This document shows, piece by piece, positions 1 to 64,000 of a stretch of 64,000 nt of DNA. The DNA comes from Crossaster papposus (taxonomy: Eukaryota > Echinodermata > Asteroidea > Velatida > Solasteridae), in the NCBI GenBank assembly GCA_037893245.1, contig JBAIAA010000513.1:1-64000 (forward strand), written 5' to 3'. Position numbers and translations under genes: made by a program. A model generated the notes under the pieces. That model did no database searches. It worked only from the letters and a program-made list of their open reading frames with translations, and had not been told where the DNA came from. The first letter of the stretch is position 1. Each line of letters starts with the position of its first letter.

Positions 1-221
1 CACGCAAGGTTTTCCCCAGATTCAAAACGGATGACACATAAACACATCACGAGCAAGGCCGGAAATGTCTGTCAGCAGCGAAAATGCGAAAAAAGGCCGA
101 AAATGCGTGGGTGTGCTTCCCGGTACCATCGGCCTGAACCCGCCTTTGATTGAGTTTCGTTAAAAATAATCCCGCACCTTGGCTTGGTGAAGGTAAAATA
201 ATCCCGGCGCGAACTGGTTAA
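1..221 (+). mobile_element. TTAA-type MITE (family A), left end cut by the window
   Basis: It ends GGCGCGAACTGG-TTAA. The inner motifs GAGCAAGGCCGGAAATG and GGGTGTGCTTCCCGGTA are shared with at least eight other copies in the window. TTAA target sites with CCAGTTCGCGCC termini fit piggyBac-type mobilisation (inference). Confidence 0.8.
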
Positions 222-692
222 GGACAATTTTATTCTCTTTTTAATATTTAATAAACCCTGATTTTAACCTCTACCCAGTTCCGTCTCATTTTGTCCGAAA
301 CCCCTCACAAATTTCCTAACCAAATAGAAATTCTATGAAGTATGCCTCTTATCATACGATTGGATGTTCATAAAGTTGAGGTGCGTTCCACTCGAGCGAA
401 CATTGCCAACATTTGCCAACAACGCAAACAATTTCCCATTGGATCTGCACAAACATTTAGCAATCACTGACGAACATTTGAATTGTTCGCACCCCAGTGT
501 CTATTAAAACAAATCTTGTGGAGCTAAACGTGGTTTAAAAAAACCTAAGTAACATTGTTGCTACACGTAATGTATAGCGAGCTCAACATGGGTATAAAGA
601 GGGACAATACTTTAAATAGGCCTCAATGAACATGACAACCAACACTGTTTGCAACCGAGATTACCATTTTGTTGGTATACAATAATCACAAA
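222..692. other. No gene seen; degraded repeat
   Basis: The ACCTCTACCCAGTTCCGTCT block at 270 recurs at 38610 and (inverted) 60540, so it is an old dispersed repeat. Confidence 0.5.
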
Positions 693-1112
693 TATGTGAC
701 CCACCACCCCAAAACCAGGCTAAAGTCAAAATTGCTCATATGAGAGATTTTTATACCATTAGATTGCTAGCGTTTTAAGTTTTAAAATGATACATCACAT
801 GCACCAGTACCGCTATGGAATGAAAAGTAACGACGCGTCAAAAAGTGACATTTTGTTGCCATTCGCGGCAACAAGTTTGCTCAATTTGAGTAATAGCAAC
901 GACAACAAAAATCAGGAGAAGGCCGATATTATCACTTTCGGGGATTTTTCAAAAGGTTTAAACAACATGAACAGCCTATAAATTAGAGTTTTAACTAACG
1001 ATTTATGAAGAAAAAAACCCAATCGACCGGCAACACATTTTTGTGTGTACAATGCCATATCTCGAAATAGCATTTGCCGACTTCCGCCTGGTTTTGGCCT
1101 GGTGGGTCACAT
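693..1112. mobile_element. TIR element, about 0.42 kb (TGTGACC family 1)
   Basis: TATGTGACCCACCACC..CCAAAACCAGGC at the left and GCCTGGTTTTGGCCTGGTGGGTCACATA at the right (spelled across two blocks) are inverted. Small ORFs inside are not recognisable. Confidence 0.75.
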
Positions 1113-1689
1113 ATAGGCCCAGATTGAACGTTAACGCAATCGTTAAAAGTAAGATTTTAGTAACAAAAACACAAAAGAAAACCCCAAAATAAGAAGAAAA
1201 CAATTACAAAAACATATTAAATTCATTTCATTGGAATAAATCACATAGAAATGTTACAACATATTAACTGCTATTGTCTTATATTCCATTTAAATAACCA
1301 ATCACAGGCACTGTTAGATTATCGTAATTATGCAGAAAAAAATGACAAAAAAACCAACAACTTTCTAGCCAAGTATCCTATATCCAACTATGGAAACATA
1401 AAATAATGAATTCTCTACATCTTTGATATCACACCAATATATAAAATTAATAAATTCACATTTTGTACAGGTATATAAATTTGTTTGCACATTAAGTTAC
1501 TAATGAATGCCACATTATTGCCGATTTTTTTTTTTAAAGTCAGTTTTTTTTACCTCACAAGTCATGCCACATAGCAGGGGATGAAAAATTAATATCCTTT
1601 GTCATGGTTCATTTCAGTAGCCTGGGATTTGGCTTGGGATTGGAGGACTGACTCCATTACAACTTAGTGTCCTGTCTGTCTAACTTCCT

Positions 1690-1690
<1 letters not shown>

Positions 1691-1725
<35 letters not shown>
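1691..1725. repeat. Poly-C tract, 35 bases
   Basis: Uninterrupted C run. Confidence 0.95.
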
Positions 1726-1837
1726 ACCACCCCACCCTGTGTGACGTAACATTTATAATCGCCGACTCATTGGTCAAGTTTCTGTTACGTCACGTAATTA
1801 TGCACGCAACGTCACACGCGCATGCAAAATGCAAATG

Positions 1838-2842
1838 CGACGCAATTCTGCTTGAAATGTTTCAAGCGATTATTAGACGACCTATTCGAAGGTCATGCAT
1901 GCTCTATAATGTACGTTAAAGGTCGCCCGCATCGGCGACCGCTGCATACCGCGATTAAGACGTCTTGCAACCAAGACTAGGTTTATTGTGCGTGTGTTCA
2001 CGATACATGCAAAGGTGAATTCAAGAAAAGGTTTCAACCCAAACTTTTCATAAATGTAGCTGATTTGGTACGAAATGACCCACGTGTCTCATGAGAAAAT
2101 GAATAACATGTGTACTGACAAACAAACAGCATGTAACATGTGATGTGGCATGTCTAGTACATCTTTAAATACAGCAAATCAATGACCAGTGATCTTCATT
2201 ATCACAGAACGTGAATCGCCAAACATGCGATTCTGACAAGGCTTAACAAATGTCTGGTGGATGCCTTCAATTAAGCCAGGAATTTGGGATTCCCATTTTT
2301 GTTTCGTCTCGAGTTTGATCAAATTTGTAGTCGCTTCAAGTGTAATTAGCACTCAGGGGGAGATCCAGACTGCTATTTGCCAGGGGAGGGGGGGGGGGGG
2401 GCTATATAGGTGACCGCAAAGATGTTAATATTCATATGATCACAGCAGCATAAACAAAATCAAATTGCCGGAAAGGGGGTGGGGGGGGGGGGGGGGGGGG
2501 GGGGGTGTTCCCCTTGTTGGATCCGCTAGTGGCATGGTATAAGTGGCTAAAATGTCAGTAACAATTTGACTTCTCACTGTACATGTAGCGACGCAAAATC
2601 TATGTTATACAACAACCTTAACAAATCCCCGTCATCTGATTGGTGGATTGTTGATCACATGCATTGAATTATTCATCCCAATGCATGGCACAGCCAGACA
2701 GCAAAAATAGAAGTTCAACGGTATGCAGCGGTCGCCGATGCGGCCGACCTTTAACGTACATTATAGTGCATGCCATGACCTTCGAATAGGTCGTCTTGGC
2801 TATCTCATAATCGCTTGAAACATTTCGAGCAGAATTGTTGAA
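1838..2842. mobile_element. Foldback element with about 125-bp inverted arms
   Basis: The left arm (1838-1960: GCTTGAAATGTTTCAAGCGA, CGACCTATTCGAAGGTCATG, TAATGTACGTTAAAGGTCG, CGCATCGGCGACCGCTGCAT) is inverted at 2717-2842. The centre holds a 25-base poly-G tract. A 35-base poly-C tract lies just outside the left arm. Confidence 0.8.
2481..2505. repeat. Poly-G tract, 25 bases
   Basis: Uninterrupted G run between the arms of the foldback element. Confidence 0.95.
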
Positions 2843-3892
2843 CTTTTGTTTTCATTGCACGGTCACACCATTGGTCGCACTCTAACCAATCAGATGACAA
2901 GGATTTTATTCAAGGATTTATAATTTGTTAACCCTCCCGTAACAATTTATTTTTAGGTTTTGCCATATATTTAGTATTTTAACAACATTTTGCAAATAAC
3001 GACCTTATGTCTGAATTTTTCAGTTGGGACCTTATAGCCATCAAACGACGAATCCTACATGCACATAATGTGATGACAAAACGCTCGTGCAAAAAAAAAA
3101 TCAATCATTCAATCATCGGAGATACTCTTAACACAAACCCTATTATTCAACTGACCCTACGAACTTGAGTCATCTCAATAAATACCCGGGAAGATTTTCT
3201 GACAAGTTTATCCACAATGAACCGGTTGGAATTCTACCGAAATCAAGTCATCAGTATCCAAACAATGCCGTAACTTTATTGCTAGAAGATTCCGAAGGAA
3301 GTTAAGAATTTGGGCAACTACATGTAGTAACATCTCCCAAAAAGTTGGCCTGGTAGCGGTTAAACTTGTCTGTAACTTATCCCAGGTATTTAATCATTCC
3401 TTTCACTGTTGCATTTTGATCTGATGGAAGTTTTGGTTGCCTGCTGACCATCCCTCTCACTGCCTGAATGTGGTTATTTCATTGGTCATCTGGTCTGTCT
3501 GCCTGGCGTCGCTGCTTGGGGTTCCTTACCTTACCTTGTAGTCTAAACTGTCTCTGTATCAAACATGAAGTACATGTACCTACGCGTGTCTAGCAGCTTC
3601 ATACAACGGTCCCGCCCGTCGCTGAATGTACAACTCCCTGAGTATTGAAACAAGAAAACAACAGTGTTTCATAACAAAACAACAAAATAAATAAAATTAG
3701 ACGGCCTTAACATTTCACGACCTTTCTCAAAGGCAAAATACAGGCTGGCTCATACTTCATGCAAGTGCAAATTATTCAATGCGAATTTGATCTAAAAAAC
3801 AATCGATGAGGAATTTCCGTTGAAGTGTCTTCATCTTTTGCGAAACCTTGCCTGACATCACCAATTCGCATTCACACTGTACGAACCAGCCT

Positions 3893-3955
3893 TGACAGTG
3901 GTACAGAAACAAACATGTAGGCGGTCCCATACTTGCTTGTTTCTGTACCACTGGG
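3893..3955. repeat. Short hairpin with 20-bp arms
   Basis: CAGTGGTACAGAAACAAACA is inverted as TGCTTGTTTCTGTACCACTG with a loop of about 16 bases. Confidence 0.85.
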
Positions 3956-4587
3956 ACATTTTGCGTCCGAATAAGGTCCTCAAAGAAATTAAAACATCAA
4001 GCCGTCCAATTTTGTTGATTTGTATATTTCAGGTGACTCCTGTCAGTAAGCATTTTTCAACAGTTTATTTCACTGTCATGTTTTATAACATACAACAATC
4101 TACAGAATCCTGGAGTGTAAGGGTTAACCCTTTCCTTAGTCCGTTTTGAGTTGTTTTGTTCTTGGATTACGGATTATTTTGTGTCCTTGGGACCGTCGGT
4201 GTCAGGAAAAAAGAAAAAATCAAACGCGAGGGCACTATTTACAATGCGCCTATTATGCACCCAGTATTCAGACATGATGTTTGGACATGAAAGTGCTCAA
4301 ACAAAATGTTGTGTTTTGCCGCACAAGAGTTACCAAATTTACTTTGGGTTAAGTTCAACAATAAAAAGTAATAGTGGGCTTTAAAAAGGAATGTTTTGCG
4401 CAAATAATACTGTGTAACGTGTAGGCCCAACATTAATTTCTGGAACAGCATGCAATCGATGAAGCATAATTAGCCTGAATGTTAGACTGTTTTGCGGTGC
4501 GCACCGCGCACAGTTGCGCACCGAGTTGTTCTACCGCTTCAGTTGTCCCGAGTCAAGTTGTCCCACCAGTCAAGTTGTCAGAGCAGG

Positions 4588-4620
4588 TACATGTACGTAC
4601 GTACGTACGTACGTACGTAC
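4588..4620. repeat. (GTAC)n palindromic microsatellite
   Basis: ATGTACGTACGTACGTACGT and onwards; every unit is self-complementary. Confidence 0.9.
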
Positions 4621-4775
4621 AGCATATCTTTTCGGCAATTTTTTGTTCTCATAAATGCCTGGATTGCATTTTAAATGTGAATCACCAAACACAATGTGAA
4701 TCACAAACAAAAACCAGTAATGTTTAACACTATGCTTAAAACGGTCAAGTTAACTCAACATTGGTAAGGAATGGG

Positions 4776-5984
4776 TTAATTGATCCGGCAGGTTAATGTA
4801 CAGTCCTGGATACTCACCACTTTCCCTGGCCGTGCCCACGTACTAACAAACCCTTCTTGGCAGGCTGTGACTAAACAGTCCTCCCTGAAGACCAAGGCAG
4901 TCAGTCGCTCCTGGGCAATCTTCTTGGCCACTAGGGGCTCCAACATCAACACCTCGTCCAGCCGTGGGCAGGCCTGACTGCCCACGCGACAGCTCTCCTC
5001 TAGCAATCGCAGGTGCATCTTACTGCCGTGAGAGTGCATGCTGCTCTTGCTGCTCACGCTGTCCTTCTTGTGTTTGTCCTTGTGCTTGTCCGACAGCGAT
5101 AGGTTAGAGAACTTGCTGCTGATGCTGCCGGTGTCTGCATGGTGCCCTGTGGCATTACCCAGGGATTTATGAGAGGCGATGTTGTTTGACTGTGACATGG
5201 ACGTCTGTCCCACCGACAGTGCGGTGTTGGTCCGTACCCGTATAGGAGGCTGGAACATGCGTAGGGTGTCCTCTGTGAACTCCCATAGACAGAGGTTTGT
5301 GTCCTGTCCGACGGATCCAAAGCGGTATGACACCTGCGGGACACTATTCTCCGAGCTGCTGATCATAGAAGTTCTTGAGTGGCTGCTGTACGTCCGTTCC
5401 AGGCTGTTTATCCCATTGAAGTCATCGTCGCTGCCGTAGAACGCCGCTTCGTTTTGGAGCACAGCAGTGGTGAAGGGGTCAAAGTTGACCACACTGACCC
5501 ACGAGCCGTGGCCGTGACCGCGGGCCACCACTTTCTTTTCGTGAAACGACCACACCGTCACTAGATCGTCCTCCCCACCGACAACCATGTACTTATTATC
5601 GGGGCTCCAACACACACACGACAGACCCCCAAAGTAGCTCTTCATACTGCCATGCAGGTCCATAGTGTCATAATCAAAGACTCGTAGGAATCCGTCCTGC
5701 GACACGCAAGCAATATACCTGGCATCAGACGAGAAGGCAAACTCGTTGAGTGCGCCCTCCCCAAGCACCCACCTGAAGACAGGATTGCGCGTAGACTTGC
5801 TCTTGCAGGTGTGGACTTGGTACCCGTCTCCTTGCTTCAGGAGCTGGTAATGGGGTGGTGTGTTCACAGGGGGAAGCCCCTCGTTGTACAGGTACATCTG
5901 GCCACTAGAGTGTGCCGCTAGAAACATGTGCTCCGTTCCTGGAACCCAAGACAGGCAGGTAACCTTTGTCTTGTCGATTAGCCT
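4776..5984 (-). CDS. WDR20: WDR20 coding exon 3 (main WD-repeat exon)
   Basis: The acceptor is ATGCAG before AGG CTA ATC GAC (RLID). The exon holds most of the beta-propeller and the variable serine-rich insert. The reading frame is open to TAA at 4776, giving a tail after GKVV of SIQDCTLTCRIN. That tail is probably intron read-through, because GTG|GTGAGT at 4818/4817 is a strong donor, but use as a real alternative C-terminus cannot be excluded. Confidence 0.92.
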   Translation of the reverse strand, partial: RLIDKTKVTCLSWVPGTEHMFLAAHSSGQMYLYNEGLPPVNTPPHYQLLKQGDGYQVHTCKSKSTRNPVFRWVLGEGALNEFAFSSDARYIACVSQDGFLRVFDYDTMDLHGSMKSYFGGLSCVCWSPDNKYMVVGGEDDLVTVWSFHEKKVVARGHGHGSWVSVVNFDPFTTAVLQNEAAFYGSDDDFNGINSLERTYSSHSRTSMISSSENSVPQVSYRFGSVGQDTNLCLWEFTEDTLRMFQPPIRVRTNTALSVGQTSMSQSNNIASHKSLGNATGHHADTGSISSKFSNLSLSDKHKDKHKKDSVSSKSSMHSHGSKMHLRLLEESCRVGSQACPRLDEVLMLEPLVAKKIAQERLTALVFREDCLVTACQEGFVSTWARPGKVVSIQDCTLTCRIN

Positions 5985-8900
5985 CTGCATTGTCAATTGC
6001 AAATAGATGGAAATTCAAAATTATTCTTTGTCTTTGGTAATCTCACGACTGTAATCCTGAGACATAATGATGTCACACTCTTTAATGAGAGCTCTAGTGG
6101 CACTCATTCAAACTTGGCTCCCATTATGCCTCTAGTCTAGACTAATCCAGACTGTAACTCATTCAGCACAAGCCAAGCTGAATCAAGATATCAAGTCAAG
6201 ATAACAAGTTAAGAGACCTGAAGATATACTAGGAAATCCAAGACAGAGGATTGAAAGGGTAATTATAGGAGATGAGCAACCTTACATACAAGTACACAAT
6301 TGCTCTCTTTTGTCTAGAGTAATACAAAATTAAAGGATTTTCCAGCATCTATGACCACTTTAAATAGGTCCGTGTAATAATTATTTGCTATTAAAAATAC
6401 TAACCCACAAATTTCTGAGAATTACAATAAGGAAAATCTTGTACATTACATGTACATTTGTGTTTCAAGAGTTTTTCTTAAGGTGCCATCTTTAAATACT
6501 GCAAAGAGGCCATAGACAACGTCAGTTAAAAAATGCTGTAACTGACATGGCAAATTCAATAACCTTTTGCAACTCCAAGAGACATTGAAGCTTACAGAAG
6601 GGAATTTTCTGATCCTCTAAACCATCTACCCTTTCCCAACCAACCAACCTACCTCCTCATTGTAAATCTTACTGATGTCCTTGCGTATCGGATCTATGAG
6701 CTGCACCTGGCCAGCTGAGAAGCCAACCAACAAGGAGATGCTCTGAGCGCTGGCTGTGAACTGATTGATGGCATGACAGGTGGGTAGGGTGCCACCTTTG
6801 TAGGTCCTCTTATCCAGAGGTTTGGTCAAATCGGCCGCCTGTAGGAAAGGAAAGGCAAGAAATAGTGAGGATGACGATGACAGTTGGGGCATGGTTGTTG
6901 GCAGGCAAGGGGCAACCTTTAACCCTAACCCTACCTAATGCTACTTTTTACTACTACATGTAGTAGTAAAAAGTAGTATGCAGTACTCTCACTGACTTGT
7001 GTGCAATGCCTGTAGTAATTGTTAGTATTTGGTACTTCACCCCTTATTGCACTCGTAGTACTTTTTAGCATTGGGTCCCTCTGCTTGCCGAGTGTGCATG
7101 GCCCATGTATGCTGTGTAAGGTGTTCTAAATTCTACATCAAAAATTGTCGCTTGGGACACAATGGGTCAAGGCTGGACTACTGCATTTTTTGCCAGGTAC
7201 GTATTACTGACCTGTATTGCCACTATTAGTATTTTGTAGTTGGCAGTATCTGTACTCTATCAGTACACACCCAATCATCAGTCACGAAGAGACCCAATGC
7301 TACAAAATACTAAGTAGTATTCTGTAGTACGCAGTTCTTTAGCCCAAAGTAAGGCCTAGGGGGTTAGGGTTAAGGTACCCTTATTCAGAGGGTTAGGTTA
7401 AACAAAAAAACACGAGGATGATGGTTGTGATATGGTGCATGTTGATAAGCAAGTAAAACCTTTAGACTCTTATTATTAAATATCCAGGGGCCGATTTCAT
7501 AAAATTAAAAAAAATGACAGATCAACACGTCACGAGCAAGGCCGAAAAATATGTCAGCGACTGGCTCGCAGCGAGCGAGACCAAAAATATCAAGTTGTGC
7601 TACCCAAAGATGTCGGCCTGAACCCGTCTCGGATCAAGGTTCATGAAAAACAATCCAGCGCCTTGGCCCGGTCATTGTAAAAAATAATCTCATGCGCAAA
7701 GTGGTTAATGTTTAAGTATTTTGTTTTGCTTGAATACACGCATTACAAGTCCATGTACATTGTACATCTACATAAGACAGGGCTGGAAATATCCACAAGA
7801 CTGGTAGAGCGTGTGGAGTGATTCAAGTGTCGGTCTAGTGCTTTATATCTTAACTACATGCACATGTACATGTAGATTAATGGTCTAATGGTTTTAAAGG
7901 TTTTTGCAGATATCAAAAATATTTACTACCAAATTATTAAGAAATTATTAAGCAAAATGATTGCGCTAGATATCATGTAATTATTTCCGAAAAATAAAAT
8001 ATTTATGGTCTGCTGTCATTTCTTGTTATGTACCTGTAAGGTACCCTGATATATTTAAAGTATTCATGTACATCCTTATGGGTTGGTTTGTGGAAATACA
8101 GTACCATACAGAAACGCCCATGTACTGTCTAGAAAGTACAGTATGTATTAAGACTTTACATGTACAGGTAGATAAGATAAAACAGACAAAATAAATAGTT
8201 ATTACGAAAAATAAAATGTTTATGGTCTGCTGTCATTTCTTGTTATGTACCTGTATGGTACTACTTAAAGTCTTTATGTACATGGGCTGGTTTGTGGAAA
8301 TACAGTACATATAGAATCGCCCATGTACTGTCTAGAAAGTACAGTATGTATGAAGACTTTACATGTACAATACAGGTAGATAACATAAAACAGACAAAAT
8401 AACCAAGTCGTCCCCCCCCCCCCCCCCCCCCCCCCTCCTCTAATGTTAAGGACATAAGAGTAGAGACAGCTTATGGGCTATCAGGGTTCTCATGGGGTCA
8501 GGTGACTGATAAGATGGATTATGAATGAGAGAATCACTTGGTTGATAGTACACGACATATCTATTTAAAGATAGTATCGGTACATGGTTTGTCTGTAATT
8601 GGTTTGTCTGTTTTTAATAGATGTGTTTATATTATAGTAAATAATGTGACACTTAACTATTATTAAAGTTTTGTATTCATAAAAGCTGGAAAAACCAAGA
8701 ACATTGATCCTAACTTTCTACCCTATTTTTCTTACACATTTTTAACCTGAATTCGGCAAAATCCTCCAATATTTATTACTGGTGACCACTGCCTGAATTC
8801 TGCAAAATCCTGCAGTGGGTTTACCATTGAGCTATAAAGCAGCCAAACATGGAACAAACACCTGCTATAAGTGCCCTATTACAACAAGGGTCTGCACACA

Positions 8901-11700
8901 TGACCCTTGATATGCAAACGTTTCCTATTCTTTACACCCACATGTAACTTACACCTTGACTGAAGTTCTACAGAGAATAGGGAGTTAGGGTTAAATAAGA
9001 CAAACAGATGCCCTAAAAGTAGTTGACCACTCCAACTACACCTCCAGATAAAACTTCTTCACAAAGTTTGGAGGTCAACATATCCAAGATCCGAGGAATG
9101 TCCATTATTAACCTCATCAGTCCCAAATCCTCCAAATTCAATACAATTTCCCACACCCTAGGCAATTAGGGTTAACTCCAACCCCTGGGTCCTTTTGGCT
9201 AGGAACCATCCTCAATCCTGCCTAACCCAGTGAAGGAATGACCAGTGTTTGGTGTACATGTAGATGGGTGCACTGGTGCAATTAGTACGTACTGGTACAT
9301 GTACTTTTCCCTCTGTATGTATGTGTATACCGCTGGTACAACATGCAATACGTACAAGTATGTTTTTTTTGACACGGTTTACTGACTCAACACTGAAGGC
9401 AAGTTGGACTGGTTGTTTCATGTGCCAGCCTATTGATTTGGAAGGGTTGAAAATAAGGCTAGTCTAGACCCGTAACAACGCCACGTGCTGATGGATTTCG
9501 AACACAATCTATTTTCCCGATACTTACACATTGCTCTTTTACACCAAAAGCAGCTGTAAAAAGCACCTTCCTTTTTAAAGTAAATTTGATGAAAAAAGTT
9601 GGTGTCCATTACAAACGTGTTGCCTTTTTGGTTTGCATGCGATTGCCGGAAATGTTTCGGTTGGCGCGGGCCCCGAATCCTTAACGTGGAAAAAGTGGTA
9701 CTGTATGTACAGTAGTATGGCTGTTGAGTCGTTACCATCAAGCCGGGACCAGACTTTTTAGTCGCTTCATTTAGCGCATGCGCACAAATTTCAACAGCTT
9801 TTTAACTTTCGTCACCCTGTGAAAACAACACTAATCAATCTTGTACGCATGCACTGAATGGATCGCGTGACCACATCAAAGTTTGGTCCCGGCTGGATAA
9901 CAGTACATCTCTCTCCAGCCATACTACGGTACCGCCATTTTCCAGCATCCATGATTGTAAAACTTCGGACATGCCAATTAAACGATATTTACTATAAAAT
10001 ACAACCCCCAAATCCACCCATTCCTGTTAATTTAGGCCGAGTTCGGGCGGTCTGTTCTTGACACGCGAACTCTGTTCTCGCGCTCGAACGGCGGGAACGC
10101 GACCCGTGAACATTGCACTCGGAACAAGAACACACACCACCTATCCACCAGGGTTTTGCGAGAACAAGTTACGGGTGTCAAAAATAGACCGCCCGAACTC
10201 GGCCTTAAAGATTAAAAATACCCACAAATGAGTAAGATATTTCTTAATAATTTGGTAGTAAATATTTTCGATATCTGCAAATGGTGTATCCTACCTTTAA
10301 GTATCCTGTTGATTTCAGCTCTTAATTACTTGTAAATTTGTCTTCTGTTGAATTACATTGTCATATTTCCTTTATTTTTATTTGATTATTGTAATTTTTG
10401 GCCAAATAAATAATAATAAATTAATGATAATTTTGTGTAGATTTTGTCTGAATTTAAATTGTTTTGTTTTGAAATCACTAGCCATCCAACTTGGATGTTG
10501 TGGGTTCAATATTTTTATTTATTTTTTGTATATAAAAAATAAAAATGTTAAAGAAGTTTTTTTAGTCTTTTGGAACATTTTTGCTCTTAATTGTTGGTTT
10601 GATGTTTTTTATGGGAAAATATAGTCCGAAAACTGTGCAATATGAATGGCTCATTGACGATGTTGCAAAAAACAAAACAGTTGGGGCCTGCCGAAGAAGT
10701 ACGTAGACTAGACTTGATCATGTGCCTCATGGGTGCGATATGCATCATGAATGCATCGTTATCAACCAATAAAAAGTGTCCATGTAGTAGATACATATAC
10801 ATCAAAATAAATCTAGGCGTGGTTACTACGGTAGATGATTGGCACGCACAAGGCAGCAACCATGAATGTAGTGAGAATTTGGTAAAATCATAAATGTGAT
10901 ACATGATTGTCGCGTGTATTTATATTGGTCACAACTTTTGGGCTTATTTTGGACCTCCAAACGACAAAAAAACATGAACACTAAAAAATCCATAACTTAC
11001 CTACTGGTTACCCTATTGAGGTCATTAACCCCGCATTTGTTTTCCTTTTTCCGAGCTTTTTTAGATAATGTAACATTTAGAGGAATTACAATAAATAAAC
11101 TTGTACAGTCGCAGGTCAAATAGAATCAATACGTCATATGAAATGGCAGTTGCCATTGAAAGCTGTACGGTGCAGTTCAACAGAAGAATAAATACCAACA
11201 TTTCTGGAAAATTGTGAGGTATAAAGATTTATACGGTAGCATTAATCCAGATAGTAAAAGCATAGAGCAAGGAACAGCTAGTTGAACAGCAATCATAACG
11301 CGGAAAAACAAGTTTGGCCTAGGACTTTTTAATCAATCAGCCGGTGTCACACAGTGTGGTGTGATTAAGCTGGAGTTACTTAAGCTATACTGAGTGCTAG
11401 TACTAGTAGTAGTAGTAATTGGCCATGGGTATTCGCGGCGTATTCGCAACTCACCTTCCGTACACCTTTGTACGGGTAAAAATAAAGTTCCCGGCCCACA
11501 TTGAAACAGATTTTGTCATTGCACCCTGATCCATCCTCCACGCTCGTGAATGACACTCTGACTGGGTGGCAGCACTGGACATTATACGGAGCTCTAGACG
11601 GCCAGGAATATTCAGACAGTGTCATCAATTTATACGTGCCCTCCCGAGTCCCAAACTGGGTCTTGACTTCGTCCCTTCCACCCCCTTCCGAAGCCGCCAT
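4776..11700 (-). CDS. WDR20: WDR20 orthologue, WD-repeat protein (three coding exons)
   Basis: Three minus-strand exons join in phase 0: 11700-11455, 6838-6653 and 5984 to 4818 (or to the in-frame stop at 4776). Residues 1-82 carry the family N-terminus (KTQF..REG.YKL, CFNVGRELYFYPYKGVRK). Residues 83-144 carry the LLVGFSAGQVQLIDPI block. From residue 145 the WD repeats follow (VCWSPDNKYMVVGGEDDLVTVW split across the middle, then LCLWEF), then a Ser/Lys-rich linker, and finally TACQEGFVSTWARPGKVV. The order matches vertebrate WDR20 as I recall it, and the length (533 residues plus tail; 546 if the last exon is read through) is close to the human protein (about 569). In vertebrates WDR20 binds and activates the USP12/USP46-UAF1 deubiquitinase complexes; that role is carried over here by homology only. 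The 3' end is uncertain: a GTGAGT donor lies at 4817-4812, but I found no matching terminal exon in 1-4775. Confidence 0.95.
6653..6838 (-). CDS. WDR20: WDR20 coding exon 2
   Basis: This 62-codon exon runs from AADLTKPLDKR to IYNEE. The acceptor is CTACAG just above 6838 and the donor is GTAGGT at 6652-6647. Both junctions are phase 0 and fall exactly where the reading resumes in exons 1 and 3. Confidence 0.93.
6937..7075. repeat. Perfect 36-bp palindrome within a small inverted-repeat segment
   Basis: CTACTTTTTACTACTACATG continues as its own reverse complement to GTAAAAAGTAG. A further inverted partner, GTACTTTTTAGCATT, lies at 7060. Confidence 0.75.
7503..7710 (+). mobile_element. TTAA-type MITE family A, divergent copy
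   Basis: CACGTCACGAGCAAGGCCG and CGGCCTGAACCCG are conserved; the right end is GCGCAAAGTGG-TTAA. The left terminus is lost. It lies in WDR20 intron 1. Confidence 0.65.
7890..8000 (+). mobile_element. TTAA-AGG MITE family B, left fragment
   Basis: TTTGCAGATATCAAAAATATTTACTACC split by other text, then GATTGCGCTAGATATCATG. The right half is missing. Confidence 0.55.
7988..8404. repeat. Tandem duplication, about 205-bp unit
   Basis: TATGGTCTGCTGTCATTTCT, GCCCATGTACTGTCTAGAAA and AAAACAGACAAAATAA occur twice, about 205 bp apart, in WDR20 intron 1. A poly-C tract follows directly. Confidence 0.85.
8412..8435. repeat. Poly-C tract, 24 bases
   Basis: Uninterrupted; directly after the tandem duplication. 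Confidence 0.95.
9935..10300 (+). mobile_element. TTAA-AGG MITE (family B), interrupted by another element
   Basis: AACGATATTTACTATAAAATAC and the right terminus TGGTGTATCCTACCT-TTAA are intact. A second inverted-repeat element (10033-10205) splits it. Confidence 0.75.
10033..10205. mobile_element. Nested MITE with 20-bp TIRs
   Basis: AGGCCGAGTTCGGGCGGTCT at the left and AGACCGCCCGAACTCGGCCT at the right are perfect reverse complements. The interior is GC-rich. Only copy seen in the window. Confidence 0.8.
11455..11700 (-). CDS. WDR20: WDR20 coding exon 1
   Basis: It starts at ATG 11700-11698 in an AAAATGGCGGC context and encodes 82 residues ending in GVRK. It is followed by a consensus GTGAGT donor (11454-11449). 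Phase 0. The Gly-Gly-Gly near the N-terminus and the KTQF/REG motif place it at the true start of the protein. Confidence 0.93.
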
Positions 11701-11870
11701 TTTGGGAAAGTCACAAATTTCCCGGATGTGTACGTGTGTTCATCAACGATCGGCGCAGCGGCGACCGCGGTTTGCTCCATAAAATGCCGCTATTTCACCG
11801 CCATCTGACGATCTAAATGCGGCACGAAGAGGACGCGGTCTTGAACGATCATTCTAGGCATCGTAAATGT
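11701..11870 (-). promoter_or_regulatory. WDR20 upstream region / 5' UTR and putative promoter
   Basis: Just upstream of the ATG the DNA becomes CpG-rich (GCGCAGCGGCGACCGCGG, then GCGGCACGAAGAGGACGCGG) against an AT-rich background. There are two GCCGCCAT/CCGCCAT motifs (YY1-like). No TATA box is evident. This is the expected look of a TATA-less housekeeping promoter; the start site itself cannot be read from sequence. Confidence 0.45.
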
Positions 11871-12497
11871 TCAAGTTTGATCATAAATGATCGAAATTAA
11901 ACACTTTTGGTGAGATTCTTGTCAGCTTGCGGTCTCCATTGCGCGAGAAAGCCTTCTGGGCGGTGACCTTGGTACGATGTGACCTTTGAACCACGTGCTT
12001 TCAGGAAGTTGTGTACACAGTATACGTGATTACATACGAATGCGGAATGGATCGGATATCGGCGGCGGCAGCATGCATGCAATAAATCGATTGCGCACTC
12101 GAACTCATGAATGCCCGCCAACTTCAACTTCATTACATTAGGTTAAGGTGATTTTTCACCCACCTCCCACAATTCTAGAGAATTTGTGTTTATTTAGTGT
12201 TGATGAGTAGGGTATTTAAAAATAATCCTGAAAAATGTCTTGTCCATCCACGGGAGACTTAATTCTTATGAAAATTATAATGTAGCTGGACAAGCCTTTT
12301 TTTGTACAAGGCCATAGCCGCATAATTATAAATCAAATAAACTAGTCCTACTCCTAAGCATTAGCATATTTTTTTTCAACCACCTTGTTGTAGTTGTGTA
12401 GTCTATGAAATATCTGCTCGTCTATGATATGTGAGCAGATTTGGTGATTAACTATGCAAAACAAGACTGCATCTTGACCTCTCATTCTCAAGATTAT

Positions 12498-12645
12498 GTC
12501 TATTCAGCAGGCGCTTTGTACCACGATATCGCGTCTTCTGTTACTCGTTGCTACAGTTGTTTTTTACATGACAGCAAATTTCTATCCATTCAGCCGGCGC
12601 TTTCTATCGCGTCTTCCGTCACCCGTTGTTATGTTACAAAAACAC
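12498..12645. repeat. Short tandem duplication
   Basis: ATTCAGCAGGCGCTTTGTACC..ATCGCGTCTTCTGTTACTCG and ATTCAGCCGGCGCTTTCTATCGCGTCTTCCGTCACCCG (each in pieces) are adjacent related units between WDR20 and the YqaJ gene. Confidence 0.65.
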
Positions 12646-13716
12646 GGCAGCCAAATTGGCCAATCAGCAGCTTTGTCCAGATTTCTGCTCCAAATGACGA
12701 GGTCGCATAAATTAACATGTCCACGTATATCAGACGTTTGTCGGAGATGGCTTCGTTAACCAACGTAGTTGTGGGGATGGTACATACATGTACCTGGCTG
12801 AACCCGTGTGTCCCTACTCGACGGAACTTGACTTAAACAGTATTGATGGATGAACCAAGGAGCTACATGTATTTTGCAAAGGGCTGTGCATCAGAACCGG
12901 ATACTTGGGTACCCGACCGTTGATGTCAGGAACAGATTCCAGATTATAGAATCGAATTCTTGTAGCCAATTTCACAAACTAGTAACTACTGGTACATCGT
13001 AACTTTTCAGATGATGAAAGCGAACAGTTTTGAATGTCATTTGTTTGGTTTTTTTTAAATAAAACCAGGCTACACGTACATGTATAGGAAAATGACCTGG
13101 ATGACCTCATGACCTGAATCCTGCATTTTCCTCCAGTGGCAAAATCCCAAACGCCCTCAATCCTGCAAATTTGTCAATGCATCAACTTAAAGTGACCTCA
13201 ATCCTGCAAAATCCTGCAATTTGCATAGAGGGTTTGGGAGGATTAGGTTAAACATTTATATCTTGCTGTATTAGCTCACTCTTGTGCTTGCAGTTTTATA
13301 GTGCAGATCTTTATGAACAAGCTGAAGAAGAACTTCTGAAATTGAAATTTTAATTTAAACTTTCTTTATTATGAAGGCCTACCTGGGAACCCGTGTTTTT
13401 TTTCTAAATTGGGTAGTCCGGTTCCCAAACTAGCTGTAAATTATGCTGTATTTCCTCTATCCTAACGATCCCCTTCTAGCCAAACTCCAACACAAGGGTT
13501 TGGTTGCGCCAGCTGTTTAGTGCGCAGTTTAATAGCACAGTTTAATAGCACAGGGTGTTGAGATTTGCAAGGATGAAGAAGGTTCCTAGTAAATCACCAA
13601 AAGGAGTTAGGGTTAATTATTGCTAATCATGTTCTGATATATTGTTCTAAACAGCAAAACGGGCCAGATGATAGTGCACACAGACACCACCTATATGTAG
13701 TCATAGCAACCAGACA

Positions 13717-13875
13717 ATGCCGGAGACTTTAGTGGCCCAGAGAAGTCCGGAGTGGTTTGAGCTGAGGCAGTGCATGCAGCTTACTGCTTCCAAGTTTGGA
13801 GACGCAATCGGTGTGGGGCAGGGACGGCCGTATGATTTCTTCATATCTCTGCTGTCAGACGATGCCCGCTTGCGG
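13717..13875 (+). CDS. YqaJ-like nuclease exon 1
   Basis: 53 codons starting at MPETLVAQRSPEWF. The donor is CGG|GTAAGT, phase 0. It contains the conserved Arg17 and the TASKFG motif that opens the YqaJ fold. Confidence 0.88.
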
Positions 13876-16800
13876 GTAAGTGGTAATAAAAATAATGGGG
13901 GCTAATTATCCTTATGCCTTGACCCTCTCAGTTACCCATTTATACTCCTGGGTGGAGAGAGGCAATTGTAGTTAAGTGTCTTGCCCAAGGGCACAAACAC
14001 CATGTTCCTGATTGGGTTCAAGCCCACGCACTATCGTACACGAGTCGAACACCGTAAGCTCTGGGCCATGCCATTCTACTTAGTGGAAGTGAACTTTGTA
14101 TATTATGAACCATAGATGGACTTCCTAATACTTTCACAACTTTATTTAAAACAAATTACACTCGGACCAATAAGCCATTTGCGCGTGACTGACCCCGAGT
14201 TAAATTTGAATAACATCTGGTACACTGACTTAATCACACAGCTTGGCACCGTTGAACTTTGGATTCTCCTGACCAAAGACACTTTGCCATAACACATGAT
14301 TCGGAGCAAGCTCTTGCATAGTTACGTAAACAGACGTTCAGCACCAAAGACACCAGACCATTCCGGAGCTGGGGGTTGCTAGCGTAAGGCTTGCCCCGAA
14401 TCACGTGATATAGCAACAGTGTCTTTGGTCTGGAGAATTCAAAGTTTATGCCAAGCTGTGTGTTCTTGTATCGTATTACGATCGAGGATCGAAACACACA
14501 AAAAAACAAAGGGAACAAAGGATCCTCGAAGGACGGTTTGCTTGTCCGAAATCGGTCCTCGATCGTTGGGGCAAGCGCTAGGTAATGGGGTTAGGGTATA
14601 GTAAAGGAACAAAGGAAAACACAATATCGATCCTCGGTCGTTATGTGGTTCACAACTGAGTGAGCAAGTCAGTGTACCCGATGTTTGCTAATTTAACTCG
14701 GGCTCACGCACAAATGGCTTTATTGAACTTGCTGCGATAGACAATTTTCAGTTTCTTTTGATAACAAATATAATTCTCTTGTAACAAAATAAATCGGCCC
14801 AGGTATTTTATATGAACTACCGGTACATGTATGTGGTTAGGCCCTGTCTGGGTTTAATTGCCTGAATTGAAATTTAAAACGAAAAAGTAAAATTTACGAG
14901 AATTTTGTTTTCCGACATCGTAAAAATACCCACTTGGCTGTTTGTCATCACTGCACATCGACAGCTGACTCTTCGACACTCTTTCGCACTTTGTGCTGGA
15001 GTTGAGTGTTAATACTGAAATATTTAAAAAGGGCAGAACCGAAATGGTTTATATTTCAAGCATATGGGTTATTTAGAGCTGGAGTTTCTCAAGCTAGGTG
15101 AAGTTGAGACACAAAGTGTGACATTTTGCTACACGTTTTATTGTATGCCATCTGTCAACTAAATTATTTGAATATTCATTCCTCATATTTGTCTTGAATG
15201 CTAGACGGAATAATATAATCCATATCCCCGCTTTACTGTTGGAATCTCTTAGTCACCTGACAACGGGCAGAGCATATATATGTGCTGTCCGAAACGATGA
15301 GTTCCCTCTGGTTCTTTCAGAACTTGCATTTATGTTTACCGCAAACTACTTATCTTATGGACAGAATTAGTCAAATTTTGTACCATTCGAAAATGGTACA
15401 AAATGGTACGATAGTTTCCGGAGAAATTTGACATTTAATGAAAAATTTAGTACTCGTATCAGGGGACACTGCGTCTCTTTTACGTGTTTTTGTCATTTTG
15501 CAAGATTTATTGTACAAACCTTCTCTGCTTACTACTAACTGTTTATGACCACAAATTGGATCTGGATGTATTTTTATAAGGTTATTGTAGATAAATTAGA
15601 AGGGATATGTTGAAAAATATGACATAACAAATGTACTTTAAACATGCACAGAAAAATTGTACTGACATTTTCTCGCATCAGGTTCTGGGCATAATAGGGA
15701 CACAACGTCGCCATGTGAATTTGACGTCATGAAGCATTTGCCGCCAAATTCGCCAGAGTTAAAATGTGTTCAAGTTTTTGCAAATTTAATCTGATGTTAC
15801 CCCCTGAAAAATGTTTCCTGATGTTACAAATTTGCATTGGTGCTAGCTTCCGCCCCGAGTATAAACCGATCTTTGGTCATTTTCTGAAGACCTGTCCTTA
15901 CACTCCAACAGGCAAACGAAGACAGCGAACCTATAAGGCACGGCACACAAATGGAGCCCATCATAGATGAAGCTTATCAGCTCTTGACGGGAAACACAAC
16001 CTGTGCAACTGGCTTTTGGCAACCACCAGCAGGCAGCATACTGCATGGCCTGTGTGGAGCAACACCGGATGGCAAAGTACAAGTCATTGAAGGAACATTG
16101 TTAACCAGTTTGCGCCGGAGGACGCATATAAACGCAAAGATTCAAAACAGATGACGCATAAACACGCCACGAGCAAGGCCGGAAATGTCTGTCAGCAGCG
16201 AGCAAGGCCGGAAATGCGTGGGTGTGCTTCCCGGTACTATTGGCCTGAACACGCCTCGGATCAAGCTCGGTGATGTTAAAATAATCTCGGCGCGAACTGG
16301 TTAAACAGCGCGTGCATCACTTCACCACAGTTCAATCAAAAAGAGGTTTTCCTAATACCGCGAACACCAATTTAACAGTAACCCCTCTAGTCCTGCACCC
16401 ACGCACTGTGTCTATTTTGGGGGCCCCTGTGTTATTGAATCTGATAAGGGGTGATACCGTAAGTACAAAGTGAAGAAGATTTGTTGGTTTGACAGCGTGT
16501 CTCCCTGAAAATGGAATGGACCTACAGTTCACTATTCTGGTTCCTAGTATGCCTTTAATTTTGCTCTAAGATGCGTAGTTATCGAGTTATAAGCGAACAA
16601 ACACTTTTAGCAGAAAAATACTTTTTTGTCACACACACCCAGACACACGCAGTCGTGAACCACATAATGACCGAGGATCGATATTGTGTTTTCCTTTCTT
16701 CCTTTACTTAACCCAATCCCCATTGCTTTGCCATTGCACCGTCGATCGAGGACAGAATTCGGACAAGCAAACCGTCGATCGAGGATCCTTTGTTCCCTTT

Positions 16801-19800
16801 GTTCTCTTTTGTGTTTCGATCCTCGATCGTAATGCAAGACAAGAACACATAGCTTTACCTTACATACGCACTGTGGACATTCCTTTGTCTTCGTGTAGTT
16901 AACAAACTTTGACTAAATACTCATTTTTCTCGCTTCCCCAAAACAAATTTACCCTCAAATTTGGATTATGGGCCTCTCAGCTGTCCCTTCTATCTTTTCT
17001 ATATATAACCCTAACCCGTTTTTCCTCTAGCGCTCTTTTTCGGAAACTGAAAAATGAATTGTGGACCTGGGCAAGTCCACAAACCGTAACCTCTTCCCGC
17101 ATCGTGTGGACCTATATTGTTCGGAGGTCCACAGTGCGTATGCAAGACTAACTCACACTTTTTTGTTTATGGTGGATTTAAGGATTTCCTTTGTTCCTCT
17201 CGACGATTTCCTTTTTTGTCCTCAATCGAGGACGTACGTCCTCGATTACACACCTAACCCCGATTACACACCTGACCCTGACTACGTGTACTAGATGCAG
17301 TGTGTGTATACTGGATTATGGTTATGAATATTCATTCTTTTTGAAACAACCATGCATATGGGTTACCCGCAGAGCACAAATTCAATGCTCAAGACTACAA
17401 GGCCATGGCAATCCACTCCATGGCCTTGTGAGATCAGTTAGTGCATTTCCTAGCAATGATCAATGTTTCCACGAGCGTTTATTTCCACCCCAGTGTATAG
17501 TGAAATGTTCTTGTATTGCTTTTTTTTCAGATTCTGTCAAGTGATAAGCCAGCCAAGCTTTTGGGGCTTGTAGAATATAAAGCTCCTTTCTATCAGATGT
17601 ATGACCCGTCCAAGCATCCACACGGCATACCTAGACACTACATGGCACAGGTTAGGGCTAATACTGGCTGACAGGGATCTGGGCCATTTTCAAAATCCCA
17701 GCTTTGTCTCTGTCTTTGTCTTCATTCATGCAGTTTGGCAATCAGGATAGAGCCGAAGACAGAGACGAAGACAAAGCCTAAACTTAAAGTTTGGAGTGTC
17801 GTGGCCGAGCGGTTAAGAACCCGGTTTTCTGTTCCGCAGAGCGTGAGTTCGAATCTCGGTCTCGACACCTGTGTCCTTAAGCAAGGCACTGAAACCACTA
17901 TTGCTTCGTCTTTCGGATGAGACGTAAAGCTGTAGGTCCCGTGTATTGTATAATAATAATCATTATAATGCACGTAAAAGAACCCAGTAACACTTATCGC
18001 TAAGAGAAGGGGTTCGCCCCGGTGTTCCTGGCTCAATTGGGAAAAATAAATAAAAATATATATAAAATCACTTTCTATCTCAGGCTGTGCTCCGTAGTCA
18101 TATATGAGTCGATGTGGCCGGCTGCCAGAGGCGCCTTTACGTGCCAGCGGCTCGACTACGTTGTAGCCGCGTCCTTCGCAATTCGAATTGTATAACTGCT
18201 GGGCCCCTCTGAAAAACAGTGTTTCACTGAGAGGTTACCCCAGGGTAAATAATAAATAAATAAAAATAAATAAATAAAAAACAGCCCTGTGAGTGCTGAA
18301 AAACATGCAAAATAAATTCAGGCCAATTTTCTCACTTTTTTGCCACAAAATGCAAAAACAAAAATTCAAAAAGTTTATGAGGCAAAGAAGAGGTTCTTGT
18401 TATTTCTCCAGCCAATTAGGTTTCAAGTTGCAAATTAATGTTTGTAAAGGAAAGTTTTCTTCAACATTTTTGAACCTGAGAGTGAAGCCAAGTGATTTCA
18501 TTTTGAGGCCTAAGACTAGATTGGCGCACGACCATATGTTTGGAAAGACTGATCTCTTCAGTAGTCTGACGGTAGACTATGGAGAGATTTTGACTCGGTA
18601 CTAAAGGTGTGTTGGACTAGTTGTCTCATGTGCCATTTTCTTGTGTTGCGTGTTTTCAATACCGTAAGTATCAAGAGTCCCACGTTTTTAGACTAGGCTA
18701 TAAATAGTTGACAGTCTTCAGCAAGAACAAACAACTGAAAATGAAGGGAAATGGAATCAAATTGATGAACTAGATGAAGAATGTATGTGATTCTGTGGAG
18801 CTTTTCCAACAATTTTGCTTTTCACATTTTGGTCTTTCCCCATAAATTGAAATACAAGGTCGGCTTTAATTTTGTGACCAAAAAAAGACATTAACCAGTT
18901 CGCGCCGGGATTATTTTAACATCGCCGATCCCACGGGCGGGATTATTTTTAACGAAACTCGATCCGAAGCGGGTTCAGGCTGATAGTGCTGGGAAGCACA
19001 CCCACGCATTTCCGGCCTTGCTCGCTGCTGACATACATTTCCGAACTTGAACTTGGCGTGTTTATGCGTCATCCGTTTTGAATTTGGGGAAATTGTTGCG
19101 TTTATATACGTCATCCGGCGCGAACTGGTTAATGAGAGAAAATGCAATTTGTCAGTACCTTGAGAATGAGCCAAAATGTAACCAGTTTGTGTCGCATGCC
19201 GTGTATACACGCAGAGTTTTGACGGGATTCGAAACGTATGATGGATAAACACGTCACAAGCAAGGCCGAAAATATCAGTCAACGACCGGCTCGCAGTGAG
19301 CGAGGCTGGGTGTGCTACCCACAGATGCCGGCCTGAACCTGCCTCGGTATGAGGTTCGTGAAAAACGGGCCTGGTCAAGGTCAAAATAATTTTGGCGCAA
19401 ACTAGTTAAATGGTGAGGTGGGGGTTTCTGGTGAACCTCAGTCTGTCTGTAAGTCTTGTTTAACTGGAACCTTTTCAAATAAATCATCTTTACCATCTTT
19501 TCATTAGTTGACTGTTCATTCGCTCTAAAAGGCCGGTTTATACCTAACACGAATGCGAAGTGATTAAGAAACATTCGCTGTGAAATTCACCGGAGTTAAA
19601 ATGTAATTTTGTCAAACAATTTTTTTTGCGAATTCGCAGTTGGAAAATTTGCCCTGACAAGTATAAACTGGCCTTCATACAGCAGTGGAATTTCTAAATG
19701 CCATTTTCTCAAAACAACTTAATTTGAGGTCTTTGGTGGTTTGGGGTAATTTGATGATACACCAAACACAAGGTTCATCCTAAAATTATAAAAAAAGTCG

Positions 19801-22800
19801 TCTGCCGAGCTAGGCTTACTAGAATAATATATAATACTTGCTCGCTGATTTCGAAGGATTATTTCTAAATTAAATACAGGACTTGCCTGCAACTGCCAAG
19901 GCTTACCAAAATAAAGAATGAAGACTCCAAGGGAAACGGCTGATTTATAAGTAGACAACTATGTGGACTCGTCCTTTGTGAGGCAAACACTACCTAACCA
20001 GTATCGGAACCCACACAGCTGATATTTTAAAGCTTACTATTTATGGTCGACGTGCTGTGCCAGTCGTGCCCACTCAAGTGAAGTTGTCGTCTCTGGAGTG
20101 GAGTAAACTGGTAGCTTTCACGTAGCACTTCATGCTTTTATACTGTTGTTACGTAAGGGCTAATTCAAAGAAATAGAAAAGAAACACATGCGTTTTCTGC
20201 ACACAAGAACTCTTTTATTGTTGAATACTGGTCGCATACTTTGGACCGTTTAACAAAAAGGAGGAATTCACCACAGGTCCACTAGTATTTCCACTAGTGA
20301 ATGCAGTACCTCCTAATGTTATATACCATAAGAAAGCTCTTGTTCGACAGAATCCAGAAATAAAATGATTCCAACTCTTTAAAACTCAGACTTAATGCTT
20401 TTTTTTGTGATGATGAGTCACAAATAAGTGTCTTTTGTTTTATTTAGATCCAGGGCCAGATGGCTATTTGTGAGGCCCCGTGGTGTGATTTCATGGCTGT
20501 GTGTTCCCAGACCAGCGGCATCAGTCTCCAAAGGGTCTACTTCAACAAGACCTACTGGCAGTGTGTTAGCAAGAAACTCCGACAGTTCAGCCTGACACTC
20601 AAGGAAGCCAAAAAGAGGAGGGGCTTGAACCGACAGGCTCTCAACTTCCCAGGTTTGGAGATCTTTTTTTTTCACTTTGATCCCTATAAAACCTTCCAGA
20701 TGCAACACCAGTGCATCAGGTGTAAAAGTCCGCAGGACCTTGCTCCATGGATGCACCAATGTCAGTGCATCGAATGTCAATTCTGAGACAATGAGAGCTT
20801 GTCCCATTAAATAATACCACGGATGTATCGTGTTGCATTCAGTGACCACAAGACTCTGAGGAAGGCTTTTTTGAAGGCTTTCGAGTATTTCTACTATATT
20901 TTTTCCTACTGTTTTCTTAAATTTCTGAAAAATACAATCTCATTGAATATTGTTCATAACAGTGTTGCACACTGTCATGTAAGACACAGTGAAGGTATTT
21001 GGGTGCAGGAGTACTGAAACTCTACCTCCAAGGGTAGATGAAAACGGAGCACTTGTGCTCAAAACAAATGTGTACAAAACATGCCACATGAGGCTTATAA
21101 TACTGTGGACACGGTTAAGTATAAACAAAGATTTTATCCTCATTTTGTCCTTCAACGTCTTTCTTTTGTCTATTTTTGCTGAAAATTATGATCCAACTTT
21201 TCTCCTTTTTCATCCAAGTCTGCCCAAAAGCCTGCAAACTGTCTCTCTTACTGTTGAGGGGTACTTGTGCACAGAGTCCATAGAGACGAAGGTTGACAAG
21301 GCAAGGCTGGAAATCTGTACCCATAGTGCACAGAGTTTTGGATTTCAGGTGCACATGTGCACAATGATATGGGTCACGGGTCACGGGTCATTCAGGCTAA
21401 ACGAATGCACGCGTGTGAATGCACAACGCTTGCACGTTAATTACAAACAGAATAGGCGTTCGCCAATTAAACATCGCTCAACAGCCCGTCAGCGATTTTT
21501 ATCGCATCTCCGTCGGCTTGTGTAGGTCATATTGATGCAGTCCATTTGATAGGTACTAATAAGACACTGGGGCAAGTTTAATCGCCTCCATTGTTTAATC
21601 AAAGACTGTAGTTAACCAGTTCGCGCCGGAGGACGTATACACGCAGTTTTCCCCAGATTCAAAATGGATGACGCCTAAACACGTCACGAGCAAGACTGAA
21701 AATGTCTGTCAGTAGCAAGAAAGGCCGGAAATGCTTGGGTGTGCTTCCCCCTTATACCATCGGCTTGAACCCGCCTCTGATCGAGTTTCGTTAAAAATAA
21801 TCCAGCGCCTAGGCTCATTGATGTTAAAATAATGCCGACGCGAACTGGTTAACCAGTTAACGCTAGTTAACGATGGTTGGACAAGTCTAGTCGACTATTC
21901 AGGACTAGCCTACAATGTTGCAAATCTTTTGCCTGTTGTAGGTGTCCATCGGCTGAAGTCGGAACCCATTGCAAGGACACTGCTTCCCGGAGAGAATGGC
22001 ATCAGAGTAGAGAACCTATTGGAGGTAAAGTTGACCATGCCGGCTGGAGTTTATTCCAGCAATGACCTTAACCCTTTCTCTATGAGGACAGATCACCGTA
22101 TGGCAGTGGCACATGCCCATTCACTCCAGCTGCAGTGCTTTGAACGTTTCTTTGCATGTACAATGAAGAGCCATTCTGTAGTTAACAAATGGGCATATGG
22201 CTTTGCTTATGTAGTGTAATATGCCTTGGCCTCATAGCATGACCTAGTTGACTTTTTGTTTCCTCTGTAGTTATAATGGGAATATGGCTTTGCTTATATA
22301 GTGTAAAACGTCGTGGCCTTATAGCATGACCTAGTTGACCTTCTGTTTCATATGGCATTTCTTAGAGTTATTTGAAGTGCCATGTATAAAACATAGGGAT
22401 TTATTTTAGGTGACGAATGAAGTGTTTTTGTGGAATGACAAAATTAAATCTAATGGAGACATAGTAGCAACTGGTGTTTTGGGGGTATTTTTTTGGGGGG
22501 GTGTCAGAACGGGGAGTCAGAACGGGGAGTCAGAACTGTATGCTAAGTAATCGGATATAACCAATCATGCAATTTTTAGATGCTTTTCATATGTTCACGT
22601 TATTCCAATTTAACGTTTTGCACTAGGTTAACAGCAAGGGCCAATTTCGATCTCTGTCGGGCACCTGGATGGCGTTCGACTTCTTGATGGGTAACCCGGC
22701 AGTGGGTACCAGCAGTCTACAGGGCTACCATTACGAGTGGATCCTGCGAGACATAGACAGTAAGATAAGGAATCGTAACACTGAAGCTTCAGCGAGTGTA

Positions 22801-22806
22801 ACGTAG
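13717..22806 (+). CDS. YqaJ / lambda-exonuclease-family nuclease (six exons, 303 aa)
   Basis: The exons are 13717-13875, 15912-16076, 17531-17650, 20448-20652, 21942-22024 and 22627-22806; all introns are GT..AG and the joined frame is open to TAG. The product is a PD-(D/E)XK nuclease of the YqaJ type: SPEWFELRQCMQLTASKFG (residues 10-28), then HGTQMEP (Glu68), TPDG (Asp106), LVEYKAP (Glu123, Lys125) and QIQGQMAI (Gln148/150/152) followed by WCDFMAV. These correspond to the Glu, Asp, Glu-x-Lys and Gln positions of lambda exonuclease, so the active site looks complete. Known members are 5'-3' exonucleases used in recombination, mainly in phages; animal copies are mostly uncharacterised, so the cellular role here is unknown. 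Six exons and an intact frame argue for a resident host gene rather than a fresh mobile-element insert. It is divergent from WDR20. A non-coding upstream exon is possible (AG at 13655-13656). The exon 2 donor is the weakest junction. Confidence 0.86.
13930..14090 (-). repeat. Dispersed SINE-like fragment
   Basis: Shares GTGTCTTGCCCAAGGGCACA and a 'GGGTTCAAGCCC' B-box-like motif with segments near 23345, 37420, 56180 and 56700. Probably a second tRNA-related SINE family. Confidence 0.45.
14165..14725. mobile_element. Foldback element, about 0.55 kb
   Basis: Outer arms share AAGCCATTTGCGCGTGA.. / TCACGCACAAATGGCTTTAT. Inner arms share CAGCTTGGCA, GAATTCTCC-like and GACCAAAGACACT. It lies in intron 1 of the YqaJ gene and encloses part of the GATCGAGGATCG repeat. 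Confidence 0.7.
14440..14660 (+). repeat. GATCGAGGATCG repeat, copy 1
   Basis: Contains ATCGAGGATCGAAACACA, GGTTTGCTTGTCCGAA and ATATCGATCCTCGGTCGTTA; inverted copy at 16655. Confidence 0.75.
15912..16076 (+). CDS. YqaJ-like nuclease exon 2
   Basis: 55 codons after CCAACAG. It encodes RHGTQMEPIIDEAY and ends at GATPDGK. The donor chosen is AAA|GTACAA; CAA|GTCATT six bases later would add Val-Gln. A TTAA-type MITE begins 25 bases past the donor. Confidence 0.84.
16101..16304 (+). mobile_element. TTAA-type MITE family A, complete
   Basis: TTAA-CCAGTTTGCGCCGG ... CGGCGCGAACTGG-TTAA, 204 bp. Inserted 25 bp inside intron 2 of the YqaJ gene. Confidence 0.85.
16655..16860 (-). repeat. GATCGAGGATCG repeat, copy 2 (inverted)
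   Basis: Reverse complement of 14440-14660, including TTCGGACAAGCAAACCGTCG and TGTGTTTCGATCCTCGATCG. Confidence 0.75.
16865..17160 (+). repeat. Dispersed repeat D, copy 1
   Basis: TGTGGACATTCCTTTGTCTT, TATATAACCCTAACCCGTTT and a GTCCACAAACCGTAACCTCT block; inverted copy at 52750-53065. Confidence 0.7.
17531..17650 (+). CDS. YqaJ-like nuclease exon 3 (ExK motif)
   Basis: 40 codons between a strong polypyrimidine-CAG acceptor and CAG|GTTAGG. It carries LGLVEYKAPF, the Glu-x-Lys catalytic core, and ends HYMAQ. Confidence 0.9.
17795..18282 (+). mobile_element. tRNA-derived SINE, long-tail type
   Basis: The tRNA-like head has an A box (GTGGCCGAGCGGTTAAG) and B box (GAGTTCGAATCTC), followed by a conserved middle (ATGAGACGTAAAGC.., GCACGTAAAAGAACCCAGTA, AAGGGGTTCGCCCCGGTG). 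The tail is GGCTGTGCTCCGTAGTCATA...GCGGCTCGACTACGTTGTAGC, ending in AAATA repeats. About 45 bases of AT-rich sequence interrupt the middle/tail junction. It resembles deeply conserved SINE central domains in invertebrates (Nin-like; inference). It lies in intron 3 of the YqaJ gene. Confidence 0.85.
18891..19132 (-). mobile_element. TTAA-type MITE family A, complete
   Basis: TTAA-CCAGTTCGCGCCGGG ... CCGGCGCGAACTGG-TTAA, 242 bp, inverted relative to the copy at 16101. It lies in intron 3 of the YqaJ gene. Confidence 0.85.
19179..19410 (+). mobile_element. TTAA-type MITE family A, diverged
   Basis: AACCAGTTTGTGTCGC ... TTGGCGCAAACTAG-TTAA. It starts only about 45 bp after the previous copy, in the opposite orientation. 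Confidence 0.7.
20448..20652 (+). CDS. YqaJ-like nuclease exon 4
   Basis: 68 codons plus one base, after TTATTTAG. It encodes IQGQMAICEAPWCDFMAV and a Trp/Lys-rich helix (YWQCVSKKLRQF). The donor is CCAG|GTTTGG, and the split Gly codon is completed by exon 5. Confidence 0.9.
21612..21852 (+). mobile_element. TTAA-type MITE family A, complete
   Basis: TTAA-CCAGTTCGCGCCGG ... CGACGCGAACTGG-TTAA. Ends 89 bp before exon 5 of the YqaJ gene. Confidence 0.85.
21942..22024 (+). CDS. YqaJ-like nuclease exon 5
   Basis: An 83-base exon, GT + 27 codons, encoding VHRLKSEPIARTLLPGENG and ending ENLLE. The acceptor is TTGTAG and the donor GAG|GTAAAG. It is too short to be noticed by ORF length and is supported by phase agreement on both sides. 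Confidence 0.8.
22627..22806 (+). CDS. YqaJ-like nuclease exon 6 (terminal)
   Basis: 59 codons plus TAG after GCACTAG. It encodes VNSKGQFRSLSGTWMAFDFL and HYEWILRDIDSK. It keeps phase 0 from exon 5 and closes the protein at 303 residues. Confidence 0.82.
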   Translation, partial: VNSKGQFRSLSGTWMAFDFLMGNPAVGTSSLQGYHYEWILRDIDSKIRNRNTEASASVT

Positions 22807-23010
22807 CAGTGGATTACACAGTAACCAACAGTGTTTTCTCATCATGTACTTCTGTTGCCTGTATCTCTGACACTAACAGACATCATTAATTTTATGAGGT
22901 AAAAGAAGAGGAGTTAAGGTGTCTTTGGCCGGTAATTTTTTGTTTTCTTGTTTTGTTTTTTTTGCTTTTTACATTAGCACATTAGGCACACTTACATTTT
23001 TCAATCGCCG

Positions 23011-23335
23011 CGCCACACCAGCGCCACACCAGCGCCACACCAGCGCCACACCAGCGCCACACCAGCGCCACACCAGCGCCACACCAGCGCCACACCAGCG
23101 CCACACCAGCGCCACACCAGCGCCACACCAGCGCCACACCAGCGCCACACCAGCGCCACACCAGCGCCACACCAGCGCCACACCAGCGCCACACCAGCGC
23201 CACACCAGCGCCACACCAGCGCCGAACCAGCGCCACACCAGCGCCACACCAGCGCCACACCAGCGCCACACCAGCGCCACACCAGCGCCACACCAGCGCC
23301 ACACCAGCGCCACACCAGCGCCACACCAGCGCCAC
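23011..23335. repeat. 11-bp minisatellite, unit CGCCACACCAG
   Basis: About 29 nearly identical tandem units; one unit is changed (CGCCGAACCAG near 23221). All frames are open because the unit has no stop, so the long ORFs here are artefacts. It lies just past the YqaJ gene. Confidence 0.95.
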
Positions 23336-24369
23336 AAGGTTTTCACAAATTTGTCATAGCCCAGGCTGGGTTCAAACCCCCAACCCGCAGAACTACCCAC
23401 ACCCCAAACTACCCACACCCCACAAATTAAATGCTCAAGACCAGTAGGCCCCGGCACTTCCAGTATTGCCAATATCATGTAAGGGTTCAACCAATAAATG
23501 TCATAAGGGACCAAACTTTATGCGACACAGGAAAAAGTGATTAAAACTGGTTGGTGTTTTATCAACATGTGACAGTTTCTCGACCAATGGGAATAGCTTA
23601 ACTCTTTCGGGTATTCAAGAAGTATTGTCAGTGTGCAGCGCTGCCCATAATGAGGTGCACATTGAATTTTTATTTGCAGCAAGTTGGCAGTCTCAGCCGT
23701 TTAAGAATTTACGAGGTTTTAACGGGAGTTCAGTATTACCCCTCGAAAAACAGACATAACATAAAGTGGAAGTTTAAGAATAAAATTGAACAGTGAGTGA
23801 AATTCGATAATATCTATGTCGATTGATGCCAATTTTTAATGATTATTTCTGATTAGTTAGCCTTGTGAAAAACAACCCCTTTATGTTTTGAGTGACCCTG
23901 ACTGTTGCAGGAAAGTTAAAGCAAACATTTGTTTTTTGTTAGAAAGTTGAGGAGTTACGCTTTCGAAGTCTACCACATCTCTGCCGGTTTGACAAGCAAG
24001 CTTTTATTTAGATGCGAAATACGGCAAAATTACACACTTTCCTGTCTGAAATACACGTGTTTACATATTCGTGGATGTATCGCATGTCAACGTTTGCATG
24101 CTTTTATTCAAAACAAACAACGTGTACGCGTCAACAAGATGAACAACAATGCTTAATACACAGATCGCCTGATCAGGTCAGCTGACAGCCTTTGCAGAGT
24201 CGAGTTATGTGATTGGTCAGGACGTAAGCTGTTTTGGGGGATTGACCAATGAGAAATGAACGCTCGTGCAATACTGTTCTTTCACAACTTAATCCAAAAC
24301 ATTCGGAATACTCGTGAATTTGAGTGACCCCGACTGTTTTGGATCATCAAGTGAACAATAGTTACGAAA

Positions 24370-24590
24370 ATAAGTTAATCTAATAACCAAACACTAACCC
24401 AAACACTAACCCTAACCCACATCCTAATCCTAGTTTTTGAGTAATTTAAGTAAAATCCAAAAATCTAATTCGTGAAATTCCCAGTGGAGACCTATTCATC
24501 TATAGAAATTTACCCTCCGGAGACGTTTTGTCTCCATTGTACACATTGTGTTCATGTCTCCAGAGGGTACCGTATTTCGCACCATAACCG
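24370..24590 (+). repeat. Dispersed repeat E, copy 1
   Basis: ACCCTAACCCACATCCTAAT, CTATTCATCTATAGAAATTT and TGTCTCCAGAGGGTACCGTA; related copies at 34690 and 54764. Confidence 0.7.
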
Positions 24591-24855
24591 CTGGAGTATT
24601 GTGAGAATACTACATTCTTTCCTGAAATATTAGCCAATATCCTTCTTCAACGACATTTTTTAATAATCTTATTGTGTTCAGTTGGCAACCAGTTCATACT
24701 AGGCTTAAAAGCCATTATGTTAATATTTTACACAAATACAATAATGTTTGTTGCTGTATTTGAGGGTTTTTCATAAAATATAAATCAATGTAGAAGCATT
24801 AATGGGGCCATTTATATAATTTTGCCTTATTTCTTCATCTGAGCCACTCAGCTTT

Positions 24856-25131
24856 AAAGGGATCGTATACGTTTGGTAATTGGAACCCACTGTTTGTTTC
24901 AATCCTATATAATTATAGATATATACCATAAAACTAACCTGTAAAAGGTGGTAGCGATTTTGAGATATTGCCGAAAATCTGGAGCGGTTATGTCCACGCA
25001 GGAAGAATAATCTGCATTGGAATACACAATCTGAGAAATCTATCCAAAGCTGCTGTACTTCTTACCAAGTAATTTTTTATTGCCATTCATTTTTTGAGTA
25101 ATTACCAAACGTATACGATCCCTTTAATATG
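24856..25131. mobile_element. MITE with TTAAAGGGATCG-type TIRs (family C)
   Basis: AAAGGGATCGTATACGTTTG at the left and CAAACGTATACGATCCCTTT at the right are perfect inverted repeats extending to about 26 bp. Its TTAAAGG-like edge is shared with family B, suggesting related mobilisation. Confidence 0.85.
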
Positions 25132-25149
25132 TGGAGTGCAAGTTTTGCA

Positions 25150-25491
25150 AAAATAAATATCTTACTTATTTGATATTAAATAATGATTCTAGGCATCCAG
25201 AAAAATGATTGCGCTAGATATCCTGTAAATGTTCCGGATATTTTATTTTATTAAAAAAAAATTAAGATCGATAGATGGCAATCGCAAAAAAAAAAAACAA
25301 GAATAACTGCCCAACACGGGTTAAAAACAAATGCCGTTTTATTTTTTTGGTTCTCGGCATCTATGATAGTTAAACTTCAGACAGGTCAGTTAAACGATAT
25401 TTTCTATAAAATACAACCCCCCTTCCTCAAAAAAAAAAATCAACTCATTCCTGAAAATGCAAGCAATTAACCGAATGGTGTGTCCTTAAAG
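25150..25491 (+). mobile_element. TTAA-AGG MITE family B, diverged
   Basis: ATGATTGCGCTAGATATCCTG, AACGATATTTTCTATAAAATAC, and a decayed right end. Confidence 0.6.
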
Positions 25492-25608
25492 GAATATACA
25501 ACATTTGCGTGAAAAAAACAAATTATTATAAGATGCCTTACTGGACTATTGGTGAATGACAGTCTAAAGCATCCTGTAAAATTATGGCACCTGATGTGCC
25601 GACATTTT

Positions 25609-25675
25609 TAGTCCATGGGCCAGAGGCCAAATATTCACTTATTGGTACCACCTGAGGTGGCAAAATCTAAATATG
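25609..25675 (+). repeat. Left terminal inverted repeat of the XPG-type transposon
   Basis: It shares CCATGGGCCAG, CCAAATAT, GGTACCACC and GAGGTGGCAAAA with the inverted right end. Confidence 0.8.
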
Positions 25676-26316
25676 TTTTTTTGAAAGGTCTATGTCTAAG
25701 GATGATAGATTGATGTGATAGCAATTTCAGGGTGGTAGCTTATTGGTAGTAAATGCCAACTTTTTAAGCCTAATCAGAATGAGCTTACTACTTAAATCCT
25801 TAGCACTAGGGTTAGGATACGGTTGAACAATTTACAGTTACACAATTATGCTTTGTTGTGCAATGATGAAACTTGGTCAAATTATTGTTTAGCTATAGGT
25901 TTTTTTAAATGACGTCACGAAAACATATATATATAGCCTCCAGAGGGCGCTGTTCGTAGACGTATTTAATGTACTCATACATTACACAATTTGTTTAGAT
26001 GGCTAAACATTGTTTTAAATGTTATTCTTTTGTTAGTAAGTCATTTCGTTTGCCATGTGTCAATGTGCACGTATATGACACTAAATAAAAGCAACTTGTA
26101 TGACCATACAACGTCCTGTTCACATCAATAGTTACAAAATAACCTGCTCTTCAGTGGTGCATATTTTGTCCGCTACGTTTTAAGGCAAATGGTAGAGGAA
26201 AAGTAACAGCTACTTTAGGGTTACTAAAAAAGATTGAAAGTTGGCAACAGCCAATGCAATTAGCTGTAGGGTTAAATTGATTTTGTTTCTGTATATCGGC
26301 TGCCTGTCCACTCCCG

Positions 26317-28752
26317 TTACTCGTCATCTTCATCCTCGTCATCAGAATAATCTAGTTCACCTTCAGCATCTAATTCCTCCTCCACTTCCCTCTGGTTTGT
26401 GCACGTCTGGAGTTTACACATATCTGTGCACTTCAGTCCATTGGCAAGACATGTGCAGCCTGGTAGCTTGCAAGAGCACACACACTTGCAGGACATCAGT
26501 TCCAACACGGCGTTTGGTGCTGGGGACCCGCGCATCCACTCAATGGCAAGATTGCCGTCATCAGCTGTGGTCCATCCATACCCCTCTGGATTTGGAATGG
26601 TGGGTTCGCTTTGAAGACATCTCCTCCACACTGCAGTTTGGTAGTTCGCTCGTAAGACGTGCATCAGTAGACAGTCTTCACATGGTGGCAATTGACTGGA
26701 CTCAATCTCTCCCCGTTTGACATGAAATAGCTCATCATGCAGTTGGTTGACATTAGAGGTGCGGCTGGCAGGAGCATACATTTGGCAAGTAAACCTCTGC
26801 ATCTCACCAAAGAGTTCCTCTGATACTTTCCAAGAGCGTCCAAGCTCACCGAATGCCGCTTGGTAGGTCGGATCTTTTCTTACTTGCTTCAATGCATTTA
26901 ACTTTCCACGGCCTGCAAAAGCACTAACAGTATCGCAACCTGTCATTGCATGAAGCCCAACCAGGGCATTACAAACAGTGCTCCCGATTGATGATGCCAG
27001 TTTCCGAATGTCGATGAATCGTGTTCGGTTCAGTGTTCCACACTTCTGGTATATAGGGCAAGGTATGTCCTTGTTGGAGCAAAGACACAGTATGAGGACA
27101 TCTGTATCCTCAGCAGAGAATACGATGGCCTTGTAGCCATGCTCCGATGCGTGTAATGCATGGAGAAGCAAACGGGTGTCAGCTTCCTCTTGGGACGACT
27201 TCAGTTCTTTTACTTCCTCCCAGTTATTCAATGTAATCTTGTAGCAGAACTCTCCACATGTGACAATAAGCAATTTGTCTACGAGCTTGTGTACGTGCTT
27301 GGGCAATTTCCAATCTTCAACAAGGAATTTGATGAGGCTGGTCTTATTGAAAGAGCTGCAGAGATATTTCCGCCATTGCTGGATTTTGTGGCCTGGTGCA
27401 ATGTTCTTGAATTGAATGCCAGAGCTGGACCCTCGATTACATCGCTCGGCATTTTTGATGGATTTATCCAAATACACATCAAATACAACATCGATTCTGT
27501 GACTCTTTTCTCCCTCGCGCAGCACTAGAGACAGAGCAGATTCTGCTAACTCTGCAAAAGTCATGCCGGTCCCTTTCATCTTCTGTACAAGGCTCATTCC
27601 ATCGATGATGCATGCTGATGGGTTGGGGATGGTTTCTGCTGGAGCCACATTCTTTTCGAGCTCTCTGGCAAGTGCAGCTTTATTTGTCTTGCGAAGAGAC
27701 CCATCACCATTGGAGAGTGCCCATGGCAGAGGTCCCAATGGGTGCGCTAAAACTTCACTCATATTTACCTGTCTGCTCTGGGCAACAATGATCATATGAC
27801 CAAACAATTTTCTATCTGCCTTGAGGACAATCTCACTAGCTTGAGATTTGCAGCTGACCTTCTTTCTGTTCAAGTGAGTGAAAGTTTTCAAGCTCTGCTT
27901 TTTCATCTTGTCATGGAATTTGGTAGTTGGCGGGTCTTTCTCCAAGCGATCTTCCTTGAAATTCTTGTAAGTTTGTTCACCTACCGAGTGAGCCTTGAGA
28001 AGATCATTGGCAACGTCTGATGTAGCCAGGCTACTAGTGGACAAGCTGATCAAGTCATCTTGATCCTGGCTCAGTGGATTGATCCAACTGGTTTCCATTA
28101 GATCAACCAAAGATTGTATGTCAGACTCATCTTTGCGAATTCTAGGTAGTTGCAGATCTGGGTGATTCAGCTGGGAGCCACCTAGACCTCTCATGTCTCT
28201 AAGCTGTCTGAGATACTTGCTCCTGTACTCCGCTGTCAGATAGTACTTGCTGATTGCCCCTGGTTTTAGGCTAAACCCCTTGGTCCCGCCGGCAGTTTGT
28301 GTATCTTTGTTTACTGTCTCTTCGATGGTTTGGTCCACTGGAATCCTTCCAAATGGATTTGTTTGTCCAATCTGCACTGAGAAACCACCATTCATGAAGT
28401 GGGCATGGACCTATGGTTCATCGATGTGCAGTCGGGACATTTGTGCATGGTAGTAGGGGAGGTATCGGGCATAGTTGAGTCTGTCGTAAGCAAAGCACCA
28501 TGGAATCATGTCCTTGATGGATGCCAGATGAAGAATCCAATCGCCTTCTCTTGATGCTCGCATAATCTCCACCGTATCCACATAGGACATCCAGAATGTG
28601 GACAGATTTCCATTTCCATCTCTGAGGAAGCCAAGATAGACGTCAAACAGCTGCATGACACGGGCACATGATTTTGTATCCAAGACCTGCTGAAACTGTC
28701 CGTCACACACACAATCGTATTTCTGTTGATTTACATAGTTCACCGGAAAGTA
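26317..28752 (-). pseudogene. XPG/FEN-like nuclease ORF of a DNA transposon, with one in-frame stop
   Basis: The frame is open from 28752 to 26317 except for a single TAG at 28413-28411 (GAT GAA CCA TAG GTC CAT). This divides a 113-codon 5' part from a 692-residue 3' part. Numbering from the Met at 28395, the 3' part shows a complete XPG/FEN acidic set: IIDGMSL (D265), VVFDVYLDKSIKNAER (D306), SQEEADTR (E403, E404, D406), SAEDTDVL (D430, D432) and TGCDTVSAFAGRGK (D488, with the helix-hairpin glycines). Residues 636-667 form a dense cysteine array (CKCVCSCKLPGCTC...) like CXC/CRC DNA-binding modules, followed by an acidic tail. An intron acceptor (TTATTTCAG) precedes 28752. The ORF lies inside terminal inverted repeats, so it is a transposon protein, perhaps Academ-like. 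It is recently inactivated, or the TAG is polymorphic. Confidence 0.8.
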
Positions 28753-29100
28753 CTGAAATAATGAATATTTTTCCAGTTGTCAAGCCAGAGTACCGTAACA
28801 TACCAACCCCCCCCCCCCATCCCCCAAGGCAAAATTTTAAGTTGTGACAATCAACATGCACATACTAATTGTTCACCTGTCTGTACTTTATTGCCATTTA
28901 TCACATGCAATAACAGCGTAATTAAGTTTATGCCAACCCATATGCTAAACGATGTACATATAGGCCTATAATGCCATTTTAATGTAACTTAATGGCAAAA
29001 CGCAAAACTAAAAAAACAGAGACTAAGCTACTTATTTGGAGATGCTATCACATGTTTTTGTACTTAGGTCGATCTTACAAAGCATTTTGCACCCTTAATG

Positions 29101-29147
29101 TTTTGCCACCTCGGGTGGTACCGATATTTGGTCTGGCCCATGGACTA
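29101..29147 (-). repeat. Right terminal inverted repeat of the XPG-type transposon
   Basis: Reverse complement of the left end. Differences are single substitutions and a small indel. Confidence 0.8.
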
Positions 29148-29149
29148 TT

Positions 29150-29392
29150 TTAACCAGTTCGCGCTGGGATTATTTAAACATCACTGAGCCGAGGCGCGAG
29201 ATTATTTTTAACGAAACTCGATCCGAAGCGGGTTCAGGCCAATGGTACTGGGAAGCACACCCACGCATTTCCGGCCTTGCTCGCTGCTGACAGACATTTC
29301 CGGCCTTGCTCGTGACATGTTTATGCGTCATCTGTTTTAAATCTGGGGAAAACTTTGCATGTATATACGTCCTCCGGCCTGAAATGGTTACC
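29150..29392 (-). mobile_element. TTAA-type MITE family A
   Basis: TTAA-CCAGTTCGCGCTGGG at the left; the right end is degraded (CGGCCTGAAATGG-TTAC). It abuts the right TIR of the XPG-type transposon. Confidence 0.75.
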
Positions 29393-29639
29393 CCAAAACA
29401 AACATATTTTTTCCAGATGGTTACAGACGTTCAAAATAAAGGTATTTTTGGGTTGGGGGGGGGGGGGGTTGATGATGTTAAAGAGAACCAAACTTATTGA
29501 AGAGCACGACTTTATACACAAACTTTTAAAGTTTGTGGAACCGTCGATTAATGAAACGGTATTTAACCCACAAGAGGGCGCTACGTAAATTGACCGTGCA
29601 GTTAATTCGGCTTGCGCGCGCTTGGCGATGAGGTGCGGT

Positions 29640-30111
29640 AAGCACGTGGCTAGACGATAATGTTTACCAATCAGTGGGCTAAGTAAACGTGGTACGTCAT
29701 GCTTGAACGCTCCGTAAAATCAACTAAGCTTTTGTCAGCAGTTCGCGTCGGGAAGCCTGCTAACGGTGAACCGTTAGTTTCTTCAAACAGCGGGCGATTG
29801 CACGATTTGGAAAGCCAATATAAATCGACCCACTAACGATGAATAGACCGCAGTGCATGCGGCGCTCGCTTTCAGTCCGGACAGAATTAGTGCTTGCGGT
29901 CTAACCAAATCCGATTGTCATATTTGTAAACTACTTGTGTTTATCGCTTGTTCCGCTGGTCGATTGCCCGAGGAATTGTTCTCCGTATTGTCCAAGGTGA
30001 TTGGCAGTTTTCTGAGATTGCTATAGGAGGAGGCTGCGGTTTTGTATTTTCCTCTGATAAACACCGTGTCTCTAGAGAATGGGATGAGCATTCGCCAAGA
30101 TCTTCGTCGTG
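29640..30111 (+). promoter_or_regulatory. Putative promoter and non-coding first exon
   Basis: A CpG-rich island (GCGCGCGCTTGGCG nearby, GCATGCGGCGCTCGC) with an ACCAATCAG CCAAT box at about 29668 and a TATAAA-like element near 29820. It ends in a consensus GTAAGT donor at 30112. This is what the start of a plus-strand transcription unit would look like. The only plausible downstream partner in the window is the acceptor/ATG segment at 35592. Unproven. Confidence 0.4.
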
Positions 30112-31179
30112 GTAAGTTATCGGTCCATTGGTTTTGAAGTGTTCGAGTGGATGTCACGCAAAACCGATAAAAACGGCAGCGGACAGAAATTAAACTTTTC
30201 AGCTCTTTCGATTATTAAATGCGCCTATCCAACGGAAAATGTATTTCTTTAAATTGATTGCTTTTTTTTTCTTTGCAGGCATTATTCATGAAACATTAAG
30301 TAAAAATAGTTGCTTTTAAATTGTCTCAGTCATACTAGTTCCTTTTAGAGGATAGAGTGTTGTATACTTTAATTTCAACTTTAGTTTTGCTTTGCTTTGT
30401 TTGTTTGTTTGTTTGTTTGTTTAGCTACAAATAACTCGCATAAAAATGATGAGTCCGGCAGCTTATTTGAATTCTTAATGTTTAGGCCACATGGAGCCCC
30501 CCCCCCCCCCTCTAAATGTATAGTCCCCAGTCGGAGAGGTAAACCTTGTTATGTTTGATATACAATGTTTCTAATACTTTCAAAGAATCTGAATGGTGAC
30601 TGTCTTAGGGTTGAGCACTTTGAGATATCAATTATTTGAAATACCTGCCAAGTAACATTATTTGTTCCCATAATTGTGCATATTTTTTTTATTTTTTTTT
30701 TTTATTATTCTACTTGCACATTCTTACTTCAGTAAGTGACTGAATAATTACAAGAATATAGTAACAATGCAAAATGGCTACTATTATACCCTAAAATACC
30801 AGTATTTCCACCTAAAACAGACACTCCTCTGATTATCTCATGTGAGTGAGATTTTACTGACAAAAAATAATACAATTAAACCAGATGACGTGAACATTTC
30901 GGCCGTAAAGATGATACTGGTAGTGTTGAAATATACCACAAGAATTTAAAGGTCTTATCTTTTCTCCCACTCAAAAAACAACCAAACTCAACTTTCTTTC
31001 TTTGGCGATAGCGCAGCACAGGAGTGACGCTTGTTTTTCGCCTTTTATTAGTAAAATTTCGGCATCAACATTCATTTAAATTATATTTTCTACTCAAGTC
31101 AAGTTTACTCTCTTTCTACACATAACAGTGATTCTTTTATCCAGTATTTACAATGCGTATTGGTTTAACATATCTTGAC

Positions 31180-31542
31180 TTAAAGGTAGTATACACCATT
31201 TGCAGATATCAAAAATATTTACTACCGAATTATTAAGAAATATCTTACTCATTTGAAAGTAAATAATGATTCTAGGCATTCAGCAAAATGATTGCGCTAG
31301 ATATCCTGTAATTATTCCGAAAAGTATAATTTTATAAAGAAAAATTTGTGATCGCCGGCCGGCGATCGCGAAAAAACAAAGATAACATAAGAATAACTGC
31401 CCGACGCCCGTTTACAATCCATGATTGTAAAACTTTGGACAGGTCAGTTAAACGATATTTACTGTAAAATACAACCCCCCAAATCTACCTACATGTATTC
31501 ATGATAATTCGAGCAATTACCAATGGTGTATCCTACCTTTAA
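31180..31542 (+). mobile_element. TTAA-AGG MITE family B, complete
   Basis: TTAA-AGGTAGTATACACCATT ... AATGGTGTATCCTACCT-TTAA, 363 bp. It has an internal GATCGCCGGCCGGCGATC palindrome and the GCGCTAGATATCCTG block. A good type copy. Confidence 0.85.
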
Positions 31543-31917
31543 TGAAAAAAATAACTGTCATCAAATGCTTGAAGATTCTTATTTGGAGAACATGACTTCC
31601 AGTAAAAACCAGAGATAACATTTTTTTTAATGCTCTGGAATCCTGTGCCCAAAAACTGTTGGCGTCTTCTCAGTGTTGGGTGTTGGACTTCACCCTGAAT
31701 GAAAATCATAATAAACATCTTTATACATTTATAAACTCTTACAAAATATTTGTATAACGTGCGTCTCTGTCTCTCTGTGTGTGCTCCCTAGAACTGACTA
31801 CACAATGCACTTGCTGACCTATTTAAACCGCTTTCTATAAGCCCCCTTACGTAACGCTGCGCACCTGCTTTGGATTACTTGTTATTCGAATTCCCAAGAC
31901 AATTATTTCCACATAAT

Positions 31918-31919
31918 AC

Positions 31920-31956
<37 letters not shown>

Positions 31957-32290
31957 TGAGCATTTATATAGCGCTCAAACACAGAAAAAATGGTATCAGA
32001 GCGCTTAACAAAATACGAGGGAAAAAAAATACAAAAAACAAAACCAATTGAAATAAAAAAGTCTTAAGATCTTTCTTGAACTTTGTTAATGATGTGGCAT
32101 TACGGATGTAGTGAGGCAAGTTATTCCATAGCTTAGGACCAGCAGCGTAAAAACCTATATCACCAGACAGAGTGTTGGTTTTAGGCATCGTAACTAGTCT
32201 ATCATCTATGAACTGCGGAAACTGATTAGTCTTCTTTTCAAAAATAACTGCTGAAAATATAGCCATTGTGCTGCCGGACTATTAAGATCT
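31918..32290 (-). mobile_element. 5'-truncated L2/CR1-like LINE, 3' end
   Basis: The minus-strand frame encodes DIGFYAAGPKLWNNLPHYIR and then a Lys-rich helix, the familiar C-terminus of reverse transcriptases of L2/CR1/Rex-like LINEs. Downstream, reading minus, come AGCGCTATATAAATG and an (ATT)n tail at 31921-31955. A truncated 5' end and a microsatellite tail are the usual signature of target-primed insertion. Confidence 0.75.
31921..31956. repeat. (ATA)n microsatellite, LINE tail
   Basis: About 12 ATA units; forms the 3' tail of the reversed LINE fragment. Confidence 0.9.
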
Positions 32291-32444
32291 TTAGGCTAGG
32301 TCAAAAAAAATCTTTAGATTTTTAGTACCGCCCATCCCAATCACAAAAAGTGACAATGGGGCCTATTTTGTACTTTTCACAGGTTTTTTTTTTTTTCAAC
32401 AAAAGGTTTTCTTGTCTTTGGGCCTCACAGTGAATGTTGTTTTT

Positions 32445-32603
32445 TTAGTATATTTTAGGATAATGTTTTTAATTTTAGGATATCTAGCGCAATCATTTTG
32501 CTGGATGCCTACAATTATTATTTACTTTCAAATAAGTAAGATATTTTTTAATAAATTGGTAGTAAAAAAAATGATATCTGCAAATGGTGTATCCTACCTT
32601 TAA
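32445..32603 (-). mobile_element. TTAA-AGG MITE family B, half copy
   Basis: Only the arm with GGATATCTAGCGCAATC and the terminus GTGTATCCTACCT-TTAA. Confidence 0.7.
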
Positions 32604-32903
32604 TTTGTCCTCTTCACTTTGGATGTAAAGAAGTGAAATTTCTAAACTTTATAATATATATTCCCCCTCTCATCAATTTTGTGTATATATATTATATTTT
32701 TGCCCTAGGTTTGAGTGATGAAGTCTAATTTCAATTGGCGTCACATGCAATTTGTTGGCATGGCGACAAATTAGTCTGGCCACATCGTTATCAGTAGTGA
32801 ATCATTATCAATAATTTGGGGCAATTGATTAATCACATACACGATGTGAGCCATGTCTATTCACATCACGTCTCATATGAAGCAATATATGAGATGGAGA
32901 GAA

Positions 32904-32929
32904 CCCCCCCCCCCCCCCCCCCCCCCCCC
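32904..32929. repeat. Poly-C tract, 26 bases
   Basis: Uninterrupted; a poly-T/poly-G tract follows at 32980-33008. Confidence 0.95.
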
Positions 32930-33720
32930 TCCTTTGTGGTGGTCAGTGTGCTCACGGAATGTTGTGGTTGCTTTTTAGGGTTTTTTTTTTTTTTTGGGGG
33001 GGGGGGGGTGTGTTGGGTAACAATTGTCTAGGGAGTGTATAGGTATGGGGGACTAAGGCAAAATAAAAAATTTAAAAAAAATTAAAAGACAATAAAATGT
33101 TAAGATCGTATTTTAGACTTTAGCATCACTGTGTACATGTTCTGGAAATATTTTTGTTGTAATAGGAAGGCTAGGGTGTGACGTGTAGTCGTGTACGGTG
33201 CATACATGATCGACCCACATGAATTTTGATTTTTAATCGTGGGTGAACCATGTTTTAATTTTAAATTGGAAGATAGGGTGTGACATGTTTACTACATGAC
33301 TCGAATTAAGATGTGTCGGGCGGCCATTTAAAAAAAAAAAAAAAAAAAAAGGGCCTACTCCTCTCTTTTCTAACCCTAATTTACCATATTTAGTTAGTCT
33401 GCATTTTGTTAGTATTCGATATGAACAAGTACAAGCCAACTAGACTAGACTGAGACATTTTTCAGGGTAAACAAAATGGCAGAATCTTGTATGCTTGGAC
33501 TGTTCAGTAGTTTTATTCAATGACATGTTCCACCGCGCATTCTCAAATCCCTGTATTCTTTTGAAGACCGCTTTGTTATCACCTACATAATTTTTCAAAC
33601 GTCAATGGCAATTTTCAAAGTGATCCTTCATGTATTTCAACTACTGTAGGAATAATTCCCGGGGTTGTAACCCTAATCCTGTATCCCTTTATAGACCTTG
33701 AGATTTAATTTGCGACAGAT

Positions 33721-34077
33721 TTAAAGGTACATGTAGGATACAATTTTACTACCGAATTATTAAGAAATATCTTACCTTTTTTAAAGTAAGTAATGATTGT
33801 AGGCATCCAGCAAAATGATTGAGCTAGATATCCTGTGATTATTCCAAAAAATTGAATTTTATAAAAATAAATTATGATTGCCGTAAAACATAGAATATAA
33901 CCACTGCATGCCCGACACCGGTTAAAAACAAACATCATTTTTTTTGCTTTACTCAGCATCTATGATTGTAAAACTTTGGAAAGGTCAGTTAAACGATATT
34001 TCCTATAAAACACAACCCATTATATACACCAATTCATGATAATTCAAGCAATTACCAATGGTGTGTCCTACCTTTAA
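33721..34077 (+). mobile_element. TTAA-AGG MITE family B
   Basis: TTAA-AGGTACATGTAGGATAC ... AATGGTGTGTCCTACCT-TTAA. A short insertion is present in the left terminus. Confidence 0.8.
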
Positions 34078-34149
34078 ACCGACTCCACACTTATCAAAGT
34101 GTTGGTGGTTTTAGATTGCTCCCTTAAATATCCGCTCAAATTGCATTGT

Positions 34150-34344
34150 AAGCAAAATGATTGAGCTAGATCCTGTAATAGATATCCTGTCAAAAACCAA
34201 GCCCGACGCCAGTTGAAAATAAATGCCGTTTTTCTTGCTTTTTTCTTGGCATTCCATGGTCGGACAGGTCAGTTAAGGACATACTATAAAATACAACCCC
34301 CCAAATCCACCCATTCATGATAATTCAAGCAATTACCAATGGTG
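34150..34344 (+). mobile_element. TTAA-AGG MITE family B, partial
   Basis: GATTGAGCTAGATCCTG to CAATGGTGTATCTC. The right terminus is replaced by the LINE fragment. Confidence 0.6.
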
Positions 34345-34690
34345 TATCTCACAAAGACTGCAGAGAAGACGCGCCGTGATGTTGCAGATGCTGCTCGGGA
34401 ACGCCGACATGGACGACGTGCCATCTCTAACACCACGACAGGGCCTCAGACACTCTCATGTCATTTCTGTGGACGAAAAATCACTGCCAGAATTGGTCTC
34501 ATCTCTCATGAGCGAGCCTGTGCCAGAACTCACTCTGTTTGATGAGCTATATATTTACTTTTTTTTTTTTGACCCACCGAGTTGTGCCTGCATCAGTTGT
34601 TGTTTTATCTTGTTTGCTCTACATAGTCGTTATCGCTTAGCGATAGACAGCCTATTATTATCTCACACATGTACTTTTAACATACCCTGA
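34345..34690 (+). mobile_element. LINE 3' fragment with C-terminal zinc-knuckle motif
   Basis: The frame at 34345-34542 encodes KTAEKTRRD...CHFCGRKITARIGLISHERAC and then stops. C-x2-C...H-x4-C with 'SRIGL.SH' spacing is typical of the C-terminus of some LINE endonuclease/RT proteins. It replaces the right end of a TTAA-AGG MITE, so it was inserted next to or into it. Confidence 0.55.
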
Positions 34691-34845
34691 AAATTCCTAG
34701 TTTTCGTGTAAAACTCGAAGAATTTATTTCGTAAAACCTTGTGGGGACTTATTCCTCTATATAAACTGCCCTGTGGAGAACCTTGCACTCCTATTGTCCC
34801 CATTGTGTTTAGGTCTCCAAAGGGTAGCATATTGGGAATCAGTTT
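34690..34845 (+). repeat. Dispersed repeat E, copy 2 (diverged)
   Basis: CCTTGTGGGGACTTATTCCT and GTCCCCATTGTGTTTAGGTC. Confidence 0.6.
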
Positions 34846-35338
34846 TTCTCTGACTACTGTGTGTACTGATACCAATGATTGGTCTAGTGTTTTCTAGGAC
34901 TGAAATGAACCTTTACAAGGAGTCCGAGTGTTCTGGGGTGGTTTGTGTTGTTTTAGGTGGTTTTTTTTTGGGGGGGGGGTTCTGTTTTGTTGTATGTTTT
35001 TTATATGTTTTATTACCATGCTTGTTTTCAAGCATAACTTTCTTACGAACAGATGTATGGTTATTTTTTTTAATTTACCATTCCATTCATTTGCTATCAA
35101 ATTGATAAAAATGCACCTTTCCTTCAATTTTAGCACTTAAACAGTTCAAATATTCGATAACTTTATAGTAAAATTAAAAGTATAAGGGGTTAGGGATTGG
35201 GGAGGGTTTAGTAGGGACGGGTTAGGGGTCACAAAAAGGGACCTACTTTTTCCGTGTTCGTTTCAACAAAAGGTTTTCACTTCCTTCGGGCCTCACAGTG
35301 ACGTTACGGCTATTATAAGGAATCAACAAGTCTTGATT

Positions 35339-35553
35339 TTAACTAGTTCGCGCCGGGATTTTTGTAACTTTCACCGTGCCGAGGCGCAGGATTATTTTTA
35401 ACGAAACTCGATCCAAGGCAGGTTCAGGCCAATAGTATCGGGAAGCACACCCATGACATTTCCGACCTTGCTCGTGACGTGTTTATACGTCATCCGCTTT
35501 GAATCTCGGAAAAACTGTGCGTGTATATACGTCTTCGGGCGCAAACTGGTTAA
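35339..35553 (-). mobile_element. TTAA-type MITE family A
   Basis: TTAA-CTAGTTCGCGCCGGG ... GGGCGCAAACTGG-TTAA. Ends 39 bp before the possible membrane-anchor exon, inside its polypyrimidine approach. Confidence 0.8.
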
Positions 35554-35591
35554 GGAAGTTGTCATTTTTGTATTAATTTTTTTTCTTTCAG

Positions 35592-35720
35592 ATGCTTGCA
35601 CCATTGATGATGAAGATGAGAATGCGAAGGGCATTCTTTCTGTTGCTCCTCACCTTTGTGCTTGCCTGCCTGTTTCTGTATTTGCGCATCGCACCGATGA
35701 GGACCACAGAACGCCAAAAG
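35592..35720 (+). CDS. Possible exon encoding a type II membrane anchor
   Basis: TTTTCTTTCAG is followed directly by an ATG and 43 open codons up to AAAAG|GTACTT. The peptide has a basic N-terminus (KMRMRR), then a clean hydrophobic run (AFFLLLLTFVLACLFLYL), then a basic, soluble stretch. This is the pattern of a Golgi glycosyl- or sulfotransferase anchor exon. The donor is only fair and no catalytic exons were found downstream, so they would have to lie beyond 64 kb. It could be chance. The upstream candidate first exon ends at 30111. Confidence 0.35.
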
Positions 35721-35885
35721 GTACTTGGTAACTTGTCATTCCATTCCAACCTTCCTTTCGTTTGATCAGTTCATCTTTGCATTGTGATACTTCCATTGTA
35801 CTGGTTTTTACTCCAATTTAGAGTGCAAAACTTCCCAGATGATAACTAGAGGTTTACCTCAAGATTTACCTGAAGGGTTACCAGT

Positions 35886-36028
35886 ACCTCAAGGGTTACC
35901 TCAAGGGTTACCTCAAGGGTTACCTCAAGGGTTACCTCAAGGGTTACCTCAAGGGTTACCTCAAGGGTTACCTCAAGGGTTACCTCAAGGGTTACCTCAA
36001 GGGTTACCTCAAGGGTTACCTCAAGGTG
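35886..36028. repeat. 12-bp minisatellite, unit CTCAAGGGTTAC
   Basis: About 11 perfect units followed by a junction (CTCAAGGTGTTAC) into the next array. Confidence 0.93.
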
Positions 36029-36312
36029 TTACCTCAAGGTTTTACTCAAGGTTTTACTCAAGGTTTTACTCAAGGTTTTACTCAAGGTTTTACTCAAGGT
36101 TTTACTCAAGGTTTTACTCAAGGTTTTACTCAAGGTTTTACCCAAGGTTTTACTCAAGGTTTTACTCAAGGTTTTACTCAAGGTTTTACTCAAGGTTTTA
36201 CTCAAGGTTTTACTCAAGGTTTTACTCAAGGTTTTACTCAAGGTTTTACTCAAGGTTTTACTCAAGGTTTTACTCAAGGTTTTACTCAAGATTTTACTCA
36301 AGATTTTACTAG
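36029..36312. repeat. 12-bp minisatellite, unit CTCAAGGTTTTA
   Basis: About 23 units with single changes at the right edge (CTCAAGATTTTA). The period is a multiple of 3 and the unit lacks stops, which explains the overlapping ORFs in several frames. Confidence 0.93.
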
Positions 36313-38119
36313 GTTTAACAGAGTTTTGTGGCAAACCTCGCAGTAAAATTCTTGTCTCATTTTGCATGCCAACCTATAATGCCAAGTGCGATTTTTATCA
36401 ATTTACACCTTGTTGTGAGATTTGCGTAAAAAATGTAAATTTTGTGATTTCCACCCTTTAACCACGCAAACCATCTCTGAATAGTACCGGTAGATGATCG
36501 TAGAAGTTCAGTGAGGTTAATGCAAGACGACTTCCTTAAATGTTGTTCGGTTTTATTGAATTGCCTCAAGTTGCATGTTCGGTTCATTGAAAGGCCTCAA
36601 GTTGCATACAGAACAGTCATGTACAAATGAACCTCAAGGTATGTGTACACACACATGGTTGGTTATAAAAACCATTTGACATCAGCCTCGGGGTGCTTTC
36701 CAAACAAACGCAAAACTGTGTTCATGACTTAAAGTGAAATAATGCCTATCGACCAAATCTTTAGATATTATGTTATTACAGGCATGTCTTGGCTAGATCT
36801 CATAGAAACATTTGGCTATAAAACACGCCTGTATACAGTAACAAAATTTGGGACTGTCTTATACGCTTTGAATTTCTGTATGAGAAAGAACCATGTAGGC
36901 AGCCTCCGAATTACTTGGTTCCGGCTTAATATTACACACCTTGTTTGTTTAATTGGTGCATTAAAGTGTAGATAACTTGTACTGACAAAAACACCTGCCC
37001 ATTCTATTTCCATATTGCACTTGTCTACTTTTGATAAAACTTGGCTTAAATGTAGGTTTTTGCTTCTAATCCTTGAAAAATATTTTAGTGACAGATGAGT
37101 TGGAGTAGTCGTACTAATATGCCGATAATTTGTGTTTCCAATTGAGTAAATTATGTAGCAAACTAATATTTCAAAAAATATTACTGACATGAGTTGGAGA
37201 AATAATAAGAATAATAATAATAATAGGCAGTTCTTGTATAGCGCAGGTATGGTATCTATCAAGACTGGTACTCACTCAAGGCTCTCTCACATTATTACCT
37301 GGATGGTTAGGCCCATGAGACATTCCAAATACTGGTGCAAACCAGCTAAATCAACCACAATATCCATCTCTGTCATTACAGGTACCTACACTGTAGGCTA
37401 CATGTATCTACTCCTGAGTGAGGAGAAGCAATTAGTGACAAAGTGCCTTGCTCAAGGGCACACACTCCAGGCCAAGAGGCCAGGCACTCCATGAGTAGTT
37501 GTACTAATATGTGTATGAGTACAGTATATGCCTAGAATTTGTGCTTCCAATTGAGTAAATTGTGTAGCATTACATTATTTTCCAAAATTTTTCAAATTTT
37601 GACGACGTGATCGAATATTCCTAAAGCAATAATCATGATTTGTGTGCATCTGGCTGCGCTTGTGAGAAAAAACAACAGACAAAGAGATTGTTAAAATAAT
37701 ATTTAAAAAAGCGGAATGGCTGATATGATGTTTGAACTCGTGGAAGAGGTACTGTGAAATCATGCGTAAAACTGGCCTTCAACAAAAGGGGACATTTGGC
37801 AAATGAATAAAACCACACACACAAAATGTGTATACCATCATTCTGGCAAATTGAGATGGAACTGGGCACAGGGTATAGTGGAGAAAACTGCAAAATAGTG
37901 AATAATGGGTGATTTTTAAATTTTTGTTCAGATTTATTGATATTTGTAACCGTTGATATGCCTATATATACTACTATATTTTGTTAAGAAATCGTGTGGA
38001 AGTAGTGAAATAAAAGTATTTTTAAGCAAAAAACATTTTTCCCATATGTACAAAACTCGAAAAATTAAAATGTCTTTTACTTAACATTTTACTTTTGTGA
38101 CATGTTGATAAATGCGAAC
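36313..38119. other. No gene seen
   Basis: AT-rich. Contains a SINE-like fragment near 37400-37490 and a duplicated CCAATTGAGTAAATT(A/G)TGTAGCA block at 37137 and 37549. Confidence 0.5.
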
Positions 38120-38506
38120 TTAAAGGTAGGATACACCATTTGCAGATATCGAAAAAATTTACTACCAAATCATTAAGAAATATCTTACTCATCTGAAAGT
38201 AAATAATGATTTTAGGCATCCAGCAAAATGATTGCGCTAGATATCTTGTAATTATTCTGATAAATATAATGTTATAAAGAAAATTTTGAGATTGCCGGAC
38301 GGCGATCGCAAAAAAACCACAAATGACATAAGAATAACTGCTCAACGCTGGTCGAAAATAAGTGCGGTTTTTCGTGCTTTTCTCGGCATCCATGATTGTA
38401 AAACTTCGGACAGGTCAGTTAAACGATATTTACTATAAAATACAACCTCCAAATCCACCCATTAATGACAATTCAAGCAATTACCAATGGTGTATACTAC
38501 CTTTAA
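38120..38506 (+). mobile_element. TTAA-AGG MITE family B, complete
   Basis: TTAA-AGGTAGGATACACCATT ... AATGGTGTATACTACCT-TTAA with the GGACGGCGATCGC inner motif. Confidence 0.85.
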
Positions 38507-39411
38507 AACAGCTACAACTTTGGAATATCTGAAGTCTACAAACAGCATTGTAAGGAGAATTCTATCCTTGTTTCTAATACCTGAAAACCCTTAATTTAAC
38601 CTCTTTCCAGTTCCGTCTTATTTTGCCAGAACCCCTTACAAAAGCCAACATTCCAATATATTGGGTATAATTTGCACAACCCTATCTGCAGTGCACGCAT
38701 CTATAGTAGGGATATATGTACACATAGGTATCGGCAGGAGCGTGAGAATGGCATGATTGAACCTATTTAGTACACATTTGCAAATTTACTAGGAACTGAA
38801 CCTTGGACCTATCGGTACCTATTACTCATTAACTGCCAATCAGCAGTCTCTGCAATGTAGATGACTCTGGGCTGGCACTGGATCATTGTAGACTCAGCAA
38901 TGCCACCTTTTTATCCCATTAAACTGTGAGACCTGAAGATGTGAAAATCTTTTATTGATTAAAAACGATGTTAAAAGGTAAACAATAGTTATTACTTTTG
39001 TTGTAATATGTGAAAAGAGCACCGAACGTACTTTTCCCGTGTTTCGTTCCAACGAAAGGTTTTCATGCCTTCAGACCTCCCAGGGTTGGCCATCAAAGTG
39101 CCACATGCAAAACCTCACCATCACTTTATGTTATGGTTTCTTTAGAAGTGTACAATTTACATTTTATGTACAATTTCCTGCAAGTTCTGTGTTCATGAAG
39201 AAACCATTGTGCACTGTATTGTACAAAGCAACCACCCTGTGACATTATCTGAACAATAGATGGCACAATTTTCTGCCATTGAAGGGGTTGTGCATCATAG
39301 AAACTTGTTATAACGTACAAAAGTACATTTCATTTCAGACGTACATGTACATATATTGTGTTTGCTGTGGGTGCAAAAGCAACCTGAAATAAAAGTGCAG
39401 TTTCAGGGGTT

Positions 39412-39864
39412 GAAGGTAAGATACACCATTGGTAATTGCTTGAATTGTCATGAGTTGGTGGATTTGGGGGGGTTGTATTTTATAGTAAATATCGTTTAAC
39501 ATACCTGTCCCTACCTGTGGATCCTGAGAAAAGCAAGAAAAACGGTATTCGTTTTCAACCGGCATCGGGCAGTTGTTTTTTTGCGATTGCCGTCCGACGT
39601 AATTCGGTAGCAAATGGTGTATCCAGCATAATTATTGCGCTAAATATTGTGTAATTGTTCCGGATGGCGATAGCAAAAAAAACAAGAACCACTGCCCGAC
39701 GCTGGTTAAAAATGAACACTGTTTTTCTTCCTTTTTTTTCTCGGCATCCATGATTGTAAAACTTCGGACAGGTCAGTTAAACGATATTTAATTTAAAATA
39801 CAAACCCCAAATCCACCCATTCCTATTAATTTAAGCAATTACCAATGGTGTATTCTACCTTTAA
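39412..39864. mobile_element. Two TTAA-AGG MITE family B copies in opposite orientation
   Basis: 39412-39627 reads from the CAATTACCAATGG end; 39628-39864 reads toward ATGGTGTATTCTACCT-TTAA. The junction lies in CAAATGGTGTATCCAGC. Confidence 0.7.
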
Positions 39865-40477
39865 CCCTAACTCCCTACACAACAAAGGAAGCTGGAGGAT
39901 TTTGGAGGAATTGTATTGTTCAATAACAATGGTGAGGGAGTTAGGGTTAAAGAATAAAAATACCCACACAAATACACAAATTTACAAAATTAATTCTTAA
40001 AAAAGAAGGATTAAGCCAGCAAGTGGCATGGTAGAACAGGTGACCAGCACCTCTACAGAGCCATCCTACCACAAGAAAACAAGATCCTTTTAAAGAATAA
40101 CAAACAAACAAACAAACAAACACCCCCCCCCCCCCAAAAAAAAAAGGCAGTTGTGCCCAATTCCGGCCCATCAATATGTGTATCAATCGGAATATAAAAT
40201 AAAAGTGGCATTTGTGTGAATTCAGTGCATGAGTGAGACTATAACTTGTACTGACAGAAACACCTGCCCTGCTGATGCCCATCTTGCTTCCGTAATCAGA
40301 TTGATTGAAACCGCTGTCAAAATCTGTCACTGAAGTCTTGGAACAAGATAGCGTGAGCAAATATTGGGTCACTCATGTGCAAGTAAATAACCCGTGCAAT
40401 ATGGACGTAAATTATGCAAACAATCTAAAATGGGTCAGACATACATCAATATGCAATCTGCCACTTGAATTTTCTTT

Positions 40478-40625
40478 TAACCAGTTTGCGCTGGGACTAT
40501 TTTGACATTGACCGGGGCCAGATGCTGGATTGTTTTTCACAAAGTTCGATCCGAGACGGCTTTAGGCCGGCATCTGTGGGCAGCACACCCTGATATTTCT
40601 GGCCTCGCTCGCTGCGAATACGAAT
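40478..40625 (-). mobile_element. TTAA-type MITE family A, 3'-truncated
   Basis: TTAA-CCAGTTTGCGCTGGG and the GATCCGAGACGGCTTTAGGC core are present; the other terminus is missing. Confidence 0.6.
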
Positions 40626-40982
40626 ATTAATGAGCAGCGTGATACCAAAAAGGGCAAAGTGTAATGTGTACATTAGGTATCCAGCTACAACATCATGTTG
40701 AAAACCATATTAATGCACAAGTATGACACAAATAAAATTGGATCAGCAGTAGGGAAATTTACACAAAGTGAAGTTTTTGAGCACAGGGAAGAAAGACAAT
40801 AACTCAGTGCTGGCACATTACAACAATAAAGCATCTTGCTCCTTAATTCAACATATTACGTGTATTGTACGTATCTGAAAGTGCAAACAACTTTTTTCCC
40901 AGAAGACAAGTGGTATCCGTATAGTACACCATTTGCAGCCATCTAAAAAGTAAACGACCAAATTATTGTTGAAAAAGCCTAC

Positions 40983-41230
40983 CAGGGGCCAATTTCACGG
41001 AGCTGCTAAGCACAAAAATTTGCTTAGCATGAAAATGTGTCCTTGGTAAAAACAAGGTTACAGACCAAATTTTCACGTGATCTTTATTGTTTTTGATTGA
41101 TAATCAGCTGGTTTTTTGCTTAGCATGAAAAACACGTATAATTTTGGCTGATAACTTGTTTTTAATAAGCAAGACTTTTTGTGCTAAGCAAATTTTTGTG
41201 CTTAGCAGCTCCGTGAAATTGGCCTCTGGT
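40983..41230. mobile_element. MITE with GGGGCCAATTTCA termini, copy 1
   Basis: AGGGGCCAATTTCACGGAGC and TGCTAAGCACAAAAATTTGC at the left are mirrored by GCAAATTTTTGTGCTTAGCA and CCGTGAAATTGGCCTCTGG at the right. Confidence 0.9.
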
Positions 41231-41726
41231 TTAAAGACATCGTAGTATTGACACTAAACTGCCTGTGAAATTTATTCCTCTGGCATGTAGTCATTTTGAA
41301 ATAAAACAAAATAAACAAAATTATTTCCAAAGATGTGTCAGAGGATTTTTTTTGGAAAATGTGTTTGTAGTTGGTAACAAGTTTTAGTGTGACAAGCATT
41401 GACAAGTACGGCTGCTGTTATTTGTCGCTTCAGTGTGTGTCACGTATGTAGCTCTACAGTTAAATGAACGACGATTGTGTCCATTGAATGCAAACATTCG
41501 CCAACGTTATCTAATTGTTTTGTTCACATCCAATGGAAACTATGGAAAGTGTAGTTGGCAATGTTAACTTGAGTGGAAAACAACCCTGATTTCAGGATTG
41601 TGTCACAAGTAGATGCAATTCAAAATATGCCATATGGCAGCTTTTGATACAGAATGTTTTCTTGTTTTATGATCCAGAATGTGTTTTTTTTCTTCAAAAT
41701 ATACAGCATTCACGGTTAGCTAAATT

Positions 41727-42180
41727 GTGACCGGCTCTACAAAAAGGTGTATTAAGTCGCGATGTGCATTATCATGTAATGGCCTGCTCAACGTTGAGAG
41801 GGAAAATATTTCATCAAAATGTGATTTTCTTTTTTTGTCATGAATGACATCTTTAATACCCACAGTTACAGGTTTCATTCAAAGAAATGTAGATTTTTAT
41901 GAATAAAGTGGGAAAAAACTACCATTTTGTGTGCATCGTTCTGTTGTAGTACAACAGAGCGGGCTATTTCAAAGCCTGTTTTCTCAGTTTTGTAATTTGA
42001 ACTCAAAGGAAGTAATCAATATAAAACACGTCATATCTCCAAAATGAGAGGGGCTATGGAGCTCTATTATATACCAAATGGAAACTTATGTTATGGGCGT
42101 TTTAACCATGTACACGTAGTATATAACTCAATTTCTTTTTCTGCGACTTAATACACCTTTTTGTAGAGCCGGTCACAATT
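41727..42180. mobile_element. TIR element with 36-bp ends (TGTGACC family 2)
   Basis: TTGTGACCGGCTCTACAAAA and AAGGTGTATTAAGTCGC at the left match, inverted, GCGACTTAATACACCTT and TTTTGTAGAGCCGGTCACAA at the right, with no mismatch. Confidence 0.9.
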
Positions 42181-42837
42181 GATCTGATTAGTTGTTAAGC
42201 ATTTGTCTTCAGATTTTGAGCACTTGTGTGTTGCTTCGAACAAAAACAGCACAAATGACAAACGGATTCTACCTTTAATTTTTTTATTTTATTTCTATTA
42301 AAGTCAAAGGTATCATTTGCTTTTGCTGTAATTTAAAACAAATGAATAGGTTAGGAGATTCATATTTTATGGTAAATATTGTAATGCTGACCTAACGTTT
42401 TGTGTTTATAGATGCTGGAAAAACCAAGAAATAAAATGCTGTTCTTGTAGTCGAGTTCTTTGACTTTCTAAGCAAAACAATTGATAGATGTCAGGGAATT
42501 ATCAGGGTTGGAAACCAGACTTATTGGCTTTCACCCCTTCAAAGATGTGTAAACCGTATTGCAAATAAAATAGGGACTAACTAAATTTAATCTAGGCAGT
42601 GTTTAAAAATAGTATTTTCAAACGATTGCCGGCCGCCGTTTCTTGAAAACCACAGCACATCATGCTTTGTTTGCTAATGTTTGCAAATGGTGATACATGT
42701 ACAACCTTTAAGAGAAATCCTTTAACATAATTTTGAACAAAGATACATATGTACAGGACACTCACATCATTTTTAGGATCAAAGTCTGCACTTTAAAATC
42801 AAGAAGAAATAAGAACACACGTGTTTGTTTATTTATT

Positions 42838-43206
42838 CTTTACCCTGGGTCCATATTCAGAGGGAAATTTAAGCCCAGCGGCTACAACGTAGTCGAGCCG
42901 CTGGCTCGTAAAGGCGCCAATGGCAGCCGGCCACATCGACTCATATGGGGTATGACTACGGAGCACAGCCAGAAACACCGGGGCAAACCCCTTCTCTTAG
43001 CAATAATTGTTGCTGGGTTCTTTTACGTGCATTATAATGATTATTATACAATACACAGGACCTACGGCTTTACGTCCCATCCGAAAGACGAAGCAATAGT
43101 GGTTTCAGTGCGTTGCTTAAGGACACGGGTGTCGAGACCGAGATTCGAACCCACGCTTTGCGGAACAGAAAACCGGGTTCTTAACTGCTCGGCCACGACA
43201 CTCCAC
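42838..43206 (-). mobile_element. tRNA-derived SINE, long-tail type, reversed
   Basis: Same head and tail as the copy at 17795, without the AT-rich interruption. The A box is damaged (GAGCAGTTAAG). The full-length arrangement here shows that the head and the CTCGACTACG tail belong together. Confidence 0.85.
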
Positions 43207-43638
43207 TTGTAACACCATAAACATTCATGATCCCTTAAGTACAACGACCAGGTTTACAATTTCTTGAACTCCTTTTCTCCTTTCCTGCCTGGTAGGCCTA
43301 CTGGTACTAGGCCAGTACGTGTCAAGGATCAAGAAATGCTCAGCCAGAGTCTAATCAGACAGAAAGCCCCACGCAGGTGTACAGTACATGTACGTGACAT
43401 TATAAGGCTGTGAAAGAAAAGGGGCAGAAATGTGCTGATCCCACGCCAGTCTGGGATCAGCATATTTTGTCCCGAAGGAGTAAACATGTTCCATTTCTCT
43501 AGCATGAATGCCTTTGAAATAGCCAGCCTGTAGGCCTATACATGGATTGGCCTTTTACGTTATAGTGAAAATTCAAGGATTTCTCCATGTTTTAAAAATC
43601 TTTCCAGTGTTCTCACTTACCCCCTCCCACCCACCAAT

Positions 43639-43667
<29 letters not shown>
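43639..43667. repeat. Poly-C tract, 29 bases
   Basis: Uninterrupted C run in C-rich surroundings. Confidence 0.95.
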
Positions 43668-43670
<3 letters not shown>

Positions 43671-43887
43671 CCTCTTCCGTCCGTAATTCATAACCTAACC
43701 AGAAGTTACAAAACACTCTTGCTTTTTACCGTACTTGTACAGTGTACTTTCTTCTAGCATTTGGTTTTTCACCACCAAAAATGAGGCCGGTTTCAAACGT
43801 CGTGCTTATGCCATGTCAAAATAAATTGAGCTTGAATTGTCTTATTCGACACTGCACATGTGAGCGCCATGACATTTGAAACCAATT

Positions 43888-44043
43888 GTGACCCAGCACG
43901 AGTAAATGAGACACTTTGTGGCAAAAATGAAAATTGAGATTTTGATTTCATCATTTAAAGCTTGTTTAGCTTTAAATGATGAAATCAAAATCTCAAATTT
44001 TATTTTTGCCTCAAAGTGTCTCATTTACTCATGCTGGGTCACA
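43888..44043. mobile_element. Near-perfect palindromic MITE, copy 1 (TGTGACC family 4)
   Basis: TGTGACCCAGCACGAGTAAA ... TTTACTCATGCTGGGTCACA. Nearly the whole element is one inverted repeat with only a short loop around TTTAAAGCTTGTTTAGCTTT. Confidence 0.92.
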
Positions 44044-45038
44044 ATTTGGCTTGGCAAAGTGATTTTGGCTTGGCAGAAGACTTTAGCTGGACAGGGTCTG
44101 CTGTGCTTATGTAATTCAGCATGGCAGTAGCACAACACGGTTTCAAACGTCGTGCTACTGCCGTGTCCAATACAATTCCAATTCGAAGTTGGCCCCAATA
44201 TCGTTCATAATTAGGAATGCGCATGCTCACACACAACCGCGCTTATGGAGACTTGTGGGGAAGACCTTTGTTACCCTCTTTTGTTTTCCTTTGTCCTATT
44301 TTCCTTTGTCCTTTGTCCTAAACGCTATGGCGTTTCCACTCTGGGGTAAATAGATTTCTAAGGAGTTTCGCTCTGGGGTAAATTTATCCTATTGTCGCAT
44401 TGTGTTACCTTCCCCATAGGGCTGCGTGTATACGAGCACACCATGTGTGTGAGAAAAAAACAAAAAACAAAAAAAAAAAAATTAGATTTCTTTTTCGTGC
44501 TTTCGTTTTTGTTCATTCGCAATGTTAGATGAAGGCTCTGAACACAAGTACTCCATCAACTGCAAGAAAGGGAGAGTTGGGGAGTCACTATCATTTAAGT
44601 TCGACTGGACATTTGCAATTAAGTTCAATGTTTGAAACTACTGCCGTGCTTATGCCATGCTAACGTCAAATTCAATTGCATTCAACACGGCATAAGAAAC
44701 GGGCTTAAGACTCAACCCAAATAAGCCACTAGTGTGTAGTATTACCTTTCTGAAATTCTGAATTCAATTACGTTTATCTGTCTACTGACGTCTGCACTGA
44801 GCTGTATGGCTTTTGACACACTTCAGGTCTTACAGTATTAGTGCTGTCACAGAAATGTCATAATACCTTATAAAAAAAAAAAAAATTCACCCAGAATCCA
44901 TGAGTTATGAATGCAAGTAGCCATGCATTCACACAATTCAAAACGGAGTACAAAACAGTTTTCTGATACAGTGTACACACTCTGTGCTTGTGGAAACGGA
45001 GCCTGGAAATCTGGCCCAGTTCTTTAGCAAACAAAGGG

Positions 45039-45413
45039 TTAAAGGTAGAATACACCTTTTGCTGATATCGAAGGGAAAAAAATTACTTCCAAATTTATTA
45101 GGAAATATCAGTCTTACCTATTTGAAAGTAAATAATGAATGTAGGATTGTGCTACCGGTAGATATCCTGTAATTGTTCCAACAAATTTAATTTTATAAAA
45201 AATTTAAAAAAATTGTAACAAAAAATCTTGAAAAAAACAATAACAACATAAAAACCACTGCCTGACGCCGGTTGAAAACAAACGCCGTTTGTTTTTTCTT
45301 TTCTCAGCATCCATGATTGTAAAACTTTGGAAAATTTACTATAAAATACAACCACCGAAATCCACTCATTCATGATAATTTATGCAATTACCAATGGCGT
45401 ATCCTACTATTAA
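45039..45413 (+). mobile_element. TTAA-AGG MITE family B
   Basis: TTAA-AGGTAGAATACACC ... ATGGCGTATCCTACTA-TTAA. Confidence 0.8.
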
Positions 45414-45935
45414 ATCTGTTTCTTGCTCTATGATTACACCGGGCCCAATGCTATGGCTCTGCTTACATTTTAGCGAAAAACATCCACACTCGCAAATTGA
45501 GCAGAAAAGTTGGGTTAACACATTTCATACATTTGTTCAAATGCTGGTTCGTACTCAAACGTCACATATAGGCCTACATGTGTAATTCGCAAACACGAGT
45601 ATAAAGCATTGGAAAGTGTTGAACCCAAGGTTGTATAATAAAAAAACCTCAACCCAAGGCGGAAGCGGGTTTGCCAAGGGTTGAGTTAAACCTGGGTTTA
45701 GAGGGTGAAAAGGGCTGCAGTCAGTCACCTGACAAAAAAATCATGATCTGATTGGTCAGGGTACAAAATATATGTGCACACTGTTGTATGATCAAGTCCA
45801 AGAAATGGGAAACAAAATAGTTGACAGCTGTATAAATGGGGGACATGGTATTTTTAACACTCTCCCAATGCCTCTGGGTGCTGAAACACCATGTCCTACA
45901 CTACAGCAGTCACCCATGTGTTCAGTTCATTTTGC

Positions 45936-46275
45936 TTAAAGGTAGGATACACCATTTGCAGATATCGAAAATATTTACTACCGAATTATTGAGAAATATT
46001 TTACTCATTTAAAAGTAAACAATGATTCTAGGCATCCAGCAAAACGATTGCGCTAGATATCATATCATGTAATTATTCCAAAAAAACAAAGATAACATAA
46101 GAATAACTGCTCGATGCTGGTTGAAAACAAACGCTGTTTTTCGTGCTTTTCTCGGCATCAATGACTGTTTAAACTTCGGACAGCTCAGTAAAACGGTATT
46201 TACTATAAAATACAACCCCCCAAATCTTCTCATTCATGATAATTCAAGCAATGACCAATGGTGTCGTACCTTTAA
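45936..46275 (+). mobile_element. TTAA-AGG MITE family B
   Basis: TTAA-AGGTAGGATACACC ... ATGGTGTCGTACCT-TTAA. The central palindrome is deleted. Confidence 0.8.
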
Positions 46276-46828
46276 GAATCCCCAACTATACTAGAAAGTA
46301 TTCCTGTTTGCCCTAGGCTACATCTGTTCATGTTATCCCATGATTGATAACCATACTGTATCTAGCCTTGACCTTCTCATATTAATCTCAAGCACCCTTT
46401 CATAATGGGATTATCTGTCATGGAATCTGGGATACTGAACGACCCCCCCCCCCCCCCCTCAATTGTTGGCAGTGAGTGCTTTAATTTCAATAACTTGCAA
46501 AGTTAGCATAGCTATAATAATATGAACTATTTATTATTGTGATAAAAGGGGTTTGCCACAATGCTACCGGTAACAAAACGACATAATATTGTACGATATT
46601 CAGAGATATCTACCAAAAGTGAGTTTCACTTTTCCATCTTCAATCTTAGCGGTATTTTGTATGTTTCAGCTGAATCAGCTCCCCACACGTCTGACTATAA
46701 TTACATGCAGTATGTTGCCAATAATAAACCTCACTGATTTGTTATTTCTAAAATAGTAAAACCACCTTCTAATTCTGATTTAATCATAAAATACAGTGTA
46801 AACAAGTTTTAGTTGTATATATTATCAT

Positions 46829-47224
46829 GCAGTCAAACCTGCCATTGCGGCCACCTTGATACAACGGCCACCTTGCTTAACTGGCCACCTTTGCTTGGTC
46901 CCAGTTTGATTCTTGCATAAACATACCATAACCATTTCTGCTAATGCGGCCACTGCGTAACGCGGCCAGTGGCCAACCGATAATGGCCCACAGCAAATAA
47001 AATGTGTACAATTACATTGCCGTGAAACCTGTGTACTCCGGCCGCAGAAATGAAGTGCGCCCTCTGTTGACTTTGAAATCTCCCCTGTTGTTTGGTTCCT
47101 GGACTTCATACATGTACATGTATGGGTGTGTGTACATGTGTACGTTTTGCTATAGTGGCCACTTGCGTATAGTGGCCACGAAAACCGGCACCGTCGATGG
47201 CCGCTATATCAAGGTTTGACTGTA
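46829..47224. mobile_element. MITE with CAGTCAAACCT termini (pogo/Tigger-like)
   Basis: CAGTCAAACCTGCCATTGCG at the left and GGTTTGACTG at the right. The inner arms carry repeated GCGGCCAC / GTGGCCAC motifs. Such ends are seen in pogo/Tigger-type MITEs (established); the assignment here is inference. Confidence 0.7.
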
Positions 47225-47600
47225 CGATATTAGTACAACTACAGCATGTTGAGAAGTGCATGTCAAACATCATATGGTTGGACTTTTTTTTCTGTACCAA
47301 TTTTGACCAACCAAAACAATCAGGCCACTACAAACTATTTACCACATTTGTTTGCAATCTCCAAAGTACACCTGGCTCAAAAGTAATTTCCATTTAAATG
47401 GGAATTTCTCTACTGTTCATCAGCATGGCCATTGCATAAGCCATTGGTCAGCATCTTGTCTCTGTATGATTGTCACTTCAGGGGTTCAGCCTTGCAAATG
47501 ATCTGATGAAGCTGTCAAGATAATGTCATTGAATAGTGAGGTTACCTCAACTTCCCAATTTCACAGACCTCATGCACAGCAAAGATTCCCCTCCAGGGTG

Positions 47601-47977
47601 TTAAAGGTATGATACACCATTGGTAGTTGCTTGAATTATCATGAATGGGTAGAGTTGGGAGGTTGTATTTTATAGTAAATATCGTTTAACTGACCTGTCC
47701 GAAGTTTTACAATCATGGATGCTGAGAAAAGTATGAAAAACAGCGTTTGTTTTTAACCGGCGTCGAGCAGTTATTCTTATGTTATATTTTTTTTTTCACA
47801 CGGCGATCGCAAAATTTTTCTTTATAGAATAATTTTTCAGAATAATTACAGAATATCTAGCGCAATCGTTTTGCTAGATGCCTAGAATCATTATTTACTT
47901 TCAAATGAGTAAGATATTTCTTAATAAATCGGGAGTAAATATTTTCGATATCTGCAAATGGTGTATCCTACCTCTAA
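47601..47977 (-). mobile_element. TTAA-AGG MITE family B, inverted
   Basis: TTAA-AGGTATGATACACCATTGG ... AATGGTGTATCCTACC-TCTAA. Confidence 0.8.
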
Positions 47978-47991
47978 ACAAGAGAAATGGG

Positions 47992-48470
47992 TTAAAGGTA
48001 GTTTGTACACCATGTGCTTTTGCTGTAATTTTCGGAAATAGATGGGTTAATGTTAAGGTGGTTCATAATCACAGAATTTTCTATCAATCATTTTACAAAC
48101 CTGACTATTTTCAAACACTGCCCTCGATTTATTGAATTCATCTGATGGAAGTCAAAGAACAGCACTTTTGTCTAGACCTTTCCAGCTTCCATGAACCAAA
48201 CTTCAAACAGGTCAGGGTCACAATATTTATTATAAAATATGAACCCCCTAACCCATCCATTTTTGAAAATTACACCAAAAGCAAATGTGACCCAGCACGA
48301 GTAAATGAGACACTTTGCGGCAAAAATAAAAATTGAGATTTTGATTTCATCATTTAAAGCTTGTTTAGCTTTAAATGATGAAATCAAAATCTCAATTTTC
48401 ATTTTTGCCGCAAAGTGTCTCATTTACTCGTGCTGGGTCACAAATGATGTATACTACCGGTACCTTTAGT
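47992..48470 (+). mobile_element. TTAA-AGG MITE, subfamily copy with nested palindrome
   Basis: TTAA-AGGTAGTTTGTACACCATG ... GATGTATACTACC. A 158-bp palindromic MITE sits inside it at 48286-48443. Confidence 0.7.
48286..48443. mobile_element. Near-perfect palindromic MITE, copy 2 (TGTGACC family 4)
   Basis: Same sequence as at 43888 with a few substitutions, several of them matched in both arms. Inserted inside a TTAA-AGG MITE. Confidence 0.92.
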
Positions 48471-48616
48471 CTGGGAAGTAAAATACTGTATCAACCGATG
48501 ACGTAACCACATAAATCCAGTAAATACATAGCGTCTGTATCTGTTTCAGCCCTCTAGCAAAACGGAAGAATCCGCTTCCTGCTAGAGTGGCACACGTGAT
48601 CGAGGCTAGAGGAGCT

Positions 48617-48715
48617 TAGTTAGTTGGAGTGTTGTAGATGAGTTCAGCAACAGCAGTCTTGAAATGGCTGAATGTGAATGTACTATAGAGTAGATCTATG
48701 GCAAATTGTTGCAGG
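48617..48715 (+). repeat. Direct repeat flanking the GGCGCC block, left copy
   Basis: TTAGTTGGAGTGTTGTAGAT, GAAATGGCTGAATGTGAATG and TACTATAGAGTAGAT recur at 49857. Confidence 0.8.
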
Positions 48716-48892
48716 GTGCACTGGCCTAATTCAAGTCCCATTAAAAACAGTGTAAAATCAACAACGTTCATGACCTAGTTTCATGCAAACTGACATCACT
48801 GGGGTTTCTCAAACAACAATCAGATTATTGTCTTGGCCTTTATATTATCTTTCCATTTCTTTTCAATTTTTGGTGGGTTAGCCGAATTAATG

Positions 48893-49690
48893 TCCGCTCG
48901 GCATGTGTCGCCAAGTGGAATAAACTGGGTGCCATATGGCGTGCGCCAAATGCCACCCGGCTTGCTCCAAAATGTTGCGCCAGTTTGCGCCAGTTCGCGC
49001 CATTACACGGCCATTTGATTCCAAAATTCACCGTGTTGGCGCCATTCGCGCCAATAGACGGCTACTTTGCGCCACTTGGTGATTAGTTTGTGCCAAAGGT
49101 CGCCAAATTGGTTTGAACTTGCTGCCGCTTGGCGCTACTTGCCGACTATATAAATACCGGCCATCGGCTACCTGGTTCAGACCCACCTCAGCTGCTGTAT
49201 GAACAACATCTCTACTGGCGCCGAATGGCGGGCAACCAGGTGCCATTTGGCGCGAAGTAGTCACCAATCGGGTGCCGTTTGGCTCGCGCCACTGCACATT
49301 TGGCGCGCTTTGGCGGGCTATCCGCCTCTGTTGGAATTATTTGGCGCGTAGTGGCGCAAACAAGGTGCGCCAAGTGGCGCCATGTGGCGCGAAATCTCAT
49401 TGGCGCAACTTGGCGCGCGCCATTACATTCCAGTGGATTCCAATAGGCGGATTGTTTGCGCCATTTGGTGCCACTTGGCGGACACTTGGCGCTGATTGCT
49501 CGATGCAAGTGGCGCGACGAAAATTTCAAACATTTTGAAATTTTCTTGCCGCCACATTCAAATTTGGTGCCGTTACGGGCCACCACGAGCCAGTTGGGAG
49601 GCAGTTTGAGCCACTACACGCCACTAGGCACCTTATTGGCGACACTAGGCGCCACAGCAAATTGCATTGGCGCAAACTGGCACCAACTGG
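48893..49690. repeat. Block dense in GGCGC/GCGCC motifs
   Basis: Motifs of the form TTGGCGCC, TTTGGCGCG and their complements occur every 10-25 bp over about 800 bp, in both orientations and with irregular spacing. No clear period and no convincing ORF. The surroundings are AT-rich. Confidence 0.8.
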
Positions 49691-49856
49691 CGCTGGCCCA
49701 GTGGACTCCTAGCATAAAGAACCAGGGCTATAATACACAATCCCGCCATTTTGTTTATCAAACGGCCTCCTTTTTCAAAAGATAAAAGGGGGGGGGGGGC
49801 ACATTTCATGCTAATGCGCTCACATAAAAATTCTCCCTTCAATTAGGGTAGTGCAC

Positions 49857-49955
49857 CCTTAGTTAATTGGAGTGTTGTAGATGAGATTAGCAACAGCAGC
49901 CTTGAAATGGCTGAATGTGGATGTACTATAGAGTAGATATGTGGCAAGTTGTTGC
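49857..49955 (+). repeat. Direct repeat flanking the GGCGCC block, right copy
   Basis: TTGGAGTGTTGTAGATGAGA, GAAATGGCTGAATGTGGATG and TACTATAGAGTAGAT, same orientation as the left copy. Confidence 0.8.
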
Positions 49956-50174
49956 AAAGAGGGATTTTAGCTGGATGGATAGAAGCTGTTGTGGTACATT
50001 TGGTACATTTGTATTTAGTGTACCACAGTCAGTGTTGTGATGAAGTCCATCACTAGTCCATAAAACGGCTGGAATCAAGGAAATCAAAAGTCTTTTCACA
50101 AATCATTTAAACATAACAATGAGAAAGGGTAATTCTTACAGTTCATTTAAATTACAATGAGACTGTTTATTAAA

Positions 50175-50430
50175 AGGTAGAATACACCATTTGAAGATAT
50201 CGAAAATTGTCTACCGAATTATTTAGAAATATCTTACTTATTTGATAGTAAATGATTGTAGGCATCCAGCAAAATGAATGCTCTAGATATTCTATAATTT
50301 TTTCCAACATATATATAATGAGAAAAACAAGAACAACACAAGAGCCACTGCCCCACCAGTTGAAATCAAACCTTGTTTTTCTTGCTTTCCTCGGCATCAA
50401 TAATCAAACAGGTCAGTTAAACGATATATT
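50175..50430 (+). mobile_element. TTAA-AGG MITE family B, 3' end lost
   Basis: AAAGGTAGAATACACCATTTG to AACAGGTCAGTTAAACGATAT; the right terminus is absent. Confidence 0.65.
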
Positions 50431-51035
50431 TCAAAAGAAAAATATATTGTTATTCTTATTTGTGACTTGACTTGAGACAGACCTATGGACTCGCTCGACC
50501 GTAATGCCACCATCATGGCCTCTGGTTCTAGCAACACAATTCACTTAAGAGTACCGCACAAAATCAAAAGGACAGGGATCCTTCAGCGTTTGGTCCCAGA
50601 TCCGGGAATTCCACACCACATAACATTCTCATAGATCAGTTCTTGGGACAGTGATCATGCAAGATCATAATTATAGGCCACTCGTACCTGCGCACTATTG
50701 GGTCAGATACTCTTGAGAAACCCAGATGCATAAAGCTTTGCAAGTCCTTTGCCGAATCACTGCCTATCCCATCCTCCAAACTACATCGTCCGCCGGTAGC
50801 TCAGTCTCCTTCTTACAACACGAGATAAAAGCAAACTTTTAGGACTGTCCAGAGTTGTACCAACTGCTAAAAGGACAGCCCTGTACTATGTCTTGTCCAA
50901 CTATTTAACAATAATTAAATAATGGTATTTTCTGGCCCAGGACTGTTGGCTTAATGTTGGTAGTGGATTATTCTAATCAACTCTAATTAACAAACAAAGA
51001 TACTGACAATATGGGAGATCGCCAAAATACCGTAG

Positions 51036-51107
51036 GGCAAGATAGCTCAGTTGGTAGAGCGCCTGACCGGTATTTCAGAGGTCGCAGGTTCGAGTCTCGC
51101 CTTGCCA
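51036..51107 (+). tRNA. tRNA-like sequence, probably a pseudogene
   Basis: It has a 6-bp acceptor stem (GGCAAG/CTTGCC), a perfect D arm (GCTC AGTTGGTA GAGC), and A-box and B-box sequences (TAGCTCAGTTGG, GGTTCGAGTC). The anticodon arm does not fold as a normal 5-bp stem with a 7-base loop: CTGA/TCAG leaves an 8-base loop and a bulged A. Position 33 is not T. No anticodon can be assigned safely. It may also be the head of a SINE. Confidence 0.45.
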
Positions 51108-51290
51108 AGTTCTTTGTTCACTTTGAAATTTAACTTTTGTTTAGTTTAAAAATGAAGTATGTGGTATCAGCACCAATTTATTTTAATAGTTACTTTCAGT
51201 TTTGCCATTGATTTATTGCTCCTTTTGATGAAATGTATATACCGGTAGTTGGGGCATAATGATTATTTTTAATGTAAATTTAATGATGTT

Positions 51291-51552
51291 TAATTAGTTC
51301 ACAACGGGATTATTTAAAAATTGACTTCCAGGCCCAGGCATGGGATAGTTTTTCACGAACCTCGATCCGAGGTGGGTTCAGGTGGCATCTGTGGGTAGCA
51401 CAACCTAATATATCCATCCTCGCTCGCTGCAAGCTAGTCGCTGACAGATATTTCCAGCCTTAATTGCTCTTGACATGTTTCTTCGTCATTCATTTTGAAT
51501 CCCGGAAAAAAATTGGCATTGTATACACATCATCCGACGTGAACTGGTTAAT
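51291..51552 (-). mobile_element. TTAA-type MITE family A, diverged
   Basis: Left end TTTAATTAGTTCACAACGGG, core CTCGATCCGAGGTGGGTTCA, right end CGACGTGAACTGG-TTAA. Confidence 0.7.
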
Positions 51553-52749
51553 AAATGTCCTGCAATTTGGCAGGGATGTAGTCGAGTCGATCACAAGTCC
51601 CTAGAAGTCCCTGGAAGTCCCTGTAAGTCTCTGCAAGTACATCACAAGTCTTTCAGTTCCAATTCAAATCAGCTTTGACAAAACCATTCCTTTGTCATAT
51701 TGTTCAACCAGTTACTTGTGACTGCCTTTATAAAGGGACTTGTGGCTGGCTTCACGAAAAGACTTGTAATCGGACTTGCAGGGACTGGACTACAACCCTG
51801 CAATTTGGTCAGTGACCACAATAAACAATTTTTAATAAACTATTTCAAATTAAAATTCCAAAAAGGTTTTAGGGGTGAATCTCATAAATTGAAAACTTTA
51901 CTGTTCTCACTACGTTATTTGTACCTCTGTTCGAAAGCTTTTCCATTATATTTGACAATTTTTTTGATGATGTTTTGGAAGTAAATACCCAGTGGATTTC
52001 TAAAAATCTGTTGACATATTTTCAACCACAATGTTTGGTATGTTTAGACATTGGGGTATAGCAGTGTTCGGTATAGCAGTGTTCCACTGTAGTTTCTCCT
52101 TGTATATAATTTTTTTATGGAGTTGTGGTCAACTTTGATGGACGTTTACAGACACACAGTGGCCTTAACTTCAACACTGACCCCTGTTTTTGGCAAGCAG
52201 CATACTCTCTGAAGTCTTAACCGAGGCTTAATGAATAAACCCCCCTCAAACGTCATCAGGTCCAGGGCAGTTGTCCCCTTCTATTAAGGCCATTTTTAAA
52301 ACCCCTGGCTTCGTCTCCGTCTTTGACTCCAGCCCATTGCTAAACTGCACGAATAAAGCCTGAAACGAAGACGAAGCTGGGGTTTGGTCTGGTAACAACT
52401 CGCCCAAAGGTGGAGTCGAGTATCTGGAGGGCTTATTCAGGGAAACTGGGCATGCACGGACTTCCTGTGTGGCAGGAAGGGCTCTATTTGGGATGTTTTT
52501 CTGCAAGGCAGCAGATTAGAGCCAGGACTTGAGTACCACTGACCTGATACTGACAGGGAATATTACTGTCTGTGTCTATTTTTGGCCGGTCTGGTCATTC
52601 AGTGCCAAGGTCTTGTGTAATAAGTTCAGATGTTTTTCATTGCACTGTACTTTTTTGACATGTGTCATGTGTCAACTATTGTATGTCAAGGCTAAGGATA
52701 TACATCTGGGTGGACCTTCGACTACTGGAGTTTGTTCCTATTTTGATTC

Positions 52750-53065
52750 ATGTTGTGTGTGTGAGTTAGTCTTACATACTCACTATGGACCTCTGAACAA
52801 TTGATGCCCACAGGATGCGGGAAGAGGTTATGGTTTGTGGACTTGGACAGGTCCACAGTCTGTTTTGCCCTCTCTGAAAAAGAGCTTTAGAGGAAAAACG
52901 GGTTAGGGTTATATATAGAAAGGGTAAGAGGAATTACCAGTGAGAGTCCCAGAATCAAAATTGGAGGTTAAATTTGTTTTGGGGAAGCGAGAAAGAATTG
53001 TATTTAGTCAACGTTTTCTTAACTACACGAAGACAAAGGAATGTCCACAGTACGTATACATGGTA
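52750..53065 (-). repeat. Dispersed repeat D, copy 2 (inverted)
   Basis: Contains AGAGGTTATGGTTTGTGGAC, AAACGGGTTAGGGTTATATA and AAGACAAAGGAATGTCCACA. Confidence 0.7.
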
Positions 53066-54359
53066 AAGCTAATTGTGTGTGTGTGTCTATAAGCTCCCTT
53101 TGAAAATTGCGGCAGACTGCTGAAAGGAAATTACAACTGAAACAAACATAGTATAGGCCCACATGGGAATGAGTATTTTGAATTTCTAAAGCTGTGTTCC
53201 CATTGGACTTTTGTTTAGTTAACATACCACGACTTTTCTGTAGAATGACCAAATCAAGTCCAATATTAAATTGGATTGCGCCCACAATGTGTAAGTCTTA
53301 CATTCATAATGAAACGTTATGTCGCGGTATAAAAGTCCAAGTGGAAACGCACGGTAGAATTACACGAAAAAATGTCGCGGTAACTAATACCGCGAGGCCG
53401 CAGTCAGACTGCAGTCTATTTGACAGTGCCTGTCGTGATTATGCCAAGATGATGCAACTGGCTGTCCCGTGGTAGTCTGATTGTGAATACTGTTTTGAAA
53501 AAATAGGAAAGCTTTGTAGGATGCGCACATATTGCATTTAAAGCGGTGGTGATTTTCCTGCAGTGTTTTGCAATAAGCCAGTTCAGTACATGTATTCCAA
53601 TTGCGCTTGTGCACATACATGTAGTACGAAGATTTGACAATTGTTCGACTTTTTCGATTGCACGAAAAAATGCACAGATTACGGATTCTGTTATCACGTC
53701 CACTATAGTCTCATTTAATATCTTTAGCGTTTACCCAAATAGAAAAATCGTTGAATTTTCTTGTGCACATGCGCAGTTGGAATACCGAACTGACATATTG
53801 CTAGTGATTTGTGAGCCACAACTTTTCATTCATCAAAATACTCGAACACTAACAAGATGCATTTTCAAGAGAAAAAAACTTGTAAAGGCTAGAGCCTGTG
53901 AACATATTTCAAACCTCCTTCTTGTGTTGAATGAACACGCGAATAGGGTTCAGAATTATAAGAACCAACATGCGACAGTATTTGCGAACAGGATTTATTC
54001 TTTCCGATCAGTGAATAGATGAAAAACGTCAAGAACAAAGATGGCAGACTTGGGCCCTTCCGGAACTTGCGTACATTTTTGTGCATAAAATTGCAGGCAG
54101 TCATTCAGTACAGGAGCAGTATAAATTAAGGAAAATACAATCAAACATGATCATAAAGTTGGTCTTATCTTTGTTGTTCCGGGATGTAAATTCTTTTCGT
54201 AAAAGAAATGTTTATTTTATTTTTATTCAGAGTTTTAATTTTGGGCTGCCATCTTAAATTTTCCTTTGCATGCACTTCACACGCCGCACTCCACACGCAC
54301 TTGGGCATTCGTAATAGGGAACCCCAGAACACTGTTCGCGAGTTTGGGGTTTCAAATAC

Positions 54360-54360
<1 letters not shown>

Positions 54361-54397
<37 letters not shown>
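54361..54397. repeat. Poly-C tract, 37 bases
   Basis: Longest homopolymer in the window. It creates false proline/glycine ORFs on both strands. Confidence 0.95.
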
Positions 54398-54763
54398 TGT
54401 CCAAACTACTTAGATTGGCCGGCAACAACACCTGTCAAGTGGCTTTATCCTATTTCACTAGGCGCCTGTGTTAAAGGGACAATAAACCATTTGTCGGTTG
54501 TGCATTTTTATTGTTTGAAGCAGCAACAGTGCTCACAATATACAGACAGGTGCTTGACAAACAACCTGAAAAAGTTTTTAGCTCTGTGAATGCTGCAAAT
54601 TCTGACAAAACAATATTCGAAGATTTCATTTTTTTTTTTTTTAATCTGTTGAATCACAATTTGAGTCTGCAGTCAGGGCGCGTTCTCATTCAGCCGATTG
54701 CTGCTACTCACGTGTCACGCACTGACCTGACCAATAATAGCACCCACACACCCGTGTTGGTGC

Positions 54764-54965
54764 GAAATACGGTTTTACCCTCTGGAGACGTGAACACAAT
54801 GGGGACAATGGGAGTGAAAAGGTCTCCAAATTGTAATTTCTATAGATGAATAGGTCTCCACTAGGAATTTCACGAATAAGATTTTTGGATTGTACTTAAA
54901 TTACTCAAAAAATAGGGTTATGATGTGGGTTAAGGTTAGTGTTTGGGTTAGGGTATAATATAGGG
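54764..54965 (-). repeat. Dispersed repeat E, copy 3 (inverted)
   Basis: AATACGGTTTTACCCTCTGG, TCTATAGATGAATAGGTCTC and GATGTGGGTTAAGGTTAGTG. Confidence 0.7.
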
Positions 54966-56024
54966 TATATTGGGTCGAAATTTCAACCCAGGAAAATAAT
55001 TGTGGGTAAAATGGGAGCATTTCGAAAAACGTGCTCGACTTTCTAACCATTTTGTACACGAGAACAAAGCCACAGTGATACAAAAATGCGAATACATACG
55101 TTTGAACGCGTGCGCGCACTATTTTTGAAAATTTTCAAAAGTGTGTTTCTAAGAGGCATTTTTTGAAATTACATTATTTTGTGATTTTCTTCAAAATGAC
55201 AACGTGCCAGAAGGAATTTTACAGTGAGTTTAGAATCAATATACAACATTTAAAGTAAGCATTTCAAAAGTATATTTTGATTGGTTACTTTTTTGATAGC
55301 TGCAAAAGATATCATATTCCACCTGTTGTGGCAATTAATATGGACTCAACCAAATTTGTGTCAGTTTTTCCTCTACTTTCTAACTAAATATCAAAACATC
55401 CATGCCCTAGACTTAACCCAAAAGGGTTTGTGTATGGTCTTTACAGAAATTGCCAACAAGACAAACTAAAAAGGTAGACCACAAAAGATCTACCCAGGCT
55501 AAAGTAACAAATCTTGTAGTTTTGTATACAATTTCTGGCGACACTAGATTTTGTGTTTGTTTTGTGGCTATATACTGGCTTATTGACAAACCACCGCTGT
55601 CATGGTTTGGGTCACTTCCTTTTTTGTGGGCCGCCTTCCACAATAGCTCACTTTATAACAACTAAAAATCACTGAACCAGGTACCTGAACTTTTTTGTCG
55701 GCTCTTTTGACCTATTCTTTCTTTATGCAGTGATCAAACAACAATATAGTGACGCCATAGTGATTTTGTTGAGACTGGTTGCACAATAGACAGACAGTGT
55801 GTGAAATATAGTTTGACCGCTTGTGTAAACTGATCTTTTTCTTTCTTTTTTGACCAAGTACAAATAGACAAATTGAAAAGAATGAAATATGTTGTACATG
55901 TACAGGAATATATTGTTGCTTACAGATGATTTTACTAAAGATATTATGCAAATCTTCAATTTCGCTTATTGATTTTATATTGTTTGTTGTTTCTTGTTAA
56001 CATTTGACTAGCTAAAAAAAAAAC

Positions 56025-56168
56025 CACCAACACTCCCACCACCCACCAACACTCCCACCACCCACCCCACCAACACTCTCACCCCACCCCCACCCCCACC
56101 CCCACCCCCACCCTCAAATACCCCCCCCCCCCCCCCCCCACCCTCAAATACCCCCCCCCCCCCCCAAA
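56025..56168. repeat. C-rich minisatellite
   Basis: Units of CACCCACCAACACTCC, then (CACCCC)n, then CACCCTCAAATACCCC with poly-C; strongly strand-asymmetric. Confidence 0.85.
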
Positions 56169-56171
56169 TAC

Positions 56172-56240
56172 CCCTGGTTTGGGAGAAGCAATAAGTGTCT
56201 TGCCCAAAGGCACAAACACAACAACGTTCCTGGTAGATTT
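56172..56240 (-). repeat. Dispersed SINE-like fragment
   Basis: Contains AAGTGTCTTGCCCAAAGGCA, as at 13975. Confidence 0.4.
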
Positions 56241-56694
56241 CATATATGTGACTCAAACATTGGAACCAATTGTCCAGCATTCTTCACGTCATAAAATTCA
56301 GCCATCAATGTTCAGGACAAGGGTTGAAAGGCTCTACTTGGGTAGAAAATCTCAAATCTACATCAGACTAGTACAGTATATACGTACTGGTGCAGTCTGG
56401 GCAACATGCAAGCCTTAAACTGTATTCACAATTGGCTTCGCTCACAATGGAACAATGTTGATTTTAACACTGGTACCACTATAATGTAATATATAATGTA
56501 GTTCTTGTTCAGTATATTTTTATACAAGGTGTTGAAGCACTTCACACATCATTATTACTTCAGTCATTGGGCCCACGAAACATTTCATGTATGTACCATC
56601 TCAGCTCCAACAAGTATACAACTTGATGCTGCCATTTTGGCTCAATTAAAGCAGTTAAATCAACCACACAACATCTCTACCCTTACAGGTACCA

Positions 56695-56870
56695 TTTTCA
56701 CCCCTGGGTGAGGAGAAACAATAAGTGACAAGGTGCCACATGCACCAAGGCCCGGAGTCCAGACTGGAACCCCCAACCTGCAGAATTACCTGCAGACCAT
56801 GAATTCATCCAGACCAGTACAAATTAAACACTCCGGACCACGAGGCCAAGGCACTCCACCACATTAGACC
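56695..56870 (+). repeat. Dispersed SINE-like fragment
   Basis: CCTGGGTGAGGAGAAACAAT and the trailing 'AAATTAAACACTCCGGACCA..GGCACTCC' recur at 37400-37490 and 23345-23460. Confidence 0.4.
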
Positions 56871-57048
56871 CTACCATAGTATGAAAAGGCTGAGGTTATA
56901 CCAGTAGATGTAACACAGCACTATCAACCTCCCTTGGTTCATGTACAATTTGCCTGGGGAATTGGCTTAGGAGGATTAAGTCTGGAGTATCTCTAATCCT
57001 ATATGCAACATCCAGAGGTGTTGCAGCTGAGTCACAAGTGTTGTTAAT

Positions 57049-57800
57049 AAGAGTTTGTTGTAGGCCAGTTACTGGTATTTTACTCCAGGCTTGGCTTCAG
57101 TGCGTTGGTACGGAAATATAAGGCGGCTTATCCCTCCTGTGTGTGTTCCTGGCTATATATGAGACTGATCCAGATTGTTGTATTAAAGAGGTAATATACC
57201 TTTTGCAGACGAAACCTACCCATGGTCTGAGCGAACTGCACCTGACGAGTCTCGCTTTTTAGACATTTTTGTTCTGGTCTCCTTGTTGAAATTTACTGAA
57301 ATAGACTGGTAAGAACTTTTACACGCCGGCATCTTTAATACCTATACTAACCTGAACTCAGTAAATAATTATAATCATAGAACAGTCGGTATATCGCGTG
57401 CATTTTGAGTTCTTACTGTTTTCTCTCTGTGTGATCTCTGTGTCTTTGAACTACCTATCCCCTTGTGCCGGGTTTGACATTACTGGATCTTTATAACCGG
57501 TTGTCAAGTCCACCAACGGTCACATTCCTGAACGGTTTTTAAATCCCAATTTCTTGCACAGCGACTGTTTGAACGTCTGGCGTATCGTGAGGTACGTTAG
57601 GGACTGTAGTTGGACTTTAGGTTCACTATACAACAATATAATAAGAGTTTGTGGTACGCCAGTATTTTATTCCAGGCTTGGCTTCAGTGTGTTGGTACGG
57701 AAATATAAGGCGGCTTATCCCTCCTGTGTGTGTTCCTGGCTATATGAGACTGATCCAGATTGTTGTATTAAAGGGGTAATATACCTTTTGCAGCTATCCA
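57049..57800. repeat. Direct duplication, about 160 bp, 590 bp apart
   Basis: 57049-57211 and 57640-57795 share TCCAGGCTTGGCTTCAGTG, AAATATAAGGCGGCTTATCC and GAGACTGATCCAGATTGTTG with few differences. Confidence 0.85.
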
Positions 57801-57847
57801 AAAGGTAACCAAACAAAATACTGTTGAAAAGCTAACTTGTTGAAAAG

Positions 57848-58145
57848 ATGATGATAATGATGATGATGATCATGCTTTTGTAAAGCGCCATCTATCTAGT
57901 TGCCTATTCCGAGGCGCTGCCAGGAACACCGGGGCGAACCCCTTCTATTAGCGAAGAGTGTTACTGGGTTCTTTTACGTGCATTACACAACGCACGGGAC
58001 CTACAGCTTTACGTCCCATCCGAAGGACGAAGCAATAGTGGTTTAATTGCCTTGCTTAAGGACACACGTGTCGACACCGGGACTCGAACCCACGCTCTGC
58101 GGAACAGAAAACCGAGTTCTTAACCGCCCGACCACGACACTCCAC
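57848..58145 (-). mobile_element. tRNA-derived SINE, short-tail type, reversed
   Basis: Same tRNA head and central domain, but the tail reads (minus) GGCAGCGCCTCGGAATAGGC, then GGCGCTTTACAAA and a (CAT/ATC)n end. Confidence 0.85.
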
Positions 58146-58588
58146 AATATATGAATGATTCTTAACTCCAGGTGAAATTATTCTGTCTGGCATGCTGTCA
58201 TTTAAAAAAAAAAAAAAAAAAATGTCATTTTCAAATGGGCATCTCAAAGATGTACACCTAGACATTTTCTACCAATAGTACACGCAGGTGTTCGAAAAAC
58301 GCGTGACGCACGCATTGGTGCTACTATTGATATGTTCAGTGCGTGACACGTGAGTAACTGCAATTCGCTTGCTGAGAACGCGCCCTGAACGTCCATTGTG
58401 GTCGCAATTCAAATTTAGACTCGGCTAATTTTGAATTGAAATCTTAGAATATTGCATTTTCTCAAAATTGGCAGCATTTACAGAGCTGAAAATTGAATTA
58501 CCGGTCTATACCAAAAAATTCACAATTGGCAGACGGCGATCGTGAAAATAACAAGAACAACAAAAGAACCACTGCCTGACCCGGTTGA

Positions 58589-58831
58589 AAACATAGAGCT
58601 GCTAAGCACAAAAATTTGCTTAGCATGAAAATTTGTCCTTGGCAAAAACAAGGTTACAGACCAAATTTGTACGTGATCTTCATTGTTTTCAATTGATAAT
58701 CAGCTGTTTTTTTGGTTAGCATGAAAAACACGTAGAATTTTGGCTGGTAACCTGTTTTTAATGAGCAAGATTTTTGGTGCTAAGCAAATTTTGTTGCTTA
58801 GCAGCTCTATGAAATTGGCCCCTGGCCTTCA
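58589..58831. mobile_element. MITE with GGGGCCAATTTCA termini, copy 2
   Basis: AGAGCTGCTAAGCACAAAAA ... TTGCTTAGCAGCTCTATGAA, TTGGCCCCTGG. The left outer end is lost. Confidence 0.85.
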
Positions 58832-59047
58832 CACCTCACTCTAACTTTCAAAATTGTCCACCACATTTTTCTTCCATTGCTATTGTCACCTACTACTGTT
58901 GTACGAATACTCATCAGTTTTTGCTTTTGATAACTTCCCTTTCATTTCCTTCCTACACTTGGTCCTTCAACCCAATTACAAATCCCCCTGCATTCCTAAT
59001 GGGCTAAAGCAAAAAACCTGGCGAGATATGTTCACAGTACACCTTGT

Positions 59048-59330
59048 GAGTGTCGTGGCCGGGCGGTTAAGAACTCGGATTTCTGTTCCGCAGAGCGTGG
59101 GTTCGAGTCCCGGTGTCGACACGTGTGTCCTTAAGCAAGGCAATTAAACCACTATTGCTTCGTCCTTCGGATGGGACGTAAAGCTGTAGGTCCCGTGCGT
59201 TGTGTAATGCACGTAAAAGAACCCAGTAACACTCTTCGCTAAGAGAAGGGGTTCGCCCCGGTGTTCCTGGCAGCGCCTCGGAATAGGCAGATGGCGCTTT
59301 ACAAATGCATGATCATCATCATCATCATAT
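59048..59330 (+). mobile_element. tRNA-derived SINE, short-tail type
   Basis: Head GTCGTGGCCGGGCGGTTAAG, B box GGGTTCGAGTCCC, and tail TGGCGCTTTACAAATGCATG with (ATC)n. Highly similar to the reversed copy 0.9 kb upstream. Confidence 0.85.
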
Positions 59331-59384
59331 ACTCCCCAGGGAGCTGAGATAATATTTGGAATGTTTCATGAGCCCAATGACCGA

Positions 59385-59455
59385 GGAAATCTTAGCGCTT
59401 AGAAACATTTGTATTAAGCGCTATATAAATGTTATATATGTTTTTTTATGTTATG
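59385..59455 (+). repeat. LINE/SINE tail fragment
   Basis: TTAAGCGCTATATAAATGTT matches the 3' end of the L2/CR1-like fragment at 31960. Confidence 0.45.
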
Positions 59456-59622
59456 TTCAAGATGGTGTCTGTCCTTTTAAATGGTGACCCTCTTGTGGCC
59501 TACTTCAAGTGCGCCCTCTTTTATTCATCACACCAAATTCTTATTCATCACACAGAATTCTAAACCAACAGTTTTGTTTTTCCCTTCTATTCATTGGGGA
59601 AATAACAACCACCGGGCACTCT

Positions 59623-60010
59623 TTAAAGGTAGGATACACCATTTGCAGATATCGACAAATGTTACTACCAAATTATTAGGAAATATCTTACTTATTTGAA
59701 AGTAAATAATGATTGTAGGCATCCAGCAAAAGGATTGCACTAGATATCCTGTAATTGTTCCGAAAAAGTGAATTATATACACAAAAATTCACGATCGCCA
59801 GACGGCGATCCCGAAAATAACAAGAATAACATAAGAACCACTGCCTGTTCGGTTGAAAACGAACGCCGTTTTTCTTGCTTTTTTCTCGGCATCCATGATT
59901 GTAAAATTTTGGACAGGTCAGTTAAACGATATTTACTATAAAATACAACCCCCCAAATCCACTCATTCCTGATAATTCAAGCAATTACCAATGGTGTATC
60001 CTACCTTTAA
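59623..60010 (+). mobile_element. TTAA-AGG MITE family B, complete
   Basis: TTAA-AGGTAGGATACACC ... GGTGTATCCTACCT-TTAA, 388 bp, with CGATCGCCAGACGGCGATC inside. Confidence 0.85.
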
Positions 60011-60611
60011 GATAAAGCACAGACCGTTTGACGTTCGTGAATAAAACACAGCCTAAATAGTGCTTGATATACCCAGTGGATTTCTGAAAATATGTTTACT
60101 TATTTTCAACAATATGGTATGTTTAACCAAATGTTCGGTATAGCGATATTCCACTGTAGGATTTGCCAGTTTAGACATACATAGTATACATTTTTTGCTG
60201 TAATTTTCTAAAAAGAGATTTTCGATCCAATATCTAATTTTGTATCCGACATACAAAGCCCACTTGAAAGTCGAGACTCTTCATATCCTTATGTAATTCC
60301 TCCAGCAATATAGTCTGATTTCAGGCATTCTCAAATTACATTTTCATCAATAATGTCAGAGTCCACCGTACCTACATTCTTACCTATTTACAAACCCTCA
60401 AGTGCAAGTGCCTGAAATATCTCCGGGAAGAGCGAAAGTGTCAACATTGTATAGAAATTGTGATGTGTATCAAGCAGGCAGTAGGAGGTCCCTTGTTACT
60501 ATTGTTAGGGGTTCTGGCAAAAAGAGAGGGAACTAGGCAGAGGTTGAAATGAGGGTTTTCAGGTATTATAAAAGAGGATACAATTCTTCTGACAATGCTC
60601 TTTGTTGCACT

Positions 60612-60905
60612 TTAAGGTAGTAAACACCATTGGTCATTGCTTGAATTATCATGAATGAGTAGATTTGGGGGGTTGTATTTTATAGTAAATATCGTTTAAC
60701 TGAGCTGTCCGAGGTTTTCGAATCATGGATGCCGAAAAAAAATTTCATTATAAAATTATATTTTTCGGAATAATTACAGAATATCTAGCGCAATCATTTT
60801 GCTGGATGCCCAGAATCAACATTTACTTTCAGATGAGTAGGATATTTCTTAATAATTCGGTAGTAATTTTGTTTTATATCTGCAAATGGTGTATACTACC
60901 TTTAA
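60612..60905 (-). mobile_element. TTAA-AGG MITE family B, internally deleted
   Basis: TTAA-GGTAGTAAACACCATTGG ... GGTGTATACTACCT-TTAA, missing the central palindrome. Confidence 0.8.
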
Positions 60906-61191
60906 GTTGGATATTCCATTAACAAGGTATTGCTGTTTAACATTTGCATTTTGTCACAAAATATGGAAAAAGGTCAATTGTTGGTGTGTTTTTTTCTAAA
61001 AAACACTTTTATTCCAGTACTTCCATACTATTTCTTAGCAAAATATAGTGAGAAGCATATCAAAGATAACAAATATCAATCGATCTGAAAAAAATAAAAA
61101 AATAATCCATTATTTTGCAGTTTTCTCCACTATGCCCTGTGCCCAGTTGCATCTTATTTTGCCAGAGTGCCTCACATATTTCCCAAATATG

Positions 61192-61617
61192 TGACCTGTT
61201 CCAACGAAACCCGGACAAAGTCGCACAATGTGTTTTGTCACAATGTACTCCTGAAGTAATTTCGGGATGGATTTTACCATTTTGAGGTTTTAGGTTTTCC
61301 TAAGTCACTATTAATCTACAATCTCCTCAAATTTGAACAAAATCCGTCTACAAGAAGTGGTTTTTTTTGTCAATTTTGTGAAACATTTGTGTATAGTAGA
61401 AATAATACGCTTTTCTGAACTTCAAAGCTGTTTATCTCATAATTAGGTTGTCATGGTTTTATCACTAAATCCAGATCCCAGGGAAGATAGGGTGGGGGTA
61501 CATATGTAAATGATACATCATTTTAAAGCTGAGAACCTAGAGAATTTGAAAAAAGCAAAATCTGAAAAACTAAAAAGTCGACTTTGTCCGGGTTTCTTTG
61601 GAACAGGTCACATATAG
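61192..61617. mobile_element. TIR element (TGTGACC family 3)
   Basis: TATGTGACCTGTTCCAACGA and AACCCGGACAAAGTCGC at the left; GCGACTTTGTCC-like and GGAACAGGTCACATA at the right. Near-perfect inverted ends of about 38 bp. Confidence 0.88.
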
Positions 61618-62159
61618 AAAATGGGGTAGTATGTAAAAAAAAATATATATCTTCTTCACTCTTTTTGTAAAAAATAAACCATGATTCTGTTAAAACACTT
61701 TTATTCCACTACTTCCAATCTGAAAATATAAAAAAAAATCAACCATTATTAATTATTTTGCAGTTTTCTCTACAATGTCCTGTGCCCAGTTCTGTCCCAT
61801 TTTGCCAGAACACCTCGTTTTTTCCCCATAATTATAGAAAATGCGGTAGTATGTAGAATCTATTTTAGAAACCTTCATCCTTTGCATTCTGTCGCTTCTG
61901 GGAACTCATTGAGCCTGCTGCATAGCTAGCTTGAAGATCTTGCGGTAGATGGCGCAATTAAAGTGCACATAACAAGTTGTCAACTGAGTGTGCAAAAACC
62001 TTATCATTTTTTGCATGACTGGAAACCACATTTGAAAGTAATACTTCAAATTCCCACCTTTTTACATTCAGGTGCATACATTTTTTTTCAGGAGGTTTGC
62101 ATTTTAATGTTTCTGCTTCTAGTTTATTCTGGTCTTCTAGATTGTACGGCAGCTTGTTA

Positions 62160-62435
62160 ATGGTAGGGCACACTGTTTGCAGTTAACAAACATTTTTACT
62201 ACTGAATTATTAGAAAATATCTTACTTATTTAAAAGTAAGTAAAGATTGAAGGCATCTAGCAAAAATGATTGCACTAGATATCCTGTAATTGTTTTCCTG
62301 GATTTTCCAGCTTCTATTATCACAAAACTGTAAACATGTCAGCATCACAGTAAATTACTATAAAATATGAATCTCTTAAAGCAATACAATTAAAATTACA
62401 TCAAAAGCAAATGGTGTATAGTATACTACCTGTAA
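62160..62435 (+). mobile_element. TTAA-AGG MITE, subfamily copy
   Basis: TGGTAGGGCACACTGTTTGC ... CAAATGGTGTATAGTATACTACC; the centre resembles the copy at 47992. Confidence 0.65.
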
Positions 62436-62523
62436 TGATTTATGTCAACCAACATCATCTCCTAGCTTATAATCAAAAGCAACAACCGTAAATTTCGTTA
62501 AGAGCTTGAGGGTAATATTTTGT

Positions 62524-62902
62524 TTAAAGGTATTATACACGATTTGCAGATATCGAAAATATTTACTACTGAATTATTAAAAAATATCTTACTTTTTTAA
62601 AAGTAAATAATGACTCTAGGAACCAGCAAAATTATTGCGCTAGATATCCTGTAATTATTCCGAAAAATAGATTTTTATAAAGACAAATTCGCGATCGCCG
62701 GACGGCGATAACAAAGATAACATAAGAATAACTGCTCGGCGCCGGTTGAAAACAAACGCTGTTTTTTCGTGCTTTTCTCGGCATCCATGATTGTAAAACT
62801 CCGGACAGGTCAGTTAAACGATATTTACTATGAAATACAACCCCCTCAATCTACCCATTAACGATAATTCAAGCAATTACCAATGGTGTATCCTACCTTT
62901 AA
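62524..62902 (+). mobile_element. TTAA-AGG MITE family B, complete
   Basis: TTAA-AGGTATTATACACG ... GGTGTATCCTACCT-TTAA, with GCGATCGCCGGACGGCGAT. Confidence 0.85.
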
Positions 62903-64000
62903 CACTCGGGCATGGATAAGAGATATATTATGGTTGTCTTGGTAACAGGCCCCATGAGTTGCCAACAACTTCCCATGGGAACTTGTTGCTGGTGGGGATG
63001 AATGCCATTGTAGTTTGTTTCACTGTTACAAAGGAATGGCTCTAGGTAGTTTATTATAGTGTGATTGTTATCAGGAATCAGCCTGGGTAAAGTCAAGGAG
63101 CAATGAAAAGAACTTCTTAATTCTACAATAACAAACGTGCCAAAAATATAACTCCGAATAGACCGTGTATAAAGTCTCGCCAGTTCTCTCTTACTTTTTC
63201 TGTGAGTGTCTTGGTACCAAACACTGACTATAGTCTACTCCAGACCGTGTTTGAAACTTTGAATTTACCCAACTGCTATCTGCGTGACTAATTGAATGGA
63301 AGTTGAGGTCGACAAATGAACGACTATGAATTTTATAATATTCATAAATTTGTAGTATTTTAAATATGTTGTAAATTGGAATGCTTAATTTTTTTTTAGA
63401 TTCCCATTTATTGCTTTTTAATCGGATGGTCCCAATCATTGATGCAAAGAAAATGCAAACAAAAATATGTTTGACACTTTCTACAAGTAGATCCTATACA
63501 TCACATCGTGCCAAAATCTCGGTGTCAACTTACATGCTCAATTGTTTGAAAATAAACAGACTTTTCCCTCACATGTGTCATTTTTGTTTTTTACCGTTGA
63601 CATTATCATTGATGTACAACACCTGTATGATGAGGGTTGCACTGAATGTGCTTGTGTCGCATGTTGAACATTTTGCAGTCAAATCTCTTTGTACAGGAGT
63701 TCAAGAATTCTTTGTCAGTGATGTGCATGTACAATTCAGCTAACATAAGTTCTTGTAAACGTTTTCAAAAGAAGAGGCTTTTACCTTTGTTTCTAACCAG
63801 CTCGCGCCAATATTCTTTTGACATCTACGTCCCACGTTCTTGGGCAAATAATTTTTCAACCGTAATTTATCAAGTCTTTCCTCAGGTTAAGTCCCAGAAC
63901 CAGGGAGTTGATCCTAGGCTATATTTTGTGCCATGGGTGCACTTGTCATGCTAATGAGCTCGTGTAGAAATTCTCACTACAATTAGTGTAGTGCGCCCTT
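62903..64000. other. No gene recognised
   Basis: 63797 starts a decayed CCAGCTCGCGCC end. 63947-64000 matches 49805-49858 (TCATGCTAATG.GCTC, TAGTGTAGTGCGCCCTT), another dispersed repeat edge. Confidence 0.45.

Follow-up and report, generated by a model that had tools for sequence, protein, structure and literature searches.

The element and its ends

The DNA analyzed here, a stretch of 64,000 nt from contig JBAIAA010000513.1 of Crossaster papposus (hereafter the window), carries at positions 25609-29147 a DNA transposon of 3,539 bp with inverted ends (TAGTCCATGGGCCAGA...), the termini of which read TAGTCC. The element is flanked by a 3-bp target-site duplication, TTT at 25606-25608 on the left and a matching TTT at 29148-29150 on the right, with a TTTT run on each side. 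The left terminal inverted repeat (25609-25665, plus strand) pairs with the right one (29101-29147, minus strand). An earlier reading of this DNA from its letters alone (the sequence-only reading) had described inverted termini of about 45 bp; these inverted ends are real, but rather than forming one block they are interrupted, with a perfect outer repeat of 16 nt (25609-25624 versus 29132-29147) and an inner repeat of 26 nt that is 92% complementary (25640-25665 versus 29101-29126), together spread over approximately 57 bp. Further inward, a subterminal inverted repeat at 25713-25742 (plus strand) is 73% complementary to its partner at 29024-29053 (minus strand). The corresponding subterminal pair in a relative of the element, L042, comprises 37 nt, is 86% complementary, and ends in GGTAGCTTA, as in the window copy.

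The main open reading frame (ORF) of the element encodes 692 amino acids from its ATG and occupies 26317-28395 of the minus strand. Within it lie an XPG/FEN-like nuclease region (residues ~255-548; 26752-27633, minus strand) and a cysteine-rich C-terminal domain of the CXC (Tesmin/TSO1, LIN54) type (residues ~634-667; 26395-26496, minus strand). Comparison with a close copy, L009, revealed a coding remnant upstream of the ORF on the same strand (28396-28694) with an in-frame stop at 28411-28413. Elsewhere in the window, a 408-aa open frame on the minus strand at 4776-6002, which matches Pfam WD40 (E 8.7e-11) and which is presumably WDR20-like, looks like a host gene exon. Two tandem arrays, one at 23010-23336 (11-bp unit, ~30 copies) and one at 35888-36310 (12-bp unit, ~35 copies), are each situated inside a long repetitive open frame.

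Copies of the element in the genome

The genome from which the window derives (1.02 Gb in 1,841 contigs) was searched with the element, its ends, and its ORF. With the 3,539-bp element as query, at least 142 matched pieces were found genome-wide, with 40 of 119 candidates scored. A total of 42 matches to the left end (20 nt, at most 2 mismatches) and 39 to the right end (23 nt, at most 3 mismatches) were detected, while the reversed control pattern of either end yielded 0. The ORF, used as a protein query, gave at least 85 matches when 64 of 2,268 first-look candidates were scored, and these were situated in frames of up to 1,666 aa. The search by ends and ORF that the sequence-only reading had proposed recovered further copies and relatives. 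Fifteen of the 42 left-end matches, with 1-2 mismatches (e.g., on C246, C56, C676, and C802), fall outside the places matched by the element query; these may be short non-autonomous derivatives or may belong to related families.

Copies were compared at 34 loci, namely 33 fetched stretches and the window. Both ends, allowing at most 1 mismatch in 16 nt, are kept in 20 of the 34 loci, which reduce to 15 distinct sites because some loci have flanks in common. An exact 3-bp repeat adjoins the ends at 14 of these 15 sites, as compared to 12 of 210 pairings when left and right flanks of different sites were mismatched. The one site without a duplication is that of a 782-bp copy in L040, which retains both ends and from which the ORF is absent. 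Duplications across the family sites include CAT, CTA, GAT, TAG, AAT, ATT, TAT, TTT, TTA, and TAA. Comparison of the copies bears out the earlier proposal of a transposon bounded by terminal inverted repeats, with ends common to the copies and target duplications of 3 bp. It should be noted that flanks are identical at different places in L021-L023 and in L029-L031 plus L034, indicating duplicated segments or duplicate assembly rather than separate insertions. In L036 (C114:415700-424800), 8,529 bp separate the ends, approximately 4.3 kb of foreign sequence lies inside, and the TAG duplication is intact.

Full-length relatives and internal deletions

Eight stretches with long frames, read together with their flanks, served as the intact-type set. 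Each of these eight families encodes its protein in one single frame of 1,283-1,624 aa from ATG, and in all eight proteins the window ORF corresponds to the C-terminal half, with identities of 56% for L042 (1,535 aa), 51% for L043 (1,563 aa), and 34-37% for the other six. As judged from this alignment, the 692-aa ORF represents no more than the C-terminal half of a protein that comprises approximately 1,500 aa in intact relatives. Among these eight, conspicuous ends are confined to L042, in which TAGTCCATGAGCCAG is present on both sides (identical in 15 of 15 nt), the duplications are ACC, and the span is 7,097 bp; for L049, ends (TAGGCCATGGGCC) with an ATA duplication and a distance of 7,158 bp were picked by their likeness to the window ends and were not top by score, and the other six families are without recognizable ends in the fetched flanks. 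Several long-frame families (with frames as long as 1,666 aa) were encountered repeatedly, on separate contigs and at near-equal scores, which may reflect recent activity of these relatives.

The longest relative of the element among the copies, L011, has 6,406 bp between its ends, the ends themselves being degraded. The window copy matches L011 at 2-3100 and at 5926-6403, the two matches overlapping by 3 nt where they meet (28694-28696 of the window), such that 2,825 bp of L011, including the coding region of the N-terminal half, are absent from it. The loss of these 2.8 kb makes the window copy a non-autonomous derivative. The whole length is covered by L011 alone among the 34 loci, L011 being the reference itself, and the next best copy covers 4,412 of 6,406 positions. 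Six different deletions of the 5' side of the gene could be distinguished: that of the window; one common to L009 and L010; one each in L012, L013, and L014; and a form with breaks at 3492-3495 and 5936-5937 in L011 numbering, which is present in 22 loci (L015-L024 and L026-L037). The 22-locus form is found at 10 distinct two-ended sites, and the left flanks of L009 and L010 differ from each other. The presence of the same deleted forms at several sites indicates that they moved after the deletion had occurred and thus that a protein from another copy was needed. When mapped on L011, the six deletions (L009-L037) end within approximately 170 bp of one another (L011 5906-6076) with the nuclease half kept; this clustering may be due in part to founder effects and to the query that was chosen.

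The XPG/FEN-like nuclease region

The sequence-only reading regarded the main ORF as an XPG/FEN-like nuclease with the acidic residues of the metal site at D265, D306, E403, E404, D406, D430, D432, and D488. All eight are at these positions, and G495, G497, and K498 are present as well, although the ORF is merely the C-terminal half of the protein to which this region belongs. Conservation was evaluated in 17 proteins from this one genome (the window ORF, L009, the eight long frames, and seven fragments), which were selected for long frames, broken copies from the subfamily of the window being excluded, and which are not independent in that three pairs (L009 and the window, L103 and L042, L109 and L049) show 97-99% identity. 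In this selected set the eight acids are invariant (17 of 17), within a total of 48 invariant positions among 431 window positions; of 47 acidic positions, nine are invariant, namely the eight named acids and E317.

A profile of residues ~255-548 was aligned by hhalign with 17 archaeal FEN1 proteins (20 had been taken from 53 loci and three dropped for stops). The alignment extends over 230 columns and sets D265, D306, E404, D430, D432, and D488, in this order, against acids of FEN1, places K314 and E317 opposite the K and E behind the second FEN1 motif, and leaves two of the eight acids unpaired, with E403 opposite a glycine and D406 opposite a gap. The score of 27.0 is above all of 400 column shuffles, the best of which reached 24.2, yet the probability is 4.7% (P 0.0085). 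With an earlier profile of 13 sequences, the alignment comprised only 109 columns, beginning ahead of D430 and running beyond D488, at a score of 28.3 (best of 300 shuffles, 26.8). In that earlier comparison, scores of 23.2 and 24.3 were obtained with reversed profiles and of 18.3 with the N-terminal half against FEN1. The profile comparison with FEN1 that had been suggested thus came out in favor of the resemblance as regards the shuffles and the six paired acids and against it as regards the probability and the unpaired E403 and D406.

Could the acidic region be XPG-like by motif only, as some other PIN-like or metal-site domain that is perhaps non-catalytic? Such a reading would accommodate the low hhalign probability, the absence of any XPG family among the Pfam matches of 10 family proteins at E 10, and the 21 genome-wide matches to Pfam XPG_I (PF00867), 0 of which are on the element. 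It would also accommodate the PDB sequence searches, in which XPG/FEN chains were absent, and a single-sequence AlphaFold model of window residues 190-630 with a mean pLDDT of 31. The window ORF itself is without any Pfam match, and in the PDB it matched only hnRNP H at a chance-level E of 0.69. However, the invariance of the acids throughout the selected proteins and the pairing of six of them, in order, over 230 columns at a score that no shuffle attained speak for a FEN1-type arrangement, and a resemblance of motif only is considered unlikely. Kinship with FEN/XPG nucleases is thus supported by motif and order, and is not proved as a fold. The likeness to these nucleases consists of the ordered acidic motifs, a G-rich hairpin-like signature, and the in-order profile alignment to archaeal FEN1, whereas the element differs in being missed by Pfam XPG_I, in its two unpaired acids, and in that the region is part of a transposon protein and is followed there by a cysteine-rich domain. 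A search of the literature for a FEN1/XPG nuclease combined with a transposase found none, and a search of viral contigs with the family alignment (A1) returned no relatives.

Other domains of the protein

The C-terminal cysteine pattern resembles that of CXC proteins (LIN54, Tesmin/TSO1), from which the element family differs in having one CXC stretch, with which a transposon protein terminates. Pfam TCR was matched in nine of 10 family proteins at a loose limit of E 10 (best 5.1e-6), the window ORF itself being without a match; in five proteins that were examined closely, E ranged from 0.00023 to 3.2 and none reached the curated cut-off. In a PDB profile search, the LIN54 chain 5fd3 was matched twice (E 0.0019).

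In the N-terminal half, which the window copy lacks, D483, D567, D570, E573, D760, and E843 (A1 columns) are invariant in eight of eight proteins, and D567/D570, D760, and E843 form a candidate DDE set. Two of 10 proteins showed weak matches to DUF6589 over this half (E 0.013 and 0.03), and zinc-finger-like motifs are visible by eye in the alignment at the N-terminus of the intact relatives. No helicase family is among the eight Pfam families found in the 10 proteins at E 10. Literature searches for CXC combined with transposase, and for DUF6589, returned nothing pertinent.

Probable assignment to Academ

PIF/Harbinger and CACTA/EnSpm make 3-bp target duplications, those of PIF/Harbinger being of the TWA type, and CACTA/EnSpm termini read CACT(A/G). 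The nuclease of Academ elements (AcademX) is XPG-like. As described in the main text of a published account of the Academ superfamily, duplications are 9 or 10 bp in AcademH and 3 or 4 bp in AcademX, and these lengths are related there to an encoded helicase (AcademH) or nuclease (AcademX); that main text calls the AcademX enzyme a nuclease, does not use the word XPG, and gives 3 bp for Zator (PMC10045372). In a bivalve repeat library, the mean length of Academ elements is reported as 5,565 bp, along with a bivalve-specific amplification (PMC10294476).

The element shares with AcademX inverted ends common to its copies, a 3-bp duplication (at 14 of 15 sites; 3 or 4 bp in AcademX according to PMC10045372), and a nuclease-like region in a long protein. 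From this comparison of features, no difference from AcademX was established, the window copy being without the N-terminal half. The element agrees with AcademX with respect to duplications, motifs, and inverted ends. AcademH belongs by name to the same superfamily, but its helicase and 9-10 bp duplications contrast with duplications of 3 bp and the lack of a helicase family in Pfam scans of 10 proteins, and AcademH was rejected as an assignment. The naming of Academ as the closest superfamily, with duplications of 3-4 bp, by the sequence-only reading agrees with the 3-bp duplications, the ends, and the acidic motifs.

Alternatively, the element could be a transposon of another superfamily with 3-bp duplications (PIF/Harbinger, CACTA/EnSpm, or Zator) that carries a nuclease-like region, and the 3-bp duplications attributed to Zator in PMC10045372 would be consistent with this. 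CACTA/EnSpm was discarded on account of termini that read TAGTCC rather than CACT. PIF/Harbinger was discarded on account of duplications that extend beyond TTA and TAA to CAT, CTA, GAT, TAG, AAT, ATT, TAT, and TTT. Moreover, the nuclease region is contained within one long frame in eight of eight families, down to 34% identity, and thus is not a one-off capture. Membership in one of these other superfamilies is regarded as very improbable. Taken together, the element is very probably a cut-and-paste transposon of the Academ type, from the nuclease-bearing AcademX lineage, in a non-autonomous form that arose by internal deletion.

Selection on the window copy

The dN/dS of the window ORF is 0.88 versus L009, 0.87 versus L010, and 0.88 versus L013, at a dS of just 0.012-0.016, and 0.71 versus L012. 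Other close pairs gave 0.55 (L009-L013), 0.71 (L042-L103), and 0.47 (L049-L109). Between families, synonymous sites were saturated in four of four pairs and dN/dS was not computable, while the acidic motifs stay fixed. These values fit near-neutral decay of the window copy, with few changes behind the figures. Selective upkeep of truncated, nuclease-only copies is disfavored by the values of 0.87-0.88, which likewise stem from few changes and stand beside the 0.55 of L009-L013. The idea of a host gene, or of a domesticated nuclease, situated by chance between inverted repeats, as might be imagined from a frame that is open over 692 aa, is hardly credible given 20 two-ended copies at 15 sites, 14 of them with target duplications, and a dN/dS of 0.87-0.88, from few changes, versus three close copies.

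A possible mechanism of transposition

In intact relatives, one protein of approximately 1,500 aa would combine zinc-finger-like motifs, a candidate DDE half, the FEN1/XPG-like region, and the CXC-type domain. Such a protein would bind the inverted ends through its zinc and CXC domains. The DDE half would then cut the ends and join them to the target with a 3-bp stagger, the length of which is shown by the duplications, and the XPG-like half may trim or cut 5' strands or flaps that arise from excision or integration. The window copy would have been moved by protein supplied in trans, or it would have lost its N-terminal half after insertion.

A more specific proposal would draw on the Tn7 system, in which labor is divided between TnsA and TnsB. 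By analogy, the two nucleases of the single Academ polypeptide might constitute a eukaryotic counterpart of TnsA/TnsB, the DDE half making and joining the transferred 3' ends and the XPG-like half cutting the non-transferred strand or trimming 5' flaps. This proposal is put forward tentatively and is judged rather doubtful. Were it true, it would bear on the difference between the 3-4 bp duplications of nuclease-bearing Academ elements and the 9-10 bp duplications of those with a helicase.

Implications

The sequence-only reading held that tying the ORF to clean terminal inverted repeats would explain uncharacterized animal proteins of this type as transposase-associated nucleases. The tie itself stands, in that the ORF belongs to a transposon with terminal inverted repeats; its novelty does not, since PMC10045372 already describes AcademX, a nuclease-encoding Academ lineage that makes duplications of 3 or 4 bp, and the link between nuclease and transposon is thus not new. 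The element looks like a further member of an already described type of transposon and, as such, is largely ordinary. What it adds is a multi-copy case from one genome, in which intact relatives and several deletion forms are found along with the ends and the target duplications, of a kind of transposon whose nuclease region escapes the Pfam XPG_I model. The eight-acid motif, along with the cysteine-rich tail, could help to recognize similar uncharacterized proteins as derivatives of transposons, and with the intact relatives the role of the nuclease half becomes open to testing.
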